Source: a virus. From it: a DNA stretch of 59,908 bases. The stretch lies in IMG/VR virus record IMGVR_UViG_3300027773_000007, positions 1 to 59,908 of that record. The stretch is one strand, 5' to 3'. The number at the start of each line of letters is the position of its first letter. Position 1 is the stretch's first letter. The notes below the pieces were generated by a model that saw only the letters and a list, made by a program, of their open reading frames with translations, was not told where the DNA came from and made no database searches. Below, one piece after another: positions 1 through 59,908 of this stretch. Both the position numbers and the translations under genes were made by a program.

Positions 1-144
1 TCCTCCTGGCGCATTCCTGTATACTGCGCGAAGCGGATCAGAGGAGCCATCGCTCGGGGCGCCGCGGCGATGGCGCATTCGATGTCGTAGGGCTCCGGAA
101 GGCGGATCGGCTCGCGCGTCTCGCGGATCGTGGTGCGGTCCCAG
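1..144. repeat. Terminal redundancy, left copy (contig overlap)
   Basis: Bases 1-144 repeat bases 59765-59908 with a single difference (T at 18, G at 59782). The difference turns one Thr codon of the integrase into another. Because the integrase reads continuously through the junction, this is best explained as an assembly overlap of a circular molecule. Real phage terminal repeats would leave a truncated gene copy at each end. Confidence 0.9.
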
Positions 145-596
145 AGCTGCGCGGGGTTGTCCTGCCGCCACCCCTGCGCGACGCACCAGCGCAGGACGGC
201 CGAGACGGCGGTGATGTCCCGTCGGCGGGTCGCATGCGTCACACCCGGGCGCCGCGCAATCTTCGCGATCGTGCGCAGGTCGATCTGATCGACATAGAGA
301 CCGTCGAGGATACCGCGCACCTTGGCGAGCGAGAATTTGTACCGCTCCAAAGTCTTCAGCCGATATTGCCCAACGGCATCGGCGAGCCAGGACACGACCG
401 CCTCTTCCCAGCGATGCCGGGCCTCGCCATGAAAGCGGCGGTGCTCCGTCTCGGCCTCGAGTTGCTTCAGCCTCTTGAGCGCTTCGGGCTTAGAGCCTGT
501 TCGTAGGCTTCGCGTAACGTTCTTTCCGTCAATTTGCACCCGGTAGGCATAGGTCCGACCCCGTTTGTAGAGGTGGGGGACTCCTTCTCTTGACAT
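1..596 (-). CDS. int: Tyrosine recombinase (integrase), N-terminal part; gene continues at the window end
   Basis: This is the 5' part of the integrase gene; the 3' part lies at 59317-59908 and the two join through the 144-base overlap into one 347-residue protein. Residues 1-30 resemble an arm-type DNA-binding domain (MSREGVPHLYKRGRTYAYRV) and residues about 60-150 a SAM-like core-binding domain. The start is ATG at 596-594, because the arm domain begins there. The first 130 bases overlap, in another frame, the 3' end of the excisionase-like gene upstream. Role: site-specific integration at attP (59077-59327) into a tRNA-Ser gene. Confidence 0.93.
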   Translation of the reverse strand, partial: MSREGVPHLYKRGRTYAYRVQIDGKNVTRSLRTGSKPEALKRLKQLEAETEHRRFHGEARHRWEEAVVSWLADAVGQYRLKTLERYKFSLAKVRGILDGLYVDQIDLRTIAKIARRPGVTHATRRRDITAVSAVLRWCVAQGWRQDNPAQLWDRTTIRETREPIRLPEPYDIECAIAAAPRAMAPLIRFAQYTGMRQE

Positions 597-781
597 GCCG
601 TCTTCCGTCGTCTGATCCACGCCCTGAGCTCGGCCTCGTCGAACCGCCACAGCCCCGGCAGCAACTCGGCCGCTCCGGGTATTTTGCCGTCGCGCGCCAG
701 TTTGGCGAGCGTCTTTGTCGAGATCCCGCAAATCGCGGCCGCCACGCCGGGCCGGATCAATTCAGGCATCGACGCGCTCAT
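467..781 (-). CDS. Excisionase/AlpA-like helix-turn-helix protein
   Basis: A 104-residue protein. Residues 1-65 (MPELIRPGVAAAICGISTKT, then a wing ending near AWIRRRK) have the shape of a MerR/excisionase-type HTH, consistent with a recombination directionality factor or small regulator. The ATG at 781-779 overlaps the end of the ASCH gene by 20 bases. Its C-terminal tail of about 43 residues is encoded inside the integrase gene in another frame, a 130-base overlap. The tail probably has little function of its own, and the arrangement would couple translation of the two genes. Confidence 0.72.
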   Translation of the reverse strand: MSASMPELIRPGVAAAICGISTKTLAKLARDGKIPGAAELLPGLWRFDEAELRAWIRRRKTACQEKESPTSTNGVGPMPTGCKLTERTLREAYEQALSPKRSRG

Positions 782-1277
782 ATCGCCAAAGCCAAAACCC
801 CTGCGCGCCTCGAGCCGGTACAGGCACGGCAAACCGCTCGATATCCCGCAACGGCCATGCCTGCACGTGCTGATCGATCCGGTCGGAGTCGGCGATCGGC
901 GTTCCGAGGTCGGTGATCTCGCTCGCCCGGATCGGGGTGCCGAGAACGGCTGTTCCGAGCACGGACGACAGCGGCAGGATGCCGGGAGAAAGATGCACGC
1001 GTTCCAACAGGGCGAGTGCCGGCTCGGCCACGAGCCCCGTCGTCCATGCTTCGCCGTCGTTGCGCAGGCGAGCGAGCAGATCCGCAACCTCCGCACGCCT
1101 GACTAAACGCGCGCCAGCATGAATCGCAATGCGCCGGCCGCGCATCGACCGTGGTGCCGGCCATTGGCGGAACTCGTAAGGCTTGAGCCCTTCGATGATC
1201 AGGCTTGCCCAAGGCTGCCAGATCGTGCATGCGGGCAGTGTTACAGCGGCGTTGCCAGGCGGCAGGCGCTCAGCCAT
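762..1277 (-). CDS. ASCH-domain protein
   Basis: About 171 residues. Near the N-terminus the motif TIWQPWASLIIEGLKPYEFR followed by GRRIAIHAG is typical of ASCH domains, a PUA-like fold thought to bind RNA or modified nucleobases. The ATG at 1277-1275 lies within the end of the preceding gene (stop at 1272-1270), which is typical of this coupled operon; an upstream in-frame ATG at 1304 is less likely. ASCH proteins are common in phage early regions, but the substrate cannot be told from sequence. Confidence 0.75.
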   Translation of the reverse strand: MAERLPPGNAAVTLPACTIWQPWASLIIEGLKPYEFRQWPAPRSMRGRRIAIHAGARLVRRAEVADLLARLRNDGEAWTTGLVAEPALALLERVHLSPGILPLSSVLGTAVLGTPIRASEITDLGTPIADSDRIDQHVQAWPLRDIERFAVPVPARGAQGFWLWRYERVDA

Positions 1278-1578
1278 CGCGCAGCACCTCTGGCGTATCG
1301 GCAATCAGCATCGTCGGATCGGCGCGCCCATGCTCCATGTCCGACAACTCGGCGCCGGTGATCCCGAGCCGGCGGGCGCACTCGCCGATCGACTCGTGCT
1401 GGGCGACGCGCCACGTGCGGTGCGTGCCGCCGATCCTGATCCATTCTTCCTGTTGCGAATCGATCTGCCCGCTGCCTTTGCAGCGACCACAGCGGATTAG
1501 CTCGCGCTGGCACCCGCGCGTCGTTCGGACAAGCGCTGTGAACGTGCCGTCGCCGCGGCAGTCGGGACACTCAGCCAT
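1270..1578 (-). CDS. Small zinc-finger plus HTH-like protein
   Basis: 102 residues. It opens with a DnaJ-type zinc-binding pattern (CPDCRGDG, later CGRCKGSG) and ends with a segment resembling a short Cro/CI-type HTH (RRLGITGAELSDMEHG). This points to a small nucleic-acid-binding protein, perhaps a regulator of the leftward operon. The start is ATG 1578-1576, inside the 3' end of the upstream gene. No specific family is recognised. Confidence 0.6.
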   Translation of the reverse strand: MAECPDCRGDGTFTALVRTTRGCQRELIRCGRCKGSGQIDSQQEEWIRIGGTHRTWRVAQHESIGECARRLGITGAELSDMEHGRADPTMLIADTPEVLRDG

Positions 1579-1840
1579 TGCCTTCCTCCGCGGCAATCGC
1601 TTTGTCGAGCAACGCGAGCGCCTCGGCGAGCGTGCGGCCGGGCTTGCGCGCCCATTCCGAGAGGCTTCGGATCTCGTAAGGTCGCGTGCCCCGAAGCGCA
1701 AAGAGAGCGACAATCTTCAACTCGTCACTTGCCTGCCGCTCCTCAGCGGCGACCCGGAGCGCCGCGAGCGGGTCCGGCTCATCGTGGAGAGCCTGCAGCT
1801 CACGGGCGCGGCGCAGCAGCGCGGCGACCTCACGAGACAT
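1571..1840 (-). CDS. Hypothetical protein, charged helical
   Basis: 89 residues from ATG 1840-1838 (an in-frame ATG at 1867 is less likely because the upstream gene ends at 1830). It is rich in Ala, Arg and Glu and predicted mostly helical (MSREVAALLRRARELQALHD). It overlaps both neighbours by about 8-11 bases within the leftward operon. Family not recognised. Confidence 0.55.
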   Translation of the reverse strand: MSREVAALLRRARELQALHDEPDPLAALRVAAEERQASDELKIVALFALRGTRPYEIRSLSEWARKPGRTLAEALALLDKAIAAEEGNG

Positions 1841-2054
1841 CGCTTCTGTCCTTCGTTCGCAGATCAAGAGCCAATTGCTGCGGCGCTGGATTCGTGCACG
1901 GACCGCTTTCGCCAGCCATATCGCAGCACGACGCGATCCCGCCTAGGCACGCTTCGCACGGAACCCACTGCGCGAACCTCGTCGGATGTCCGTTCACTGG
2001 AGCGTCGCGGATCACGTGCCGGCCGCCGCGGCCGTGACAAGACGGACAGATCAT
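1830..2054 (-). CDS. Small DnaJ-like zinc-finger protein
   Basis: 74 residues with four or more paired cysteines (CPSCHGRGGRH, then VPCEACLGG) of the CxxCxGxG type, so probably a single zinc-binding module. The ATG at 2054-2052 forms an ATGA with the stop of the upstream gene at 2051. Such mini zinc fingers are frequent in early regions of alphaproteobacterial phages; the role is unknown. Confidence 0.6.
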   Translation of the reverse strand: MICPSCHGRGGRHVIRDAPVNGHPTRFAQWVPCEACLGGIASCCDMAGESGPCTNPAPQQLALDLRTKDRSDVS

Positions 2055-2635
2055 GGCGTGTCCCTCTGTTCGGATCGTGCGAGCAGCGCGCGATTGAGAC
2101 GCCGTGACGGCTCCGGGACCCCGGCCAGCGTGTCGCGGAACTGGCGCGCGTTCTCGAACGAGCCGGTCATGTTCCACCATTCGATCGTGTACTCAGTGGG
2201 CCAGCACCAGGGCCGGCCATCGCGATCCAGGTAGGCGCGGCAATTGCCGTCGATTGGGGGCGCGTCCGGGATGCGCAGTCTGTCGCGCAGCCGGTCGCGC
2301 TCGGCTTCGACCTCGCGCAGGCGCCGATATAGTTCACGGTGGTAATGCAGCGCATAATCCAACGTTTGCGGGCTCCCGTCCGGGTTCGACGGGAACAGAT
2401 CACGCCATTTCGCCAATTCAGCCTCGACGGCGCGACGGCGCTTGACCCCGGCGGTATTGTGCGCCAGCAACTCGGCCACGCGGCGCTCGTGCTCGGCGAG
2501 CAGCGTGGCAATCTCGCGGATGATGGCGGCGCGGTAATGCGGCTCGCTGCATGTCCCGGCGGCATTGCAGGCGGCGATGGCGCGGTCGTAGATGGTGGTC
2601 GCCCGCGCGACAGGGTCCGGGACCGGGTCAGTCAC
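2051..2635 (-). CDS. Hypothetical phage protein with coiled coil
   Basis: 194 residues if translation starts at GTG 2635-2633, which makes a GTGACTGA overlap with the stop of the upstream gene at 2628. Earlier ATG codons (2737, 2701) would give a long overlap and a low-complexity N-terminus. The middle is a charged coiled coil (REVEAERDRLRDRLR). The C-terminus has an aromatic patch (WCWPTEYTIEWWN) that looks like a conserved binding segment. No family assigned. Confidence 0.6.
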   Translation of the reverse strand: MTDPVPDPVARATTIYDRAIAACNAAGTCSEPHYRAAIIREIATLLAEHERRVAELLAHNTAGVKRRRAVEAELAKWRDLFPSNPDGSPQTLDYALHYHRELYRRLREVEAERDRLRDRLRIPDAPPIDGNCRAYLDRDGRPWCWPTEYTIEWWNMTGSFENARQFRDTLAGVPEPSRRLNRALLARSEQRDTP

Positions 2636-3245
2636 GGTAGGGGCACTCGAAATCGCAGAACTCGGTTCCGGCGAGAGCGCACCACTTCGTGAGTCGTCCA
2701 TTGCTCCATCGGCCGCACTCGGCTCCGGGGTTTTCATCGTCGGTTGACCAATCCTCGTCATCGGGGAAATTGTCGTGGGGATCGTCACGCGACATCGCCG
2801 CCTCCTCGCACGCCAACTCGGCAAGTCGGGCATCGATCATTGCGCGCCAGCATTGCGCGGCATCTCCATCGTCGGCCGGCAAGTGATCCGGCTTGATCTC
2901 AGTCCGCCCAGCCGCGATCACCTCCGCACTCGGCTGTCGCATCTCTTCCACAGCCCGCCGCAACACCGCGCGCGGCAGTGGGCCGGCGCAGAGGGCTTGG
3001 CCGCGGATCGCAGGACTGTCCGACGATCCAGCCGTGTTGATGTTCTCGACGCCCGTCGTCGCCATGTCGGCTGGGCGCCAGATATGTCCGCACCCGCGAC
3101 AAAGATGCGAGCGGTGCGGCGGGTTATCCCATCCGCATTCCGGCTCCGCCTGATCGATGTGCTGTAATCCACAGGCCGGACAAAACAGAATCATTGGTAT
3201 TGCCCGCGCCATCCGCTCGACGGCGGCCTCGTCGGTGTCGGTCAT
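2628..3245 (-). CDS. Zinc-ribbon phage protein
   Basis: 205 residues. The N-terminal third carries two CxxC pairs (ILFCPACGLQHID and HLCRGCGHIWRPADMAT), a treble-clef or ribbon pattern repeatedly seen in phages of alphaproteobacteria. The C-terminus is acidic and ends in a further Cys cluster. Its ATG forms an ATGA overlap with the stop of the upstream gene. Function unknown. Confidence 0.65.
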   Translation of the reverse strand: MTDTDEAAVERMARAIPMILFCPACGLQHIDQAEPECGWDNPPHRSHLCRGCGHIWRPADMATTGVENINTAGSSDSPAIRGQALCAGPLPRAVLRRAVEEMRQPSAEVIAAGRTEIKPDHLPADDGDAAQCWRAMIDARLAELACEEAAMSRDDPHDNFPDDEDWSTDDENPGAECGRWSNGRLTKWCALAGTEFCDFECPYRD

Positions 3246-3502
3246 TTCGGTCTCCCTTTGATGGCGCGGAACAGCGCCATCAGATCGTCGTCATTGTCGA
3301 TCAGATCGAGGCCGATGCTCTCGGCCGCCGCGGCCCACGCCTTCGCCGCCATCAGCGTGCGCAGCACGGCGCGCATGGCGGCGATGCCCTCGTCGCCGCC
3401 GGCTGTGCTTATGCCGGCATCCACGAATTGCTGGCGCACCTCTTCCATCTGCGCGATCCCGCGCCGGACAATGTCGATCTGGGCGTCGATGTCGGACATC
3501 AC
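3242..3502 (-). CDS. Hypothetical small protein
   Basis: 86 residues from ATG 3502 (or 85 from the adjacent ATG). It looks helical and acidic at the C-terminus (LDLIDNDDDLMALF). It sits directly after the methyltransferase gene in the leftward operon, with an 18-base gap, and overlaps the zinc-ribbon gene by four bases. Family not recognised. Confidence 0.6.
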   Translation of the reverse strand: MMSDIDAQIDIVRRGIAQMEEVRQQFVDAGISTAGGDEGIAAMRAVLRTLMAAKAWAAAAESIGLDLIDNDDDLMALFRAIKGRPK

Positions 3503-3520
3503 TCAGCGCTCCTCGATGCT

Positions 3521-5095
3521 TCAAGTTTTAAAAAGAGCTGTCACCAGCGCTGCCGCAATATTAACACAAACGGCATTGCCGATCTGCTTGACGATCTCGG
3601 TTTTCGTGCCGACGAATTCGTATTCCGTCTCTTCGTCCTTGAATCCCATTGCCCGAGCCAATTCCCGCGGCTCGAGCATCCGGAAGCGGATATCGTAGCG
3701 GCGGCGGTCCGCCACCGGATCGACGAGCTGGATGCGCCCCTGGGCGCAGATCGTCGGCGCCGGCTCGGCGATGTCATGCACCCGCGCGCCGAACGCGGCG
3801 GTGATGAAGGCGAGTTCGCCGCGCGCCGCGGTCGTCACTATCGGGAGCGGGTCATCGACCGAGCGCGCCCGGTTGCTGCCGTCGCAGTGTGTCACCGGCA
3901 TGACGAGGCCGAAGCGATCGCGTGTCGTCACGGTCGGCAGCGGGCATTCGGCATTGCGGCAGCTCTTGCCCGATCCCGAGCCGTAATAGGGTGCTATGAG
4001 AGCATGTGCGCCGCCCGTTGGGATCGTCGGGACCGGCTCTGCGACGGCGCGCGGCGCCCCACCGGAAGCCTGAGACAGGATAAACGGCTCGACGAGGTAT
4101 CCGGCGCCGCTGCCGGTCGCTGTGGTCATTGGGGCTTCGAGGGGGCGGACGCGAGCGCCGCCATTGTGGTCGCCATGCCGGTTCAGCAGGAACGGCTCGG
4201 CGAGCCCGATATGCGTCCCGCCGGCGCACACGGTCGGCAGCGGCGCATCAAGGCTCTGCGCATCCATGTGTTGGCGCAGGACGACGAGGAACGGCTCCGG
4301 CCAGCGGAATTTCACCGCTCCGGCATAGATGCGCGCCAGGGTCTTCGGCGCCAGCGGGCGTCGGCGGTCGAAGATCGAACGGCCCTCGACCGACCAGTCG
4401 ATGATCTCACGAGCGGCGCGCCATTTGCGCACGCGCTGCCCCAGAAGGTCGATCCCGTCGCGACTGTGCGTCGGCTCCGGCCAGCGGATGCGGCGGCCGT
4501 CGGACCGCGCCATCAAAAAGAAACGCTCGCGCGTGGTCGCGTCGCCGAAGTCGGCAGCATTCAGGATGCGCCATCCGGCGCGGAAGCCGATCGCTTCGAA
4601 CGCCTTGAGCCAAGCCCGGAAATATTCTCCCTTGCGCCGCTTGATCGGCCGGCCGGTGCGCAGATCAAGCGGACCCCACTCGACGAACTCCGGGACGTTC
4701 TCGACGAGGATGCGCTTGACGCGGAGTTCCGTCGCCCAGTGGACGATCGCCCAGGGATCCATGCGTCCCTGGTCGTTAATCGGCTTTGCGCCGCGGGCGC
4801 GAGAGTGAAAGGTGCAGGTCGGCGAGGCCATCAGCAGATCGAGCTTGCCTTCCGGGACCAGATCGGCCGGCTTTGCGGCGTTGACGTCCTGGCAGAAGTG
4901 GCGTGCGCCGGGATGGTTTCGTTGGTGCGTTTCGATCGCGACGGGCCAATGATTCACGGCCACCAGATTCATCCGATATCCGAGACGGGCAAGCGCCCGC
5001 CGGGCGCCCGTACTTGAGCCGCCGGCGCCGCAGAACAGATCAGCGACCAGCGCGCTCTTCACCGACTGCGGGGTGGCGTCGAACGACATTGTCAT
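3521..5095 (-). CDS. C5-cytosine DNA methyltransferase
   Basis: 524 residues. Motif I is DLFCGAGG (residues 19-26). Motif IV is SPTCTFHSRARG with the catalytic Cys at about residue 94, motif VI is ENVPEF (about 132-137), and motif X contains QIGNAV near the C-terminus. The target-recognition region lies between about 200 and 430. Motif IV has Thr in place of the usual Pro before the catalytic Cys, a variant common in phage enzymes. It transfers methyl from S-adenosylmethionine to cytosine C5 and probably protects phage DNA from host restriction. No cognate endonuclease is nearby, so this is an orphan enzyme. Confidence 0.9.
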   Translation of the reverse strand: MTMSFDATPQSVKSALVADLFCGAGGSSTGARRALARLGYRMNLVAVNHWPVAIETHQRNHPGARHFCQDVNAAKPADLVPEGKLDLLMASPTCTFHSRARGAKPINDQGRMDPWAIVHWATELRVKRILVENVPEFVEWGPLDLRTGRPIKRRKGEYFRAWLKAFEAIGFRAGWRILNAADFGDATTRERFFLMARSDGRRIRWPEPTHSRDGIDLLGQRVRKWRAAREIIDWSVEGRSIFDRRRPLAPKTLARIYAGAVKFRWPEPFLVVLRQHMDAQSLDAPLPTVCAGGTHIGLAEPFLLNRHGDHNGGARVRPLEAPMTTATGSGAGYLVEPFILSQASGGAPRAVAEPVPTIPTGGAHALIAPYYGSGSGKSCRNAECPLPTVTTRDRFGLVMPVTHCDGSNRARSVDDPLPIVTTAARGELAFITAAFGARVHDIAEPAPTICAQGRIQLVDPVADRRRYDIRFRMLEPRELARAMGFKDEETEYEFVGTKTEIVKQIGNAVCVNIAAALVTALFKT

Positions 5096-5305
5096 CTAGC
5101 CCCGCTGCCGCGCTCGCAATTCCCCGGCATCGACCAGGCGCCGCGTGTAGCGGCCACGGCGGATGCTTGATAGCGTGTAGATCACGACCTTGCCGGTCCG
5201 CTTGCTGATGCCGTCGATCGTGGCGAGGCGGCTATGGCCGCTCTCGGGCGAATAGATCCAATCGACGACATTGCCGATTTGTGCGCGGGCCTCGTCGAGA
5301 GTCAT
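5096..5305 (-). CDS. Hypothetical small basic protein
   Basis: 69 residues from ATG 5305-5303 (MTLDEARAQIG), which overlaps the stop of the upstream gene by four bases. The beta-rich core (GHSRLATIDGISKRTGKVVI) suggests a small SH3-like barrel. It ends just before the methyltransferase start. Function not recognised. Confidence 0.55.
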   Translation of the reverse strand: MTLDEARAQIGNVVDWIYSPESGHSRLATIDGISKRTGKVVIYTLSSIRRGRYTRRLVDAGELRARQRG

Positions 5306-5640
5306 GCCACCGCTCCGTCCCGCGCCTTGGCGATGGCCGCGCGCGCCTCGTCGAGGCTCTTCCACGATGCGTTACCGAGCGCCGCCATGATCGGCGCGGC
5401 CGGAAGGTCCGTTACCCAGATCGCCGACCAGCCAACGACGCGGTCGGCCTTGAGCGGGATATCGTTGTACAGCTTGACGAGCTTCACGCTGCCGTCGCGG
5501 GTGACCGAGACGATCGTGGCCGGCAAGTATTCGGACCATTTCGCGAAACTCGGCGGCGATATGGATACGGCGTTGCGTTGCCGTTCGACGACGGCGAGGC
5601 AGCCGCGGCGCGCCTTGGCGTAGTGCTGCAGGTCGGTCAT
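5302..5640 (-). CDS. Hypothetical phage protein
   Basis: 112 residues in the leftward operon, coupled to both neighbours by four-base overlaps. The middle is beta-rich (EYLPATIVSVTRDGSVKLVK) and resembles the preceding small protein in style, so the pair may have similar folds. No catalytic motif is seen and no family is assigned. Confidence 0.55.
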   Translation of the reverse strand: MTDLQHYAKARRGCLAVVERQRNAVSISPPSFAKWSEYLPATIVSVTRDGSVKLVKLYNDIPLKADRVVGWSAIWVTDLPAAPIMAALGNASWKSLDEARAAIAKARDGAVA

Positions 5641-5900
5641 GCGGGCTCTCTGCGCACATGTCCGCGAGGCGGCAATGTCACAACCGCGCAGGGATCGCCG
5701 TAATGCGCGCCGAGCGCCTCATTCGGCACGCCACGGATGGCCGCGACCACTTTCAGCAATTCGCGACCGCAGGAGGGGTGGGAATGCGCGATCCAGCGAC
5801 CGACCGCCTTGGTGGAGCGCGATTGGAACAGCCGATATCGTGCGGCATTGGGCTCGATCGCAGTGCCGCACCAACGGCAGATGATGACCCGTGTCGTCAT
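5637..5900 (-). CDS. Small cysteine/histidine-rich protein
   Basis: 87 residues from ATG 5900-5898 (MTTRVIICRWCGT). A CxxC pair plus a later His and Cys (HSHPSCGRELL) suggests one zinc site. ATGA overlaps on both sides place it in the leftward operon. Probably nucleic-acid binding; function unknown. Confidence 0.55.
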   Translation of the reverse strand: MTTRVIICRWCGTAIEPNAARYRLFQSRSTKAVGRWIAHSHPSCGRELLKVVAAIRGVPNEALGAHYGDPCAVVTLPPRGHVRREPA

Positions 5901-6259
5901 GGCTCGCCTCTGGCCTTGGCAAGCGCCGCATCGAGGCAGGCCAATAGATCCGGGCCACCGAGTGTCTCGCCATTGTCGTACCAAGTCGCGGCGAGCATGT
6001 CGCGGGCCGCAACCAGCGCCGCATACAGCTCCGGCGCGGCGGCGATCAGGGCGGCATTGGCCCGCGTCTCCGCGTCAAAGCCGTGCCATCGCGGCGACAT
6101 TCCACGCCCGGCGCCGCTTTTGGGCTCGTGGAAATCGGCGAGCCGGGGATAGCTGCACGCCCTGATCTCGCCATCAAAGCTCCGCACGGGCGACACATAG
6201 AGACGATGATTTTCCTCCGTGACGGCCCACGGGCCTGGGGTCCAAGCGGGCGCGGTCAT
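5897..6259 (-). CDS. Conserved phage protein of the TPGPW...AAAPELY type
   Basis: 120 residues. The opening TPGPWAVTEENHRLYV and the later ANAALIAAAPELYAAL are hallmarks of a very widespread small phage protein family of unknown function, often encoded in early operons. The ATG at 6259 overlaps the end of the DUF1367-like gene by four bases. Confidence 0.7.
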   Translation of the reverse strand: MTAPAWTPGPWAVTEENHRLYVSPVRSFDGEIRACSYPRLADFHEPKSGAGRGMSPRWHGFDAETRANAALIAAAPELYAALVAARDMLAATWYDNGETLGGPDLLACLDAALAKARGEP

Positions 6260-7035
6260 CCCGCCGCGCCCCCAAGCGCCACATGCCGTGCCCGGAACGC
6301 GGCCATGACCTCGTCGTATTCGGCCGGCGCGCTCTTGCCGAGTTCGACCAGCGCGGCGGCGTTGCGGTTCTGCAAGCGCAACAGATCGGCGCGGTTGTCG
6401 ATCGCCTCGATCCAGTAGTGAAAGGCGTTGGCCTTGTCGCGCGGGCCAGCGCCGGCGCGGAACGAAAAGATCGGGATTGCGACGTCCTCACCGGGGTCCC
6501 CGCGCGATCCTTCGACAGGCTCAGGGCCGCGCGCCGCGGTCCCGGCGCCCTCTGCCGCGGGCGTCGGTTCGGATTGGGGAAGCGGCGGCAGCCCGAGCAT
6601 GGCCTCGACGTCACGGATCAACTGCGCGCTGTCCATGCCGCCCAGCACTTCCTCACAGATCAACTTCACGGCGTCGTCGAAGAAGCGGCGGAATTCCGTC
6701 TGATCCATCGCCGCAAAGCTGATTGACTGCGGCACCGGCACGCAGCGGCCGTTCGGCAGGCGGCAGAGGTCATACCGTCCAAGTCGGATCTTCAGGGCGA
6801 CGAGCAGCCTCTCGGCCGTCTCGAATCGCGAGTTCTCGGCGACATGCTGCAAAATGCCGAAGAACAGGCGGTGCATCGGCAGCGAGCGCTCACGCACCAC
6901 CTTGACGGCGATCGTCTCGGCGATCGGCAGCGCCGCGAGCGCCGCGGCGGCGTGGCTGTCGGCCGGCAATAGCATGTCTTTGTGCGGCGCGCCGGGCGGC
7001 GCCGGCGCCTTGCGCACGAGGATCGCGTCTTTCAC
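6256..7035 (-). CDS. DUF1367-like phage protein carrying an in-frame repeat insertion
   Basis: 259 residues. The central part (SLPMHRLFFGILQHVAENSR, then YDLCRLPNGRCVPVPQSISF and FRRFFDDAVKLICEEVL) fits the DUF1367/recombination-associated family found next to annealing proteins. Residues about 165-185 (GPEPVEGSRGDP) are encoded by two host-type repeats, a CCTTCGACAGGCTCAGG unit at 6509-6525 and half of a GC-rich palindrome at 6491-6508. They form a linker that was probably inserted. An ATGA overlap couples it to the ERF gene, supporting a role in recombination or replication. Confidence 0.7.
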   Translation of the reverse strand: MKDAILVRKAPAPPGAPHKDMLLPADSHAAAALAALPIAETIAVKVVRERSLPMHRLFFGILQHVAENSRFETAERLLVALKIRLGRYDLCRLPNGRCVPVPQSISFAAMDQTEFRRFFDDAVKLICEEVLGGMDSAQLIRDVEAMLGLPPLPQSEPTPAAEGAGTAARGPEPVEGSRGDPGEDVAIPIFSFRAGAGPRDKANAFHYWIEAIDNRADLLRLQNRNAAALVELGKSAPAEYDEVMAAFRARHVALGGAAG

Positions 7036-7832
7036 GGTGCCAGCACCCGCTCGGCGTCGTCCTCGCCGACAAAGTCGGGCTCGCTGTCGAGCTTGGCGCT
7101 CTCATCCGGATGGGGCGGCGGCTTAGCCTTTTTGGCGCCCGCCGCATCGGCCTCTCTGGCGATCTTCGCCAGCTCGGCTTCGTGCGGTTTCAGCGCCGCG
7201 CGATCCTTCTCGTCGATCTCCCACCACCACGATTTAAACGCGTCGAAACCGAATTCCCTAGCGCGCTCTTTGGCGAGCGCAAGAAGTTGCGGACGGCCGG
7301 GCGACACGGCGGGCGCGGCGCCCGCTTTGGCAGGCGACGCCGGTGGCGCGGGGGCGGCCTTGGCGGCGCGCAGCGCCCGCGGCGCGGTCTTGGCCGCATT
7401 GTCGTCGGCCGCGTTCGCATCGTCGTCCTCGTCGGCGACGACGCCGAGCAGCGCACACAGTGCATAGCGGCGCATGTAAGTGAGGGCCGACCCGAAAGCT
7501 TGGCTGCCCTGACCCTGTGGCAGCAGCGGTGCCTCGCTGGCGATCCATTGGCCCGACGAGTGCAGCAGGACCGTGCGCAGACAGGTCTTGCCGCCACGTT
7601 CGATCAGTCCTTGCGACGGCCAGAGGCCATTGGCGGCGAGCGGCCGGCGGATCGCGTCGAACACCGCGTTCAGAGTGGCGTAAGAGTAGTTTGGTCGTCC
7701 GGGGATCGTGACGGTGCGATCTCGCGCCGGGTTCTGCACCTCGCCCATCGCCTTCGCCAGCGCCGCGGCGAGTTCGCCGATCTCGGCGCTCTGCATGACC
7801 GCGCAGCAGGACGGCATAGCGTCCATATCCAC
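7032..7832 (-). CDS. erf: ERF-family single-strand annealing protein
   Basis: 266 residues. The N-terminal half has the ERF signature: an AAALAKAMGEV helix, then YSYATLNAVFDAIRRPL, an aromatic strand region, and QAFGSALTYMRRYALCALLG with the acidic VADEDDDAN tail. ERF proteins anneal complementary single strands during phage recombination. The linker (about 135-190) is Ala-rich and the C-terminal domain (FGFDAFKSWWWEIDEKDR) probably binds a partner. It lies between the Gp157-like and DUF1367-like genes, a common recombination module. Confidence 0.82.
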   Translation of the reverse strand: MDMDAMPSCCAVMQSAEIGELAAALAKAMGEVQNPARDRTVTIPGRPNYSYATLNAVFDAIRRPLAANGLWPSQGLIERGGKTCLRTVLLHSSGQWIASEAPLLPQGQGSQAFGSALTYMRRYALCALLGVVADEDDDANAADDNAAKTAPRALRAAKAAPAPPASPAKAGAAPAVSPGRPQLLALAKERAREFGFDAFKSWWWEIDEKDRAALKPHEAELAKIAREADAAGAKKAKPPPHPDESAKLDSEPDFVGEDDAERVLAP

Positions 7833-7834
7833 CT

Positions 7835-8338
7835 CTACCTCCTCGATACGATCAAATGGGGTTCGGCATTGCCGAGGACCGCGCCGGGCACCCCCCGCCC
7901 GGCCGCCAGCGCCGCGGCGATCGCCTTCTTGTTCGGCTTGGCGACGATCTCGACGAGATCGCAGGGCAATGCTGCTTCGTCGGTGACGATCACCTTCGGT
8001 CGCCCATTGCCGACCGTGACGGTAAGATCTGGCGCCGCCGCCGGCAGCCGCTTCCAGCCGACATTGAGCATGGCCTGCAGACAGGCGGCACGCATGCCGG
8101 CGGCGCCCTCTTCGAGCCGCCGCTTGCGCTCGCTCATCTGCTTGATCATGCCGCCGAGCGCCTCGGCCATCGCCTCACGCTCCAGCGCGGCACGCAGCAC
8201 AGCGAGGATTGCGGCGTCAAGCTCAGTCGCGGCGTCGATGCTGTCGGCGAGGGCCACCTCGTCCTCCTCCGGGAACGCCTCGCGGATCTGGGCGGCGAGT
8301 GTGCGGTGCGCTTGGACGACGGCGGTGAGATCGGTCAC
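7835..8338 (-). CDS. Siphovirus Gp157-like protein
   Basis: 167 residues from GTG 8338-8336, which overlaps the stop of the upstream gene (GTGA). The N-terminal half is a long coiled coil with clustered Arg/Glu. The C-terminal half has the family pattern PDLTVTVGNGRPKVIVTDE, then KPNKKAIAAALAAGRGVPGA. Gp157-like proteins occur with annealing proteins and are linked to phage recombination or resistance; the biochemical role is unclear. The stop is two bases before the ERF start. Confidence 0.75.
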   Translation of the reverse strand: MTDLTAVVQAHRTLAAQIREAFPEEDEVALADSIDAATELDAAILAVLRAALEREAMAEALGGMIKQMSERKRRLEEGAAGMRAACLQAMLNVGWKRLPAAAPDLTVTVGNGRPKVIVTDEAALPCDLVEIVAKPNKKAIAAALAAGRGVPGAVLGNAEPHLIVSRR

Positions 8339-8586
8339 AACAGCCCCCAGAACCGCAGCAGCACGACCGACGCCCAAGCGAGCCCGAGGCCGCCCGCGAA
8401 GGCGGCGGCGCAGTCGAGCGCATGCTGCAGCCGCGGCCACCAATGCCGCTCGCTCGCGGCAAGCCCGGCGCGGATCGCGGCGGCGATGCACAGATCCGGC
8501 GGGCAGTGGCCCCGGAACTCGCAGCCGACGCAGCAGCGCGGCTCGGGGAAGCGCGGCACGAGCCGCAGATGATCGGGCGCGGTCAT
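8335..8586 (-). CDS. Small membrane protein with Cys cluster
   Basis: 83 residues from ATG 8586-8584. The N-terminus has CCVGCEFRGHCPPDLC, four to five cysteines that may bind metal. The C-terminus is a single transmembrane segment (AAAFAGGLGLAWASVVLL). It overlaps both neighbours by four bases or fewer. Unknown family. Confidence 0.55.
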   Translation of the reverse strand: MTAPDHLRLVPRFPEPRCCVGCEFRGHCPPDLCIAAAIRAGLAASERHWWPRLQHALDCAAAFAGGLGLAWASVVLLRFWGLL

Positions 8587-8837
8587 CGCCGCGGCCTCCG
8601 TACCTGCAGCTCCTCGGCGATCGCGTCGAGGGTGTCGTAGAGACGACGACACCTGAGCGCCAGGGCGTGGTGATTCGGATAGAGCGCGATCAGCCCGCGC
8701 AGTTCCGCCGCGGCGTGTTCGAGCGCCCGCTCGACATAGACCTCGGCGGCGAGCGGCAGGATGCCGGAGCCGTACTCCTCGGGCGGTTCCCAGCTCGCGC
8801 CGGGGGCCGGAGCGTTGCGTTCGAGGGCGGTGCTCAT
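8583..8837 (-). CDS. Hypothetical small protein
   Basis: 84 residues from ATG 8837-8835 (MSTALER), overlapping the upstream stop by four bases. Mainly helical (VYVERALEHAAAELRGLIAL). Second gene of the leftward operon. Family not recognised. Confidence 0.55.
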   Translation of the reverse strand: MSTALERNAPAPGASWEPPEEYGSGILPLAAEVYVERALEHAAAELRGLIALYPNHHALALRCRRLYDTLDAIAEELQVRRPRR

Positions 8838-9094
8838 GCCGCCCTCCACTCACTGGCCGCAAATTCGGCGGCGCGCGCCTTGACGGCCTCCCGCAAAGCC
8901 CAGATGCCGCAGAAAGCGGCGCCGCGGCCGTCGCGGATGCGGCGCACCCGGACGGCAAGACGACACTCGCCGGCGCGCATCAGCGCCGTGGCGGCATGGC
9001 TGAGATGGGCGCGGTAGGCGAGCCCGAGGCGCGGCTCTTCGGCCGCGCGCCAAAGGCTCAGAGAGGCTTCCGTGAGATGCTGTGCGGGGGACAC
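8834..9094 (-). CDS. First gene of the leftward early operon, hypothetical
   Basis: 86 residues starting at GTG 9094-9092. A strong ribosome site (GGGAGG) lies seven bases upstream, which decides the start; an ATG at 9107 is in another frame. Helical, Ala/Arg-rich. It follows promoter PL (9125-9153) directly, with the start codon about 31 bases downstream of the -10 box, so it is the first gene expressed leftward. Function unknown. Confidence 0.62.
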   Translation of the reverse strand: MSPAQHLTEASLSLWRAAEEPRLGLAYRAHLSHAATALMRAGECRLAVRVRRIRDGRGAAFCGIWALREAVKARAAEFAASEWRAA

Positions 9095-9124
9095 CGTTTC
9101 CTCCCATCGGCGATTGATGGGGGA

Positions 9125-9153
9125 AATATACCGCGGTTAAAATACCGCGTCAA
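9125..9153 (-). promoter_or_regulatory. Leftward early promoter PL with overlapping operator
   Basis: On the minus strand the -35 is TTGACG (9153-9148), the spacer is exactly 17 bases, and the -10 is TATATT (9130-9125). The spacer is filled by an inverted repeat, CGCGGT (9132-9137) and ACCGCG (9144-9149), so a bound repressor would block RNA polymerase. It drives the operon from 9094 down to the integrase. Confidence 0.78.
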
Positions 9154-9158
9154 TCGGA

Positions 9159-9189
9159 ATCAGCGGGGCGAATCCCGCATTCGCTGATT
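9159..9189. promoter_or_regulatory. Operator-like nested dyad upstream of PL
   Basis: Outer arms AATCAGCG (9159-9166) and CGCTGATT (9182-9189) enclose inner arms GCGAAT (9168-9173) and ATTCGC (9179-9184). The centre ATCCCGCAT repeats the half-site seen in the rightward operator at 9999-10014. It may be a second repressor site or a structured RNA element. Confidence 0.5.
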
Positions 9190-9238
9190 TTACACGTCTT
9201 CCAAACGATCGCCCCTTCGCAAAATCATTGGTTGATAT

Positions 9239-9589
9239 ATGCTCATAAAACCTATCAGGACACGAACATTGCTAACGGAAGCTGAGCATAGGCTATTAGT
9301 TCTCGTCGTACGAGAACTGCCCCAATATCAAGATTATGCGCGTTTTGTCGCGAAATGGGGGGCGCCGACGCCGCCACCCGCGCGGAAAACAGCATCCGGC
9401 CTCTTACGCCACGGGAGCGAGGCGGCGCTGACGCCGGTCTTTCTTTTGTGCCGCTTGGCGTTGGGGATGGGTCAGCGGGGATTTACCCGGCTGAGCACCA
9501 TGCGCCGGATCAGCGCATCGATCAGGCCGAGCGCCTGCTCGTCGTCCGGTTCCTCGCCGGCGCGGGCGCGCTCGCTCAATACCTCATAG
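9239..9589 (+). CDS. Possible small protein in the immunity region (doubtful)
   Basis: Reading frame of 116 codons. Only the first 40 or so residues look coding (LLTEAEHRLLVLVVRELPQY), with AT-rich codons unlike the rest; the 3' third is antisense to the repressor gene and looks like shadow sequence. A perfect 8-base inverted repeat (GTTCTCGT/ACGAGAAC, 9299-9317) sits inside it. The stretch 9190-9471 may therefore be regulatory DNA rather than a gene. Confidence 0.25.
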   Translation: MLIKPIRTRTLLTEAEHRLLVLVVRELPQYQDYARFVAKWGAPTPPPARKTASGLLRHGSEAALTPVFLLCRLALGMGQRGFTRLSTMRRISASIRPSACSSSGSSPARARSLNTS

Positions 9590-9939
9590 ATTTCATAGAT
9601 CAGATCGGCTTTCACGATCTCGCGTCTGTCCTCGCTCACGTCGCGGACGGCGCGTTCGGCCGCCAGCGTGGCGCGGCGCAGCCGGTCGGGATCGAGCGAT
9701 TCCGGGCGATCGCGCGTCAGCAGGTCGGCGTTTTCCTCGATCAGATAGGCGGTCGGCAAATCGAGCGCGCGCGCCAGCGCCACCAACTTGTGGACCGCGA
9801 TCTTGGAGAGCGGATGGCGCCGCAGATCGCGGATAAAGTCCGGGCCGAGCCCGGCTTCGTTCGAAGCCCGCCGATCCGACCATCCCTTCTTGGCCTTGGC
9901 CGCATCGATGCGGCGGAGCAATTCATTTCGCGTCATCAC
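9472..9939 (-). CDS. Cro/CI-type repressor, HTH_XRE family
   Basis: 155 residues (or 154 from the second ATG). Residues 1-65 form an XRE HTH (MTRNELLRRIDAAKAKKGWS, then ASNEAGLGPDFIRDLRR). The C-terminal part is helical and charged with no LexA-type peptidase motif, so induction may not depend on self-cleavage. It lies between two divergent promoters whose spacers contain operators, as expected for the lysogeny repressor. Predicted to bind the GCGGGAT dyad at 9999-10014 and perhaps the CCGAAT dyad at 9966-9978. Confidence 0.75.
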   Translation of the reverse strand: MMTRNELLRRIDAAKAKKGWSDRRASNEAGLGPDFIRDLRRHPLSKIAVHKLVALARALDLPTAYLIEENADLLTRDRPESLDPDRLRRATLAAERAVRDVSEDRREIVKADLIYEIYEVLSERARAGEEPDDEQALGLIDALIRRMVLSRVNPR

Positions 9940-9965
9940 GAGGTTAATTTACCGCAGCATTCCTG

Positions 9966-9978
9966 CCGAATCATTCGG
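9966..9978. promoter_or_regulatory. Palindromic operator between repressor and rightward promoter
   Basis: CCGAAT C ATTCGG is a perfect 6-base inverted repeat with one central base. It lies in the divergent interval between the repressor start (9939) and the rightward promoter, suitable for autoregulation. Confidence 0.5.
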
Positions 9979-9989
9979 TATGTTTCCCG

Positions 9990-10019
9990 TTGACGATTGC
10001 GGGATTTATCCCGCATAAT
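9990..10019 (+). promoter_or_regulatory. Rightward early promoter PR with operator in its spacer
   Basis: The -35 is TTGACG (9990-9995), the spacer 18 bases, and the -10 CATAAT (10014-10019). The palindrome GCGGGATTTATCCCGC (9999-10014) fills the spacer, and a further half-site GCGGGA follows at 10022-10027. The expected transcription start near 10026 is only about three bases before the ATG at 10029, so the first message would be leaderless or nearly so. Confidence 0.75.
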
Positions 10020-10028
10020 GTGCGGGAC

Positions 10029-10277
10029 ATGAGATATGACGCCGAAGCACTCCTGATTGTCGCCGATCGCTACGGCGCCGCGACCAAACGTGGCCGAGCG
10101 CGGGTTTCGACCCTTGCCGCCAACGACGGCAAGACGCTCGATCACGTCGCGCGCGGCGGCGGTATTACGATCGGCCGCTACAACCGGATCATGCGCTGGT
10201 TCTCCGCCAATTGGCCGCATGGTCTCGAATGGCCAGAAGGTGTCGAACGGCCGCCGGCCGAGGAGAAGGCGGCATGA
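10029..10277 (+). CDS. First rightward early gene, small conserved protein
   Basis: 82 residues. The pattern RYDAEALLIVADRYGAATKR...RVSTLAANDGKTLDHV...RYNRIMRWFSANWP recurs in small proteins at the cro position of rhizobial phages and prophages; it may be a DNA-binding Cro-like protein. The ATG at 10029 has no ribosome site, consistent with leaderless translation from PR. It ends in an ATGA overlap with the next gene. Confidence 0.68.
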   Translation: MRYDAEALLIVADRYGAATKRGRARVSTLAANDGKTLDHVARGGGITIGRYNRIMRWFSANWPHGLEWPEGVERPPAEEKAA

Positions 10278-10426
10278 TCCTTGCAGCGCTGATCCTGGCC
10301 GCGCTTGATGCCGCGGCAATCGTCTACCTCTTCTTGCGCGTGCGCGCGCTGACCCGGCGGCAGGAGCTCTTTGCCGACGCGCTCGCGGTGCTGACCGGAC
10401 CGGGAGAGGATGGGGGCGCCGCATGA
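10274..10426 (+). CDS. Small single-span membrane protein
   Basis: 50 residues: an N-terminal transmembrane segment (MILAALILAALDAAAIVYLF) followed by a short charged tail. Coupled by ATGA overlaps on both sides. Unknown role; tiny early membrane proteins of this type are frequent in phages of this host class. Confidence 0.6.
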   Translation: MILAALILAALDAAAIVYLFLRVRALTRRQELFADALAVLTGPGEDGGAA

Positions 10427-10653
10427 TCGGCGACTGCCGTTGCGCCTTTTGCGAGGACCCGGCGGCGTACACGCTGGCGCGCGGCGGGCTGTTCGCGAGC
10501 CGACACACGCCGAGCATCGGCATTTGCCGGCCGTGCGCGCGCGCCGCGGTCAGACATTTCGGTGAAGAGCCCGACCCGCGCCCGGCGGCGGTGATCCCGC
10601 TGCGGCGCATGACGGCTCTTCCGCAAGACGATCCCGGAGATTCCGCGGCATGA
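10423..10653 (+). CDS. Small zinc-binding protein
   Basis: 76 residues with two CxxC pairs (CRCAFCED and GICRPCARAAV) that could bind one zinc. It overlaps both neighbours by four bases. It resembles ClpX-type zinc modules loosely; no family assigned. Confidence 0.58.
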   Translation: MIGDCRCAFCEDPAAYTLARGGLFASRHTPSIGICRPCARAAVRHFGEEPDPRPAAVIPLRRMTALPQDDPGDSAA

Positions 10654-10862
10654 GCGCGCGCATCTCCTGGCACGGCGTCTCACCAAATCTCTACCGCACC
10701 AAGGGCGCCGAGGTGCGCTTCATCGACACCTTTCCAAATACGCCGCCGGCCTGGTGGGCGTTCGTCGGCAAGCGCGTGCGCGGGCCGTTGCGCGATCCGG
10801 ACAGTGCCATGGATGCCGCCGCCGAGATGCTGGCGGCGGCGCGGAAGGCGCCCCCTCCATGA
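10650..10862 (+). CDS. Hypothetical early protein
   Basis: 70 residues with a clear conserved core (RFIDTFPNTPPAWWAFVGKR). ATGA couplings on both sides. Not recognised; the aromatic core suggests a small folded domain. Confidence 0.58.
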   Translation: MSARISWHGVSPNLYRTKGAEVRFIDTFPNTPPAWWAFVGKRVRGPLRDPDSAMDAAAEMLAAARKAPPP

Positions 10863-11071
10863 CAACCGCCTTCCTCCTCGCGCCGTGGCTCGCCGCGCTC
10901 GTCGCCGGTGTTGCCGCCTGGCATCAGCGTCGCCGCGTGCGCTTCTGGCGCCACCTCGCCGAGGAATGGCGCGCGCTGGCCGCGGAAGGTTGCGCCTGCC
11001 TCGCCTCGCTCGACAGGCCGCGCGCCGAAGAGAGCGCGTCCAACAGCGCAGTGCCGCGGTGGATCCAATGA
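10859..11071 (+). CDS. Small membrane-anchored early protein
   Basis: 70 residues: an N-terminal transmembrane helix (FLLAPWLAALVAGVAAW) and a basic cytoplasmic tail. The ATG at 10859 overlaps the upstream stop by four bases. It is the last clear gene before the hairpin-rich non-coding block at 11072-11726. Confidence 0.58.
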   Translation: MTTAFLLAPWLAALVAGVAAWHQRRRVRFWRHLAEEWRALAAEGCACLASLDRPRAEESASNSAVPRWIQ

Positions 11072-11297
11072 CGAATACGAACCGGGCGGGGCACCCCCCC
11101 CATGGGGCGCGCGGCGGCGTCCCGACAGACAGCGTGAGTTGTGATGCCGGGCTCCGCTCGCGTCCATGGACATGCCGGTTAACGCTGTCATCCGCCGCCT
11201 CCCGCGTCCCTCCGGAGAGGCGCTTTGAACGGCGGCCGGGAACGCGGCCCACAGGCGCGCTGAACACGCCCTGTGGGCCGCTTCCGTCATCGCGAGC

Positions 11298-11329
11298 GTC
11301 GCCCCCAGTGCGGGGGCGCGGATTGAAAC
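11298..11329 (+). CRISPR. Solitary type I-C-like CRISPR repeat
   Basis: A 32-base unit beginning GTCGC and ending GGATTGAAAC, with a CCCCC/GGGGG hairpin around AGTGC. Length, ends and hairpin match type I-C repeats, such as the Pseudomonas aeruginosa repeat that starts GTCGCGCC and ends GTGGATTGAAAC. There is no second intact copy and there are no cas genes. Thirty-five bases downstream (11365) a shorter GTC-CCCAC-GCG-ATTGAAA segment looks like a copy with about 14 bases missing. Phage-borne solitary repeats can act as RNA anti-CRISPRs; that function here is inferred. Confidence 0.8.
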
Positions 11330-11364
11330 CGTCATCATCGGGGTCCCCGCGGGATCGGAGAGAG
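11330..11364 (+). other. 35-base spacer-like segment with a self match
   Basis: It lies between the intact and the degenerate CRISPR repeat and has the length typical of type I-C spacers. Bases 11329-11356 (28 bases) match, inverted, positions 12769-12796 of the same genome, inside a small gene. The matched sequence belongs to the GC-rich palindromic family scattered in this genome, so repeat spread explains it as well as spacer capture does. Confidence 0.5.
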
Positions 11365-11726
11365 GTCCCCACGCGATTGAAAATCGTGTGGGGTGCCCCC
11401 TCCCGCGGGGCTGGGCGAGCCGCCGCATGAACACGGCGCTGCTCGCCCTGTCGGCGTGGTGCACCGCCTCGCTGCCGCTCGGCATGGCCGTCGGGCGAGC
11501 GCTGGCGTGGGCCGGGCAGGGCGACCAGCACGCTCTCGACGAGGATTCCCATTTCGGCCACGCCGGGGGGCTGGCCGAAAGCGCCCGGGGCTTTGACCGC
11601 TCAAGCCGGGCCCCGGGCGCCCATCCTTCCGGCGCATCGTCACTGCGCCGCGGGATGACTCGCGAACGCGCTCTCTCAGCCGTCTCTGTCGTCGCTCCGC
11701 CATCGGCTCATAGATGGCGGGGAGAA

Positions 11727-12170
11727 ATGGAGTTGTCTTCACCCAGGAAGGATGAGCGCGAGCTGAGCGTGCGCGAAATCGTGCGCCTCGTGTTCAAGAG
11801 CCATGCCGTCAAGCGCCTGCAGATCCTCACCGGGCGCCCGGCGCCGACGATCAAGCACTGGCTCAATGTGCACTGCTCGGAACAAGGCACGCGCGAACTG
11901 CTCGAGGCCGCCATAGCGGAGTTCGACCGGCAAGAACAGGAAGAGCGGGCGCCCCTCCGGCGCGCCCTTGAAAGAGTGAGACGCGATGGGGACGGTGTGG
12001 CGGCGGGGGCTGCGCAATCTGGTGTGGATAGTCTCGAAATTCTCAAAACGCCGCCCGTGGCTGCGCCGGATCGGCCGCCGCCTCGCCCGGTGGGCGCAGT
12101 GAAAAAGAACGCCGCGGACGGGCCGCGGCGCGAAAGGTGGGAAACTGCAAATGACAGGGACCATCGATAG
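11727..12170 (+). CDS. HTH-type early regulator candidate
   Basis: 147 residues from ATG 11727, which has a GGGGAGAA ribosome site five bases upstream; the frame stays open back to 11388 but that part reads as repeat sequence. Residues about 15-65 (SVREIVRLVFKSHAVKRLQI, TGRPAPTIKHWLN) have the helix pattern of an HTH. The tail is Pro/Ala-rich. Lying just downstream of the CRISPR-like unit, it could be an Aca-type regulator, but that is position-based inference only. Confidence 0.6.
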   Translation: MELSSPRKDERELSVREIVRLVFKSHAVKRLQILTGRPAPTIKHWLNVHCSEQGTRELLEAAIAEFDRQEQEERAPLRRALERVRRDGDGVAAGAAQSGVDSLEILKTPPVAAPDRPPPRPVGAVKKNAADGPRRERWETANDRDHR

Positions 12171-12729
12171 CACAGCGAAGAGCAATGGTAAACGCCCGTG
12201 GCGCCGCTGCACCGCGGCGGAGATTGCGGCGGTGCGCGACGGCGTCGCCGCCGGGCTCGATTACGCGGCGATCGCGCGCCGGCTCGGCGTCTCGCCCTTC
12301 CGCACCCAGCACATCGGCTACACGGTGTTGGGGCTGCGGCGGCTGCGGGGCGGATTGCCCTCTGCGTCACCGTGGCGGCGGATCGGCGACGAGGAGATCA
12401 AAGATCTTCTTGAAACGGGGCTGTCCACCGCTCGGATCGCCGCGCGTCTGAGCGATATTTATGGCGTGCGAATCACCAAGAATATGGTGATCGGCCGCAT
12501 CGATCGGCGAGGCCTGCGCGACCACGCCCCGCCGCCGCGGCCGGGCGCGCTCATCGCCGCGATCCCGGCGGCGGGTTGCCGCTGGATCGTCGGCGCGCCG
12601 CTGCCGCTGCGCCCCGACATGTACTGCGGCAAGCCGTGCGCGCCGGGCTCATCCTATTGCGCCGCACACCATGCGATCGTGTGGCGCGCGCCCGACGCGC
12701 TGCCGCAGCGCCCGGCGAGGGCGGCATGA
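12151..12729 (+). CDS. GcrA-like transcriptional regulator
   Basis: 192 residues. Two HTH-like segments (YAAIARRLGVSPFRTQHIGY; then STARIAARLSDIYGVRITKN, MVIGRIDRRGL) resemble the GcrA DNA-binding region. The C-terminus has the family ending: GCRWIVGAPLPLRPDMYCGK, then SYCAAHHAIVW. GcrA is a sigma70 co-activator that controls cell-cycle genes and responds to GANTC methylation in alphaproteobacteria. A phage copy could redirect host polymerase to phage genes. The duplicated HTH is longer than in typical GcrA. Confidence 0.72.
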   Translation: MTGTIDSTAKSNGKRPWRRCTAAEIAAVRDGVAAGLDYAAIARRLGVSPFRTQHIGYTVLGLRRLRGGLPSASPWRRIGDEEIKDLLETGLSTARIAARLSDIYGVRITKNMVIGRIDRRGLRDHAPPPRPGALIAAIPAAGCRWIVGAPLPLRPDMYCGKPCAPGSSYCAAHHAIVWRAPDALPQRPARAA

Positions 12730-12956
12730 CGATCGCCCCAGCCCCGCGGGATCCCAAGGGTCCATGGGGATCCCGCGGGGACCCCGATGATGACGGATAC
12801 GATCCGGAGGTCGACAGCTTCCGCTCTTGGACGGTGTGGGTCGAGCACAAGCGGCAACAGCATGCGGCCCGCGCGGGCGCTCCTCGGCCCGGTCGCCCCG
12901 CAGATCGGCCGGAGGGCGCGGGGCCGGCCGATCACCCCGCCGGGACGCTGCGATGA
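12726..12956 (+). CDS. Small protein interrupted by a palindromic repeat
   Basis: 76 residues from ATG 12726 (ATGA with the upstream stop). Residues 6-24 (PRDPKGPWGSRGDPDDDGYD) are encoded by a perfect 14-base-arm palindrome at 12742-12780 and its flank. The remainder (SFRSWTVWVEHKRQQH) is acidic then basic. The insertion kept the frame. Unknown family. Confidence 0.5.
   Translation: MTIAPAPRDPKGPWGSRGDPDDDGYDPEVDSFRSWTVWVEHKRQQHAARAGAPRPGRPADRPEGAGPADHPAGTLR
12742..12780. repeat. GC-rich palindromic element in a coding region
   Basis: Arms CCCCGCGGGATCCC (12742-12755) and GGGATCCCGCGGGG (12767-12780) pair perfectly over 14 bases around an 11-base loop. The flanks CCCCAG and GACCCC recur at the element 53713-53739, so the two are members of one family. 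Confidence 0.85.
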
Positions 12957-13342
12957 GGCGCGACGAACTGCAGTTGCAGCGCGCGATTGCGCAACTCCTC
13001 GACGCGGCTCTGTGCGAGCCCGCGGTGTGGACGACCTTCCCGGCGGGCGGCGGCGGCCGCGTGCGCGGCGCCATTCTCAACGGCGCCGGCCTGAAGGCCG
13101 GCTGGCCCGATATCCAGATCGTCTACCGCTGCCGCTATTACGGCCTGGAGCTGAAATCCGCGCGCGGCGAGCTGTCGCCGGCCCAGCGCGCCATGTTCGA
13201 CCGCCTTGCGCGGGCCGGCGGCATGGTCGCCGTCGTGCGCTCGCTCGACGAGGCTATCGCCAAGTTGCAGGAGTGGCGAATTCCGCTGCGCCTGGCCGTA
13301 AGGCCGGCCAATTCCATACCGCACTCTGGAGCCGCCGCATGA
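12953..13342 (+). CDS. VRR-NUC domain nuclease
   Basis: 129 residues from ATG 12953 (ATGA overlap). The core GWPDIQIVYRCRYYGLELKS followed by ARGELSPAQ is the PD-(D/E)XK motif of VRR-NUC nucleases (D then ExK), with GR at the N-terminal side. These stand-alone phage enzymes are Holliday-junction-resolvase-like and occur with phage replication genes. Probably active: all motif residues are present. Confidence 0.85.
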   Translation: MRRDELQLQRAIAQLLDAALCEPAVWTTFPAGGGGRVRGAILNGAGLKAGWPDIQIVYRCRYYGLELKSARGELSPAQRAMFDRLARAGGMVAVVRSLDEAIAKLQEWRIPLRLAVRPANSIPHSGAAA

Positions 13343-13524
13343 TCGACCCCTACGCCGCCCTCATCCTCGGTCTCGGCTTCGTCGTCGAGGCGCTGTTGCT
13401 CATCGCCTTTTTGACCCGCTCGGATGGTTGCCACGACAGCGGGCGCGACTCGCCACCTGGGGCGTGCGCGCCGCCACGGTCGCCGCCCTCGCCGCGGCGG
13501 TGTTATGCACGTATGCGTCAATAG
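13339..13524 (+). CDS. Small membrane protein
   Basis: 61 residues: an N-terminal transmembrane helix (AALILGLGFVVEALLLIAFL) followed by a Cys/Pro-rich tail that reads like shadow sequence of the overlapping frame. It starts in an ATGA overlap with the nuclease gene and overlaps the next ORF by 97 bases. The real product may be shorter, or the two may be alternative readings. Confidence 0.45.
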   Translation: MIDPYAALILGLGFVVEALLLIAFLTRSDGCHDSGRDSPPGACAPPRSPPSPRRCYARMRQ

Positions 13525-13715
13525 GTCCGGATATGGAACCAATTTCCCGAAATTTGTGCGCATATCTGCATATCTCCGCCGCAACAAAGCCGCGGGAAAT
13601 CGCCATTTCGTCCGCGTCTCCATCGGAAAACCCGCCGCGAGCCATGCGTAAAAATTCGGATATGCCGCGCTTCGCTGTCGGAAGCCATGTGCCATGCGTC
13701 GGAGAGGCCGCATGA
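13428..13715 (+). CDS. Small protein with one membrane segment
   Basis: 95 residues if started at TTG 13428. One hydrophobic stretch (WGVRAATVAALAAAVLCTYA) then a polar tail with Cys and Ser-Pro. It ends in an ATGA overlap with the next gene, which supports this frame. The segment 13520-13690 is less GC-rich than its neighbours. Unknown family. Confidence 0.45.
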   Translation: MPRQRARLATWGVRAATVAALAAAVLCTYASIGPDMEPISRNLCAYLHISAATKPREIAISSASPSENPPRAMRKNSDMPRFAVGSHVPCVGEAA

Positions 13716-13819
13716 TCGTCTTTGCCGCCGGCGTCGTCACCGGAATTCTGATCGTCGCGGCGGCTGCGTTGCTCGCCATCGTGTTCGCGCCGCCGCCCTC
13801 GGATTGGGAGGGTTGGTAA
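13712..13819 (+). CDS. 35-residue membrane peptide
   Basis: ATG 13712 to TAA 13819 encodes one hydrophobic helix (VVTGILIVAAAALLAIVF) with a short PPPSDWEGW tail. ATGA with the upstream stop and TAATG with the downstream start show it is part of the coupled operon. Function unknown. Confidence 0.6.
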   Translation: MIVFAAGVVTGILIVAAAALLAIVFAPPPSDWEGW

Positions 13820-14106
13820 TGTCCAACAGCGTCCCGATCGTCGAAAACTACGACGCCATTGCTGTCGAGCGGCGGCGCATCCTCGCGCATGCCGTCTGCT
13901 ATCGGCGCGCCGGCAAGCCCTATTATGCCGCCCCCGACGATCCCTGCCCGTGCTACGCCTCGCATCCTCTCGGTCTGAGGGATGGCGGCGGCACACTCAA
14001 CTGTCCCAACAACAAGGCGGATCCACCGCCGCCCGATCCGCTCGCCGTGACGCGCGAAGCCTATCATCGGCTTTGCGGCGGTCCGTTCTGGCTGAGGTCG
14101 CGGTGA
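13819..14106 (+). CDS. Hypothetical early protein with Cys cluster
   Basis: 95 residues. The central DDPCPCYASHPLG and later Cys residues could bind metal. It starts at the A of the preceding TAATG and ends in a GTGA overlap with the GIY-YIG gene. Not recognised. Confidence 0.5.
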   Translation: MSNSVPIVENYDAIAVERRRILAHAVCYRRAGKPYYAAPDDPCPCYASHPLGLRDGGGTLNCPNNKADPPPPDPLAVTREAYHRLCGGPFWLRSR

Positions 14107-15002
14107 GACCGCTCGCAATACAGAAGACACACGCCAGTGCCCGGCGGTTTTATATCTATGTGCTTTTCGATTGGCTTGGTATTCCCCGATATATCGGAAA
14201 GGGAACGGGTGATCGTTGGTTGCGGCATGAACGAGAAGCCGCTTCCATAAACATCCTGAAATCTTGTTTCATTGAGAAGACGTGGAGCATGCTTGGCGAA
14301 ATTCCCAAAATCAAGATTCTGGAAAATCTTTTGGAAGAAGAAGCGTTCTCGATTGAGATGGCATTTATCAAAGCCATTGGCCGTTATCCTAATGGACCGT
14401 TATGCAACATGACGGACGGCGGCGATGGGGTTCCGGGTCTTACTCCGGAACAATTTAGCGCCCGCGCCAGGCGCGCAAATGCATCACGAACCCCGGAAGA
14501 GCGCAGTGCTATCGCTCGCGCTCGCGAAGCAGCCATACCGCCGGAAGAGCGTAACGCTCGCAGACGTATGATGTGGGCAAAAAAATCCCCGGAAGAGCGC
14601 AGAGTCAATGCCCTCAAAGCCTCATTAAGTATTCCGCCGGAACAACGTATCGCCAACGGAAAAAAGGGACAGGCCAAATTTACGCGAGAAGAGCGCAGCG
14701 CCCGCGCCCGCGCTGCTCAAATGCCTTGGACACCAGAAGAACGGAGCGCTCGCGCCCGCGCCGGTTGGGCAAGATTATCTCCGGAAGAACGGAGCGCCCG
14801 TATTCGCCGCTCCCGTGATGCATCCGCGACCTCAGAAGAGCGCAGCGCCCGAACCCGAGCCAGTTGGGAAAAATTAACCCCAGAAGAACGGAGCGCCCGC
14901 GCCCTCCGTTCAATTGCGTCACAAACATTAGAACAACTCAATGATCGCGCGCGAAAGGGGTGGGAAACCCGCCGCGCAAAACGTCAAGAGAATCGGTCAT
15001 GA
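14103..15002 (+). CDS. GIY-YIG endonuclease with a tandem NUMOD3-like array
   Basis: 299 residues from GTG 14103 (GTGA coupling). Residues about 14-100 form a GIY-YIG nuclease: YIYVLFDWLGIPRYIGKG, then Arg in GDRWLRHER and the catalytic Glu in the EEEAFSIEMAFIKAIGRYP helix. From residue about 115 there are some ten copies of a 16-17-residue unit with core PEERSARARA, like NUMOD3 DNA-binding modules but in an unusually long array. Base composition is clearly less GC-rich than the neighbours, indicating recent transfer. Probably a free-standing homing endonuclease. Confidence 0.82.
   Translation: MRPLAIQKTHASARRFYIYVLFDWLGIPRYIGKGTGDRWLRHEREAASINILKSCFIEKTWSMLGEIPKIKILENLLEEEAFSIEMAFIKAIGRYPNGPLCNMTDGGDGVPGLTPEQFSARARRANASRTPEERSAIARAREAAIPPEERNARRRMMWAKKSPEERRVNALKASLSIPPEQRIANGKKGQAKFTREERSARARAAQMPWTPEERSARARAGWARLSPEERSARIRRSRDASATSEERSARTRASWEKLTPEERSARALRSIASQTLEQLNDRARKGWETRRAKRQENRS
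14440..14960 (+). repeat. Tandem repeats encoding PEERSAR modules
   Basis: About ten imperfect 48-51-base units inside the GIY-YIG gene, each encoding a variant of xPEERSARxRxxW. The DNA copies are similar enough (CCGGAAGAGCGCAG / CCAGAAGAACGGAG) to suggest recent expansion. Confidence 0.8.
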
Positions 15003-15241
15003 GAACGTGGCGCATCTGCAATAGCCTCGTTCACCCGCACATCGAATTCGTGCCGTGGCCAGACCAGCCGCGGCCGGCTCGCCAACACGCCAATTTCGCG
15101 CCAGAGGGCGGATACCGAATCGTCCGCCGTTGCCGCTGCCGGCGGCTCTATGCGCACTCCAACCGGGTCTATCCCGAGCTGCGCCAAGCCGAAGGCGCGA
15201 TGCGGAGGCTCGGCTATGCCGTCGCCGTGGTGCCGCCATGA
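14999..15241 (+). CDS. Hypothetical early protein
   Basis: 80 residues from ATG 14999, overlapping the endonuclease stop by four bases. A basic Cys-containing core (YRIVRRCRCRRLYAHSNRVY) may bind nucleic acid. The return to high GC marks the end of the endonuclease insertion. Not recognised. Confidence 0.55.
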   Translation: MRTWRICNSLVHPHIEFVPWPDQPRPARQHANFAPEGGYRIVRRCRCRRLYAHSNRVYPELRQAEGAMRRLGYAVAVVPP

Positions 15242-15564
15242 CCTCGGCCGAACGCCGCAGCTTCGCCGTGGCGAAATTCCTCGAAGCGATCGCCTACCGC
15301 GAGGACGCCGCGACCGTGCGGCATTGGCTGAAGAAACTCATGGCCGAGGCGCCCAAGCGCCAGCCGCTCGTGATCTGGACGGCGGCCGACGGCACCGGGC
15401 TCACGCCGCACGACAGCAACGGCGGCTCGAGCAAGCGTCCCCACTGCACCGAGCGCCAGGTGCGCGCCGCGTTGGCGGCGCATGCCGATCTGATCCCGGC
15501 CGATCTGACCGGGCATGTCGAGGTGCGGGCTTACGAGGGAGGGCGGCAATCGTGGCGGCCATGA
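15238..15564 (+). CDS. Hypothetical early protein
   Basis: 108 residues from ATG 15238 (ATGA). The N-terminal half is helical (MTSAERRSFAVAKFLEAIAY) and the middle polar with Gly/Ser. No motif recognised. It is followed by a 257-base non-coding stretch. Confidence 0.55.
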   Translation: MTSAERRSFAVAKFLEAIAYREDAATVRHWLKKLMAEAPKRQPLVIWTAADGTGLTPHDSNGGSSKRPHCTERQVRAALAAHADLIPADLTGHVEVRAYEGGRQSWRP

Positions 15565-15821
15565 TAGCGCCGGCGCAAGGTCGGCGCTTGCCATTGAATT
15601 TGGCGTGTGGCATTGTGGGCGGGTGCGTCGGTAGCAGCCGACGCACACCGAGCCGCAAGGCTCGGCCTACTGTCCGCTGGTCTCATCAGCAGGAGTTCGC
15701 CGCCCGATGGGCAGCATCCTACATATGGCCTGGTCGCCGTCAAGCCCGTCGTTCCGCACGGCGGGAATGCTCGCGTTTGGGCGCCCGAACCAGCGGATCT
15801 CTGAAATAAGGAGATCCCGCG
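15565..15821 (+). other. Non-coding stretch with paired hairpins
   Basis: No convincing gene; the open frames are repeat-derived (SRRTPSRKARPT). It contains two adjacent stem-loops, a 9-base stem (15623-15631/15638-15646) and a 7-base stem closed by a GCAA tetraloop (15648-15665), then a host-like interspersed repeat near 15740-15765. A hairpin over the next ribosome site is listed separately. Confidence 0.55.
15795..15817 (+). promoter_or_regulatory. Hairpin covering a ribosome site
   Basis: GGATCTC (15795-15801) pairs perfectly with GAGATCC (15811-15817). The second arm overlaps the ribosome site AAGGAG (15808-15813) of the TTG-started gene at 15822, so folding would reduce translation of that gene and, by coupling, of the primase. 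Confidence 0.45.
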
Positions 15822-16094
15822 TTGAGCGTCGAAAACCTTGACCATCTGTCCGGTCTGACCGACTTCTTCGGCGATCATACGCCGGATGCCTGTTTTTTCT
15901 GCGGCAAGCCTTTGGCTGGCTTGGCGGCGCTCTGGTATGGCTCCGGGCGCGCCATCGCGCTGCACCCGGATTGCGGCGTCGCGCTCGGCGCGCGGCTCAT
16001 CCGAGATGCGCTCAACGCGCATTACCTCGCCGCGGGGAAGCCGGCCTCCATCGGCGTTCACGATCACCGCGACCCCGAGAGGGCGGCAAAATGA
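15822..16094 (+). CDS. Small Cys/His protein upstream of primase
   Basis: 90 residues from TTG 15822, chosen because AAGGAG lies nine bases upstream. CFFCGK and HPDCG give a C2HC-like metal site. ATGA overlap with the primase gene suggests a role with it. Not recognised. Confidence 0.58.
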   Translation: MSVENLDHLSGLTDFFGDHTPDACFFCGKPLAGLAALWYGSGRAIALHPDCGVALGARLIRDALNAHYLAAGKPASIGVHDHRDPERAAK

Positions 16095-17017
16095 GCGCCG
16101 AGCAGGTCTCCGCCCGCGACATCGTTCGGGCGCTCAAGGGACACTGGTATCGCGGCTATGGCGTCTGCCCGTGCCCCGCGCACGGCAACAAAAGCGACGC
16201 CCTGTCCGTCTGCGAGAAATACAACCGCGTCCTCGTGAAATGCTTTGCCGGCTGCCCGCAGGATGCGGTGCTCGACGCGCTGCGGGCGCGCGGCCTGTGG
16301 CCCTCCCGCGACGATTTCGGGATAAAACGCGAGTTCAAGCCGCGCACGCACCCAGCGCCGGCCGACCTTGATGAAGACGAGCAAGCGGCGATGCGTGCCG
16401 CTCGGGAAATCTGGCGCAATTCTCGGCCGATCGGCAACGATCCGGCGCGTCTCTATCTCTGGAGCCGAGGCCTCGGCGGCTACATCCCGCCGAGCCTGCG
16501 CTTCCATCCCGCGCTCTACAACACCGAAGTCAAGAGGCCCCTACCGGCGCTTGTCGGCGCTATCCAGGATGGCGGCGGCCGCATAACCGCCATCCAGCGC
16601 ATTTGGGTGCGCTCGCGCTATGCCTGCGAGAACGGCGTGCCGCTACAGCCGAACATGAAGGCGGATGTCAAGGTCGCCAAGAAGACACTCGGCCCGATGG
16701 GCGACGGGGCGGTGCGTCTGGCGCGCATTGTTGGCATGACCTTGGGCATCGCCGAAGGAATAGAGACGGCACTCGCCGCCCGCGCGCTCTATTCCCTGCC
16801 CGTGTGGGCGGTGCTCGGCGCCCCCAGGTTGGGGCGCATCACGATCCCAGAATGCGTCGGTCGCATCATCATCTTCGCCGATAATGGCGAAGTCGGTGAA
16901 AAGGCCGCGGAGCGGGCGCGCGAAGGATACGAGGCGCAGGGGCTCGAAACCATCGTCGAGTTCCCGCCGCCGGAATTCTCTGATTTCAACGAATGGCTGC
17001 AATCCAGGCAAAGCTAG
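16091..17017 (+). CDS. DNA primase with CHC2-like zinc site and TOPRIM domain
   Basis: 308 residues from ATG 16091. The N-terminus has a zinc-binding set (CPCPAHGNKSDALSV, then KCFAGC) as in phage and plasmid primases. The C-terminal half is a TOPRIM domain: GIAEGIETALAARAL carries the conserved Glu and IIIFADNGEVGEKAA the D-x-D-like motif, here DNGE rather than DxD. It synthesises RNA primers and stands immediately before the helicase gene. The altered second acidic motif deserves attention. Confidence 0.82.
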   Translation: MSAEQVSARDIVRALKGHWYRGYGVCPCPAHGNKSDALSVCEKYNRVLVKCFAGCPQDAVLDALRARGLWPSRDDFGIKREFKPRTHPAPADLDEDEQAAMRAAREIWRNSRPIGNDPARLYLWSRGLGGYIPPSLRFHPALYNTEVKRPLPALVGAIQDGGGRITAIQRIWVRSRYACENGVPLQPNMKADVKVAKKTLGPMGDGAVRLARIVGMTLGIAEGIETALAARALYSLPVWAVLGAPRLGRITIPECVGRIIIFADNGEVGEKAAERAREGYEAQGLETIVEFPPPEFSDFNEWLQSRQS

Positions 17018-17029
17018 GGGTGTGCGGCC

Positions 17030-18205
17030 ATGCAGGGCCGTTGGAATGACAGCAACATTTCGCGGTTCCCCAATGGCGCATCAAGCGCAAGGCCGCGCCC
17101 TGCCGAGCCGTTCGGCGCGTTCTCGCCAGCCGAATGGTACCTCAAAGACCCTCCGCCATACGATTGGATGGTGGAGGGTTGTCTATTGCGCGGCACTGTC
17201 GGAATGCTGTCCGGCGACGGTGGAATCGGAAAGTCTTTGCTGATGCAGCAGCTATTGACAGCCGCCGCGATCGGCAAGGATTGGCTTGGCCTTAAGACAC
17301 AGAAATGCAAGGGTTTCGGTTTCTTCTGTGAAGACGACAAAGACGAATTGCACCGCCGCCAGGCGCGCATAAACGAGCATTACGATTGTGAATATCCCGA
17401 CGTAGAAACCCTGTATGTCTCGCGCGTCGGGATGGAAAACGTATTGGTGGAGTTCGACAGGCGCACCGATCGCGCATTGCCAACGCCGCTATGGGATCAA
17501 CTGCGCACTGCGGTCCTGGATTTTGGCGCCCAGCTTGTCGTGATCGACACGATCGCCGACGCCTATGGCGGCAATGAGATTGTGCGCAATCAGGTGCGCC
17601 GATTCATCACAGAATTGCGCCGCCTGGCGGTGCAAATCCAAGGATGCGTCATTCTGACTGCGCATCCGAGCCTTCAGGGCATGAACAACGGAACCGGACT
17701 GTCAGGCTCAACGGCCTGGAACAATTCCGTTCGCTCGCGCCTCTATTTGACCAAGCCTCGAAAAAAGGAAGAAGACCAATTCGAAGAAGAAGATGGGACG
17801 AATGAGCGCATTTTAAAAACGATGAAAAACAATCAGGGGCCGGGACATGGAATTTTACCGCTGATTTGGGAGAATGGGGTTTTTGTGCGCAACATGCCGA
17901 GCGAGGTAAGCGGCCTCGTCGGTTCTGTTGCCATTGAAAGCTATGTATTCGACAGGGTTATGGATCTGACCAAAAGCGGCACGCGGATGAGCCCCGACCG
18001 CTTCTCGCGCACCTATGTCACCCGGGCCGTCGAAGCCGGCTCGCGCTCGCGGCGCTATTCATTCAACGATCTTGATGCCGCAAAGGACAGGCTTCTCGAA
18101 AAAGGGCGTCTCGTGATCGTCGCCGCGAAGGGAAACGATCGACGCCTTCGCACCGTCATCAAGCCGGCCGGGGTCGTCCTGCCGGAAGAGGGGAAACCCG
18201 AATGA
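17030..18205 (+). CDS. RepA-like hexameric replicative helicase (AAA_25/RecA fold)
   Basis: 391 residues. Walker A SGDGGIGKS (about 61-69), Walker B LVVIDTIAD, and a sensor region ILTAHPSLQGMNNGTGLSGS typical of RepA/RSF1010-type helicases and KaiC-like phage ATPases. The C-terminal about 90 residues resemble a winged-helix. It follows the primase by 12 bases and is immediately upstream of the iteron array, so together they form the replication module. Confidence 0.85.
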   Translation: MQGRWNDSNISRFPNGASSARPRPAEPFGAFSPAEWYLKDPPPYDWMVEGCLLRGTVGMLSGDGGIGKSLLMQQLLTAAAIGKDWLGLKTQKCKGFGFFCEDDKDELHRRQARINEHYDCEYPDVETLYVSRVGMENVLVEFDRRTDRALPTPLWDQLRTAVLDFGAQLVVIDTIADAYGGNEIVRNQVRRFITELRRLAVQIQGCVILTAHPSLQGMNNGTGLSGSTAWNNSVRSRLYLTKPRKKEEDQFEEEDGTNERILKTMKNNQGPGHGILPLIWENGVFVRNMPSEVSGLVGSVAIESYVFDRVMDLTKSGTRMSPDRFSRTYVTRAVEAGSRSRRYSFNDLDAAKDRLLEKGRLVIVAAKGNDRRLRTVIKPAGVVLPEEGKPE

Positions 18206-18309
18206 GCATCCCTCTGCACGCCATTTTACAGAAAAAAATTGGCGTTGACCTCTGCGTTGACCTTTCCGGTTTGGCCAAGGTCAACGCAAAAAAGGAGCTA
18301 AGACGTTGA
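18202..18309 (+). CDS. Possible 35-residue peptide overlapping the iterons
   Basis: ATG 18202 (ATGA with the helicase stop) to TGA 18309. Its sequence (ILQKKIGVDLCVDLSGLAKV) is largely dictated by the iteron DNA. It may be coincidental; listed because the coupling pattern matches the operon. Confidence 0.25.
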   Translation: MSIPLHAILQKKIGVDLCVDLSGLAKVNAKKELRR

Positions 18310-18407
18310 AATCGTTGTGCGTTGACCTTTGTGCGTTGACCTTGCGTTGACCTGCGTTGACCTCGGATAAGTCGTTGAAAATGCTTTGCGTTGACCTTGC
18401 GTTGACC
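18242..18407 (+). repeat. Iteron array, probable replication origin
   Basis: GCGTTGACC occurs eight times directly (starting at 18242, 18254, 18319, 18333, 18344, 18354, 18388, 18399) and once inverted (18279-18287) within 166 bases. Spacings of 10-14 bases within clusters place sites on one DNA face. Local AT-rich stretches (GAAAAAAATT, GCAAAAAAGG) could melt. Directly after primase and helicase genes, this has the form of an iteron origin or a primase/initiator loading site. Confidence 0.75.
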
Positions 18408-18782
18408 CCCTCTTACCCCTACGCCCCCCTAAAGGGGGGCTACGGGGTAATTCACCCCGAGCGCTTCGCTTCGCTCATGGCTTCGCGAAGCGCTCGTTCG
18501 CTTCGCGTCTTTCAGCCACTCAAGATCGGAGGTCTCGACCTCGACGAGGCGCTCACTCGCCTTCAGGCCGCGGCCGGCCGGCCGCGGCGCCCTGCCGACG
18601 AGATCTTGCCGGAGCTCGCTCGCCTCGCTCGCCATCGCGAGGCGCGGCTACACACGGCGCGGATCGAGCAGGCGGAGGACGCTGAGCGTCGGCGCCGCAC
18701 GGATGCGGCCGCCCTGGCTGCGGCGCAAGCCGAGCTGGGCGTGACGGCGGCCCCTTCGACGGGCTCAGGGGGCGTGCCATGA
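18357..18782 (+). CDS. Hypothetical protein, start uncertain, built partly from repeats
   Basis: 141 residues from TTG 18357, or 134 from ATG 18378. The first 45 residues are encoded by iterons and a CTTCGC-rich palindrome (FASLMASRSARS), so the true gene may begin near 18500 (FQPLKIGGLDLDEALTRLQA). The C-terminus (APSTGSGGVP) comes from a dispersed CCCTTCGACGGGCTCAGG repeat at 18751-18770. The middle is a charged coiled coil. Family unknown. Confidence 0.5.
   Translation: MTSDKSLKMLCVDLALTPSYPYAPLKGGYGVIHPERFASLMASRSARSLRVFQPLKIGGLDLDEALTRLQAAAGRPRRPADEILPELARLARHREARLHTARIEQAEDAERRRRTDAAALAAAQAELGVTAAPSTGSGGVP
18424..18439. terminator. C6/G6 stem-loop after the iterons
   Basis: CCCCCCT (18424-18430) and AGGGGGG (18433-18439) form a tight 7-base stem with a two-base loop; no T tract follows. 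It may be a transcription pause or part of the origin rather than a classic terminator. Confidence 0.4.
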
Positions 18783-18967
18783 GCAAGACCAGCGGTCGCA
18801 GCGATCTCGTGGACATCCCTTGCGAGATCCGAGCCCAGACCGCAAAGGCCGTTCAAGTATACGACGGTAAAACTACAGTTTGGTTGCCGCGCTCACAGAT
18901 CGAAATCGGCGACGACGGCACAATCGCCATGCCAGAATGGCTGGCGCTGGATAAAGGGTTGATTTGA
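18779..18967 (+). CDS. Hypothetical small protein
   Basis: 62 residues with a compact beta-like pattern (CEIRAQTAKAVQVYDGKTTV, WLPRSQIEIGDDG). Common in phages as a small unknown protein beside replication genes. ATGA-type overlaps on both sides. Confidence 0.6.
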   Translation: MSKTSGRSDLVDIPCEIRAQTAKAVQVYDGKTTVWLPRSQIEIGDDGTIAMPEWLALDKGLI

Positions 18968-19854
18968 TGAAACCTCTTTGTATTTTTCATGGTCATTGCG
19001 ATGACGGCGTTGCCGCGGCTTGGGTGGTGTGGCATGTGCTCGGCGCCGACAATGTTGATTTCTGTGCCGCGCAGTATCAGACCGAGCCGCCCGACGTGAG
19101 CGGGCGCAACGTGCTAATCGTCGATTTCAGCTATCCGCGGGCAGTGCTGGAGCGCATGGCCGAGACGGCGCATTCGATCCTGATTATTGATCACCACAAA
19201 ACGGCGGCCGAGGACCTGGCGGGGATCGCCGAACCGCCGTCCTGGCCGGCTTGGCAGGCGGCGGCATGGTGCGGCGATCTTTCCGCCCGCGTCCGGGTTG
19301 CGGCGCTGTTCGATATGCGCCGCAGCGGGGCCGGGCTGACGTGGGATTATCTGCGCGGCGGCGCGCCGAGATTGCCCTTCATCAACTACATCGAGGACCG
19401 CGATCTGTGGCGCAAGAGCCTGCCGGATATCGATTTGTTCACGCTGGCGCTGCGTTCCTATCCGCAGGACTTTGCCGTGTGGGATGATCTCGTCGCCGGC
19501 GGCCCAATGCCGCTGATCGCCGAGGGCCGCAGCATCCACCGATATTACCGTTTGCGTGTCGAGGACTTCAAACGAGCGGCCTACGAAAGCACGCTCGGCG
19601 GCCGTCCGCTGTGGATCGCCAATGCGCCCTATGCCTTCGCCAGCGAGGTCGCAGGCGAGTTGGCCGAGCGCGGGCATGATTTCGGCGCCTGCTATTTCGA
19701 GATCGCCCGGGGCCGCTGGTATTACTCGCTGCGGTCGCGGAATGGTTTTGATGTCAGTGTTATCGCCAAACAATTCGGCGGCGGCGGCCATGAGAACGCG
19801 GCCGGCTTTACGGCGGATGCGCCGGTGCACGGGGCGACGGCGGGCGCGTCATGA
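18967..19854 (+). CDS. DHH-family phosphoesterase
   Basis: 295 residues from ATG 18967. Motif I is FHGHCDDGVAAAW (Cys in place of the usual Asp before DDG), motif II VDFSYP, motif III IIDHHKTAAED, and motif IV YIEDRDLW; the DHHA1 end is GGGGHENAAGF. This matches DHH-DHHA1 enzymes such as NrnA-type oligoribonucleases and cyclic-dinucleotide phosphodiesterases. Possible roles: nanoRNA turnover, or cleavage of host signalling oligonucleotides or dinucleotides. Confidence 0.82.
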   Translation: MKPLCIFHGHCDDGVAAAWVVWHVLGADNVDFCAAQYQTEPPDVSGRNVLIVDFSYPRAVLERMAETAHSILIIDHHKTAAEDLAGIAEPPSWPAWQAAAWCGDLSARVRVAALFDMRRSGAGLTWDYLRGGAPRLPFINYIEDRDLWRKSLPDIDLFTLALRSYPQDFAVWDDLVAGGPMPLIAEGRSIHRYYRLRVEDFKRAAYESTLGGRPLWIANAPYAFASEVAGELAERGHDFGACYFEIARGRWYYSLRSRNGFDVSVIAKQFGGGGHENAAGFTADAPVHGATAGAS

Positions 19855-20174
19855 CCTGTCGCCTCGGTTCGCGCCAGCCGCCAGGCGCGCCCGATAGGCA
19901 TCGCGATTCCGAACGCGTCGAACCAACCCAAGAGAACTGGGGCCGCGCTCGTGATTTGGCCGAGGATCGCGCCGTCTCCAAGATCGCCGTCATACTCGCC
20001 GAACGCGACGCGCTGCGGGCAGCGCTGCGACCGTTCGCCGAGGCGGCGGCGGCGCTGCCCGACTCGGTCCAGGATTTCGAGGATCTGACCTTGCCCGACC
20101 TTGATGAGGCCGAGCATATTGAGCTTCCCGTCGGGGAAGTGCGCGCGGCCAAGCGCGTGCTCAACGGGGAATAG
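19851..20174 (+). CDS. Hypothetical small protein
   Basis: 107 residues from ATG 19851 (ATGA). A helix AVILAERDALRAALRPFAEA is followed by an acidic segment (DFEDLTLPDLDEAEHIELP). Members with this ERDALRAALRPFA pattern occur widely in phages; function unknown. Confidence 0.55.
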   Translation: MTCRLGSRQPPGAPDRHRDSERVEPTQENWGRARDLAEDRAVSKIAVILAERDALRAALRPFAEAAAALPDSVQDFEDLTLPDLDEAEHIELPVGEVRAAKRVLNGE

Positions 20175-20176
20175 TT

Positions 20177-20611
20177 GTGGCCGTCCTGTTCGACACGCTC
20201 AAGCTCGCCGATCGGCTCGAAGCCGCCGGCATGCCGGCGCGCCAGGCGCACGACGTGGCGAGCGCGATCGCCGAGGCGGCAAGCGGCGATGTCGCGACCC
20301 GGCAGGATCTCCAGGTCGCCGTTGCCGAGCTGCGCGCCGAGATTTCCGATCTGCGCGGCGAGATGCGGACCGAAATCGGCTCGGTCCGGACCGAGATTGC
20401 AGAACTGCGCGGCGAGGTGCGGACCGAGATCGCGGGCCTGCGCGGCGAGATGGCGATCGGCGACGCCTCTCTGCGCACCGAGATCGAGAAGCTCCGGGCC
20501 GAAACCCGCGAGATCGAGGCGCGATTGATCCGGTGGGTGGTCGGCACCGGGGTCGCCGCGGTGCTGGCGCTGACCGGCGTCGTTGTCGCGGTGGCGAAGC
20601 TCATCCATTGA
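20177..20611 (+). CDS. DUF1640/CCDC90-like coiled-coil membrane protein
   Basis: 144 residues from GTG 20177, two bases after the upstream stop. The N-terminus (LFDTLKLADRLEAAGMPARQ) is family-like; then come about 80 residues of coiled coil with repeats of LRGEMRTEI type and a C-terminal membrane anchor (GTGVAAVLALTGVVVAVAKL). Such tail-anchored coiled coils are frequent in alphaproteobacterial phages. The coil's DNA repeats (GCGGACCGAGAT) show internal duplication. Confidence 0.7.
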   Translation: MAVLFDTLKLADRLEAAGMPARQAHDVASAIAEAASGDVATRQDLQVAVAELRAEISDLRGEMRTEIGSVRTEIAELRGEVRTEIAGLRGEMAIGDASLRTEIEKLRAETREIEARLIRWVVGTGVAAVLALTGVVVAVAKLIH

Positions 20612-20658
20612 TGTCTTGTCCGCATCCGGCTGCACCGCTGAGGCCGCGCCTTTGGGGG

Positions 20659-20685
20659 CCCCGCGCAAGCAACGCTCGCGCGGGG
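20659..20685 (+). terminator. Hairpin ending the early rightward operon
   Basis: CCCCGCGC (20659-20666) pairs with GCGCGGGG (20678-20685), extended by AGC/GCT inside. A T-containing stretch (CTTTAACTAACTTTT) follows. It sits between the last early gene and the promoter at 20739, so it probably ends early transcription, although it also resembles the palindromic repeat family. Confidence 0.55.
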
Positions 20686-20738
20686 TGGGCTTTAACTAAC
20701 TTTTATGCGCCGCCGCCGCCGGGCACCGTAAATGTTGC

Positions 20739-20766
20739 TTGACAACTCGGATGTAACCGATATACC
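20739..20766 (+). promoter_or_regulatory. Strong sigma70-type promoter for the regulator/lysis block
   Basis: -35 TTGACA (20739-20744), 16-base spacer, -10 TATACC (20761-20766), in an AT-richer interval. The downstream gene starts at 20823. Its position after the early terminator suggests it starts middle or late transcription. Confidence 0.7.
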
Positions 20767-20822
20767 GGCGCTATCCTGTTTAAATTGTGCGCCGACCCCC
20801 GGCGGCGCGGTGCCGAGGTCCG

Positions 20823-21368
20823 ATGCCCCGCACTGCCGTTGCCACGCCGCTCGTCGAGCCCACCCTCGAACGCCGCCGCCACGATCGCATCGAAGCGGTC
20901 CCGCGCGCCATCGCCGACGAGGCCGGGCGCCCGGCGCGGCCCTACCGCTGCATCGATACCCTCGCCATGATGGAGCGCCGCGGCTCGATTACGGCCGAGA
21001 TGCGGCAGGCCGGCGAGGACTTTCGCAACGTGTTCGCGCTCGCCCATCATCATCGCCTGCATGGCATGGACTATGATCGGCTGCGCCTGCCGCATGGCGG
21101 CCGCAGCGGCCCGCATCGCGAGCAAGCCGACGGCGCCCGCGTCGAGGACGCCAAAAAGGCCGTGTGGCGACAGATCCAGCTCGTCGGCGGCATCGCCTCG
21201 CCGGCCGGGTCCTGTCTCTGGCACGTCGTCGGCGCGGAACAGTCAATCAAACAATGGGCCATCGAACAGGGCTGGAATGGCCGTCGAATCAGCCAGGAAG
21301 CGGCCTCCGGCATTCTCATCGCGGCCCTCGGCGCGCTCGCCGGTCAGCAATACGGGCGGGCCACTTGA
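20823..21368 (+). CDS. DUF6456-like putative transcriptional regulator
   Basis: 181 residues from ATG 20823. The central part (TLAMMERRGSITAEMRQAGE, then FRNVFALAHHHRLHG) and the C-terminal HTH-like part (SIKQWAIEQGWNGRRISQEA) fit a family seen in alphaproteobacterial chromosomes and phages. It is the first gene after the promoter at 20739 and may control late genes. Confidence 0.6.
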   Translation: MPRTAVATPLVEPTLERRRHDRIEAVPRAIADEAGRPARPYRCIDTLAMMERRGSITAEMRQAGEDFRNVFALAHHHRLHGMDYDRLRLPHGGRSGPHREQADGARVEDAKKAVWRQIQLVGGIASPAGSCLWHVVGAEQSIKQWAIEQGWNGRRISQEAASGILIAALGALAGQQYGRAT

Positions 21369-21598
21369 ACCCTGCCGGCGACTCCGAGGCCTGGTACGTC
21401 GCGCTCGGCCGCAACCTAGTCGCGGCGCGCCAAGCGGCGGGGCTGCGGCAATATCGGGTTGCGCACCGGGCCGCCCTGTGGCCGGCCAGTCTCTGCCGCT
21501 ACGAGAGCGGCGAGTTGAAATTGAGGGTAGGGCCGTTCCTGCGGCTCGCCGCCGCGCTCGGCGTCGCCCCGTCCGCGCTGATCCCGCCGCTGCCGTAG
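21365..21598 (+). CDS. XRE-family HTH protein
   Basis: 77 residues from TTG 21365 (TTGA overlap with the upstream stop). The XRE HTH covers most of it: LGRNLVAARQAAGLRQYRVA, then RYESGELKLRVGPFLRLAAA. A small DNA-binding regulator, second in this operon. Confidence 0.72.
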   Translation: MNPAGDSEAWYVALGRNLVAARQAAGLRQYRVAHRAALWPASLCRYESGELKLRVGPFLRLAAALGVAPSALIPPLP

Positions 21599-21601
21599 AG
21601 C

Positions 21602-21790
21602 ATGGACATGTCCGCGCCGCCTCGGTCCGAACTGATCGCCGAGGCGCACAAGCTCGCCGCCGCGCTGGTCGGCCTCGTCGAGGACATCGCCGAGCGGCCC
21701 GTCGAGACGTTCGGCGAGGGCAAGCGCGTCGAGCATGCGCGCTGGTCGGCGATTGACATGCTGGCCGCGGTGATGGCGCTGCGAGAGTGA
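21602..21790 (+). CDS. Hypothetical small helical protein
   Basis: 62 residues from ATG 21602, three bases after the upstream stop. Acidic helical sequence (ELIAEAHKLAAALVGLVEDI). One base separates it from the amidase gene. Function unknown. Confidence 0.55.
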   Translation: MDMSAPPRSELIAEAHKLAAALVGLVEDIAERPVETFGEGKRVEHARWSAIDMLAAVMALRE

Positions 21791-21791
21791 T

Positions 21792-22361
21792 ATGCTCGCC
21801 TGGAAAGGCATTGTCGGCAAGGGCTTCACCCCCGACGCTTTCGTCAATTACGTCAATGGCCTGCGCTGGGTAAGTTGGCGCCCGCACCTCGTGGTCTTGC
21901 ACCACACCGGCGCGCCGACATTGGCGCAATGGCGCGCCGGCCCCCCGGCGGCCGAGCGCATACAGAACCTCGTCCACTATTACCGCGACGAACTGCACTG
22001 GTCGGCCGGACCGCATCTGTTCGTCGCGCCGGATCTGATCTGGGTATTTACGCCGCTCACCACCTCCGGCGTCCATTCGCCGAGTTGGAACTTGCTGTCT
22101 TGGGGCGTCGAGATGGTCGGCGACTACGATGTCGAGGACTTCGCGAGCGGCCCCGGCGCGCAGGTGGCGGCGAATACGATTGCGGCGCTCGCCACATTGC
22201 ACGCCGCGCTCGGCCTGAGCCCCTCGACGCTGCGCTTCCATCGCGAGGATCCGCGGACGACGCACCGGGACTGCCCGGGGCTAAAAATCGAGAAAGCCGA
22301 CATCGTCGCGCGCCTCACCGCCGCGCTGGCCGGCGAGCATAATCCGAAAGGAACTCCATGA
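21792..22361 (+). CDS. N-acetylmuramoyl-L-alanine amidase (endolysin), Amidase_2 fold
   Basis: 189 residues. Zinc ligands fit VVLHHTGAP (His) near residue 38 and HREDPRTTHRDCPG near 155-170; the central VEMVGDYDVEDF strand is typical. No signal peptide or separate wall-binding domain, so it needs a holin. It cuts the amide between MurNAc and the stem peptide. It heads the lysis/envelope cassette. Confidence 0.83.
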   Translation: MLAWKGIVGKGFTPDAFVNYVNGLRWVSWRPHLVVLHHTGAPTLAQWRAGPPAAERIQNLVHYYRDELHWSAGPHLFVAPDLIWVFTPLTTSGVHSPSWNLLSWGVEMVGDYDVEDFASGPGAQVAANTIAALATLHAALGLSPSTLRFHREDPRTTHRDCPGLKIEKADIVARLTAALAGEHNPKGTP

Positions 22362-23086
22362 TCGCCGTCGCGGTCATCAACGAATCGACCGCCGTCACCG
22401 ACGCCGACATGCCGGCCGTTGTCGCCGCTCTGCAAAAGCAAGTGAGCAGCGAGTTCGCTGCAGCCTGGGGCATTGACGCCGCGTTGCACTGGATTCCGAA
22501 AGAGATTCAGCCGAACCAAGCGTTCTGGCAGCTCGTCATCCTCGACGACAGCGACCAAGCCGACGCCCTCGGCTATCACGAGACGACCGCCGCCGGCCTG
22601 CCGCTCGGCAAAGTGTTCGCCCGGACCACAATTCAGAGCGGCGGATCGTGGACCGTCACCGCCTCACACGAACTGCTCGAAATGCTGGCCGATCCCGAGA
22701 TCAACCTGACGGTCTTTGTTCAGGACGGCGAGACGACCGGCAAGCTCTACATGTACGAAGTGTGCGACGCGGTCGAAGAGGTCATCTACGACATCGACGG
22801 CGTGCCGGTCAGCGATTTCGTGCTGCCGTCCTATTTCCAACCCGGCACGCCCGGCGCGACGCCGGCGCCGCCGTTCGATCACCTCGGCCAACTCGCCAAG
22901 CCGCTGCCGGCGCTGCTGGAGGGGGGATATATCGGGGTCTTCGATGTCGGCCAGGGCGGCCCGTGGACGCAGTTGACCGACCTGCGCCTGCGCCACCCGC
23001 GCATGGTGCCGGCCGCCGGCAGCCGCCGCCATCGTCGCCTGCTGCCGCGCTCCCGATGGCGCCGCAGCGTGCCGCGCGGCGCGTGA
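22358..23086 (+). CDS. Putative metallopeptidase-like phage protein
   Basis: 242 residues (ATGA overlap). The segment WTVTASHELLEMLADPEINL has a zincin-like HExxE helix, followed by YEVCDAVEEVIYDIDG and VSDFVLPSYF, a pattern seen in some rhizobial phage proteins. The last 30 residues are Arg-rich. Being next to the endolysin suggests a role in lysis or the envelope; the enzymatic call is tentative. Confidence 0.5.
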   Translation: MIAVAVINESTAVTDADMPAVVAALQKQVSSEFAAAWGIDAALHWIPKEIQPNQAFWQLVILDDSDQADALGYHETTAAGLPLGKVFARTTIQSGGSWTVTASHELLEMLADPEINLTVFVQDGETTGKLYMYEVCDAVEEVIYDIDGVPVSDFVLPSYFQPGTPGATPAPPFDHLGQLAKPLPALLEGGYIGVFDVGQGGPWTQLTDLRLRHPRMVPAAGSRRHRRLLPRSRWRRSVPRGA

Positions 23087-23095
23087 GGACAGGCG

Positions 23096-23287
23096 ATGAT
23101 CGCACTGCTGATCTACTTGCTGATCGTCGTCATCGTGATCGCCCTCGTTCTGTGGGTTGTGCGGCAGTTGCCGTTGCCGCCGCCGATCGCACAGGCGGTC
23201 AACATCGCGGTCGTGGTCGTCGCTGTATTGGTTGTGATCCTGATCCTGCTGCAGGTGCCAGGCCTCGTGGATATCCGTTGGCGGTAG
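23096..23287 (+). CDS. Two-span membrane protein, holin candidate
   Basis: 63 residues with two long hydrophobic segments (IYLLIVVIVIALVLWVV and IAVVVVAVLVVILILLQV) separated by a short proline turn. Similar small proteins (Thivi_2564 type) occur beside phage lysis genes. A holin role is plausible from size and place only. Confidence 0.6.
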   Translation: MIALLIYLLIVVIVIALVLWVVRQLPLPPPIAQAVNIAVVVVAVLVVILILLQVPGLVDIRWR

Positions 23288-23295
23288 GCGCCCCA

Positions 23296-23781
23296 TTGAA
23301 CCTGGATCGCGTCGTCCTGCAATTCTCGCTGGGACAAGGCGTCGGCTCGGCCGTCATCCGCTGGTTCGGGCATGACGGGTCGTGGAGTCACGTCGATCTC
23401 GTCTTGCCCGATGGCCGGTTGCTCGGCGCGCGCGCCGACAATCCGGGCGGCTACGGCCGCGGCGTGCAGATCCGCCCGGCCAATTATCAGAGTTTCGCGC
23501 GCCGTCTCGTCGTCGCCGTGCCGACACAAACCGCGGCCGCAGTCTACGGCTATGCGCGCGCGCAAATCGGCAAGGCATACGATCATACCGCCATCGTCGC
23601 CTTTTTCGTCGAGCGCAATTGGCGCGATCCGGACGCCTGGTTCTGTTCGGAATTGGCCGCGGCCGCCCTGATCGAGGGCGGCTTCTGGCCGCGCCCGTGG
23701 GCGCTGCCCTGCCCGGTCAACAAGATCGACCCCGACGATCTGTTGCTGCTGATCTCGCCTTACCTCGAGGTGATCTCGTGA
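23296..23781 (+). CDS. Permuted papain-like (C92/YiiX-type) hydrolase
   Basis: 161 residues from TTG 23296 (a TTG at 23278 is possible). The conserved His is in GSWSHVDLVLPDGR and the conserved Cys in AWFCSELAAAALIEGG, the order His then Cys that marks permuted NlpC/P60 enzymes. Such proteins cut peptides or lipids at the envelope. It lies in the lysis cassette, overlapping the next gene by four bases. Confidence 0.75.
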   Translation: MNLDRVVLQFSLGQGVGSAVIRWFGHDGSWSHVDLVLPDGRLLGARADNPGGYGRGVQIRPANYQSFARRLVVAVPTQTAAAVYGYARAQIGKAYDHTAIVAFFVERNWRDPDAWFCSELAAAALIEGGFWPRPWALPCPVNKIDPDDLLLLISPYLEVIS

Positions 23782-23972
23782 GCCCGACCCTCGCCTTTCT
23801 CTGGGCACGCCTGCGCGAACCCAGCACCTGGGCCGGCTTCGCCGCCTTCTGCGGCGGCCTCGGCGCCTCGCTGATCGGCGCCGGCTTCACCGCCGCCGGC
23901 GCGGCCATCGCCGCGGTCGGCGCCGGTTGCAGTGCCGTCGCGGTGTTTTTGAAGGAAGGCAAAACCGCATGA
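23778..23972 (+). CDS. Small membrane protein, holin-like
   Basis: 64 residues from GTG 23778 (GTGA). Gly/Ala-rich hydrophobic stretch (FAAFCGGLGASLIGAGFTAA, then AAVGAGCSAVAVFL) with a basic end, a common look of phage holins in alphaproteobacteria. It competes with the protein at 23096 for the holin role. Confidence 0.6.
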   Translation: MSPTLAFLWARLREPSTWAGFAAFCGGLGASLIGAGFTAAGAAIAAVGAGCSAVAVFLKEGKTA

Positions 23973-24325
23973 TCCGCCATCTCGTCGCCGCCGCCGCGTT
24001 CGCGGCCCTCGCCGCTTGTGCGCAGCCCGGCCGCCCGGTCGCCGGCATCGCCGCCGCCGACGTCGCCACCGCACAGGCGATCGCCCAGGCCGGCGGCGAC
24101 ACGCAAGGTGCCACCTGCTGGGGTAATCTCGCCCCCGCCGTTCAGGCGTTCCAAAGCGGCCAGCAGATCGGTGCCGCGACGGCACTCGAAGTCTACCGCG
24201 TCGCCGTCATCCAGTCGGAAGGCTCTTGTGCTCCGATCGTGCTCCCGATCGTCGCCAAGCTCGGGCCGCTGCTCGGCATCGGCGGCATGCTCGGCGCGGC
24301 CGGGACGGTTGTCGCGATCCCCTGA
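23969..24325 (+). CDS. Small lipoprotein
   Basis: 118 residues. Signal peptide with a lipobox (AAFAALAACAQP, Cys about 17). The mature part is polar with one Cys pair and a C-terminal Gly-rich hydrophobic stretch. It could be an outer-membrane lysis or exclusion lipoprotein. Overlaps the membrane gene by four bases and ends the cassette before the terminase genes. Confidence 0.65.
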   Translation: MIRHLVAAAAFAALAACAQPGRPVAGIAAADVATAQAIAQAGGDTQGATCWGNLAPAVQAFQSGQQIGAATALEVYRVAVIQSEGSCAPIVLPIVAKLGPLLGIGGMLGAAGTVVAIP

Positions 24326-24334
24326 TCCAAAGCC

Positions 24335-24790
24335 ATGCCTCACCCCGGCGGCCGTCCCTCGTCCTATCGTCCGGAGTATGCCGAGCAAGTGCGCAAGCTC
24401 TGCCTGCTCGGTGCGACCGACGAGGATATTGCTGGCTTTTTCAAGGTCGGCGAAGCGACGGTCCAGCGCTGGAAAGAGCGACATCCGGAGTTTCGAGCCT
24501 CCATCCTAGAAGGCCGTGAGGTCGCCGATGCGAACGTGGCCGAGCGGCTCTACATGCGCGCCCTTGGCTACAGTCACGAGGCGGTCAAGATCTTCATGCC
24601 GGCCGGCGCGGAAGAGCCGGTGTATGCGCCCTATACCGAGCACTACCCGCCCGACACGCAAGCCGCCTCGCTGTGGCTGCGCAACCGCCAGCCGCGACGC
24701 TGGCGGGACAAGCAGGAAGTCGAGCACAGCGGCACTCTGACGCTCGAGCAGTTGGTGGCGCAGAGCCTCGTGCCACCAAAGCAGGATTGA
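24335..24790 (+). CDS. terS: Terminase small subunit
   Basis: 151 residues. The N-terminal HTH (VRKLCLLGATDEDIAGFFKV, then GEATVQRWKERHPEF) recognises the packaging site. The later AERLYMRALGYSHEAVKIF and ASLWLRNRQPRRWRDK are typical of DNA-binding small subunits. The stop overlaps the large-subunit start (TGATG). Confidence 0.85.
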   Translation: MPHPGGRPSSYRPEYAEQVRKLCLLGATDEDIAGFFKVGEATVQRWKERHPEFRASILEGREVADANVAERLYMRALGYSHEAVKIFMPAGAEEPVYAPYTEHYPPDTQAASLWLRNRQPRRWRDKQEVEHSGTLTLEQLVAQSLVPPKQD

Positions 24791-26232
24791 TGGCCGCCGC
24801 CGAGGCCTTGCGCCGCTGGCGCGAGCGACCTGATTTGTTCGTGCGCGAGGTGTTCGGCGCCACGCCCGATCCGTGGCAGGACGAAGTCCTGCGCGCGTTC
24901 CCGGCCTCGCCGCGCCTCGCGATGAAGGCGAGTAAGGGGCCCGGGAAATCGACGGTCCTCGCGTGGATCGGCTGGAATTTTCTGCTGACCCGGCCGCATC
25001 CGAAGATCGCCGCAACCTCGATCAGCCGCGACAACCTGCGTGATTGCCTGTGGGCCGAGCTCGCCAAATGGCGCGCCAAAAGCCCGTTGTTGCAGGCCGC
25101 GTTCGAGTGGACGAAAGAGCGCATCTTCGCCAAGGACCATCCGGAAACCTGGTGGATGTCGGCGCGCGCCTGGTCGCAATCCGCCGACCCCCAGCAACAG
25201 GCCGATACGCTCGCCGGACTGCACGCCGATTACACGCTGTTTCTGCTTGACGAGACCGGCGGCATTCCCGACGCGGTGATGGCCGCGGCGGAAGCGGCGC
25301 TCGCCACCGGCATCGAATGCCACATCGTGCAGGCCGGCAACCCGACGCGGCTCGAGGGGCCGCTCTATCGGGCCTGCACCAGCGAGCGGGCGCTGTGGCA
25401 TGTCGTCGAGATCTCGGGCGACCCGGACGACCCGAACCGCGCCAGCCGCGTCGACATCGAATGGGCGCGGCAGCAGATCCAGAAATACGGGCGCGACAAC
25501 CCATTCGTCATGGTGAACGTCCTCGGCAAGTTCCCGCCGGGGTCGCTGAACACGCTGATCGGTCCCGATGCGATCGCCGAAGCCATGCGCCGCCGCCATC
25601 ATCCGACCGCAGCGCAGCACGAGGCGCGCATCCTCGGCGTCGACGTCGGCCGCTTCGGCGACGACGCCTCGGTGATTTTCCCGCGCCAAGGCATCATCGC
25701 CTTCGAGCCGAAGGTATATCGTAATCTCGACAGTATGCAGGGCGCCGGCGCGGTCGCGCGCAAATGGGCCGATTGGGAGGCCGACGCCTGCTTTGTCGAC
25801 GAGACCGGCGGCTACGGCGCGGGCTGGGTCGATGCGCTGCGCCGGCTGAAGCGCGATCCGATCGGCGTGCAGTTCTCGGCCAGGCCGGCCGATCCGCGCT
25901 ACTACAACAAGCGCGCCGAGATGTATTTTCTGCTGGTCGAATGGATCGGCCGCGGCGGCCAGTTGCCGGAATGCCCGGAGCTGACGCAGGCGCTGACGCA
26001 GACGACCTATTCGTTTCGCGGCGATCGATTGCTGCTCGAAGACAAAGAGCAACTCAAAGAGCGCCTCGGCTTCTCGCCGGATCACGCCGACGCGCTGGCG
26101 CTGACCTTCGCCGCGCCGGTGACGCCGCGCCCGAAATGGCAGCCGCCGCGCCCGCGCCAGCCGCAGGACTACGACCCGTTCGCCGACCTGTGGAAGCTGC
26201 CAGACGCGGGAAGGCCGCAGATGAGGTATTGA
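24790..26232 (+). CDS. terL: Terminase large subunit
   Basis: 480 residues from ATG 24790. Walker A KASKGPGKST (46-55), Walker B LFLLDETGG (DE at 154-155), coupling motif around QAGNPT. The RNaseH-like nuclease shows GVDVGRFGDDAS, FVDETGGYG and DHADALALTF. It packages DNA into proheads. An upstream in-frame start at 24673 would overlap the small-subunit gene and is rejected. Confidence 0.95.
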   Translation: MAAAEALRRWRERPDLFVREVFGATPDPWQDEVLRAFPASPRLAMKASKGPGKSTVLAWIGWNFLLTRPHPKIAATSISRDNLRDCLWAELAKWRAKSPLLQAAFEWTKERIFAKDHPETWWMSARAWSQSADPQQQADTLAGLHADYTLFLLDETGGIPDAVMAAAEAALATGIECHIVQAGNPTRLEGPLYRACTSERALWHVVEISGDPDDPNRASRVDIEWARQQIQKYGRDNPFVMVNVLGKFPPGSLNTLIGPDAIAEAMRRRHHPTAAQHEARILGVDVGRFGDDASVIFPRQGIIAFEPKVYRNLDSMQGAGAVARKWADWEADACFVDETGGYGAGWVDALRRLKRDPIGVQFSARPADPRYYNKRAEMYFLLVEWIGRGGQLPECPELTQALTQTTYSFRGDRLLLEDKEQLKERLGFSPDHADALALTFAAPVTPRPKWQPPRPRQPQDYDPFADLWKLPDAGRPQMRY

Positions 26233-26235
26233 GCA

Positions 26236-26481
26236 ATGGGCCTTTTTGGCGGACCCAAGCTGCCCCCGCCCCCACCTCCCCCGCCTCCGCCACCCGCGCC
26301 GCCGACGATCGCCAATCCGGCGATGCAGCAGGGCATCCAGTCGGCCGAGGAGGCGGCGCTCAGCGGCGCCGGCTTTGCCAACACGATGCTGACCGGACCG
26401 CAGGGCGCGCCCGGCGCACGCGTGGCGCGGCCCGCGCTCAAGAACCCGGCCGGCCCGACGCGCTCGCTCTTGGGCGGCTGA
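26236..26481 (+). CDS. Polyproline small structural-region protein
   Basis: 81 residues with an uninterrupted run of eleven prolines (residues 10-20), then AAPPTIANPAMQQGIQSAE and ending RSLLGG. Such proteins precede the portal gene in many podophages; role unknown. The proline run would need elongation factor P. Confidence 0.65.
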   Translation: MGLFGGPKLPPPPPPPPPPPAPPTIANPAMQQGIQSAEEAALSGAGFANTMLTGPQGAPGARVARPALKNPAGPTRSLLGG

Positions 26482-26490
26482 CGGGGTTAC

Positions 26491-28329
26491 ATGCAAAGCA
26501 CTCGTGCTGCCGGGGTCCCCGCGCGCTCAGTGAGCGCGCCGAGTGGGGCGCGCGTGCATTATGAGCGCGGTGGCCCGACCCTGCTGGCGGCCGAGCCGGC
26601 ATTGGCGCCGCGCGCGCGTGCGCAGCGGCCTGATCCGGCCTGGGCCGATCTGTCGGCGCATCTCGAAACCCGCCTCGCCAGCCTGCGTTCGTGGCGCAAT
26701 TCGTGGTGGGAGCATTGGGCGTTGCTGGCGCGCTACATCCTGCCGCGCCGATATCATTTTATCATCGCCCCCAATACGATGAACCGCGGTTTCGCGATCA
26801 ACCGCGACATCGTCGATACCACCGGCACGCTGGCGATGCGGGTATGCGCCGCAGGGCTGATGAGCGGCCTCACGAGCCCGAACCGCCGCTGGTTCCGGCT
26901 GACCCCGGCGATCCCGAACTACCCGCTCGACCGCGCCGGGCAGCTCTGGTTCGAGGAGATCGAGGAGCGGCTGCGCTTCGTCCAGGCCGAAAGCAATTTC
27001 TACGACAGTCTCGCGCAGATGTACGAGGACCTCGTCGTGTTCGGCACCGCGCCGGTCATCGACTACGAGGACGAGGAAGACATTCTGCGCTGCTACAATC
27101 CGTGCGCCGGCGAGTATTTCCTCGCCGCGGGCTTCCAGTTCCGCGAGGAGAGCTTCTATCGCGAGTTCACGCTGACGACGGCGCAGATCGTCGAAATGTT
27201 CGGCCTCGAAAACTGCGGCCCGGACATCCAGGCGCTGTGGGAGACCAAGGGCGGCGCGCTCGACCAGGAGCGCATCGTCGCGCACGCGATCGAGCCGAAT
27301 TTCCCGGTGCGCGCCAAGGGCGGCGGCTCGTCGCAAGCCCTGCGCGGCGAGTGGACCTATCGCGAGGCCTATTGGCTGCGCGGCGATCCCGGCATCCGGC
27401 CGCTGAGCCTGCGCGGTTTTCACGAGCAGCCGTTTGTGGCACCGCGCTGGTCGACCGTGTCGAACGATCCCTACGGCCGCTCGCCCGGCATGGACGCGCT
27501 GCCCGACATCATGCAGCTGCAGCTCGAGACCCGGCGCAAGGCCGAGGCGATCGAGAAGCAGGTACGGCCGCCGCTGCTCGCCGATGCGAGCCTGCGCAAC
27601 GAGCCGGCTTCGAGCCTGCCCGGCAACATCACCTACGTCCCGACATTGACCCCGCAGACCGGCATGCGGCCGGTGTTCGAGGTGCAGCCCAACATCGCGG
27701 GCATGGTCGAAGACATCAAGGAGATCCAGCAGCGCATTCGCGGTGCCTTCTACAACGACGTGTTCATGATGATCTCGCAGCTCGACACGGTGCGCACCGC
27801 GACCGAGATCGACGCGCGGCGCGAAGAGAAGCTGACGCAGTTGGGGCCCGTCGTCGAGCGCCTGCAGAACGAGTGTCTCTCCCCGCGCATTCGTCGGCAT
27901 CTCGCGATCATGCAGCGGCGCGGTCTGTTGCCGCCGCCGCCGCCGTCACTGCGCGGCGTCCCGGTGCAGATCGAATACGTGTCGATGCTGGCGATGGCGC
28001 AGCGCGCCGCCGAGACCGCCGCGATCGAGCGCACTCTGGCATTGGCCGGCAATCTCTACGCCGCCCATCCCGAGGTCATGGACAATTTCGACATCGACGC
28101 GGTGATCCGCCTCTACGGCGATGATCTCAGCGTGCCGGCCAAGATCTTCGTCGCCCGAGAGCAGATGCAGCGGGTGCGCCAGCAGCGGGCGCAGCAGCAG
28201 CAGGCCGCGGCCGCGGCGCAGACCGCGATGGCCGCCACCGTTGCGGCCAAGAACCTCGGGACGACGCCGGTCGGCGGCCAGAACGCTCTCGGCGCACTGA
28301 TCGGCAACGCACCGCAAGGCAATGCGTAA
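26491..28329 (+). CDS. Portal (head-tail connector) protein
   Basis: 612 residues of the T7-like head-tail connecting family: WWEHWALLARYILPRRYHF, then GLMSGLTSPNRRWFRL, YDSLAQMYEDLVVFGTAP, and YGRSPGMDALPDIMQLQLE. The last about 80 residues are Gln/Ala-rich coiled coil. Residues 8-22 (GVPARSVSAPSGARV) lie over a perfect palindrome (26521-26539), so the N-terminal extension is probably repeat-derived and the core begins near residue 50. Confidence 0.92.
   Translation: MQSTRAAGVPARSVSAPSGARVHYERGGPTLLAAEPALAPRARAQRPDPAWADLSAHLETRLASLRSWRNSWWEHWALLARYILPRRYHFIIAPNTMNRGFAINRDIVDTTGTLAMRVCAAGLMSGLTSPNRRWFRLTPAIPNYPLDRAGQLWFEEIEERLRFVQAESNFYDSLAQMYEDLVVFGTAPVIDYEDEEDILRCYNPCAGEYFLAAGFQFREESFYREFTLTTAQIVEMFGLENCGPDIQALWETKGGALDQERIVAHAIEPNFPVRAKGGGSSQALRGEWTYREAYWLRGDPGIRPLSLRGFHEQPFVAPRWSTVSNDPYGRSPGMDALPDIMQLQLETRRKAEAIEKQVRPPLLADASLRNEPASSLPGNITYVPTLTPQTGMRPVFEVQPNIAGMVEDIKEIQQRIRGAFYNDVFMMISQLDTVRTATEIDARREEKLTQLGPVVERLQNECLSPRIRRHLAIMQRRGLLPPPPPSLRGVPVQIEYVSMLAMAQRAAETAAIERTLALAGNLYAAHPEVMDNFDIDAVIRLYGDDLSVPAKIFVAREQMQRVRQQRAQQQQAAAAAQTAMAATVAAKNLGTTPVGGQNALGALIGNAPQGNA
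26521..26539. repeat. Palindrome in the portal N-terminal extension
   Basis: GCGCGCTCA and TGAGCGCGC flank one base: a perfect 9-base inverted repeat. The preceding GGGGTCCCC matches the flank of the palindromic family at 6491-6508, 11342-11349 and 12776-12784. Confidence 0.7.
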
Positions 28330-28745
28330 TGCTGACCGAGCGCGAGGTGCTGGCGCGGCTGATCGAGGATCACCGCCACGCCGCCGAGTGCGCGCGCCGC
28401 CTCGCCCTGGCGTCGAGCCTGACCGCGACCTATGGCTCCGAGCTGCGCGCCCTTGGCGCGATCAACAAGCGCCTCGAAGGCGGCTGCCGGCAGATGGCGG
28501 TGCTGCTGCGCGGCGATGCCCGCTGGCTCGTGCAGGCGCGCGCCTACGGCGCGGTGCAGCGCCGCGCCGAGGATCTGGCGCGGGCGCGCCTTGTCGCGCC
28601 GATCGTGGCGCCCGGCGCCGTGCCGATCCCGCAGCGCTGGCGGCGCCTCGCCGAGGTCTATGCCGCGCTCGGCGACAAGGTGCAACACCTCGCCGAGCGC
28701 AAGACCGGCACGCCCGGCACGCTGATCCTGCCGAGGTCGGCATGA
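28329..28745 (+). CDS. Hypothetical protein between portal and glycosyltransferase
   Basis: 138 residues, Arg/Ala-rich and helical (VLARLIEDHRHAAECARRLA). It starts at the last base of the portal stop and overlaps the next gene by four bases. Not recognised. Confidence 0.55.
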   Translation: MLTEREVLARLIEDHRHAAECARRLALASSLTATYGSELRALGAINKRLEGGCRQMAVLLRGDARWLVQARAYGAVQRRAEDLARARLVAPIVAPGAVPIPQRWRRLAEVYAALGDKVQHLAERKTGTPGTLILPRSA

Positions 28746-29347
28746 GCGAGCGTCCGCGCGTCGCTGTGTGTATCCCTTCGGGCACGATGGTGCACGCCGA
28801 TTTCGCGATCGCGCTGTCGGCGCTCGTCGCCCACAGTATGGGCACGACGCAGATCGGCGTGTGGAATCGCAAAGGGACGCTTGTCGAGGAGGCCCGCAAT
28901 CTTCTTGTCGAAGAGGCGATGGCGTGGCGGCCGGACTGGCTGTTGTGGCTCGACACCGACCACCGCTTCCCGCCCGAAGCGCTGCTGCGGCTATTGGGGC
29001 ACGACACGGACATTGCGGCGGCGACCTATCGCGGGCGCTGGCCGCCCTTTCCGGTCGCCGGCAGCTTTCTCGATCCGACGCACGACCTCGCGGCCGGCGG
29101 TCTCGTCGAGGCCGAATGGTTACCGGCCGGGCTGATGCTGGTCCGGGCCGCCGTCTACCGCGCCTTCCCGCGCCCGTGGTATCGCAATAGTTACGATGCG
29201 GCCGGCGCGATCACCGGCGAGGACGTCAACTTCTGCCGCGCCGCCCGCGCCGCCGGGGCTTCGGTGTGGTGCGATCTCGACCTGTCGCGCGACGTGCTGC
29301 ATCTCGGCGAACTCGCCGTGCCGTTTCTGCGCGCCCCCGGGGCATAG
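28742..29347 (+). CDS. GT-A-type glycosyltransferase-like protein
   Basis: 201 residues. RPRVAVCIPSGTMVHADFAI at the N-terminus, the DxD-like WLLWLDTDHRFPPEALLRLL, and AITGEDVNFCRAARAAG near the end match phage GT-A proteins (GT2-like). It may glycosylate DNA, capsid or host surface; its place between portal and scaffold genes suggests a virion or late role. Confidence 0.72.
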   Translation: MSERPRVAVCIPSGTMVHADFAIALSALVAHSMGTTQIGVWNRKGTLVEEARNLLVEEAMAWRPDWLLWLDTDHRFPPEALLRLLGHDTDIAAATYRGRWPPFPVAGSFLDPTHDLAAGGLVEAEWLPAGLMLVRAAVYRAFPRPWYRNSYDAAGAITGEDVNFCRAARAAGASVWCDLDLSRDVLHLGELAVPFLRAPGA

Positions 29348-29350
29348 GCG

Positions 29351-29710
29351 ATGGCAGACGATCCGATCGCCCCGGAAGAGGGCGCCCAACCCGAAGCCGC
29401 CTATGACCCGAACGATCCCAAGCAGGTGCGCGAGCGCCGCAAGAACGCGAAGCTGCGCGAGAAGCGGCGGCAGGAATTCCTCGCCCGCATGCTCGTCGAC
29501 CCGGGCGGCCGGGACTGGCTCTACGGCGTCCTCAACGAGCTGTGCCACGTGTGGGATCCGCGTTTCGGCGTCGCGCCCAGCGGCCACGAGCAGCAGAGCG
29601 CGACCTTTTTCCATCTCGGCCAGCGCGAGGTGGGGTTGCAGATCCTGCGCACGCTGTTGCGCGACCATCCGAATCTGACGGCAACGATGATCTCCGAGCA
29701 TGCCACCTGA
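29351..29710 (+). CDS. Bbp19-like phage protein
   Basis: 119 residues. FLARMLVDPGGRDWLYGVLN, then SATFFHLGQREVGLQILRTL match the Bbp19 family (Bordetella phage BPP-1), found near capsid genes of podophages; function unknown. The 3' end overlaps the scaffold gene by 11 bases. Confidence 0.75.
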   Translation: MADDPIAPEEGAQPEAAYDPNDPKQVRERRKNAKLREKRRQEFLARMLVDPGGRDWLYGVLNELCHVWDPRFGVAPSGHEQQSATFFHLGQREVGLQILRTLLRDHPNLTATMISEHAT

Positions 29711-30557
29711 CGCCCCGGCGGCAGTGCCTGCCGCGCCCGCCCCTTTGACAAGCTCAGGACCGGCCGCTTCGACAGAGGCGGCCGTTTCTGTTCCCGCGGC
29801 ATCCGAGACCGCGTCGGCGCCTGCCGCGCTCGCTGCTGACACTGGCGCCCCCACATCCGAACCCGCCGCATCGACAGCGCCGGATGGCGGCGCGGCCGCC
29901 CCTGCAGAACCTTCCCCGGTGCCAGAACCGGGAACCGTCCCCGACGGCAAGCCGTCGATGCTCGGCGGCGAGGCCGAGAAGCCGAAGCCGCAAGAGGGCG
30001 AGCCGCAGCCCGATCCTTCGACTGCCGCTCAGGAGCCGCCGGAGCCGGCGAAGCTCACCTATGAGCCGTTCAAGCTGCCCGACGACGTCGGCGCGCCCGA
30101 CGACGAGCGCATGACCGCCTTCACCGATCTGATCGGCGAGGCCGGGCTGACGCAGGAGCAGGGCCAGAAGTTGATCGACCTCTACGCCGACGAGGTCCGG
30201 CATTTTCACGAGCAGATGGCGGCCGAGCAGCACCGCGTCTTCGGCGAGACCCGCGCCGCCTGGCGCAAGGCGGTGACGGAGGACCGCGAGATCGGCGGCA
30301 ACCGGCTCAACACCACGCTCGCCGCGGTGCGCGCGCTGCGCGACCGGTTCGCGACCGACGACGCGCATCTCAAGGAATTCGCCCGCGTCCTCGACTTCAC
30401 CGGCGCCGGCGATCATCCGGCGGTCATCCGCTGGTTCGCCAATGCGGCCAAGGGGCTGGCGCAGCTCCACCGCGAGCCGGGACCGGTCCCGGCTTCACAA
30501 CCCGCGCCGGCGCGGAATCGCTATGAACGCCGGTATTCCACAACCCAAGGGAGTTAG
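29700..30557 (+). CDS. Scaffolding (capsid assembly) protein
   Basis: 285 residues. The first about 110 are disordered Pro/Ala-rich and include a dispersed repeat (CCCTTTGACAAGCTCAGGAC, 29741-29760). Then comes a helical core (LPDDVGAPDDERMTAFTDLI, GLTQEQGQKLIDLYADEVR) and a basic C-terminus (RNRYERRYSTTQGS), as in phage scaffold proteins. It lies directly before the major capsid gene. Confidence 0.78.
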   Translation: MPPDAPAAVPAAPAPLTSSGPAASTEAAVSVPAASETASAPAALAADTGAPTSEPAASTAPDGGAAAPAEPSPVPEPGTVPDGKPSMLGGEAEKPKPQEGEPQPDPSTAAQEPPEPAKLTYEPFKLPDDVGAPDDERMTAFTDLIGEAGLTQEQGQKLIDLYADEVRHFHEQMAAEQHRVFGETRAAWRKAVTEDREIGGNRLNTTLAAVRALRDRFATDDAHLKEFARVLDFTGAGDHPAVIRWFANAAKGLAQLHREPGPVPASQPAPARNRYERRYSTTQGS

Positions 30558-30560
30558 GCC

Positions 30561-31604
30561 ATGCAAGGGGCCTTCTTAACGTTGCTGGACCTCGGGCGTC
30601 GGCTCGATCCCGAGGGTCAGATCGACGATATATGCGAAATATTGAGTCAGGCGAACGAGCTCTACGACGACATGGTGTGGCAGGAAGGGAACCTCCCGAC
30701 CGGTCATCGCATGACGCTGCGCACCTCGCTGCCCAGCGGCACCTGGCGCTACCTGAACCAGGGCGTGCAGGTGTCGAAGTCCACCACCGCCCAGATGACG
30801 ATCGGCTGCGGCACGCTCGAAGCCCTCAGCGTCATCGACTACAAGGAGGCGCAGATCTCGGGCGACGTAGCAAAGTTCCGCTACACCGAGGACAATGCCT
30901 TTATGGAGGGCATGTCGCAGCAGGTCGCCAAGACCTTCGTGTACGGAAACGCCACCGTCTCGCCGGCGCAGTTCACCGGCTTTTCGCCGCTGTTCAATAC
31001 CGTGTCCACCGCCAATGCGGCCAACGCGGTCAACGTGCTCGACGGCGGCGGCACGGGCTCGGCGAACACCTCGATCTGGCTCGTCGGCTGGGGCGAGGAC
31101 ACCGCCTTCGGCGTGTTCCCGCGCGGCTCCAAGGCCGGTCTCGTGTTCGAGGACCGCGGCGACGTCGTGCCCGCCTACGACGCCAACGGCAACCCGTTCC
31201 GCGCCTATACGAGCTGGTTCTGTTGGGACGCGGGGCTTGCGGTCAGGGACTGGCGCTATGTCGTGCGCATCGCCAATCTCGACACGACCGCGGCCGGGCT
31301 CGCCGGCTCGAATGCGCCGGACATCTTCGCGCTGCTGTCGAAGGCGGTCGTGCGGCTGCCGCGGATGGCGCGCATGCAGTCCGGCATCACCAAAACCGAC
31401 GCGCCCTCCGAGCCCGCGCTCGGCATCCGGCCGGCGATCTACATGAACCGCACCGCGCGCGAATACGCAGACCTGCAGGCGATCCGCGATCGCAACGTGC
31501 TGCTCGGGCCGAAGGACTACGCCGGCGAGCCGGTGACCAGCTTCCGCGGCATCCCGATCCGCGTGCAGGACACGATCCTGAACACCGAGGCGCGCGTCGT
31601 CTGA
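30561..31604 (+). CDS. Major capsid protein
   Basis: 347 residues with the podophage capsid pattern: ILSQANELYDDMVWQEGNLP, then GTWRYLNQGVQVSKSTTAQM, a central domain, and AREYADLQAIRDRNVLLG near the end. A good ribosome site (AAGGGAG) precedes ATG 30561, fitting high expression. A terminator follows at 31630-31655. Confidence 0.93.
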   Translation: MQGAFLTLLDLGRRLDPEGQIDDICEILSQANELYDDMVWQEGNLPTGHRMTLRTSLPSGTWRYLNQGVQVSKSTTAQMTIGCGTLEALSVIDYKEAQISGDVAKFRYTEDNAFMEGMSQQVAKTFVYGNATVSPAQFTGFSPLFNTVSTANAANAVNVLDGGGTGSANTSIWLVGWGEDTAFGVFPRGSKAGLVFEDRGDVVPAYDANGNPFRAYTSWFCWDAGLAVRDWRYVVRIANLDTTAAGLAGSNAPDIFALLSKAVVRLPRMARMQSGITKTDAPSEPALGIRPAIYMNRTAREYADLQAIRDRNVLLGPKDYAGEPVTSFRGIPIRVQDTILNTEARVV

Positions 31605-31629
31605 CCGGCGCAAGCCGCCAATCCTTTGA

Positions 31630-31655
31630 GCCGCCCGCGGGCGGCTTTGTCTTTT
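31630..31655 (+). terminator. Rho-independent terminator after the capsid gene
   Basis: GCCGCCCGCGGGCGGC (31630-31645) folds into a perfect stem, followed by TTTGTCTTTT. It probably trims the capsid message or partly attenuates downstream expression. Confidence 0.8.
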
Positions 31656-31671
31656 GTGAGGAGATCCGATC

Positions 31672-32181
31672 GTGATCTTGGATTCTCAGAGCACGTTCTC
31701 GCTCAACCAGGCGCTGGCGATCTCGTCGGCGACGCCCTCGACCAACATCATCGACCTCGCCGGCACCGGCGCCGGCAACCCGCCGTCCGGAACCTTCGGT
31801 ACCGGCGCCGTCTTCGGCGAGGACGTCGGCGAGGGCCGGCCGCTGCGCGTCTTCTGCCTCGTCGGCACCGCCTTTGCCGGCGGCACGTCGCTGAACGTCA
31901 GCTTCCAGGGCGCGCCGGACAACGGCTCGAACCAGCCCGGCACCTACACGACCTTTGCCGAAACCGGCGCGATCCCGACCGCCTCGCTGACCGCGGGCGC
32001 GCGCATCGGCACCTTCGACGTGCCGCGCTCGCTGCCGGACGGCGCGCTCGTGCGCTTTGTGCGGCTCCTCTACACGCCGGCCGGCACGTTCACCGCGGGC
32101 AGCATCGCCTTCGCCGGCATCGTGCTCGATCCGGACGAGTTCATGGGTAAGTACTATCCGAGTGGATTTTCGGTTGCTTGA
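31672..32181 (+). CDS. Bbp16-like capsid cement protein
   Basis: 169 residues from GTG 31672 (ribosome site GAGGAG). MILDSQSTFSLNQALAISSA, then STNIIDLAGTG...VGEGRPLRVF and DVPRSLPDGALVRFVRLLY are the Bbp16 pattern of BPP-1-like phages, a decoration protein on the capsid surface. Confidence 0.82.
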   Translation: MILDSQSTFSLNQALAISSATPSTNIIDLAGTGAGNPPSGTFGTGAVFGEDVGEGRPLRVFCLVGTAFAGGTSLNVSFQGAPDNGSNQPGTYTTFAETGAIPTASLTAGARIGTFDVPRSLPDGALVRFVRLLYTPAGTFTAGSIAFAGIVLDPDEFMGKYYPSGFSVA

Positions 32182-32191
32182 GGCATAGCCG

Positions 32192-32845
32192 ATGCAATCG
32201 CAACGCCACGGGCCGCCGAACGAAACGGCGGCCGTCGTCCCCGGCAAGCCGCCGGCGCCGGGCCGCGATTACGACGAGGCCTTGGGCGGCGCGGTCGGCC
32301 TCAACCCCGCGGCCTTCGCCGACCAGCTTGCCGCCGCCATCGCCTCCCTGACGCAGGCCAATGCGTCCGGCCCGAAGTCCGTGCCGCCGGCCCTCTTGCG
32401 CCAGCGCGCCAAGGCGCATGCTGAGATGCTGGAGCTGCTCGAAGAGCTGCGCGAGAAGGGCGAGGTCCCGCTCTACGAACTGCGGGCCGACTTCTTCTGC
32501 GACGACGTGCTCGTGCCGCAGGGCAGGCGCATCCGCTATCCCGAAATCCCGAACGAGGCGATGGAGCCGAAGAACGAGGCCGCGCGCCGCGTCATGGCGC
32601 TCTACATGCGCTCGATCGGTGGGCGCACGCCGGACCTCGCCGACCAGTCCTACGAAGCCTATCTGCGCCGCCCGCGGCTCGCGCAGGTCATCGGCGAGGA
32701 AGCGACCGTCTCGCCGCTCGGGCGCCCCGGCACGCTTGCCGCCGCCAAGGTGCAGGTGCTGGAAGACGAGGACAAGCCGGCCGAGCCGCAGGTCTATCTC
32801 GGCCCGCGCCGCGTCCACGGCACGGCGCCCGTCGAGCGGCCCTGA
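32192..32845 (+). CDS. Hypothetical structural-region protein
   Basis: 217 residues. The core LYELRADFFCDDVLVPQGRR followed by RIRYPEIPNEAMEPKNEAAR is distinct and acidic; the C-terminus is proline-rich. It sits between cement and head-completion genes; not recognised. Confidence 0.6.
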   Translation: MQSQRHGPPNETAAVVPGKPPAPGRDYDEALGGAVGLNPAAFADQLAAAIASLTQANASGPKSVPPALLRQRAKAHAEMLELLEELREKGEVPLYELRADFFCDDVLVPQGRRIRYPEIPNEAMEPKNEAARRVMALYMRSIGGRTPDLADQSYEAYLRRPRLAQVIGEEATVSPLGRPGTLAAAKVQVLEDEDKPAEPQVYLGPRRVHGTAPVERP

Positions 32846-32848
32846 GCG

Positions 32849-33211
32849 ATGGGCATTCCCGCGCCCGGCGGCGTCGACCAGGCGAACCAAGTCCTCGGCG
32901 GCCAGTTCACCGCCGCCGGCCAGTCGCAGACCATCCTGCTCTACGGCGCGTTCAACGTGTCGATCTGGGGCACCTTCTCGGGCACGGTGCAGTTGCAGCG
33001 CAGCTTCGACGGCGGTACGACCTGGATTATGCGCACCATTGATGCCACCGGGCAGCCAGCATCCTTTACCGCTCCGACATCGATCATCGTCAACGAGCCC
33101 GAGCGCGGCGTGCTGTATCAGCTCGCCTGCACAACCTATACGAGCGGCACGATCAGTTATCGCCTGAGCGCCACCGGCGCGGCGGCGATGACATGGGCGC
33201 CGCCCTCCTAG
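32849..33211 (+). CDS. Beta-rich structural protein
   Basis: 120 residues, all-beta pattern (FNVSIWGTFSGTVQLQRSFD, GGTTWIMRTIDATG), as in small virion decoration or tail proteins of podophages. Its last 59 bases are antisense to the secreted-protein gene. Confidence 0.62.
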   Translation: MGIPAPGGVDQANQVLGGQFTAAGQSQTILLYGAFNVSIWGTFSGTVQLQRSFDGGTTWIMRTIDATGQPASFTAPTSIIVNEPERGVLYQLACTTYTSGTISYRLSATGAAAMTWAPPS

Positions 33212-33500
33212 GTCGGCGGTCGAACTCGTCGAGCGCCGCCCCGGTCTCGTTGTTGGTCAGCGCCGCGCCATCGGCGCCGGCCTGCGCCGGATTAATGCTC
33301 ATGTCGATCTCGGACCGGGTGAGATCCTCGCCGTCGGTTCGCGCCTGATCGAGCGCCGCCCCGTAATCCAGATCGTCTGCGGACGCCTGTGACAACGGCG
33401 AATGATCGGCGCAACCGAGGTAATCGGGGCAGGCATGCCCCTGCGGCACCGAGGCAAGCAGAGCGCCACACAGAACGGCGCCCATCAAGGCAAGCTTCAC
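33153..33500 (-). CDS. Secreted protein on the opposite strand (moron)
   Basis: 115 residues from GTG 33500-33498, with an AGAGGGAG ribosome site just upstream. A clear signal peptide (KLALMGAVLCGALLASVPQG, cleavage near HA-C) is followed by CPDYLGCADHSPLSQASADD, then an acidic stretch. It is encoded against all neighbours in an otherwise empty 380-base gap, the usual position of a lysogenic conversion gene. A role in superinfection exclusion or the host envelope is possible. Confidence 0.6.
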   Translation of the reverse strand: MKLALMGAVLCGALLASVPQGHACPDYLGCADHSPLSQASADDLDYGAALDQARTDGEDLTRSEIDMSINPAQAGADGAALTNNETGAALDEFDRRPRRAAPMSSPPRRWRSGDN

Positions 33501-33594
33501 GCTCTTCTTCTCCCTCTGGCCGCATCCCTCACGGCGCAGGAGAGGTGCGCGCGCGACATCATCGCCACAAGCGGAACACAGGAGGAACACTGAT

Positions 33595-33939
33595 ATGAAA
33601 GAGGGTAAACAGCGGCTGTGGCCGTGGAAGCTGGCGATCCTGTTGCTGATCGCCTTCGACTTCCTCACGCCGCAATCCGGGCTGCTCCGGGGCCTGGAGG
33701 TCGCGGCGGCGCAAACCGTCTATCCGCTGATCGCGAGCATGACCGGCAACGAGCTGGTCGAACTCTATACCGCGACCGGGCTGCATGTTTTCGCCAGTGC
33801 CAGCCAGCTCGCCAATACCGCGACGGCGCCCGCCAACCTGACCTCGCTGAAATTCAGCAGCCTGCCGAGCGGCACGGCGGTCACCTACGCCTGTTTCACA
33901 TCGAGCGGGCAACTGATCTCGTCGGCGGCCGCGTGTTGA
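33595..33939 (+). CDS. Small exported or membrane-anchored protein
   Basis: 114 residues. A hydrophobic N-terminus (WKLAILLLIAFDFL) then a small polar domain (VYPLIASMTGNELVELYTAT) ending in AAAC. Ribosome site AGGAGG lies upstream of ATG 33595. The signal is unusual for a late-gene product; it resembles N-terminal parts of the two spike-like proteins. Confidence 0.58.
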   Translation: MKEGKQRLWPWKLAILLLIAFDFLTPQSGLLRGLEVAAAQTVYPLIASMTGNELVELYTATGLHVFASASQLANTATAPANLTSLKFSSLPSGTAVTYACFTSSGQLISSAAAC

Positions 33940-33940
33940 T

Positions 33941-34138
33941 ATGCCCTCCTCTTCCGGTCGTCAGCACCGCTTCATGGAGATGATCGCCCACGATCCGGAG
34001 GCGGCCAAGCGTGCCGGAGTGCCGCAATCGGTCGGCGAGGAGTTCGTGAAGGCCGATCAGAAAGCTGGCAAGCACTTCAAGGGGCCGACACGGGCCGAAC
34101 GAGCCGCACGCCGCTATGGCAAAACTCGCAAAAGCTGA
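33941..34138 (+). CDS. Small conserved phage protein
   Basis: 65 residues, basic (SSGRQHRFMEMIAHDPEAAK, then AGVPQSVGEEFVKAD). This RQ.RFM...SVGEEFVKAD layout is common in podophages between capsid and tail genes; function unknown. Overlaps the next gene by 23 bases. Confidence 0.62.
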   Translation: MPSSSGRQHRFMEMIAHDPEAAKRAGVPQSVGEEFVKADQKAGKHFKGPTRAERAARRYGKTRKS

Positions 34139-34322
34139 CGTCGGCTTCGAGCATCCCGCCCAAGGCCCGAACCACTGCGGCCTGTGCCGGCATTTTGAAC
34201 CGCCGCACACCTGCGCGATCGTCGCCGGCCGGATCGATCCGGGCGACTGGTGCAAGCGGTTCGAGAAGAGCCGCGCCCGCGCCCGCTACCGTAAGCCGGC
34301 GTCCCCGCGGAGGCGGGGATGA
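34116..34322 (+). CDS. HiPIP-like four-cysteine protein with repeat-derived end
   Basis: 68 residues. Cys pattern CGLCRHFEPPHTC...GDWC (CxxC-x8-C-x12-C) resembles high-potential iron-sulphur-type phage proteins. The C-terminus KPASPRRRG is read from a host-type repeat (CCCCGCGGAGGCGGGG, 34303-34318), so the original end was lost or extended. Role unknown. Confidence 0.6.
   Translation: MAKLAKADVGFEHPAQGPNHCGLCRHFEPPHTCAIVAGRIDPGDWCKRFEKSRARARYRKPASPRRRG
34303..34318. repeat. Short palindromic repeat at a gene end
   Basis: CCCCGC (34303-34308) and GCGGGG (34313-34318) around GGAG, followed by ATGACCGG. This GTCCCCGC...GCGGGGATGAC form is a common interspersed repeat of proteobacterial genomes. 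It supplies both the stop of one gene and the ATG (34319) of the next. Confidence 0.7.
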
Positions 34323-34627
34323 CCGGCCCCACGCTCATCGACATGGCAAGGAGGCCGACCGTGGCCGAAGGCAAGCGCAAGCATCGCTGGGTGAAGAAGA
34401 AGGACTGGAACCCGGGCGGCAAGAAAGGGAAGCTGCACCGCGAACTCGGCATTCCCGAAGACGAAACGATCCCGAAGGAGCGCCTCGAACAGGCGACGCG
34501 CTCGCGCAATCCCGAGATCCGCCGCGACGCGATCCGGGCCGAGACGATGGAGCATTGGCATCACGGCAAGGCCCATCGTCGCTACAGCCGGCCGAAAGCC
34601 TCGGTCGCGCACCGCATAGGAGCATAA
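34319..34627 (+). CDS. Small basic conserved phage protein
   Basis: 102 residues from ATG 34319 (ATGA) or 94 from MARRPT. RKHRWVKKKDWNPGGKKGKL, then HRELGIPEDETIPKERLEQA is a distinctive basic sequence found in podophage morphogenesis regions. The start may have been set by the repeat insertion just upstream. Confidence 0.6.
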   Translation: MTGPTLIDMARRPTVAEGKRKHRWVKKKDWNPGGKKGKLHRELGIPEDETIPKERLEQATRSRNPEIRRDAIRAETMEHWHHGKAHRRYSRPKASVAHRIGA

Positions 34628-34631
34628 GGAC

Positions 34632-35147
34632 ATGGCAGAGGGAATGAGCCGCGAGGAGCGGGCGCGCGGCCGCTACGGCGACGACAAGGACGGCAAGACG
34701 GTCGAGACCCGCCGCACCGAGACGCAGAAGCCCGACGCGTCCGGCGGCTTCCGCGCCCGGCACGCCACCGAGCGGGCCGAGATGGAAGGCCGCCACGAGG
34801 CCGAGCGGATCGCCCAGCACCGCGAACATCGCGACGAGCATCGGACGCTGCACGAGCGGCACGAGAAGGAGCACGAGGCCGCGACCACGCATCGCCAGGT
34901 CGTGCATCTGCACCGCCGCCACGAGCACGAGCGCCACAACCTGCACCGCGAGCACCATGCCGAGCATCACGAGCTGCGCCATCGGCACGAGCGCGAGCGG
35001 GCCATGCTGCACCAGCGCCACGAGGCCGACCTGCAGGACGCCGAAGAGGGCGAGGAGATGTCGCGGGGCGGCTCCGGCGAGGGCGGCGCACCCGCACAGC
35101 CCGCCCTCGCACAGTCGGCGCCCGCGGCCGGCGGCGAGGAGGAATAG
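34632..35147 (+). CDS. Histidine/glutamate-rich coiled-coil protein
   Basis: 171 residues. Residues about 45-135 are almost only H, E, R with A/L (for example HEHERHNLHREHHAEHHELR), predicted to be a long charged helix able to bind divalent metals. The tail is Gly/Ala-rich and acidic. It lies just before the capsid staple gene. A virion-internal or assembly role is possible. Confidence 0.6.
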   Translation: MAEGMSREERARGRYGDDKDGKTVETRRTETQKPDASGGFRARHATERAEMEGRHEAERIAQHREHRDEHRTLHERHEKEHEAATTHRQVVHLHRRHEHERHNLHREHHAEHHELRHRHERERAMLHQRHEADLQDAEEGEEMSRGGSGEGGAPAQPALAQSAPAAGGEEE

Positions 35148-35150
35148 GCC

Positions 35151-35483
35151 GTGGCCTTCCGCCATATGGTGTCGATGAAGCGCACGCCGGCCGAGCGGGC
35201 GGAGCGCTTGGCGCAGATGAATGCCCCGACCGTCACGCCGGACGAGTACCCGTTCGGCCTGTCCATCTGCTTCGACGAAAACGATCTCGAAAAGCTGGAT
35301 CTGGACGACGAGGACGTCGAGGTCGGCGACTACCTGCACCTCTTCGCGATGGCGAAGGTGACGAACGTCTCGAAGAGCCAGGGGCCGGATGGCACGCCGC
35401 ATTGCCGGATAGAAATGGTGCTGGCGCGCATAGCGGTCGAAGACGAAGACCTCGAAGAGGCTCCCGACGATGACGACGATTGA
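35151..35483 (+). CDS. Capsid staple protein
   Basis: 110 residues from GTG 35151. VSMKRTPAERAERLAQMNAP, then DEYPFGLSICFDENDLEKL and VGDYLHLFAMAKVTNVSKSQ follow the staple protein family of BPP-1-like podophages, which pins capsid subunits together. The C-terminus is very acidic (EEAPDDDDD). Overlaps the next gene by 14 bases. Confidence 0.78.
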   Translation: MAFRHMVSMKRTPAERAERLAQMNAPTVTPDEYPFGLSICFDENDLEKLDLDDEDVEVGDYLHLFAMAKVTNVSKSQGPDGTPHCRIEMVLARIAVEDEDLEEAPDDDDD

Positions 35484-35679
35484 GGCCGTACGCGCGGAGG
35501 CGAGTATCCCCGGCCTGTCCGAAGCCGAAGCGGCGGCCATTCTCAATCCGCCCACTCTCCCCGCGCCGCCGCCAACCGTGCACATCGGCCCCGAGCTTTC
35601 CGACCGCCGCAGCCACGTCGAGCGCTTGAACCCGGGCGACAACCCGGCCGACGGCACCGGCACCGGAATCCCCCATTGA
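35470..35679 (+). CDS. Hypothetical small protein
   Basis: 69 residues, proline-rich middle (NPPTLPAPPPTVHIGPELSD). Overlaps both neighbours by 14 and 4 bases. Family not recognised. Confidence 0.5.
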   Translation: MTTIEAVRAEASIPGLSEAEAAAILNPPTLPAPPPTVHIGPELSDRRSHVERLNPGDNPADGTGTGIPH

Positions 35680-36026
35680 GCGTGCCGCTGTCGGGAAATG
35701 CCGGCACCTTCATCGAGGTGCTGACCAACCCGCGCGTCTCCTCGCCGATCGTCTATCCGATCATGCTCGGCACGACCTCGGTGCAGATCGTCGGCCAGAA
35801 CCTGACACGCGCCGGCATCACCTTCGCTAACCCCGGCACCGTGACGGTCTATGTCTGCCCGGCACTCGACAACAACGGCAATGCGGTGAGCGCTGGCGGG
35901 GCCGGCTCGATTCCGATCGCCCCCGGCACCTATTTCAGCCTCGTCGGACAGTGCGGCTGCGCCTGGAATGCGGCGGCCGCGAGCGGCTCCAATAATCCCT
36001 TTACGGTCTTGGAATTTCTTGGCTAG
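35676..36026 (+). CDS. Small beta-rich structural protein
   Basis: 116 residues from TTG 35676. Beta pattern (SVQIVGQNLTRAGITFANPG, TVTVYVCPALDNNGNAV) like small virion surface or adaptor proteins. Its stop lies inside the promoter of the following endonuclease gene, so the endonuclease inserted exactly behind it. Confidence 0.58.
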   Translation: MSVPLSGNAGTFIEVLTNPRVSSPIVYPIMLGTTSVQIVGQNLTRAGITFANPGTVTVYVCPALDNNGNAVSAGGAGSIPIAPGTYFSLVGQCGCAWNAAAASGSNNPFTVLEFLG

Positions 36027-36111
36027 CGCCATGATTCTAGTACAATGCGCGGCGGGCCGAAAGTGCGACCTTCCGACCCGCCACTTGCCACCGATCTGTA
36101 GGAGCAGACCG
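36019..36111 (+). promoter_or_regulatory. Promoter-hairpin leader of HNH endonuclease 1
   Basis: -35 TTGGCT (36019-36024), 16-base spacer, -10 TACAAT (36041-36046) followed by GCG; then GGCGGG (36051-36056) pairs with CCCGCC (36077-36082), then CTTGCCA, and GGAG at 36101 before ATG 36112. The same order occurs before the second HNH gene at 41083-41153, marking a shared mobile leader. Confidence 0.62.
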
Positions 36112-36675
36112 ATGACCAAAGATGATTGTGAATCCCAAAAGCCGACCGCGCAAGAGCGAAGGCGCGCATATCATCGGGCATATATGAGGGGCTGGAATGC
36201 CCGCCACCGCGAACTTGTAAAAGAACGAAAGCGCGCCTGGTACGCAGCCAACAGGGAACAGATAAACGAGCAAAGCCGCATCAAATATGCGGCCAACCCA
36301 GAGCCAAAACGTAATTACGCGCGTGTTTATCGGGCGACTTTCCCTGAGCGCGTTCGGGAATATAAACGCGAATGGGTCCAGGACAATCCTGATAGAATTA
36401 AGGCGCAATCGCAGCGCCGCCGCGCCCTCAAGCGGGCTGCTCTTGGTAAATTTACGGCCGCGGATTGGCGAGCCCTCATTGCTCGGTCGCCCCGATGTTA
36501 TTGGTGCGGGAAACCTTGGACCAAGACTCGGCGCCCGACGCACGATCATATTATCCCGCTTGCAAGGGGCGGGTCGAATACCATTGAGAACAGCGTGTGC
36601 GCCTGCAGGAGCTGCAATTGCAGCAAGAAAGACAGACCGCTCGATCCGGTCACGGGACAGGGGCTTTTGCTATGA
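36112..36675 (+). CDS. HNH homing-type endonuclease 1
   Basis: 187 residues from ATG 36112. A long basic helical region (residues about 15-115, with YHRAYMRGWNARHRELVKER) is followed by an HNH domain: CYWCGKPW, RRPTHDHIIPLARGGSN, then ENSVCACRSCNCSK. Clearly less GC-rich than neighbours. The stop overlaps the start of the spike gene (ATGA), so the insertion displaced that gene's own ribosome site. Probably a free-standing mobile nuclease. Confidence 0.85.
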   Translation: MTKDDCESQKPTAQERRRAYHRAYMRGWNARHRELVKERKRAWYAANREQINEQSRIKYAANPEPKRNYARVYRATFPERVREYKREWVQDNPDRIKAQSQRRRALKRAALGKFTAADWRALIARSPRCYWCGKPWTKTRRPTHDHIIPLARGGSNTIENSVCACRSCNCSKKDRPLDPVTGQGLLL

Positions 36676-38732
36676 CGTGGGTTAGGAAAGCCGCGCGTCT
36701 GTGGGCCGCCCTCGCCGCGGCCCTGATTTTTGCGCCCGCTGCCGTCGGCCTGGCGCAGGCCGTCATGCAGCAGCTCGGGCCGGTGACGAACGGTCATCTG
36801 CTGATGGGCGTCGGCAATGGCCAGCTCATGGACGCCGGCGGTCCCTCGCAGATGAACCAGCCGCCGCAGAACAGCGCGTTGCCCGGCACGCGGCCCACGG
36901 GGCTCGGCATCGTCAACTCGGGTCTCGGGAACTGCCAGTGGAGCGCCTATGCGAGCGGCCCGTACACGCAATTCTGCTGGGGCTTCGACGGCAACGGCAA
37001 TGCGCTGCTCAGCGTCTCCGGCCTCGGCGGCACGCTGGCACCAAGCTTCAACATCAATCTGAACGGCACGACCTATCCATTCCCCGGCGCCGGCAATGGC
37101 AACGTCATCGCGCCGACATCGCCATTTCCCGCCGCTGGCGATGCCGCCGTCTGGAACGGGTCGACCGCAGTTCGCGACGGCACGGGCCTATCGTTTTCTG
37201 CGACCGATCCGACGTTGTCGGGATATGCCTCATGGTCATCTTCAGTTCCTTTCTATCCCGGGAAGGTGAAATACGAGCCAGCCTGTACCGGCCTCGCTGC
37301 GCATGACGACGCGATTGTCACCGACGCATTCACATGGGCCGCCGCCAACAGCGGCAAGGCCGTCCTCTCGGGCGCCACATGCGCGTTCACAACTCCGGTT
37401 GCCGCCGCCACATCGGGCGGTGTTAACGGCGCGACGGTGGATGCCTCCGGCGCAGCCCTCGTCTACAGCGGCGCATCGACCACGACGGATTTGATTAAAT
37501 TCGGGGCCGACACTCCTTCCGCTCTGTCCTATCGCAATACATTCGAGAACTTCCGCCTGTCGTCATCGGTAACAATGGGCGGAGGTTATGCCTTCCGCTT
37601 GATCGGGTGCATGAATTGCACTGTCCAAAACGTCATAATCGGCGATGATGCGGTCCAAGGGGCCGGCAAGGACTACAACGGCCTTGGTCTCCAGTCGGAC
37701 AACTCTCCGAACATCATTAACGTCTCGTCGTCGGCGATCAATGACGCCGTCGATGTCTGGTCGCCCGATGCGCAGCCAAACCCATCCGTCAGCAACACCT
37801 TTATCGGTGGCACCTTCGCACATTCTGCGGTCGGCCTCAGATTGGGCGGCGGCGGCAACGCCATAATCGTCAACAGCGATATCCTGTTGAACGGGGTTAA
37901 CGTCCAGGCCGATAACACTCTGTCCAGCGTCCCCAATGCGCAATTGGTTCTGCAAGATCCGTCCGCATTGGACACGGCCACGAATTACAACGTGCTGATA
38001 AACGAGGCCGTCGCGCAATCTTCTCAGCAGATCGTCCTCGATGGCTGGGACAGCAACTCGCAAGGGGCCGCCAATGTCCGCATACAACAATGCCCGAATT
38101 GCCAGATATCTATAGCTGGGCAAACGATTTACGCCTCCGGCTACGGGATCGAGATCGACGACGCGACAGCGCAGGTTCAGGTTGGCGGCTGGTTCACCAA
38201 TAACGGGGGGCCAAGCGGCGCCGACGTGTATTGCAGCGCGTCGATGAATCAGCGCATCGCGGCAACCTTTTTCCCCTATACCACCCGCCCGAACGTAAAA
38301 GGAGCCTGCGTTAATCAGGCAGTCAACACCGGATTCGCCACCACCGCTTCGCCGCCCGGAACTTCGTCGACGACATTCGTAATGACGGGGCTCGCAATGA
38401 GCCTAATCCCGCAATATACCGGGACGGTGATCGTGAATATCTGCGGGCAGGCGGCGAACGCGGTTTCGGGCGCCGGCGGCAATTTGCAGATCTATTATGG
38501 CACCGGGGCTGCCCCCACCAATGGTGCTGCGGTGACCGGGACCGCCGCGCCCTATTCCACGTCGATGGTCAGCCCGGTGGCGAGCGGGAATGAGCCTTAT
38601 TGTCTGATGGGCCGCCTCACGGGGCTGACGGACGGCACGGCATATTGGTTCGATGTGGCGCAGGCCAGCAGCGCCGCAGGCGATGCGTTCACTCAGCACA
38701 ACGTTTCAGGCACAGTGCAGGAGCTGCATTGA
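36672..38732 (+). CDS. Spike-like beta-helix protein with signal peptide
   Basis: 686 residues from ATG 36672. An N-terminal signal (AARLWAALAAALIFAPAAVG) precedes a repeat-rich region (GPVTNGHLLMGVGNGQLMDA). The stretch from residue about 180 to 530 looks like a parallel beta-helix of the pectate-lyase type (IDASGAALVYSGA, CTVQNVIIGDD, NTFIGGTFAHSAVGLRLGGG). The C-terminus is a separate beta domain. It could degrade or bind host polysaccharide. An export signal is unexpected on a virion protein. Confidence 0.72.
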   Translation: MTWVRKAARLWAALAAALIFAPAAVGLAQAVMQQLGPVTNGHLLMGVGNGQLMDAGGPSQMNQPPQNSALPGTRPTGLGIVNSGLGNCQWSAYASGPYTQFCWGFDGNGNALLSVSGLGGTLAPSFNINLNGTTYPFPGAGNGNVIAPTSPFPAAGDAAVWNGSTAVRDGTGLSFSATDPTLSGYASWSSSVPFYPGKVKYEPACTGLAAHDDAIVTDAFTWAAANSGKAVLSGATCAFTTPVAAATSGGVNGATVDASGAALVYSGASTTTDLIKFGADTPSALSYRNTFENFRLSSSVTMGGGYAFRLIGCMNCTVQNVIIGDDAVQGAGKDYNGLGLQSDNSPNIINVSSSAINDAVDVWSPDAQPNPSVSNTFIGGTFAHSAVGLRLGGGGNAIIVNSDILLNGVNVQADNTLSSVPNAQLVLQDPSALDTATNYNVLINEAVAQSSQQIVLDGWDSNSQGAANVRIQQCPNCQISIAGQTIYASGYGIEIDDATAQVQVGGWFTNNGGPSGADVYCSASMNQRIAATFFPYTTRPNVKGACVNQAVNTGFATTASPPGTSSTTFVMTGLAMSLIPQYTGTVIVNICGQAANAVSGAGGNLQIYYGTGAAPTNGAAVTGTAAPYSTSMVSPVASGNEPYCLMGRLTGLTDGTAYWFDVAQASSAAGDAFTQHNVSGTVQELH

Positions 38733-38749
38733 GAACCCGCGCCCCCGAT

Positions 38750-39865
38750 TCAGGCGATCTTGCGTTGCACCACAATTCCCAGGGAAGTGACGATGATTCT
38801 GAGGTTGCGATCCTGGGTCAGTAATTTGAGAGACGCCGGCTCGCTGCCGCCATAGGGAATCGCCCGGAAATAGGGTGGCGTGTCGACGTGCAGATCTTCC
38901 GGCTCGCCGCCAACGGCGAGATTAAGCGGGAAGAGTTGGTGTCCCGCGTCTTGCAGACGAACATAAAGCTGCTCGATGTCACATTTGCGATAAACGCTCG
39001 TGGGCAGCCCCTCGAACGTCAGGCGGTTCGAGCTGAGATTGAACTCCGTGGTGTGAACGGCAACACCGCCCGGACGCAGGCAATCCATGGCGCGCTCGAC
39101 AAAACGCATGCCGTGTTCGAGCGAGCCGAGATGTTCGAAGGCGCAGGATGACCAAAGAAAGTCGAAACCGGCAAGATCCGCAGGGATATCGTTCATATCG
39201 ACGTGCCGAAACCTCACCCTCTCGCGGAACCCGTCAGGATCGCACAAGGCCTCGCCGTTGAGGTCATCCAGTCTGTTGGCGTGCTGAGCGGTTTGCGCCC
39301 AGCCGCCCAGCGCGGCCAACGCGGGCGGGGCGTCGGTCGCCACGATCGTGCAGCCGCGGGCCGCCATGACCGCGGCCAGGGGTTCGCGGCCGACCGCAAA
39401 CCCCAATCCCTTGCACGGGGGCCGCAACATTCCGAAGCTGCACAAATTTTGCAGGATGTAATCCCATTCCCAGGATTTCCGGTGCATCCCCGGTGGCGCG
39501 CGCCGCGCCGCCCGCCAGAATTCGGCGGCCGGGTCGCGCAACTGCTTGGCGGTGCACAGTCGCCAGGCGGGACGATGTTGGGACGGTTCGCCGCTCTCGT
39601 ATTGAATTTTCGGATCGGTGCGTTCCGCCAGAAAGGCGGCCGCTTCGTAGATCAGACCCGAATGTTGCGACAGTTGGCTGTGCTGCCGATGCTCTTGAGA
39701 TCCGATCATGTGATGCAGCACCGCGGCCAGCCCGGTCGGCAGCCCTTGCTCGTGCAGCATGCGCATGAAATAGCGGGATCCGTCGGGATCGGGATCTCTG
39801 CCGAGGAGAGCCGGATAGAGCGCCGCAATAATAAGGCGTTCCTCGTCTTCGCTCATAACAGCCAT
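38750..39865 (-). CDS. SAM-dependent methyltransferase with DUF4214-like N-terminus (moron)
   Basis: 371 residues; the start may be ATG 39856, better spaced from GGGGG. Residues about 10-60 (LYPALLGRDPDPDGSRYFMR) resemble DUF4214. Residues about 155-290 form a class I methyltransferase: GLGFAVGREPLAAVMAARGC, D in IVATDAPPA, FDFLWSSCAFEHLGS, and LRPGGVAVHTTEFN. It is on the opposite strand between tail genes, so it is probably a separately expressed conversion gene acting on surface glycans. Confidence 0.75.
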   Translation of the reverse strand: MAVMSEDEERLIIAALYPALLGRDPDPDGSRYFMRMLHEQGLPTGLAAVLHHMIGSQEHRQHSQLSQHSGLIYEAAAFLAERTDPKIQYESGEPSQHRPAWRLCTAKQLRDPAAEFWRAARRAPPGMHRKSWEWDYILQNLCSFGMLRPPCKGLGFAVGREPLAAVMAARGCTIVATDAPPALAALGGWAQTAQHANRLDDLNGEALCDPDGFRERVRFRHVDMNDIPADLAGFDFLWSSCAFEHLGSLEHGMRFVERAMDCLRPGGVAVHTTEFNLSSNRLTFEGLPTSVYRKCDIEQLYVRLQDAGHQLFPLNLAVGGEPEDLHVDTPPYFRAIPYGGSEPASLKLLTQDRNLRIIVTSLGIVVQRKIA

Positions 39866-39891
39866 CCCCCGTTGAGCCCTGTAGAAGATCT

Positions 39892-40461
39892 ATGGTCACA
39901 TCTGTTTCGGTTGTCAACGAAGCCCTGGAACTGATCGCGGCGCAGACCACGATCACCGGTCTCAACGACGGCAGTCCGGCCGGCAACGCCGCGGGCGTGT
40001 TGTACGCGCCGGCGGTCAACCTGCTGCTGCGCCAGCTCGATCCCGCTTTCGCGCGGCGCACCGCGGCGCTTGCCCCGGCCGTGGGCGGCACGATCCCGCC
40101 GCCGTGGAGCGCGGAATATCTCTATCCGGCGGACTGCCTGAGGCTCCGGCAAGTGCGCCCCGCACCGGCCAATGTCGTCGCGAACGATCCGCAACCGGTG
40201 CGCGCCCAGGTCGCCTTCGATGCCGGGCTAACCGCAAAAGTCGTCGTTTGCAACCTCACGAGCGCCTATGCCGTCTATACCAGCGGCATGCCGGGCGTCG
40301 GGCAGGAAAACCTTTGGGACTCGGCTTTCATCGAGGCGGTGGCGCGGCGGCTCGCCAATCCGCTGGCGATGGCGCTCGCCGGGCGGCCGGACTTCGCCAA
40401 GGAGATCCTGGAAGAGTCGCAAGCCTTCGCACAGCTCGCCGAGCTGGTGGACGAGATCTGA
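39892..40461 (+). CDS. Tail tubular protein A-like 1
   Basis: 189 residues. SVVNEALELIAAQTTITGLN, then RRTAALAPAVG...YLYPADCLRLRQV and AIDxYT-like LTSAYAVYTSG are the gp11-type adaptor pattern that joins portal and tail tube. First of three paralogues in a row; a fragment of a fourth copy lies at 58124-58265. Confidence 0.75.
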   Translation: MVTSVSVVNEALELIAAQTTITGLNDGSPAGNAAGVLYAPAVNLLLRQLDPAFARRTAALAPAVGGTIPPPWSAEYLYPADCLRLRQVRPAPANVVANDPQPVRAQVAFDAGLTAKVVVCNLTSAYAVYTSGMPGVGQENLWDSAFIEAVARRLANPLAMALAGRPDFAKEILEESQAFAQLAELVDEI

Positions 40462-40464
40462 TCC

Positions 40465-41085
40465 ATGCCTTATGCGGCCCCGGAAGATATCGTCAATGTC
40501 GCGCTCATCGAAGCCGGGCAACAGCGCCTGATCGCCGATCTGTACGAGGGCTCCCCCGCCGCCCGCGCGGCGCTGGCGACCTACGGCCAGACCCGGGACG
40601 AGCTGTTGCGCGCGCGCGACTGGCCCTTCGCCCGCCGCACGCTCGCCCTGACCCTGCTCAAGGGGCCGCCGCCGCCCGGCGGCTTCAACCCGAACCAGCC
40701 GTGGACGACGGCCTATCCGCCGCCCGGCTGGCTCTACGAATACGCCTACCCCTCCGACTGCCTGAAGCTTGGCGCGATCGTAGCGCCGCCAGGGCTGATG
40801 TTCGATCTCGATCCGCAGCCGAGCGTATGGCGCCTCTGTAATGATGATACGCTGTCGCCGGCCCAACAGGTAATCTTGACCAACACGTCCTCGGCAATCG
40901 CGGTTTATACCGGGCAGATCACAGACCCCGGAACCTGGAACAATGACTACACTGAAGCTTTGATAAAAATTCTAGCATCCAAATTGTCGAAGGCACTTCT
41001 GCAGGGGCAAATGTCAGCCGTATCGGCAAAGGAAAATCTCTCCGAAGGAGCAGCAATAGTGGCGTCTTCTTCGAAAACCGGGTAA
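40465..41085 (+). CDS. Tail tubular protein A-like 2
   Basis: 206 residues. DIVNVALIEAGQQRLIADLY, RDWPFARRTLALTLLKG, LYEYAYPSDCLKLGAIVAPP, and NTSSAIAVYTGQITDP repeat the adaptor pattern. The last about 60 codons are much less GC-rich than the rest, next to the endonuclease insertion; the stop overlaps the endonuclease promoter. Confidence 0.78.
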   Translation: MPYAAPEDIVNVALIEAGQQRLIADLYEGSPAARAALATYGQTRDELLRARDWPFARRTLALTLLKGPPPPGGFNPNQPWTTAYPPPGWLYEYAYPSDCLKLGAIVAPPGLMFDLDPQPSVWRLCNDDTLSPAQQVILTNTSSAIAVYTGQITDPGTWNNDYTEALIKILASKLSKALLQGQMSAVSAKENLSEGAAIVASSSKTG

Positions 41086-41153
41086 AATGCGGGAGCCGTC
41101 ACCGTTGGGATCGGCGGCAGCTCCCTTGCCATCCGAGCGTTGGAGGCGCCCGA
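41083..41153 (+). promoter_or_regulatory. Promoter-hairpin leader of HNH endonuclease 2
   Basis: -10 TAAAAT (41083-41088) followed by GCG; GGGAGC (41091-41096) pairs with GCTCCC (41120-41125); TTGCCA (41126-41131) and GGAGG (41142-41146) precede ATG 41154. TTGCCA-to-ATG spacing is 28 bases, against 27 in the leader at 36019-36111. No clear -35 is seen. Confidence 0.58.
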
Positions 41154-41729
41154 ATGACCGAACAGAGTGTACCACCGGCCGGACGAATTTGCACGGGCTG
41201 CGGCGAGTGGAAATCCCTGGATAACTTCCAGAAACACCCCAATGGGATGTGGGGCCGGAAACCTCATTGTCGAGCCTGCTCTACACGTGATACCCGCGTG
41301 TCGCGCGCCAAAAAGCCGGAGGTCTACAGAGCCGCCCAAAAACGATACTACCACAATAACAAAGATAAAGAGCGAAAGCGTAGTCGCGAAGCCAGCAGAC
41401 GTCCGGCCCAAAGGGTACGTGAGAAGAACGTTCTTTTCCAAAGGGCGTATAGCTTAGAACTGGAGGATGCGCGAGATCTCCTTTCTCGGCAGGGGAACAA
41501 ATGCCCGATATGCGGCGATTACATCATTCTTTGTGCCCGTAAGGGCGAGACCGCGGCCTGTCTTGACCACGATCACAAAACGGGTGTTGTGCGGGGCTTG
41601 CTTTGCAGCAAATGCAACACAGGAATTGGCATGCTGGGCGACAGCATCGAAGGGCTACGCAAAGCATTGGAGTATTTAGAGAAATCATATGCGGCAACTT
41701 CCGGCCGACATCGTCAACCAGAGCCTTGA
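41154..41729 (+). CDS. Endonuclease VII-like HNH nuclease 2
   Basis: 191 residues. A zinc module (ICTGCGEWKSLDNFQKHPNG, HCRACSTRD), a basic linker, then the recombination endonuclease VII pattern: CPICGDYIILCARKG, CLDHDHKTGVVRGLLCSKCN, TGIGMLGDSIEGLRKALEYL. Less GC-rich than neighbours. Its last 41 bases overlap the next tail gene in another frame, so the C-terminal tail (AATSGRHRQPEP) is read from that gene. Mobile, free-standing. Confidence 0.87.
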   Translation: MTEQSVPPAGRICTGCGEWKSLDNFQKHPNGMWGRKPHCRACSTRDTRVSRAKKPEVYRAAQKRYYHNNKDKERKRSREASRRPAQRVREKNVLFQRAYSLELEDARDLLSRQGNKCPICGDYIILCARKGETAACLDHDHKTGVVRGLLCSKCNTGIGMLGDSIEGLRKALEYLEKSYAATSGRHRQPEP

Positions 41730-42561
41730 CGCTCTCTCCGTCGAGCCGATCGGCTCGCTCAGCGACGGCACGCGCGTCTCGGAAGCGGCGCGCCGCTGGT
41801 ATGGGCAAACCCTGCGCGGCCTGCTGCGCGCGGCGCATTGGGGGTTCGCGCGGAAGATGGCTCCCCTGCTTCTACTCGGCGACGCCAGCGGGCAAACGCC
41901 GAGCGCGAGCACCATCGTCGAGCCGCCCTGGCAATACGCCTATGCGTGGCCGAACGACGGTGTTCAGGCGATCTGGATGCCGTACCAGACGCCGCCCAAT
42001 GCGACGGCGCCGGGGCCGCAGATGACCGGCCTCACGCCGACCAACACCGCGATCACGACCCGGCCGGCGCGCTTTCTTGTCTCCTCGAGCGAGCAATACC
42101 CGATCGTCGCCGGCGAGGTCGATTGGGCATCGATGCCGGATCTCTCGGGCATCGAAGGTCAGGGCCTCCTCGCGCGCCGCGTGGTGCTGACCAACATGGC
42201 GAACGCGCTGCTCGTCTACACGAAGCTCGCGCGCGAAATCGAGGAATGGGACCCGCTGTTCCGCGAGGCGATGGTGGCGGCCCTGGCCGCGCGCCTCGCG
42301 ATGGTCGCGGCCGAAGACAAGAAGCTCGCCCTCACCCTGCGCGACCGGCAGATCGCGGTCGCCAAGGACGCGCTCGCCGTCGCGCGCGCCGCCGCGGCCA
42401 ACGACGCCGGCTTTCCGAAGACGGCCGATCACGTGCCGGACTGGCTCGCTGCGCGCGGCGCGGGCGGCGGCTGGTGGGGACCGGGATGGAATGACGCCGG
42501 GCCCGGCATCCTGTTTCAAGGTTGGGCCGGGTTCGCATTTCCCGATGGCGGCGTGTATTAA
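41689..42561 (+). CDS. Tail tubular protein A-like 3
   Basis: 290 residues from ATG 41689, which lies inside the end of the endonuclease gene. DIVNQSLDALSVEPIGSLSD, AHWGFARKMAPLLLLGD, WQYAYAWPNDGVQAIWMPYQ and VLTNMANALLVYTKLAREIE follow the adaptor pattern. It has a Gly/Trp-rich C-terminus (GGGWWGPGWNDAGPG). Longest of the three paralogues. Confidence 0.78.
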   Translation: MRQLPADIVNQSLDALSVEPIGSLSDGTRVSEAARRWYGQTLRGLLRAAHWGFARKMAPLLLLGDASGQTPSASTIVEPPWQYAYAWPNDGVQAIWMPYQTPPNATAPGPQMTGLTPTNTAITTRPARFLVSSSEQYPIVAGEVDWASMPDLSGIEGQGLLARRVVLTNMANALLVYTKLAREIEEWDPLFREAMVAALAARLAMVAAEDKKLALTLRDRQIAVAKDALAVARAAAANDAGFPKTADHVPDWLAARGAGGGWWGPGWNDAGPGILFQGWAGFAFPDGGVY

Positions 42562-42570
42562 AGAATAACA

Positions 42571-45309
42571 ATGCCTGTCCCGGTCATCAAAACCGCCTTC
42601 TCGTCGGGCGAGATGGCGCCGAGCCTTTATGGCAGCGTCGATCTGGCGAAATACGCTGCCGGGCTCTCGACGGCGAGAAATGTATTCGTGAATTATCGAG
42701 GCGGCGTGCTGTCGCGCGCCGGCACCGCCTATGTCGGCCGCTCGCTGCAGACCGGCTTGCCTAACCCGCCGCGGCTGATCCCGTTCGAGTTCTCGCTCTA
42801 CCAGGGCTATGCGCTCGAATTCGGCAACCGCTACATGCGGGTCATCTTCCGCGGCTCCTATGTCACCGAGTCGGCGTTCGCCATCACCGGCGCGACCCAG
42901 GCGAACCCGTGCCAGATCACCGCGTCCGGCAACAATTTCGCCAACGGCGATTGGGTGTTCGTCGGCGGCGTCGGCGGCATGGTGCAGTTGAACGGCCAGA
43001 CCTTCATCGTCGCCAACAAGTCGGGATCGACCTTCACCCTGACCGATCTCGACGGCAACCCGATCAATTCGACGAGCTACGGCGCCTACACCTCGGGCGG
43101 CACGGTCGCGCGCCTCTTTACCCTCGCGACGCCCTATGCAGCGGCCGATCTGGCGCTGCTCAAATATGCGCAATCGGCCGACGTGATGTCGCTGGCGCAT
43201 CAGAGCTACGCGCCGCAGGAACTCTCGCGCCTCGGCTCGGCAAGTTGGACGATCGCGCCGCTGAGCCCGGGCAGCTTGGCACCGAACCCGCCCTCCGGTC
43301 TCGCCGTCTCGGCGACCAGCACGACGACGACGAACCCGGCCTCCTACAGCTATGTCGTGACCGCGATCGACGGCCAGGGCCATGAATCGCTGCCGAGCGG
43401 CGCCCAGACCGTCAGCAACAGCGTCAACATGGGGGCGCAAGCGGGATCTGTCGATGTGAACTGGACCGGGGTCAACGGCGCCGCGTCCTACAACATCTAC
43501 CGCGCGCCGGTGACCTTCGGCGGCGCCGTGCCGGTCGGGCAAGTGTACGGCTACATCGGCACCAGCTACGCGCCGCTTTATGTCGACACCAACACGGTTC
43601 CGGATTTCTCGCTGGCACCGCCGCAATACGCCAATCCGTTCGCGTCGGGGGCGATCATCGAGGTCAACATGACCTCGCCCGGCTCGGGCTACACCAGCAA
43701 TCCGTCCTATACGATCATCACCACGACCGGCTCCGGCTTTGCGGGCTACCCGGTCGTGCCGCCCAGCGGGCAAGTGGTTGCCTTCGTCGTCACCAATCCG
43801 GGGCAGAATTACGCGCCGAGCGACACGATCACCTTTTCCGGCGGCGGCGGCTCCGGGGCGGCCGCAACCCTCAGCTTCTCGCCGCAGACCGGCACCTATC
43901 CCGGGTGCGTCGCCTATTTCCAGACGCGCCGCGCCTATGCCTCGACCGCCAACAATCCGGACACCCTCTTTTTCTCGAAGCCGGGCGACTACACGAATTT
44001 CGACGTGTCGATCCCGGTGGCCGACGACGACGCGATCACGACCACGCCCTGGTCGCAGCAGGTCAACGGCGTCAACTGGATGGTCCCGATGCCGGGCGGT
44101 CTCGTCGTCGGCACCGGCGTCGGGGCGTGGCAGGTGCAGGGGCCGAATTCATTTGGCGCCAACCAGCAGCCGATCACGCCCAGCAATGTACAGGCGATCC
44201 CGCAGGCGCAGAACGGCTTCTCGCAATACGTGCCGCCGATCCGCATCAATTACGACATCGTCTATGTCCAGGGCAAGGGCTCGATCGTCCGCGACCTGCA
44301 ATACAATTTCTTCGTCTCGATCTACACCGGGACGGACCTCACCATCCTGTCTTCGCATCTGTTTCTTGGTCACGCGATCCTGCAATGGGCGTGGTGCGAG
44401 GAGCCCTACAAGGTGATCTGGGCGGTGCGCGACGACGGTATCCTGTTATCTCTGACCTATCTCAAAGAACAGGAGATCTGGGGCTGGGCGCGGCACGACA
44501 CGCAGGGCACGGTGCTGTCGGTATGCTCGGTCTCCGAGCCGCTGCCGGGCATGCAGGGCGTCGCCGCGATCGACGCCCTCTATCTGGTCGTGCAGCGCAC
44601 GATCGGCGGCGCGCAGCGCTACTATGTCGAGCGCATGGACAACCGCATCTGGCAGACCGTCGGCGATCCGTGGTGCGTCGATTGCGGGCTCGCCTATTCC
44701 GGTGCATTGACGAGCATAGTGACGGGGCTCACGCATCTGATCGGCATGAGCGTCGTCGGGCTTGCCGACGGCGTGCCGATCGGACCGCTGACGGTGTCCG
44801 CCTCGGGCTCGGTGACGTTGCCGTTCCCGGCCGCCAACGTGAAGCTTGGTCTCCAGTTCACGCCACAGATCCAGACCCTCTATCTCGACGCCGGCCAGCC
44901 GACCATTCAGGGACGCCGCAAAAGCATTTACGCGGTGACTCTGCGGGTGACGAACTCGTGCAAGCTTCAGGTCGGCACGAACCAGCCGGACGGGGCGGCG
45001 CAAAGCCCGCCCGTTATCGCGCCGACATGGTCGAACATGACCGCCGTGCCGGATCAGGGCACGCCGTTCACCACGGCCGGCGGCGGCCAGGGTGTCAACC
45101 TCTTCACCGGCGATCTGCGCGCGGTCGTAAGATCAGATTGGCAGAAATCGGGCCAAGTCGCGGTGCAGCAGCTGAATCCGCTGCCGCTTGAGGTAGTGGA
45201 CATCATCAGTGAGTTTTTGCCGGGCGACTTACCCGAAGCCGGCATGACGCCGGGGCGCGATCAGCAACAGCGCGGCGGCCCGCAGCAGCAGATGTCGGCG
45301 GCGACATGA
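42571..45309 (+). CDS. Tail tubular protein B-like (nozzle)
   Basis: 912 residues. The start (PVIKTAFSSGEMAPSLYGSV, NVFVNYRGGVLSRAGTAYVG) and later blocks (FEFSLYQGYALEFGNRYMRV; ALLKYAQSADVMSLAHQSYA; GALTSIVTGLTHLIGMSVVG) match gp12-type proteins. Residues about 245-330 contain an inserted fibronectin-III-like domain (SYVVTAIDGQGHESLPSGAQ), and about 365-430 a beta repeat. It forms the tail tip with the tail tubular A proteins. Confidence 0.87.
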   Translation: MPVPVIKTAFSSGEMAPSLYGSVDLAKYAAGLSTARNVFVNYRGGVLSRAGTAYVGRSLQTGLPNPPRLIPFEFSLYQGYALEFGNRYMRVIFRGSYVTESAFAITGATQANPCQITASGNNFANGDWVFVGGVGGMVQLNGQTFIVANKSGSTFTLTDLDGNPINSTSYGAYTSGGTVARLFTLATPYAAADLALLKYAQSADVMSLAHQSYAPQELSRLGSASWTIAPLSPGSLAPNPPSGLAVSATSTTTTNPASYSYVVTAIDGQGHESLPSGAQTVSNSVNMGAQAGSVDVNWTGVNGAASYNIYRAPVTFGGAVPVGQVYGYIGTSYAPLYVDTNTVPDFSLAPPQYANPFASGAIIEVNMTSPGSGYTSNPSYTIITTTGSGFAGYPVVPPSGQVVAFVVTNPGQNYAPSDTITFSGGGGSGAAATLSFSPQTGTYPGCVAYFQTRRAYASTANNPDTLFFSKPGDYTNFDVSIPVADDDAITTTPWSQQVNGVNWMVPMPGGLVVGTGVGAWQVQGPNSFGANQQPITPSNVQAIPQAQNGFSQYVPPIRINYDIVYVQGKGSIVRDLQYNFFVSIYTGTDLTILSSHLFLGHAILQWAWCEEPYKVIWAVRDDGILLSLTYLKEQEIWGWARHDTQGTVLSVCSVSEPLPGMQGVAAIDALYLVVQRTIGGAQRYYVERMDNRIWQTVGDPWCVDCGLAYSGALTSIVTGLTHLIGMSVVGLADGVPIGPLTVSASGSVTLPFPAANVKLGLQFTPQIQTLYLDAGQPTIQGRRKSIYAVTLRVTNSCKLQVGTNQPDGAAQSPPVIAPTWSNMTAVPDQGTPFTTAGGGQGVNLFTGDLRAVVRSDWQKSGQVAVQQLNPLPLEVVDIISEFLPGDLPEAGMTPGRDQQQRGGPQQQMSAAT

Positions 45310-45412
45310 TAGCGACACCGACGATCTGCGAGCTGTGGTGCAATCGAATTGGCTGTTTCAATCCGCGCCTCCCTCATCGGGGGCGACGTTGATCAGTATA
45401 GACGAAGGGCAG

Positions 45413-45877
45413 ATGGCGCGAAAGGGTATTGAAGTCGTCCCCGGCCGGCCGCGCCACGCCGCGCTGATCCTGCCGTGCCTGCGCCGCGAGGAGTTGGGCG
45501 AGATCGCCGCCATCGTGCTGCGGCCGCGCCGGGCCGTCCTGCATATGATCCGCTGCTCGCTCTACTGCCGCGCGCTGTTCCTCGACGGCGAGATCGCGGC
45601 TCTGGGCGGCCTCGTCGCGAGCCTGATGGGCGCCGAGGCGCGGGCGTGGCTGCTGACGACGGCCGCCGTCGAGCGCCGCCCGCTCGCCTTCCTGCGCTTC
45701 ATGCAAACCCAGATCGACTGCGCCCTCGCACATTACCGTTCGGTCTCCGCGTGTGGACCGGAGGATGCCGAACGCGTCTTGCGCTTCTGGCGCCTGTTGG
45801 GCGCCCGCATCGGCGAACCGCAGGCGCTCGGCCGCCACGGCGAGCGCCTTTGCGCCATCGTGTGGGAGGCGGCCTGA
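45413..45877 (+). CDS. Gp13-like phage protein (DUF2833 type)
   Basis: 154 residues from ATG 45413 (AAGGG upstream). HAALILPCLRREELGEIAAI, then SLYCRALFLDGEIAALGGLV and PLAFLRFMQTQIDCALAHYR follow the T7 gp13 family layout, which has a GNAT-like fold and is needed for virion assembly. The interval 45310-45412 holds only a 28-codon frame from ATG 45306, probably not a gene. Confidence 0.75.
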   Translation: MARKGIEVVPGRPRHAALILPCLRREELGEIAAIVLRPRRAVLHMIRCSLYCRALFLDGEIAALGGLVASLMGAEARAWLLTTAAVERRPLAFLRFMQTQIDCALAHYRSVSACGPEDAERVLRFWRLLGARIGEPQALGRHGERLCAIVWEAA

Positions 45878-45878
45878 A

Positions 45879-46487
45879 ATGGGCCTCTTGGCCGCTGCGG
45901 CGCCGATCTTCGGCGTCATCGGCACCGGCATCTCGGCCATCGGGGCCTTTGAACAAGGGCAAACCGAAGCCGCGATGGCACGTTATCAGGCGCAAGTCGC
46001 CAACAACAATGCCATCGCCGCGCAGCAATCGGCCACCGCGGCACAGGAGGCGGGCGAGGCGCAGGCCGAGAACGCCAGCCTGCAAAACCGGCAGGCCGTC
46101 GCCGCGATCGCCGCCGAACAGGGTGCTTCCGGCATCGACCCGAACACCGGCAGCGCCAAGCAGACGCAGGAAACCCAGCGTCTCGTCGGCCGCACCAACG
46201 CCGCGACCGTGATGCAACAGGGCGAGGTGCAGGGCTACGAGTACGAGGTTGCCGGCACGAACCAGCAGGCGCAAGCCGGGCTCTATAGCGCAGAGGCGAG
46301 CGCCGACGAACAGGCTGGCATGTGGGGCGCGATGGGCTCGCTGATGGGCGGGTTGAGCAACGTGGGCGCCAAATATAGTTGGATGACCACCGTTGGCGCC
46401 GCCCCGGCCGGCGGCGGCTTTTTCAGTCCGTTCATGCCGACCGGCAGCCCAAACGTCGGTAATCAGGATTTCAGCGGAGGCCCCTGA
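45879..46487 (+). CDS. Internal virion protein, Gp14-like
   Basis: 202 residues. An N-terminal hydrophobic helix (AAAAPIFGVIGTGISAIGAF) then a long Ala/Gln/Glu coiled coil (AIAAQQSATAAQEAGEAQAE) is the pattern of T7 gp14-type ejection proteins that form the outer-membrane channel. It overlaps the next ejection protein gene by one base. Confidence 0.8.
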   Translation: MGLLAAAAPIFGVIGTGISAIGAFEQGQTEAAMARYQAQVANNNAIAAQQSATAAQEAGEAQAENASLQNRQAVAAIAAEQGASGIDPNTGSAKQTQETQRLVGRTNAATVMQQGEVQGYEYEVAGTNQQAQAGLYSAEASADEQAGMWGAMGSLMGGLSNVGAKYSWMTTVGAAPAGGGFFSPFMPTGSPNVGNQDFSGGP

Positions 46488-49400
46488 TGGCCCGCGTCGT
46501 CTATCAGGGCGCGCCCGATGTTCGCCCGGCCGCCCCGGCGCCCGTTTTCTATCGGCCCGACATGCCGCGCCTCGACGTCGTCGGCGCGGCGATGCAGCGC
46601 GCCGGCGGCGAGATCCAGGCCGGCGGCAATGCGATGGCGGAAGCCGCCATCCAGATCCAGCAGCTTCACAACGAGACGAGCGCCGAGAACGCCGCCGTAG
46701 ATTGGAGCGAGAAGGCCAACGATCTGCTCTACGGCGAGAACGGCCTGTTCGCGAAGACCGGCGCGGATTTTCTGCGGGCGCGCCCGCAGGTCATGCAGCA
46801 GCTCGACGAGTTGTGGCGGCAGAGCGGCGCCAGTCTCGGCAACGAGCAGGCGCAGAACTTTTTCGCGCGCAGCACGAATTACCAGCGCGTCGCCTTCTCG
46901 CGCGCAATCGGCCGCGCCGCGGCGGAAGCGGTGCGCACGAACGCGCTCGACACCAGCACCGCCGCGATCGTCTCGGCCCTGCGGAGCGTGTCGAACCAGT
47001 ATAACGATCCGGGTTATCTCGACAGCCAGTTCCAGACGATCGGTCGCCAGATGCAACGGCTGTCCGATCTCGGCGACAAGCGCTATGTCGGGCACGACCC
47101 GGTCGGCCTCGGTGCGACCGCGGCGATCCAGGGCGCGATGGCGCGCGAGGATTGGGCGACCGCCAACACACTGCTACAGCAATACGGCCCGCACATCGAC
47201 CCGGCGCAGCGCGACGCATTGGAGCGCGGTATCCACGAAAAGCTCGTCGATGCCGAGGCAACGCGGGCGGTGTTCGGCCCTTCGACAGGCTCAGCGCCCG
47301 CGGGCGCTCCGAGCGGCCCGGTCGCGCAGACGATCGCCGACCGGGCGCAGCGCCTCAATATCGACCCCTCGCTCGCCGTCGGCACGGCGCGGCTCGAGAG
47401 CGACCTCGGCCGCAACCTCGGGCCCCGCGGCAATATCTTCCAGCTCGGGCCGGACGAGTGGAGGAAGGCCGGCGGCGGCGACATGGCCGATCGCGGCACG
47501 CAGATCGACAACGGCCTCCGCTGGCTGGCGCAGACCAAGAGCGAACTCGGCGCGGCGCTTGGCCGCGAACCGACCAACGCCGAAGTCTATCTCGCGCATC
47601 AGCAGGGCGTCCCGGGTGCGGTCGCGCTGCTGAACGCGCCGCCGGGCACGCCGGCCGGCAAGGTCGTGCTGCCCGAAAACATCCGCGCCAACGGCGGCGA
47701 TCCGAACGCGCCGGCGTCGACTTTCGTCGATCTGTGGCGCGAGCGCTACGAGCGCGCCGCCCTCGGCCCTTCGACAGGCTCAGGAGGCGGCGGCATCGGT
47801 GCCGGGACAGAGCCGGCCGCCGCCCCGGCCGCCCCGCCGAAATTCGATCTCGCTTTCGGCGACTCGATCGCGGTGCAGCAGATCCGCCACGGCGTCGGCG
47901 GCAAGGAAGGCCAGCGCGGGCGCGCGCTCGCGCAGCAGCGGGGCGCGACCGCGGTCATCGGCGACACGCCGGCGATGGTGCTCGCCCGCCTACAGGCGAC
48001 GCCGCCCGAGCAGTTCAAGGGCCGGACCATCTTCCTGTCGCCCGGGACCAGCAACAACCCGGCGCAGGTGGCGATCGTCGGGCAGGAACTCGACCTTCTG
48101 CAAAAGGCCGGCGCTCGCGCGGTCGTTCCCGGCGTCGGCCCGGGCGTGCCGAACCGCGACGCCGTTAATGCGCAACTGCGGCAGCTCGCCGAGGCGCACG
48201 GCGCCGTCTTCTTCGAACCCAACATCCGTTGGCAAAAGGACGGAATTCATCCCGCCGAAGTCGACAAGCTGCGCGAGCAGGCCATCGCCGCGCTTGGCCG
48301 GCAGGCCGCGACGACACCGAGGCAGCCGCCGGCGCACATCGGCGGCACGATCGACGTCGAAGGGCGGCACTACCAATGGGGCTCCGGCGGCGAGAAGGGC
48401 GCCGCGCCGATCCCGCCGGGAAACTATCCGATCACGCCCGGCGCGGTCGGCCCGTGGGGGCGCGCGCACGGCGCCATCGGGGTCAACAACAACTTCATCT
48501 ACGACCCGCGCTTGGGGCGCGCCCGCGTCGGGATCGAGCTTCACGCCGGATCGAGCGACGAGCTGATCACCAAGGGTTGCGTCGCGATCGCCGGGAACCA
48601 GTGGCCGACCTTCAAGGCTCAGGTCGAAGACATGATCCACAGGTACGGCACCGTATACCTGCATGTCGGCGACAACGGCGAGGCGAGCATCACGCCGGCG
48701 GCGGCTTTGGCAGGCAAGCCCGGCGCCGAGACGCGTGCGACGGGAATCCCGGCGGCCGCGAATGCGCCGGCACAGCGGCCGAGCGACGAGCAGGTTCCGA
48801 GCCTCTCCGACAAGATCGCCGAACTGACGCGCAAGATCCAGGATCCGCAGGTCCTCGCCAAGGCGATTGATCTCGCCCGCGTCAACTACGCCGCGCACTG
48901 GGCCGACCAGGAACACGCGCGGCAACTGCACGAACAGCAGCTCCACGACGCCAGCCAGGCGCGCGCGAACGAAATCATCGCCGACCTGTCGAGCGGCCAC
49001 CCGACCCTGACGGCGGCGCAGATCGGCAGCGACCCGGCATTGCTGCCGGATACGCGGCGGGCGCTCCTCGACATGTACCAGCGCTTTGCCGTCAAGCAGA
49101 GCGGCAGCGACGTCGCCGAGGCGACGCAGACCTATGGCCCGGCTTTCTGGTCGCTCTACAAGCGCGTGACGGCACCGCCGGGCGATCCGACGCGCATCAC
49201 CGACCAAGCCGAGATCATGCGCCACGCCGGCCCGGGCGGCGATCTGACCTTGAAGGGCGTCGATGCGCTGTCGAAGATCATCGCCGGACGCGGCACGCCC
49301 GAGGCCGCGGCATGGACCGAGATGGAGCGCCAGTTCTTCCGCACCGCGCACGGCGAGATCTCGGGCGCCGACGACGGGCTGCACATCAAGGATCCGCGGG

Positions 49401-49834
49401 GCGAGGAACTGTACCTCAAATTCATGGCGCAGGCCTTGCCGGCGATCGAGAAGGCACGAGCGGCGGGCAAAACCCCGTCCGACATTTTCGACCCCAATAG
49501 CCCGAACTATATCGGCAAGTCGATCGCCGCGTTCAAACGGCCGATGTCGCAGTGGACATCGGATCTGTTGAACGAGAACGCGCCCGGCGGGGCCGCTTCG
49601 GCGGCCGATATCGACACCCCGCAGGCGCTCGCCGCCGCGTTCCAGGCCGGCCACATCACGCGCGATCAGGCGCAGGCGATTGCTCTCGCGCACGGTTGGA
49701 TCGCTGCCCCGGCGACGAAACCGCCCGCACCGGCATCGGCGACCGCCCCACCCGAGCAGCCTGGCACGTTCTATTCGCGCGGTGAGACACCCGAACAGCA
49801 GCTCAACCGGATCGGCGCCGAGAGCGTCCGCTGA
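46487..49834 (+). CDS. Multi-enzyme internal virion (ejection) protein
   Basis: 1115 residues. After an ejection-protein N-terminus come a transglycosylase-like segment (about 285-400: PSLAVGTARLESDLGRNLGP, FQLGPDEW), an SGNH-hydrolase-like segment (about 460-605: LAFGDSIA; SPGTSNNPA; KDGIHPAE), and an L,D-transpeptidase/Tlde1-like segment (about 615-720: PPGNYPITPG, ELHAGSSDELITKGCVAI with His and Cys). A helical C-terminal half follows. In-frame repeats (GPSTGS) lie at 47274-47294 and 47763-47783, flanking the first enzymatic segment. Probably opens peptidoglycan and modifies wall components during DNA entry. Confidence 0.75.
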   Translation: MARVVYQGAPDVRPAAPAPVFYRPDMPRLDVVGAAMQRAGGEIQAGGNAMAEAAIQIQQLHNETSAENAAVDWSEKANDLLYGENGLFAKTGADFLRARPQVMQQLDELWRQSGASLGNEQAQNFFARSTNYQRVAFSRAIGRAAAEAVRTNALDTSTAAIVSALRSVSNQYNDPGYLDSQFQTIGRQMQRLSDLGDKRYVGHDPVGLGATAAIQGAMAREDWATANTLLQQYGPHIDPAQRDALERGIHEKLVDAEATRAVFGPSTGSAPAGAPSGPVAQTIADRAQRLNIDPSLAVGTARLESDLGRNLGPRGNIFQLGPDEWRKAGGGDMADRGTQIDNGLRWLAQTKSELGAALGREPTNAEVYLAHQQGVPGAVALLNAPPGTPAGKVVLPENIRANGGDPNAPASTFVDLWRERYERAALGPSTGSGGGGIGAGTEPAAAPAAPPKFDLAFGDSIAVQQIRHGVGGKEGQRGRALAQQRGATAVIGDTPAMVLARLQATPPEQFKGRTIFLSPGTSNNPAQVAIVGQELDLLQKAGARAVVPGVGPGVPNRDAVNAQLRQLAEAHGAVFFEPNIRWQKDGIHPAEVDKLREQAIAALGRQAATTPRQPPAHIGGTIDVEGRHYQWGSGGEKGAAPIPPGNYPITPGAVGPWGRAHGAIGVNNNFIYDPRLGRARVGIELHAGSSDELITKGCVAIAGNQWPTFKAQVEDMIHRYGTVYLHVGDNGEASITPAAALAGKPGAETRATGIPAAANAPAQRPSDEQVPSLSDKIAELTRKIQDPQVLAKAIDLARVNYAAHWADQEHARQLHEQQLHDASQARANEIIADLSSGHPTLTAAQIGSDPALLPDTRRALLDMYQRFAVKQSGSDVAEATQTYGPAFWSLYKRVTAPPGDPTRITDQAEIMRHAGPGGDLTLKGVDALSKIIAGRGTPEAAAWTEMERQFFRTAHGEISGADDGLHIKDPRGEELYLKFMAQALPAIEKARAAGKTPSDIFDPNSPNYIGKSIAAFKRPMSQWTSDLLNENAPGGAASAADIDTPQALAAAFQAGHITRDQAQAIALAHGWIAAPATKPPAPASATAPPEQPGTFYSRGETPEQQLNRIGAESVR
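47274..47783 (+). repeat. Direct repeats flanking the transglycosylase segment
   Basis: Two 21-base copies (TCGGCCCTTCGACAGGCTCAG) at 47274-47294 and 47763-47783 are identical. Their offset is 489 bases, exactly 163 codons, so recombination between them would remove or duplicate the segment without shifting the frame. Confidence 0.9.
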
Positions 49835-52800
49835 TGCCCGACGCACCCTTCCGGAGCCTCGACGACCTGCTCGCCAAGGCTGGGCCGCAGAACGCGCCGC
49901 CCTCCACAGGCGCAAGCTCGCCGCCGTTCAAGAGCCTCGACGACCTGCTCGCGCACGCCAACGCCCCGAGCGATTCGCTGTGGGCGCGCGCAGGCGGCGC
50001 GCTCGATCATTATTTCCAGACCGGCGTCAGCGCCGCCGGGCGCGTGCTCTCCGCCTTCGGGCAAGGCTACGGGCAGGGATGGGGCTCGGAACCGCTCGGC
50101 CTGTCGCCGGACAGCGAGGCATGGCTCAAGAAGACCGGCATCTTCAACGACTATCGGAGCGGCCAGGCGAGCCTCGTCCGCTCGTTCAACGAGGCGTTGA
50201 TCCGACCGGCGGCGACGGCGATCGATGTCGTCAACCGCGCGATCCAGGGCGCTTTCCGCGGCGCCCAAGGCGCGGCCGAACAGACCGCGCTCGAAGCCGG
50301 CGCGCCGCCGACCCTGGCGCGCGACATCGCGGCGTTGCCGGAAGCGCTGCTGCCCGAGGCGCCGCACCTGCCGCACGCCCTCAGCCCACGCGAGATCGGT
50401 GCGGCGCGCGATCTCGGCGTCATCGGCAAGGGTGAACACGGATGGGATGGCACAGCGGCAGAGGAAAAGCCGCCCCCGGCCACAGGAGAACCAGCAGAGG
50501 CGCACGCCGCAGCGATCGCCGACGCGACGAAATCCACCGCCGAGGAGCAGCCGCCGGCCGGGACCGAACCGGACAAGACCATCTCGGAAGAGCCCAATGT
50601 CGGCGCGCGCGAAACCGAGCCCGAACCCGACATTCACACTATCGCCCGCCAGATCGCGCCCGACACGTTCAGGGAGTACGACGCGCTTGCCGCGCGCAAA
50701 GAGACCTTCCGGCGCTGGCTCGGCGATCTCGCCGAGGTGCGGCGCCGCGATGCCGAGGCGAACGCGCCGCACACCGCCGAGATCGCCGACCTTGATCGGC
50801 AGATCGCCCGCGAGCGGCAGCGCTTGGAAGGCACCAATCCGCGCCGCACGAAGATCTACCAGGCGCGCATCGACGATCTCGAAAAGCAGCGCGCGCCGCT
50901 CGCCGAGACGCGCGAGGAGGCGATCGCCGCGGCGACGAGCCGCGACACCCCGGACATGCAGCGCGTGCGCCAAGCGCTGATGCAGACCGATTACCGGATG
51001 CGCGATCTGGCGGTCGATGTCTCGGCTGCCTACCGCGAGGCCGCGACGCGGATGCCGCAGCCGTGGCCGGAAATCGCGCCGTCCAGCCCCACCGCCGCGG
51101 CGCCGACAGCCGAGGCAACCGCGGCCGCCGTCCAACAGCCCGAACCAGCAATCGCGCCCCCTGCGCCTCCGGAAGCGATTTCCGGGCAAACGCAGGCCGA
51201 GCTGCCGCTGGAACACCCCGAGCCGCCGATGATCGTCGCGCCGCCGGAGGCGCAAACGGCCGAGCCAAAACCGGAAGGCGGCAAGCCGGCTCTGCAAGAG
51301 AAGAAGCCGCTACCGCCCGGCGGCATCGCCAGCGACGTGGCGCGGCAACTCGTCGCCGCCGGACGCCCGCAGGACGAGGCCACCGCCGCCGGACAACTCG
51401 TCGCCGCCTATTACGAGACGCGCGCCGCGCGCTTTGCCGGCCGGCTCGGCACGCCGGAAGATCTCTATGCCCGCGATGCGCCGCGCATCGTCGCCGGCCG
51501 CGGGGCCTCAAAACGGGCGATGGAGTATGCCCAGGGCGTGCCCGGCCCGGAGCCAATACCCATCGGCGAGGGTGAGGCGCGCTATGTCGAGCGCGGCGGC
51601 GAGCGTTTCGTCGCCCGCGCCGACGGCTCCGATACCCTGGGCGAGATCACTCCGGATATAGCCGCTGCGGTAGGCCGCGATGCGGCACCGATCCGGCTGC
51701 CGGAAGGCAATGATGCCTATGGCGAGCGGCACATCGAAGCGCGCCACGGCACCCAGATCCGGACCGCCGGATACAGAGATGCCGCCGAACTCGTCGCAGA
51801 TGTCGCCAATGGCTTTGCCGAAATATATCAGGCACGCGATGGCCGGCTACTGTTGGCGAAGCCAAACGGGCGGGTGCGGATTGCTGTCGTCGAGCTGCGT
51901 CCGTCAGCGGACGGCTCTCATTGGACCGTCACCACGGCGGGGCTGTATCGCCCGAGCTACTTCCGCAATCAAGAACTGCTCTGGAGGCGTCCGGGTCCAG
52001 GCGCCTCGCCGCTGGAGGGCGGTTCTCCCTTTAATTCCCCAGGGAGCCAGAGCAGCGCACCGCTTCAGAGACAACCGGGCCCAGATGTCTCCTCGCCGTC
52101 AGGCGAGTCTCCCTTCGACCCAGGGAGCCAAAGCAGCAACTCAAATATAGGACCGGAAGACGAGCTCGAGCAAGCCCAACGCGGCAAAATCCGGCTCGCG
52201 ACGAAGCAGGCCCGCGCCACCATCACCCTCCTTGAGCATGCCGACGCTTCGACCTTCATTCACGAGACCGGACATGCATGGCTCGAAAACCTCGTCGCCG
52301 ACGCCGCGCACCCGCTCGCCCCGCAATCGCTCAAGGACGATGCCGAGACGGTGCGCAAGTGGCTCGGCACAAAGCCGGACGGCTACATCACCACGCGCAT
52401 GCATGAGCGCTTCGCCCGCGGCTTCGAGCAATACATGAGGGAGGGCCGCGCCCCCAGCCAAGCGCTTGCCAGAGTATTCGCGCAGTTCCGTCAATGGCTC
52501 ACGGCGATCTATCAGAGCGCCAGGCAGCTCGGCCGGCCGATCACCGACGACATCCGCGGCGTGTTCGACCGCATGCTGTCGCACGAGCCGGGACGGACTA
52601 TAATCGCACGCGAGGAAGAGCCGCCGCGCACTTTGGCCGACACGCACGAGGCCGCGGCCGCGCGCACGTTGCCGACGCATGCGGCGCAGGTCGCCGAGCA
52701 GGTGCGCGCCGAGACCGAAGAGCGCACCGCGCCGGAGGTAAAGGATGAGATCGCCGCACGAGGAATTGGCGCACCAGGAGAAGGAGTTGGCGGAGGCGCG

Positions 52801-55800
52801 CCGCCGGGTGAACCATCTGATCGTCATGGGCCTGCGCCCGAACCTGTCGCCGGAACTGCGGGCGCACGTGAAGGAGCAGGAGCGCTCCTACCGGGCGGAG
52901 GCGAGGTTGCGCCGCAAGGCCATCGCGCATCTGAAACAGCAGCTCGCCGATCCCCGGAGATAACGCCCTACGAGCGCGTGCCGCGCCAGCCGCTGCGCCT
53001 CGTCGCGTGGCTGAAACAGCAGGGCGGCGTGCGCGACGAAGGCGGCGACGTGCGCGCGATTATCGGCGGCGCCAGGGGCCGCATCGGGCTCGTCAACCGC
53101 AACGGCCTGCCGCTCGACGAGGCGGCGCTCCGGGCGTGGGAAGAAGGCTACCTGCCCGAATACGCCGAGCGCCCGGACATCCAATCGCTGCTCGATGCGA
53201 TCGAAGAGGACCTGAAACAGCGCCCGCGCTATTCCGAGCACGACCGCGCCGCCGCCGCCGAATACGAGCGGGCGCTGGCCCAGAACGAGGAGATCGACCG
53301 CCTCGCCCAGGAGCGCGGCGTCGATCCGCGCGGCCTCTCGCGCGAACAGTTCTTCGACGCGATCGCCGACAGGGTCGGCCTGGAAGCGGCCGAGACGATG
53401 GCCGAGCGGCTCGCCATCCGGCACGAGAGCGCGCTTGCCGAGGCCGATCGGGCGGCGCAGCATTGGGCCGAGGAGCACGGTCGCGAGTGGCGCCCGGAAC
53501 TCGAATACGGCACGCCGCAGAGCCTTGAGGACATCGAGAATGCCGATCGACGAGGAGCAGCTCTTGGAAGGCCGCGAGCGGGCGCTGGCGGCGCTGGGCG
53601 ATCCGGACCTGCCGCAGCCGGTGAGGCTCCTATACAAGAAGGCGCTCGACCAGGCGGAGGCGGCGCTGGGGCTCGCCGCGGCGGCGCAACGGCAGAAGAG
53701 CCGCCGCCCCAGCCCCGCGCGATCACAGATCGCGCGGGGACCCCAGACGGACCAAACGACTTCTTCCCCGATGCCAAAGGGACCATTGGGGGACGCAGCG
53801 AGTTCGTAGACAAGGCCGGCAACATCCGGCTCGATCTGCTCGGCACGCCCGAGTCGGTCAACGAGGCGATCCGCGACGCGGCCGACGAGAACGACGCGTT
53901 CGTCGCCGAGCGCCGCGGCGTCGTCTCGGACGCGCAGGTGCTCGCTCTCGCCGACGCGCTCGGCATGGACGCGGCGAAGCTGAACCGGCGCCGGATCGGC
54001 GAGGCCTTCAACGCCGAGCAGGTCGTGGCCGCGCGCAAACTCTTGATCCAATCGGCGACAGCGGTGCGCGACGCGATGGCCCGCGCCGCCTTCGGCAGCG
54101 AGGAAGACGTGCTGCGCTATGCCGAGGCGAAGGCGCGGCATCGTATGATCCAGGGACAGGTGGCCGGGATCACCGCCGAGGCCGGGCGGGCGCTCAGGGC
54201 GTTCCGCGCGTTCAAGGGCGCGCGCGACGAGCCGCTTGAGCAGTTCCTCGAGACCGCGACCGGGCGGACCTTGTTCCAGATGCGCCGGGAGGCGCAGCTC
54301 GGCCTCGAGCTCGACACCCCGGCGCAGGTCTCGAAATTCGTCGCCGACAGCGACAAGACCGGCCTGTTCGATTGGCTGCAGAGCTTCTTCGTCAACGCGC
54401 TGATCTCGGGCCCGGCGACGCACGGCACCTATGCCGTCGCCAACGCGCTGTTCAGCCTGTGGAAGGGCACGGCCGAGCGCGGCGCTGCGGCGATCGTCGG
54501 CGAGCTGCGCGGCCTCTTGGGCGATGCGGCGGCCGACCGCGTGCGCTTCGGCGAAGTGCCGGCCGGGCTCTACGGCTTCATGCGCGGCTATGCGCGCGAC
54601 GGCTGGAAAGCTGCCTGGCGGGCGTTCAAATCGAACGAGACGCAGCTTCTGCCGGGCGAGGAGATGGCGGCGAAGCCGTTCCGCACCCGCGTCATCCCGG
54701 GCATTGCCGGCACGGTCCTCGAATCGCCCGGGCGGCTGATCAATGCCATCCATGCGCTGTCGCGCACCGCCGGCTACACCCGCAGCATCGCGGCGCAGGC
54801 GTACCGGACCGCCGCCGAGGAAGGGCGCGCCGGCGACGATCTCGCCGCCCGCATCCGCGCGCTGACGGTCGACCCGACCGAAGACATGATGCGGCGGGCG
54901 ATCGCCGAGGCCGGCGAGGACGCGATGATGCAGAAGGCGCCCTACGGCAGCCTGCGCCAGCGCTTCGCCTCGCTGGTCGACGCCGGCGTCGCCCTGCCCG
55001 ACGTGCCGCTGCCGGGCGGCCGCACGCTGCCGCTCGGCACCTTGCGCCCGTTGCGCTTCGTCGATCCGTTCGTGACGATCACCGCCAACATCATGGACAG
55101 CGCCCTTGTCGAGCGCACCCCGGTCGGGCTGTTGTCGCCGCGCATCCGCGACGATCTGCTGGGCCGCAACGGCGGCGCGGCGCAGGATCTCGCGGCCGGG
55201 CGCATGATCGCCGGCTCGGCGTTGATGCTCTTGGGCGGCAGTCTCGCGGCCGAGGGGCTGTTGACCGGCTCGCCGCCTTCCGACCCGCGCGAGGCCTCGG
55301 TCAAGTATCTGACCGGCTGGCAGCCCTATTCGGTGCGCATCGGCGACATATACTATCAGATCCATCGGCTCGGCGTGCTCGGCATCGGGCTCGGCATCGC
55401 CGCCGATCTGTGGGACGTCGCCGGCTACGCCGCAAAGGGCGACCTCGCCAACACCGCGGCGATGGCGGTGCACGCGGTCGCGCGCAACATCCTCGACGAG
55501 AGCTTTCTGCGCGGGCCGTCCGAGCTGCTCGGCGCGATCGAGGAGCCGACGCAGCACGGCGAGAGTTGGGCCAAGGGCTTCTTTTCGTCCTTCGTGCCGT
55601 TCTCGGTCGGCCTGTCGCAGACCGCGCGCACGCTCGATCCCTATATGCGGCAGACGCGCAGCGTGCTCGACGCGATCAAGGCCAAGATCCCGTTCGTCTC
55701 GGAGACCCTGCCGCCGCGCTACGATATCTGGGGCCAGCCGATCCCGAACCGGCAGGCGCTGGTTCCCGAGGTGACGGCGCTCTATGAGAGCCGCATCAAC

Positions 55801-56148
55801 ACCGATCCGGCAAACCAGGCGCTGCTGCGGCTCGGCGTCTTTCCCGCGCAACTGCCGCGCAAGATCCGCGGCGTCGCGCTGTCCGACGAGCAATATGACC
55901 TCTTTTCCCGCACCGCCGGCCGCATGGCGAAGATGCGGGTCGATGCGATCGTGCGTATGCCCGGCTTCGCGATGCTCCCGGCCGGCGTGCAGCACGACAT
56001 GCTGACGAGCGCCATCCGCGGCGCCCGCGAGACGGCGCGCAGCCTGGTGATGATGCGCTATCCCGACATTGTCCGCGCCGCGCTCGCGGCCAAGCGGGCG
56101 CAGCTTCTCGGGCCACAGGCGGCCTCGGGAGCGGCCGCTCTCCACTGA
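49834..56148 (+). CDS. Giant ejection/internal virion protein with PBECR nuclease and metallopeptidase motifs
   Basis: 2104 residues. The N-terminus repeats a short motif (PFRSLDDLLAKAG; PFKSLDDLLAHAN). Residues about 624-717 (EGNDAYGERHIEARHGTQIR, then GLYRPSYFRN) resemble a phage Barnase-EndoU-ColicinE5/D-RelE (PBECR) nuclease. Around residue 808, DASTFIHETGHAWLENL is a zinc-metallopeptidase helix. The C-terminal 650 residues are mostly helical with hydrophobic patches (MLLGGSLAAEGLL), as in gp16-like ejection proteins. Two linkers carry nested genes (52745-52963, 53540-53809); there the giant frame reads Gly/Ala/Pro-rich low-complexity sequence. Confidence 0.78.
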   Translation: MPDAPFRSLDDLLAKAGPQNAPPSTGASSPPFKSLDDLLAHANAPSDSLWARAGGALDHYFQTGVSAAGRVLSAFGQGYGQGWGSEPLGLSPDSEAWLKKTGIFNDYRSGQASLVRSFNEALIRPAATAIDVVNRAIQGAFRGAQGAAEQTALEAGAPPTLARDIAALPEALLPEAPHLPHALSPREIGAARDLGVIGKGEHGWDGTAAEEKPPPATGEPAEAHAAAIADATKSTAEEQPPAGTEPDKTISEEPNVGARETEPEPDIHTIARQIAPDTFREYDALAARKETFRRWLGDLAEVRRRDAEANAPHTAEIADLDRQIARERQRLEGTNPRRTKIYQARIDDLEKQRAPLAETREEAIAAATSRDTPDMQRVRQALMQTDYRMRDLAVDVSAAYREAATRMPQPWPEIAPSSPTAAAPTAEATAAAVQQPEPAIAPPAPPEAISGQTQAELPLEHPEPPMIVAPPEAQTAEPKPEGGKPALQEKKPLPPGGIASDVARQLVAAGRPQDEATAAGQLVAAYYETRAARFAGRLGTPEDLYARDAPRIVAGRGASKRAMEYAQGVPGPEPIPIGEGEARYVERGGERFVARADGSDTLGEITPDIAAAVGRDAAPIRLPEGNDAYGERHIEARHGTQIRTAGYRDAAELVADVANGFAEIYQARDGRLLLAKPNGRVRIAVVELRPSADGSHWTVTTAGLYRPSYFRNQELLWRRPGPGASPLEGGSPFNSPGSQSSAPLQRQPGPDVSSPSGESPFDPGSQSSNSNIGPEDELEQAQRGKIRLATKQARATITLLEHADASTFIHETGHAWLENLVADAAHPLAPQSLKDDAETVRKWLGTKPDGYITTRMHERFARGFEQYMREGRAPSQALARVFAQFRQWLTAIYQSARQLGRPITDDIRGVFDRMLSHEPGRTIIAREEEPPRTLADTHEAAAARTLPTHAAQVAEQVRAETEERTAPEVKDEIAARGIGAPGEGVGGGAPPGEPSDRHGPAPEPVAGTAGAREGAGALLPGGGEVAPQGHRASETAARRSPEITPYERVPRQPLRLVAWLKQQGGVRDEGGDVRAIIGGARGRIGLVNRNGLPLDEAALRAWEEGYLPEYAERPDIQSLLDAIEEDLKQRPRYSEHDRAAAAEYERALAQNEEIDRLAQERGVDPRGLSREQFFDAIADRVGLEAAETMAERLAIRHESALAEADRAAQHWAEEHGREWRPELEYGTPQSLEDIENADRRGAALGRPRAGAGGAGRSGPAAAGEAPIQEGARPGGGGAGARRGGATAEEPPPQPRAITDRAGTPDGPNDFFPDAKGTIGGRSEFVDKAGNIRLDLLGTPESVNEAIRDAADENDAFVAERRGVVSDAQVLALADALGMDAAKLNRRRIGEAFNAEQVVAARKLLIQSATAVRDAMARAAFGSEEDVLRYAEAKARHRMIQGQVAGITAEAGRALRAFRAFKGARDEPLEQFLETATGRTLFQMRREAQLGLELDTPAQVSKFVADSDKTGLFDWLQSFFVNALISGPATHGTYAVANALFSLWKGTAERGAAAIVGELRGLLGDAAADRVRFGEVPAGLYGFMRGYARDGWKAAWRAFKSNETQLLPGEEMAAKPFRTRVIPGIAGTVLESPGRLINAIHALSRTAGYTRSIAAQAYRTAAEEGRAGDDLAARIRALTVDPTEDMMRRAIAEAGEDAMMQKAPYGSLRQRFASLVDAGVALPDVPLPGGRTLPLGTLRPLRFVDPFVTITANIMDSALVERTPVGLLSPRIRDDLLGRNGGAAQDLAAGRMIAGSALMLLGGSLAAEGLLTGSPPSDPREASVKYLTGWQPYSVRIGDIYYQIHRLGVLGIGLGIAADLWDVAGYAAKGDLANTAAMAVHAVARNILDESFLRGPSELLGAIEEPTQHGESWAKGFFSSFVPFSVGLSQTARTLDPYMRQTRSVLDAIKAKIPFVSETLPPRYDIWGQPIPNRQALVPEVTALYESRINTDPANQALLRLGVFPAQLPRKIRGVALSDEQYDLFSRTAGRMAKMRVDAIVRMPGFAMLPAGVQHDMLTSAIRGARETARSLVMMRYPDIVRAALAAKRAQLLGPQAASGAAALH
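52000..52140 (+). repeat. Tandem linker repeat in the giant gene
   Basis: Two copies of a unit of about 65 bases encode RPGPGASPLEGGSPFNSPGS and QPGPDVSSPSGESPFDPGSQ, both ending SPFxxPGSQSS. It lies between the PBECR and metallopeptidase regions and is slightly less GC-rich, suggesting a flexible hinge grown by duplication. Confidence 0.7.
52745..52963 (+). CDS. Nested gene 1 inside the giant ORF (+1 frame)
   Basis: 72 residues (HEELAHQEKELAEARRRVNH, then LSPELRAHVKEQERSYRAEA), a strongly coding-like charged coiled coil. A near-perfect ribosome site, GGAGGT, lies five bases before ATG 52745. Over the same bases the giant frame reads GAPGEGVGGGAPPGEP, typical of non-selected high-GC sequence. 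So this frame is probably the selected one. Role unknown, perhaps a chaperone or partner of the giant protein. Confidence 0.7.
   Translation: MRSPHEELAHQEKELAEARRRVNHLIVMGLRPNLSPELRAHVKEQERSYRAEARLRRKAIAHLKQQLADPRR
53540..53809 (+). CDS. Nested gene 2 inside the giant ORF (+1 frame)
   Basis: 89 residues. IDEEQLLEGRERALAALGDP, then LPQPVRLLYKKALDQAEAAL looks coding, while the giant frame here reads RPRAGAGGAGRSGPAAAGEA. A GAGG ribosome site lies about 10 bases upstream of ATG 53540. The last third is Ser/Pro-rich and covers a palindromic repeat (53713-53739). It uses the same alternative frame as nested gene 1. Confidence 0.6.
   Translation: MPIDEEQLLEGRERALAALGDPDLPQPVRLLYKKALDQAEAALGLAAAAQRQKSRRPSPARSQIARGPQTDQTTSSPMPKGPLGDAASS
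53713..53739. repeat. Palindromic element in the giant gene
   Basis: CCCCGCGCGATC (53713-53724) and GATCGCGCGGGG (53728-53739) form a perfect 12-base stem with a three-base loop. The flanks CCCCAG and GACCCC equal those of the element at 12742-12780. Both overlapping frames remain open across it. Confidence 0.85.
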
Positions 56149-56351
56149 TGCCGCAACCATCCGCGCCGCCAATCCCGGCTTTCCCCGCGGATCAAGTCCG
56201 TGGGCTGAAGGCCCACGGGAGGCGGCCGACAACGAAAACGCCGCCGCCGTCCCGCGCGCCGCTGCACCGGCGGGTGCGCGACACGGCCGAGCCGCACCTC
56301 GCCCGGCACGAGTTGCGCGCCGTCCCGGCAGAAGAACCGCCTAAGCCGTAA
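56148..56351 (+). CDS. Small protein built largely from a palindromic repeat
   Basis: 67 residues (TGATG coupling). Residues about 12-25 (PADQVRGLKAHGR) come from a host-type palindromic repeat at 56184-56218. The rest is basic and proline-rich (RAPLHRRVRDTAEPHLARHE). It may be a degenerate gene. It lies before the second spike gene. Confidence 0.45.
   Translation: MPQPSAPPIPAFPADQVRGLKAHGRRPTTKTPPPSRAPLHRRVRDTAEPHLARHELRAVPAEEPPKP
56184..56218. repeat. Double palindromic repeat
   Basis: CCCGCGGA (56184-56191) pairs with TCCGTGGG (56197-56204) with one G-U, and CCGTGGGC (56198-56205) alternatively pairs with GCCCACGG (56211-56218). The form CCGCGGATCAAGTCCGTGGGC is a common interspersed repeat of alphaproteobacterial chromosomes. 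Confidence 0.65.
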
Positions 56352-56368
56352 TCCGGAGGAGAGATCCC

Positions 56369-57958
56369 ATGCGTTTGCGCCCCGCCCTCTGCGGCGCGAT
56401 TGCGGGACTGTTGTGCTGCAGCCCCGCAGCGGCGCAGCAGGTGAGCAGCGGCCCGCCCGTCATCGGTCCGATCGGCGCGGGCACCGTCACGCCGTCTGGG
56501 GGCACCACCGCATCGAGCCTGTCGACACTCACCAGCCGCATCATCACGCCAATGGATTTCGGCGCGGTCGGCAACGGCACAACAGATGACACCGCCGCAG
56601 TACAAGCCGCTGTCAACGCCGCGACCTCACCAAGCGCGGGGGGAACGCTTTATCTCGGACAGAGACTTTACTGCATCCGATCAATATCATGGTCAAAACC
56701 ACTTAGGATTATTGGCGCCCAGTCTCCATTTCAGACAGTCAGTACAATAACCAGCGGCTTCAAAGCCTGCGCGCCAAACCTCAACCTGTTGACCGTCAAT
56801 GCCGGAGCGGATGGCACCACGTTGGAAAATTTCGCGATCGTTGCAAACGCTTCCGGACAGAATACGTCCGGATATGTCCTTACGGTCAATGCCAATCATG
56901 TCATAACCACAGGATTATCGCTTACTGACCCATGCAATGGAATTCTCGAAATAGGAAACAATAACCAATATCTCTACAACGTTGTATCAGGGTTCAACGA
57001 ACCAAACGACGGGGCTTGTACCGGAATGACAATTGGAACCGCCGCGGTTCAAAGCATCGATGCCCGCATCGAGGGCAACCTGATCGCGCTGCAGGGCAAC
57101 AGCGCATCAGGCACGGGCGCGTATGGAACAGGCATGTTGTTCGTCAATGCCGGCGGCGGCTATGTCACAAGCAACGACATCCTGTTCTCCAATATCGGCA
57201 CGAAAATCGCTCCGCCATCCGGCGCCACTGTGCAATGGACGTTTTTTGATCATACCGTCCTCGGCGATAGCACATACTCAGACGGCCTACACATCGCACC
57301 GGCCGCAGGCGGCACGGTCGAAGGAATATCAATATCCAATAGCTGGGCTGGCGATGTCGGCAACTGGAAGGGCGCCGGAACATGGAATAACGCCACCGGC
57401 ATCTACGCGGAAAACCCGTTTGGCGGCACGGTTACCGGATTACGTATCATCGGATTTCGTCAAATGGGATCAGGTGGCGGCAATATCGCAATCCAATTCC
57501 CAGACACACAAATCATCGGCAGCTCGCTATGTGGCGGCGGAAACGCAGTCGGCGCCAATGCCGCTACCGGGCTATCGATCAACTCCGCCAATGCAATAGT
57601 CAGTGGAAATATCATTGCTTCATCGTGCGAGGGCGTGGTCGGACAGGAATTACTATATGGCATTCATCTGCAATCCGGAGCCGCGGGCATAAGTATTACT
57701 GGAAATTTCATTGGCGTCGATGGCGGAGCCCCCCTAAACACAGGAATTGGATTGGATAACGGTACAACACTCAATACCATCACGGGCAATCTCGTAAATG
57801 CAACGACATCCCAGATTATCGATAACTCAACAGACACCGGAACCACTATCATCCAGCCGGGACAGCGGGTTGTGGTGGCCGGCACAGCCGCAGTAACCTG
57901 TAGCGGCGCACCATCCGCCGCCTTCGCCACCTCCCTTGGTGTTGTTACACACTGCTAA
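56369..57958 (+). CDS. Pectate-lyase-like beta-helix spike protein with signal peptide
   Basis: 529 residues from ATG 56369 (GGAGGAGAG ribosome site). Signal peptide (ALCGAIAGLLCCSPAAAQ), then a linker and the classic IITPMDFGAVGNGTTDDTAA start of pectate-lyase-3-type beta-helices, followed by about 350 residues of helix rungs (ISISNSWAGDVGNWKGAG, ATGLSINSANAIVSGNIIAS). Less GC-rich than neighbours, indicating horizontal exchange typical of receptor-binding proteins. Probably the host-range determinant. Confidence 0.82.
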   Translation: MRLRPALCGAIAGLLCCSPAAAQQVSSGPPVIGPIGAGTVTPSGGTTASSLSTLTSRIITPMDFGAVGNGTTDDTAAVQAAVNAATSPSAGGTLYLGQRLYCIRSISWSKPLRIIGAQSPFQTVSTITSGFKACAPNLNLLTVNAGADGTTLENFAIVANASGQNTSGYVLTVNANHVITTGLSLTDPCNGILEIGNNNQYLYNVVSGFNEPNDGACTGMTIGTAAVQSIDARIEGNLIALQGNSASGTGAYGTGMLFVNAGGGYVTSNDILFSNIGTKIAPPSGATVQWTFFDHTVLGDSTYSDGLHIAPAAGGTVEGISISNSWAGDVGNWKGAGTWNNATGIYAENPFGGTVTGLRIIGFRQMGSGGGNIAIQFPDTQIIGSSLCGGGNAVGANAATGLSINSANAIVSGNIIASSCEGVVGQELLYGIHLQSGAAGISITGNFIGVDGGAPLNTGIGLDNGTTLNTITGNLVNATTSQIIDNSTDTGTTIIQPGQRVVVAGTAAVTCSGAPSAAFATSLGVVTHC

Positions 57959-58273
57959 CCCCCACCGCCATACCCCCTCGCCCACACGCCATGGACCATG
58001 ATTTACGGCAGTGAACCACGGCGCTGTGGATATACGCCATCGCGCCAACGGTCGCGCGCGTTCGAACTACGCGATCAAATCCGGGTGGTGGATGCTGGTC
58101 CCGCTGACCGGGATCGGGCCGGGCGGGTGGATGACGTCGTCAATCGCAACCTGGAGATGATTGCCGCGCAGACCACGATCACGGGGTTGAGCGACGGCAG
58201 CCCGACGGGCAACGCCGAGGGGATTCTCTACGCGCTGGCCGTTAACCTCGCCCTCACCACAGGTTGAGGCCGC
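57959..58273 (+). other. Intergenic stretch with a tail-adaptor gene remnant
   Basis: No intact gene. The first 160 bases show nothing recognisable. From 58124 a fragment of the tail tubular A gene is present (listed separately). Confidence 0.6.
58124..58267 (+). pseudogene. Truncated copy of the tail tubular A-like gene
   Basis: Reads DDVVNRNLEMIAAQTTITGL, then SDGSPTGNAEGILYALAVNL, matching the N-terminus of the gene at 39892 (SVVNEALELIAAQTTITGLN and following). The two share a 17-base identical stretch (GCGCAGACCACGATCAC). The copy lacks its start region and everything after about residue 45, so it is a remnant of duplication or recombination. Confidence 0.75.
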
Positions 58274-58615
58274 ATGATGCCCGGAACGGCACCAATCCCT
58301 TACAAACAAGAAGAAGCCCCGCCGCCGCGCCGCGACTGGCTCGGCCACGGCCTGCAGACGCTGGCGACGATCATCTTCATCGCGCTCGCCGCGCTCGCTT
58401 GGGGCGATCGCATCGAAGGGCAGATTGCCGACCAGCGCGTCTCGCTGTCCGGCCTGTCGGCGCGGGTCGATGCGCTCGAAGCCGAGCGGCGGGCAGAGAA
58501 CGAGGCGCGCCGGCAGGCCGATGCCGCGCTGGCACTGCGTCTCGACACGATGAGTTCGACGCTCGCGACGATCTCGGCGCAGCTCGACGATCTGCGAAGG
58601 GTGTTGAAGCGATGA
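58274..58615 (+). CDS. Inner-membrane spanin-like protein (Rz-like)
   Basis: 113 residues. One N-terminal transmembrane helix (LQTLATIIFIALAALAW) followed by a long periplasmic coiled coil (VSLSGLSARVDALEAERRAE). The gene overlaps the following lipoprotein gene, the arrangement of Rz/Rz1 pairs. It would disrupt the outer membrane at lysis. Confidence 0.65.
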   Translation: MMPGTAPIPYKQEEAPPPRRDWLGHGLQTLATIIFIALAALAWGDRIEGQIADQRVSLSGLSARVDALEAERRAENEARRQADAALALRLDTMSSTLATISAQLDDLRRVLKR

Positions 58616-58896
58616 GCCGGTCCGTTAGCTCCACTGCCGCGCTGGCGCTGGCCGCGGCGCTGGCCGCCTGCGGCAAGCCGCCGGCACCCGCTGCGCCACC
58701 GCATGCCATGCCGGCACCGTCCGCGCCGCCGGTCATCGTCAAGCCGCCGCAGGTTGTCGTCGCGCCGGCCGTCCCTCACATCTCGCGCCGCGAGCTGCGG
58801 CAGGCGGCCGAGCGGTTGCGCGACCAAGTCGAGGCATTGCGGCGTCAGGTCGATGCGCTGCGCGACGGCGTGCATCATCGCCACGATGTCCGCTGA
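58612..58896 (+). CDS. Outer-membrane spanin-like lipoprotein (Rz1-like)
   Basis: 94 residues. Lipobox LAAALAACGKP (Cys 20), a proline-rich segment (PPAPAAPPHAMPAPSAPPVI), then a charged coiled coil. ATGA overlap with the inner spanin candidate. Proline-rich small lipoproteins next to an Rz-like gene are typical o-spanins. Confidence 0.65.
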   Translation: MSRSVSSTAALALAAALAACGKPPAPAAPPHAMPAPSAPPVIVKPPQVVVAPAVPHISRRELRQAAERLRDQVEALRRQVDALRDGVHHRHDVR

Positions 58897-59035
58897 TCCG
58901 TCGGCGGTGGCCGGCGCACCGGTCGTCGAGATTGTGTTTCCGCCGCATGTCGGCGGCGCGATCGCAGCGCTGGTCCTCGCCCTCCTCATCGTGATCCTGG
59001 CGCTGATTCCGCCGCCCAGGCCTCCCAAGAGGTGA
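58886..59035 (+). CDS. Small membrane protein, possible holin
   Basis: 49 residues with one transmembrane helix (GGAIAALVLALLIVILALI) and a PPPRPPKR tail. Overlaps the lipoprotein gene by 11 bases. Last gene before attP. It may be a holin or antiholin. Confidence 0.55.
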   Translation: MSADPSAVAGAPVVEIVFPPHVGGAIAALVLALLIVILALIPPPRPPKR

Positions 59036-59076
59036 GGCGATCGCGTGGGTGCGGCGGAGGCGTAGGTGGGGAGAAA

Positions 59077-59327
59077 GTGCGACGGGTTGTGCGACGGTGC
59101 GCAACTCTACTCGTGACCGGTTTTTCGCGATTTTCCCCGCAGAAATCCTAGAGAAATGACCGATTTCAAGGGTTCACACCAAGGTTTTCAAGACCGGTGC
59201 CTTAAACCTCTCGGCCACCCATCCAGCATTATATTTCAATGCCTTGTCCGTTCGTTCTGCGGGAAACCGCTACTCATGCGACGTGATTTGCGACGGGCGA
59301 GGGTTCGCGATTTGCGTCACTGCGACG
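59077..59327. other. attP region: arm-type repeats flanking the core
   Basis: TGCGACG repeats occur as pairs on both sides of the core: GTGCGACGG at 59077-59085 and 59089-59097 on the left; TGCGACG at 59277-59283 and TGCGACGG at 59289-59296 on the right, with a further TGCGACG at 59321-59327. In each pair the offset is 12 bases, and the pairs are 200 bases apart. This is the layout of integrase arm sites around a crossover core. Confidence 0.75.
59183..59224 (-). other. attP core: 5' half of a tRNA-Ser(UGA) gene
   Basis: On the minus strand the sequence begins GGATGGGTGGCCGAGAGG, continues through the D arm (TTTAAGGC) and reaches the anticodon loop CTTGAAA with anticodon TGA, ending in ACC of the anticodon stem. 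After that the tRNA pattern is lost (stem positions 42-43 no longer pair). So it is a tRNA fragment, not a gene, shared with the host attB. It lies 92 bases from the integrase stop. Confidence 0.8.
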
Positions 59328-59908
59328 CCAGGCCCTCCCCAAACTTCGCCCTCTCTTGCGCTTCCGGCGGCAGGAAGTCGAGATAAATCTCGGTCGTTTT
59401 GACCGAGGTGTGACCGAGCGTTTTCGACAACCTATAGATGTTCCCGCCGGCGCGGAGATAGTCCACCGCGTACCAATGCCGCAGATCGTGAAAGCGGAAT
59501 CGCTGTGGGATCGGGCGGCGCTCCTTCTTCGCCAAGGCAATCGCGCGGCGCATGACGGCGCCGAATTGGCTGGCGAGGTTGTGGTAGCGCTGTCCGTCGT
59601 CGTGCCAGAACACGACCGGCGAGCGGACGTGCCGAACTGCGACGGCAAGTGCGACGGCCGCCCGCTCGTCGAGGGTCACGACTCGGGTCCTTCCGCTCTT
59701 CGTGCGGGTCAGGGTGGCGGTGCGGCCGGCCTTGTCGATCTGCGGCCATTCGAGGCTCGCGATCTCCTCCTGGCGCATTCCGGTATACTGCGCGAAGCGG
59801 ATCAGAGGAGCCATCGCTCGGGGCGCCGCGGCGATGGCGCATTCGATGTCGTAGGGCTCCGGAAGGCGGATCGGCTCGCGCGTCTCGCGGATCGTGGTGC
59901 GGTCCCAG
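59317..59908 (-). CDS. int: Tyrosine recombinase (integrase), C-terminal catalytic part
   Basis: Continues from the 5' part at 1-596. Catalytic residues in full-length numbering: Arg196 (TGMRQEE), Lys221 (RTKSGRTR), His291 and Arg294 (HDLRH), His317 (LGHTS), and the nucleophile Tyr326 (TEIYLDF); all are present. The 3' end contains TGCGACG motifs that may serve as arm sites. The gene faces attP, the standard arrangement. Confidence 0.95.
   Translation of the reverse strand, partial: WDRTTIRETREPIRLPEPYDIECAIAAAPRAMAPLIRFAQYTGMRQEEIASLEWPQIDKAGRTATLTRTKSGRTRVVTLDERAAVALAVAVRHVRSPVVFWHDDGQRYHNLASQFGAVMRRAIALAKKERRPIPQRFRFHDLRHWYAVDYLRAGGNIYRLSKTLGHTSVKTTEIYLDFLPPEAQERAKFGEGLASQ
59765..59908. 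repeat. Terminal redundancy, right copy
   Basis: Matches 1-144 except at 59782 (G, versus T at 18). It shows the contig closes on itself. Confidence 0.9.

What the first reader, a model, noticed from the sequence alone, without database searches (positions are those of the whole stretch)
52745..53809. Two nested genes in the same alternative frame inside a 2104-codon gene
ORFs of 72 and 89 codons in the +1 frame have strongly coding-like, charged helical sequence and their own ribosome sites (GGAGGT five bases before the first). Exactly there, the giant frame reads Gly/Ala/Pro-rich low-complexity sequence. So both frames are used, or the giant frame is merely open by chance and the region was once several genes that became fused by insertion of small genes.
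Basis: partly seen in the sequence, partly recalled or inferred. Interest (0 to 1): 0.72.

Follow-up and report, generated by a model that had tools for sequence, protein, structure and literature searches.

The report
Small genes hidden inside phage ejection gene
Two small genes really are hidden in a second reading frame inside a giant phage gene for a protein probably injected into the host; the same arrangement occurs in all 50 relatives found, and the hidden frame is the one evolution conserves, so standard annotation is missing a protein family.

Summary
ORFs 52745-52963 (72 aa) and 53540-53809 (89 aa) lie in the +1 frame of a 2104-aa T7-type internal-virion (ejection) protein gene. All 50 non-duplicate relatives whose giant joins the same zincin-like (Z) and C-terminal (C) domains carry a +1-frame ORF in the linker: 48 match nested-gene HMMs, two were found by eye. 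Z-less relatives have none. In the nested stretches, changes at the giant's third codon position drop from 0.51 to 0.24. The nested frame is under purifying selection (NN/NS 0.58, CI 0.51-0.67); the giant frame shows no amino-acid constraint (NN/SN 0.97) yet is never stopped. GC codon phase flips exactly at the two genes and nowhere else in the window's giant. Shine-Dalgarno strength is far above control. AlphaFold2 predicts an alpha-hairpin (pLDDT 96). The second gene follows a domain (M) that moves around the giant together with a nested ORF. So both frames are used: the small proteins are the conserved product and the Gly/Ala/Pro linker is their out-of-frame reading, kept open to tether domains. 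Most likely function, inferred only: small ejection-core assembly partners, like T7 gp6.7. No match in Pfam, PHROGs, PDB or cultured phages. No translation data exist here.

The parts
49834..56148 (+). Giant gene, 2104 aa, T7-type internal virion / ejection protein with zincin-like Z domain, M domain and conserved C domain
   Evidence: ORF; phrog_9880 at aa 781-916 (E 1.9e-53) and phrog_6651 'internal virion protein' at aa 1783-1971 (E 5.3e-23); downstream of portal and tail genes
52054..52743 (+). Z region of the giant (HExxH, zincin-like), ends where nested gene A starts
   Evidence: tblastn map; HExxH in all 47 loci checked
52734..52739 (+). Shine-Dalgarno GGAGGT of nested gene A (giant frame reads Pro-Glu-Val)
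   Evidence: sequence; same CCGGAG[GA]T before the ATG in L001, L002, L012, L015, L039
52745..52963 (+). Nested gene A, 72 aa, +1 frame, predicted alpha-hairpin
52969..53538 (+). M domain of the giant, read in the giant frame
   Evidence: HMM hit; giant-frame codon phase returns here
53526..53530 (+). Shine-Dalgarno-like TGAGG of nested gene B (giant frame reads Leu-Glu-Asp)
   Evidence: sequence; GGAGGA at the same place in L020, L026, L033
53540..53809 (+). Nested gene B, 89 aa, +1 frame, predicted helical hairpin (first ~54 aa) plus disordered tail
53800..56145 (+). C domain of the giant (EFVDKAGNIR...), starts where nested gene B ends
   Evidence: similar to 'internal virion protein D' of marine podoviruses

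Best explanation
The two nested ORFs are real protein-coding genes, translated from their own ribosome-binding sites on the giant's mRNA in the +1 frame, while the giant frame is also translated straight through. Each nested gene sits in the linker behind one domain of the giant ejection protein: gene A behind Z, gene B behind M. The nested protein (60-131 aa, a helical hairpin) is the product under selection. The giant's Gly/Ala/Pro-rich linker is its out-of-frame reading, kept free of stops so that Z, M and C stay on one chain. Function, inferred only: the hairpins are made with the giant and act as small partners in assembling or ejecting the internal core, as T7 gp6.7 does. Confidence: dual coding about 0.95; independent initiation about 0.9; ejection-core partner about 0.35.
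For: Shown: homologous +1 ORF in all 47 non-duplicate Z+C loci (45 by HMM, L062 and L070 by inspection) and none in 37 Z-less loci; three further Z+C loci found afterwards, L127, L143, L156, all carry it. 14 disjoint pairs: giant third-position differences 0.243 in the nested region vs 0.507 (Z) and 0.512 (C); nested NN/NS 0.58 (0.51-0.67), giant NN/SN 0.97 (0.83-1.13). Leave-one-out HMM 42/42 above all shuffles. GC by giant codon position .788/.659/.469 in nested regions vs .655/.438/.694 in Z; flip only at the two genes in the window's giant. Shine-Dalgarno energy mean -5.8 vs -2.5 at 2095 control ATGs, p = 4e-13. Giant open in all, product P ~1e-39. AlphaFold2 hairpin pLDDT 96.0, pTM 0.80; B hairpin. 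M followed by a nested +1 ORF in 13 of 14 M-bearing Z+C genomes, whether M lies before or after Z. Context: portal, tail, transglycosylase-like and ejection genes. T7 gp6.7 is an 88-residue core protein joining portal, gp14 and gp15 (PMC11784390).
Against: No proteomic, ribosome-profiling or genetic evidence. The substitution test is pairwise counting, not a phylogenetic model; only about 10 sites are synonymous in both frames. Gene B is known from 9 curated sequences plus L156, and its relation to A is weak (hhalign probability 4%). Function rests on location and fold class only; hairpins are common and no fold match reached E < 0.001. No sequence similarity to any PHROG shared by several members.
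Confidence: 0.85

Rival explanations
1. Chance: high GC leaves the +1 frame open; only the giant is a gene.
For: P(+1 open given giant protein) is 0.73 and 0.83 for the two window ORFs.
Against: Conserved nested protein sequence, suppressed giant synonymous changes, flipped codon phase, strong SD.
Confidence: 0.02
2. The giant frame is not read through; the region is several separate genes and the open giant frame is accidental.
For: Nested frame has the better codon usage in 44 of 51 cases and the giant linker shows no amino-acid constraint.
Against: Z, M and C are in one frame with no stop in all genomes examined, including AT-richer ones such as L002; product P near 1e-39 given the nested proteins.
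Confidence: 0.03
3. Programmed frameshifting at the linker start gives a Z-domain protein with the hairpin as C-terminal tail instead of an independent small protein.
For: SD-like GGAGGT could stimulate a +1 slip; the nested frame lies +1 of the giant.
Against: A start codon is present in every curated gene (48 ATG, 2 GTG, 1 TTG of 51); the nested frame is closed directly or within a few codons upstream (five slot-A genes 0 codons, median 6.5); SD spacing suits initiation; no shared slippery motif was seen by eye.
Confidence: 0.05
4. The constraint is on the nucleic acid (RNA structure or packaging signal), not on a second protein.
For: Not tested directly; structure was not modelled.
Against: Constraint follows nested codon positions (nested third position most variable); the nested translation folds confidently as a hairpin; starts have SDs.
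Confidence: 0.02
5. The nested proteins are real but act outside the virion (host takeover, regulation of giant translation, lysis timing) rather than as ejection-core partners.
For: Small nested phage genes elsewhere have such roles (established knowledge: phiX174 E, lambda Rz1); no direct evidence places these proteins in the virion.
Against: Strict linkage to giant domains (Z with A, M with B) and the ejection-gene setting favour a partner of the giant.
Confidence: 0.35

Closest known systems
Nested out-of-frame phage genes (phiX174 E in D and B in A; lambda Rz1 in Rz); from established knowledge
   Same: Small same-strand gene fully contained in another gene in a different frame, with its own start
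   Different: Here the nested frame is the conserved one and the host frame is a neutral linker; host is a giant ejection protein; up to two nested genes per giant, tied to domains
comS inside srfA of Bacillus subtilis; from established knowledge
   Same: Small out-of-frame gene inside a giant modular protein gene
   Different: comS is a single bacterial regulatory gene; these are a diverse phage family at domain linkers
T7 gp6.7 (PMC11784390)
   Same: Small protein (88 aa) that works with the gp14/gp15/gp16 ejection core; proposed functional parallel
   Different: gp6.7 is a separate gene; no sequence relation found
T7-type gp16 / internal virion protein D
   Same: The giant's C domain matches this group (phrog_6651; marine podovirus records)
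   Different: The described proteins do not carry the Z-linker-C architecture; Z-less relatives and the cultured Z-bearing phages checked lack the nested gene

Membership tests
Overprinted (nested, same-strand) gene pair | Small ORF wholly inside another ORF in another frame | tested here: met
Overprinted (nested, same-strand) gene pair | Own start codon and ribosome-binding site | tested here: met
   SD -5.8 vs -2.5, p 4e-13; starts 48 ATG, 2 GTG, 1 TTG
Overprinted (nested, same-strand) gene pair | Purifying selection in the nested frame | tested here: met
   NN/NS 0.58 (0.51-0.67)
Overprinted (nested, same-strand) gene pair | Host frame also maintained as coding | tested here: met
   Open in all loci, P ~1e-39; but no amino-acid constraint in the linker
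Overprinted (nested, same-strand) gene pair | Both proteins are made | not testable with these tools
   no proteomic or ribosome data
T7-type gp16 / internal virion protein D (the giant) | Sequence homology | tested here: met
   phrog_6651 E 5.3e-23; tblastn with the L043 C domain to 'internal virion protein D' records
T7-type gp16 / internal virion protein D (the giant) | Position in portal-tail-internal virion cassette | tested here: met
T7-type gp16 / internal virion protein D (the giant) | Packaged in virion and ejected | not testable with these tools
   needs virion proteomics
Rz1-type nested spanin | Lipoprotein signal / N-terminal hydrophobic segment | tested here: not met
   Read from sequence: charged or Pro/Lys-rich N-termini; no predictor run
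T7 gp6.7 family | Sequence similarity | tested here: inconclusive
   No PHROG family shared by more than one of 21 members; no direct comparison with T7 gp6.7 was made
Programmed frameshift product | Nested frame open across a slippery site upstream of the start | tested here: not met
   Upstream stop within about six codons in half of slot-A genes; slippery sites were not searched systematically

The most novel reading that the evidence does not exclude
The ejection giant of these phages is built of domain cassettes in which a domain brings its own small gene, overprinted in the linker behind it; when the domain moves within the giant, the hidden gene moves with it, and each hidden hairpin protein is a dedicated partner of its domain. 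Multi-domain phage giants would then carry an unannotated second layer of small genes in their 'low-complexity' linkers.
Probability: 0.4. Interest if true: 0.86.

Novelty: new variant of a known kind. Interest (0 to 1): 0.74.

Why it matters
It is a deep, replicated case of overprinting (50 genomes, two nested gene types) in which the usual hierarchy is reversed: the embedded small gene is conserved and the large host frame merely passes through. It means gene callers miss a whole protein family in environmental phages and misread Gly/Ala/Pro linkers as low-complexity filler. It gives a simple search rule (codon-phase flip inside long genes) and a testable system in prophages of sequenced isolates.

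Tried and rejected
Single-sequence scans with the two nested proteins found nothing in viral contigs or cultured phages (later 70, 71): too divergent; relatives were reached through the giant's C domain instead. Pfam, PHROGs and PDB gave only scattered weak matches. Foldseek on the hairpin gave many hits, none with E < 0.001; judged uninformative. Cultured phages with the Z domain (BPP-1, CP2, Jess A, PfDIW6, Ab9, HU1, Vibrio 1.185.O) have no linker and no nested homologue. A looser pair selection for the substitution test included poor alignments and was replaced by 14 disjoint well-aligned pairs. Openness of the +1 frame was rejected as evidence on its own. The 1114-aa minus-strand ORF 52888-56232 is taken as a GC-bias shadow, not tested. 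Literature searches found no prior description. An unfused ancestor was looked for and not found.

Full report
OBSERVATION. The window is one IMG/VR virus record of 59,908 bases. The giant ORF is 49834-56148 (2104 aa). Nested ORFs at 52745-52963 and 53540-53809 lie in its +1 frame. The giant matches phrog_9880 (aa 781-916) and phrog_6651, an internal virion protein (aa 1783-1971). It lies downstream of a portal-type head-tail adaptor, tail proteins and an endolysin/transglycosylase-like gene, and upstream of a tail fibre. This is a T7-type ejection-protein setting.

RELATIVES. The giant's C domain led to two, then 31, then 80 viral-contig loci and four genome loci. I mapped three giant domains by tblastn: Z (HExxH), M and C. 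An HMM made from the first four nested proteins found +1-frame nested ORFs in nearly all Z-bearing relatives. After removal of duplicates, 47 loci have Z and C joined in one ORF. 45 of them carry a nested +1 ORF by HMM, and L062 (TTG start) and L070 carry one by inspection. None of 37 loci with C but without Z does, and no HMM hit fell on the minus strand or in the +2 frame. A later scan gave three new Z+C loci (L127, L143, L156); all three carry it, while the other loci searched have no Z and no significant hit. Total 50 of 50. Hosts include Rhizobium sp. BK313 and Paramagnetospirillum kuznetsovii, plus MAGs labelled Alpha- and Betaproteobacteria.

SELECTION. With frame-blind nucleotide alignments, third-position changes of the giant frame drop from 0.47-0.48 in Z and C to 0.26 in the nested region. 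In 14 disjoint pairs the values are 0.507 (Z), 0.512 (C) and 0.243 (nested). The nested frame shows NN/NS = 0.58 (bootstrap 0.51-0.67) and the giant frame NN/SN = 0.97 (0.83-1.13). So the nested protein is conserved and the linker sequence is free, apart from stops: given the nested proteins, the product of chances that the giant stays open is about 1e-39 over 26 genes (not corrected for relatedness). Real nested proteins outscore all 100 synonymous reshufflings of their giants in 42 of 42 cases.

CODON PHASE. GC at giant positions 1/2/3 is .655/.438/.694 in Z.643/.465/.698 in C and .788/.659/.469 in nested regions, which is the same coding signature shifted by one base. In the window's giant the flip occurs only over the two nested ORFs. 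Across relatives with GC above 50%, 189 of 226 windows inside nested genes flip against 187 of 7709 outside. Nested codon usage fits the genome better than the giant's in 44 of 51 genes.

STARTS. With starts chosen without regard to SD, mean SD energy is -5.8 vs -2.5 for 2095 control +1-frame ATGs in the same giants (p = 4e-13). Slot A starts right after Z, often in CCGGAGGT...ATG, where the giant reads PEV. Slot B starts in the giant's EDLEN. In half of the slot-A genes the nested frame is closed within about six codons upstream, in five of them directly, which argues against a frameshift product.

PRODUCTS. Nested proteins are 60-131 aa (median 79). AlphaFold2 with 21 homologues gives a helical hairpin for A (pLDDT 96.0, pTM 0.80). 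B is a hairpin over its first ~54 residues with a disordered tail. Longer A forms share a C-terminal DPxLxxLLG motif. No family in Pfam, PHROGs or PDB matches them. A and B resemble each other only weakly.

CASSETTES. Curated gene B sits behind M. M-bearing Z+C genomes have a coding-phase +1 ORF right behind M in 13 of 14 cases (L066 is the exception), including four (L044, L048, L058, L059) where M lies upstream of Z. Of 20 extra phase-flipped ORFs in other parts of the giants, all are +1 and none +2. Similarity among these extra ORFs was significant in one case only, so they are leads, not proof.

MECHANISM. Shown: conserved nested frame, conserved starts, giant kept open. Inferred: internal initiation on the giant mRNA, and a role as a small partner of the ejection core. 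The parallel is T7 gp6.7, an 88-residue core protein that joins portal, gp14 and gp15 and is ejected (PMC11784390). Two histories fit: a small gene was bridged when Z and C were fused in another frame (favoured by codon usage and by the nested product being the ordered one), or a small gene arose in an unconstrained linker. No unfused intermediate was found.

VERDICT. Real dual coding (inferred from sequence evolution, not yet seen by proteomics), new protein family, a new variant of a known kind. Function unproven.

Noticed in passing
L048 7316-7456; L058 7484-7648; L059 902-1078; L044 7985-8179: Further +1-frame, coding-phase ORFs of helical type right behind an M domain that lies upstream of Z, so the M-plus-nested unit occurs in a second place in the giant.
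   Followed up: partly
L057 2765-2914; L023 8060-8167; L084 8015-8200; L056 5882-6166; L050 5267-5470: More phase-flipped +1 ORFs in other linkers of the giants; may be additional nested genes.
   Followed up: no
L001 42-10499: A 3485-aa giant in which methyltransferase- and SNF2-helicase-like sequence (DarB-like, read by eye) is fused upstream of the ejection domains.
   Followed up: no
nested A long forms, e.g. L015, L022, L039, L043: Conserved C-terminal motif DPxLxxLLG after the hairpin, perhaps a short binding motif.
   Followed up: no
window 56148-56351: 67-aa ORF whose ATG overlaps the giant's stop codon; no PHROG match.
   Followed up: no
L028/L043 and L036/L045: IMG/VR records 2824979408 and 2838797410 match loci in Rhizobium sp. 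BK313 and Paramagnetospirillum kuznetsovii genomes, which gives bacterial hosts for experiments.
   Followed up: partly
window 52888-56232, minus strand: 1114-aa open frame opposite the giant; likely a shadow of GC-rich codon bias, not a gene.
   Followed up: no
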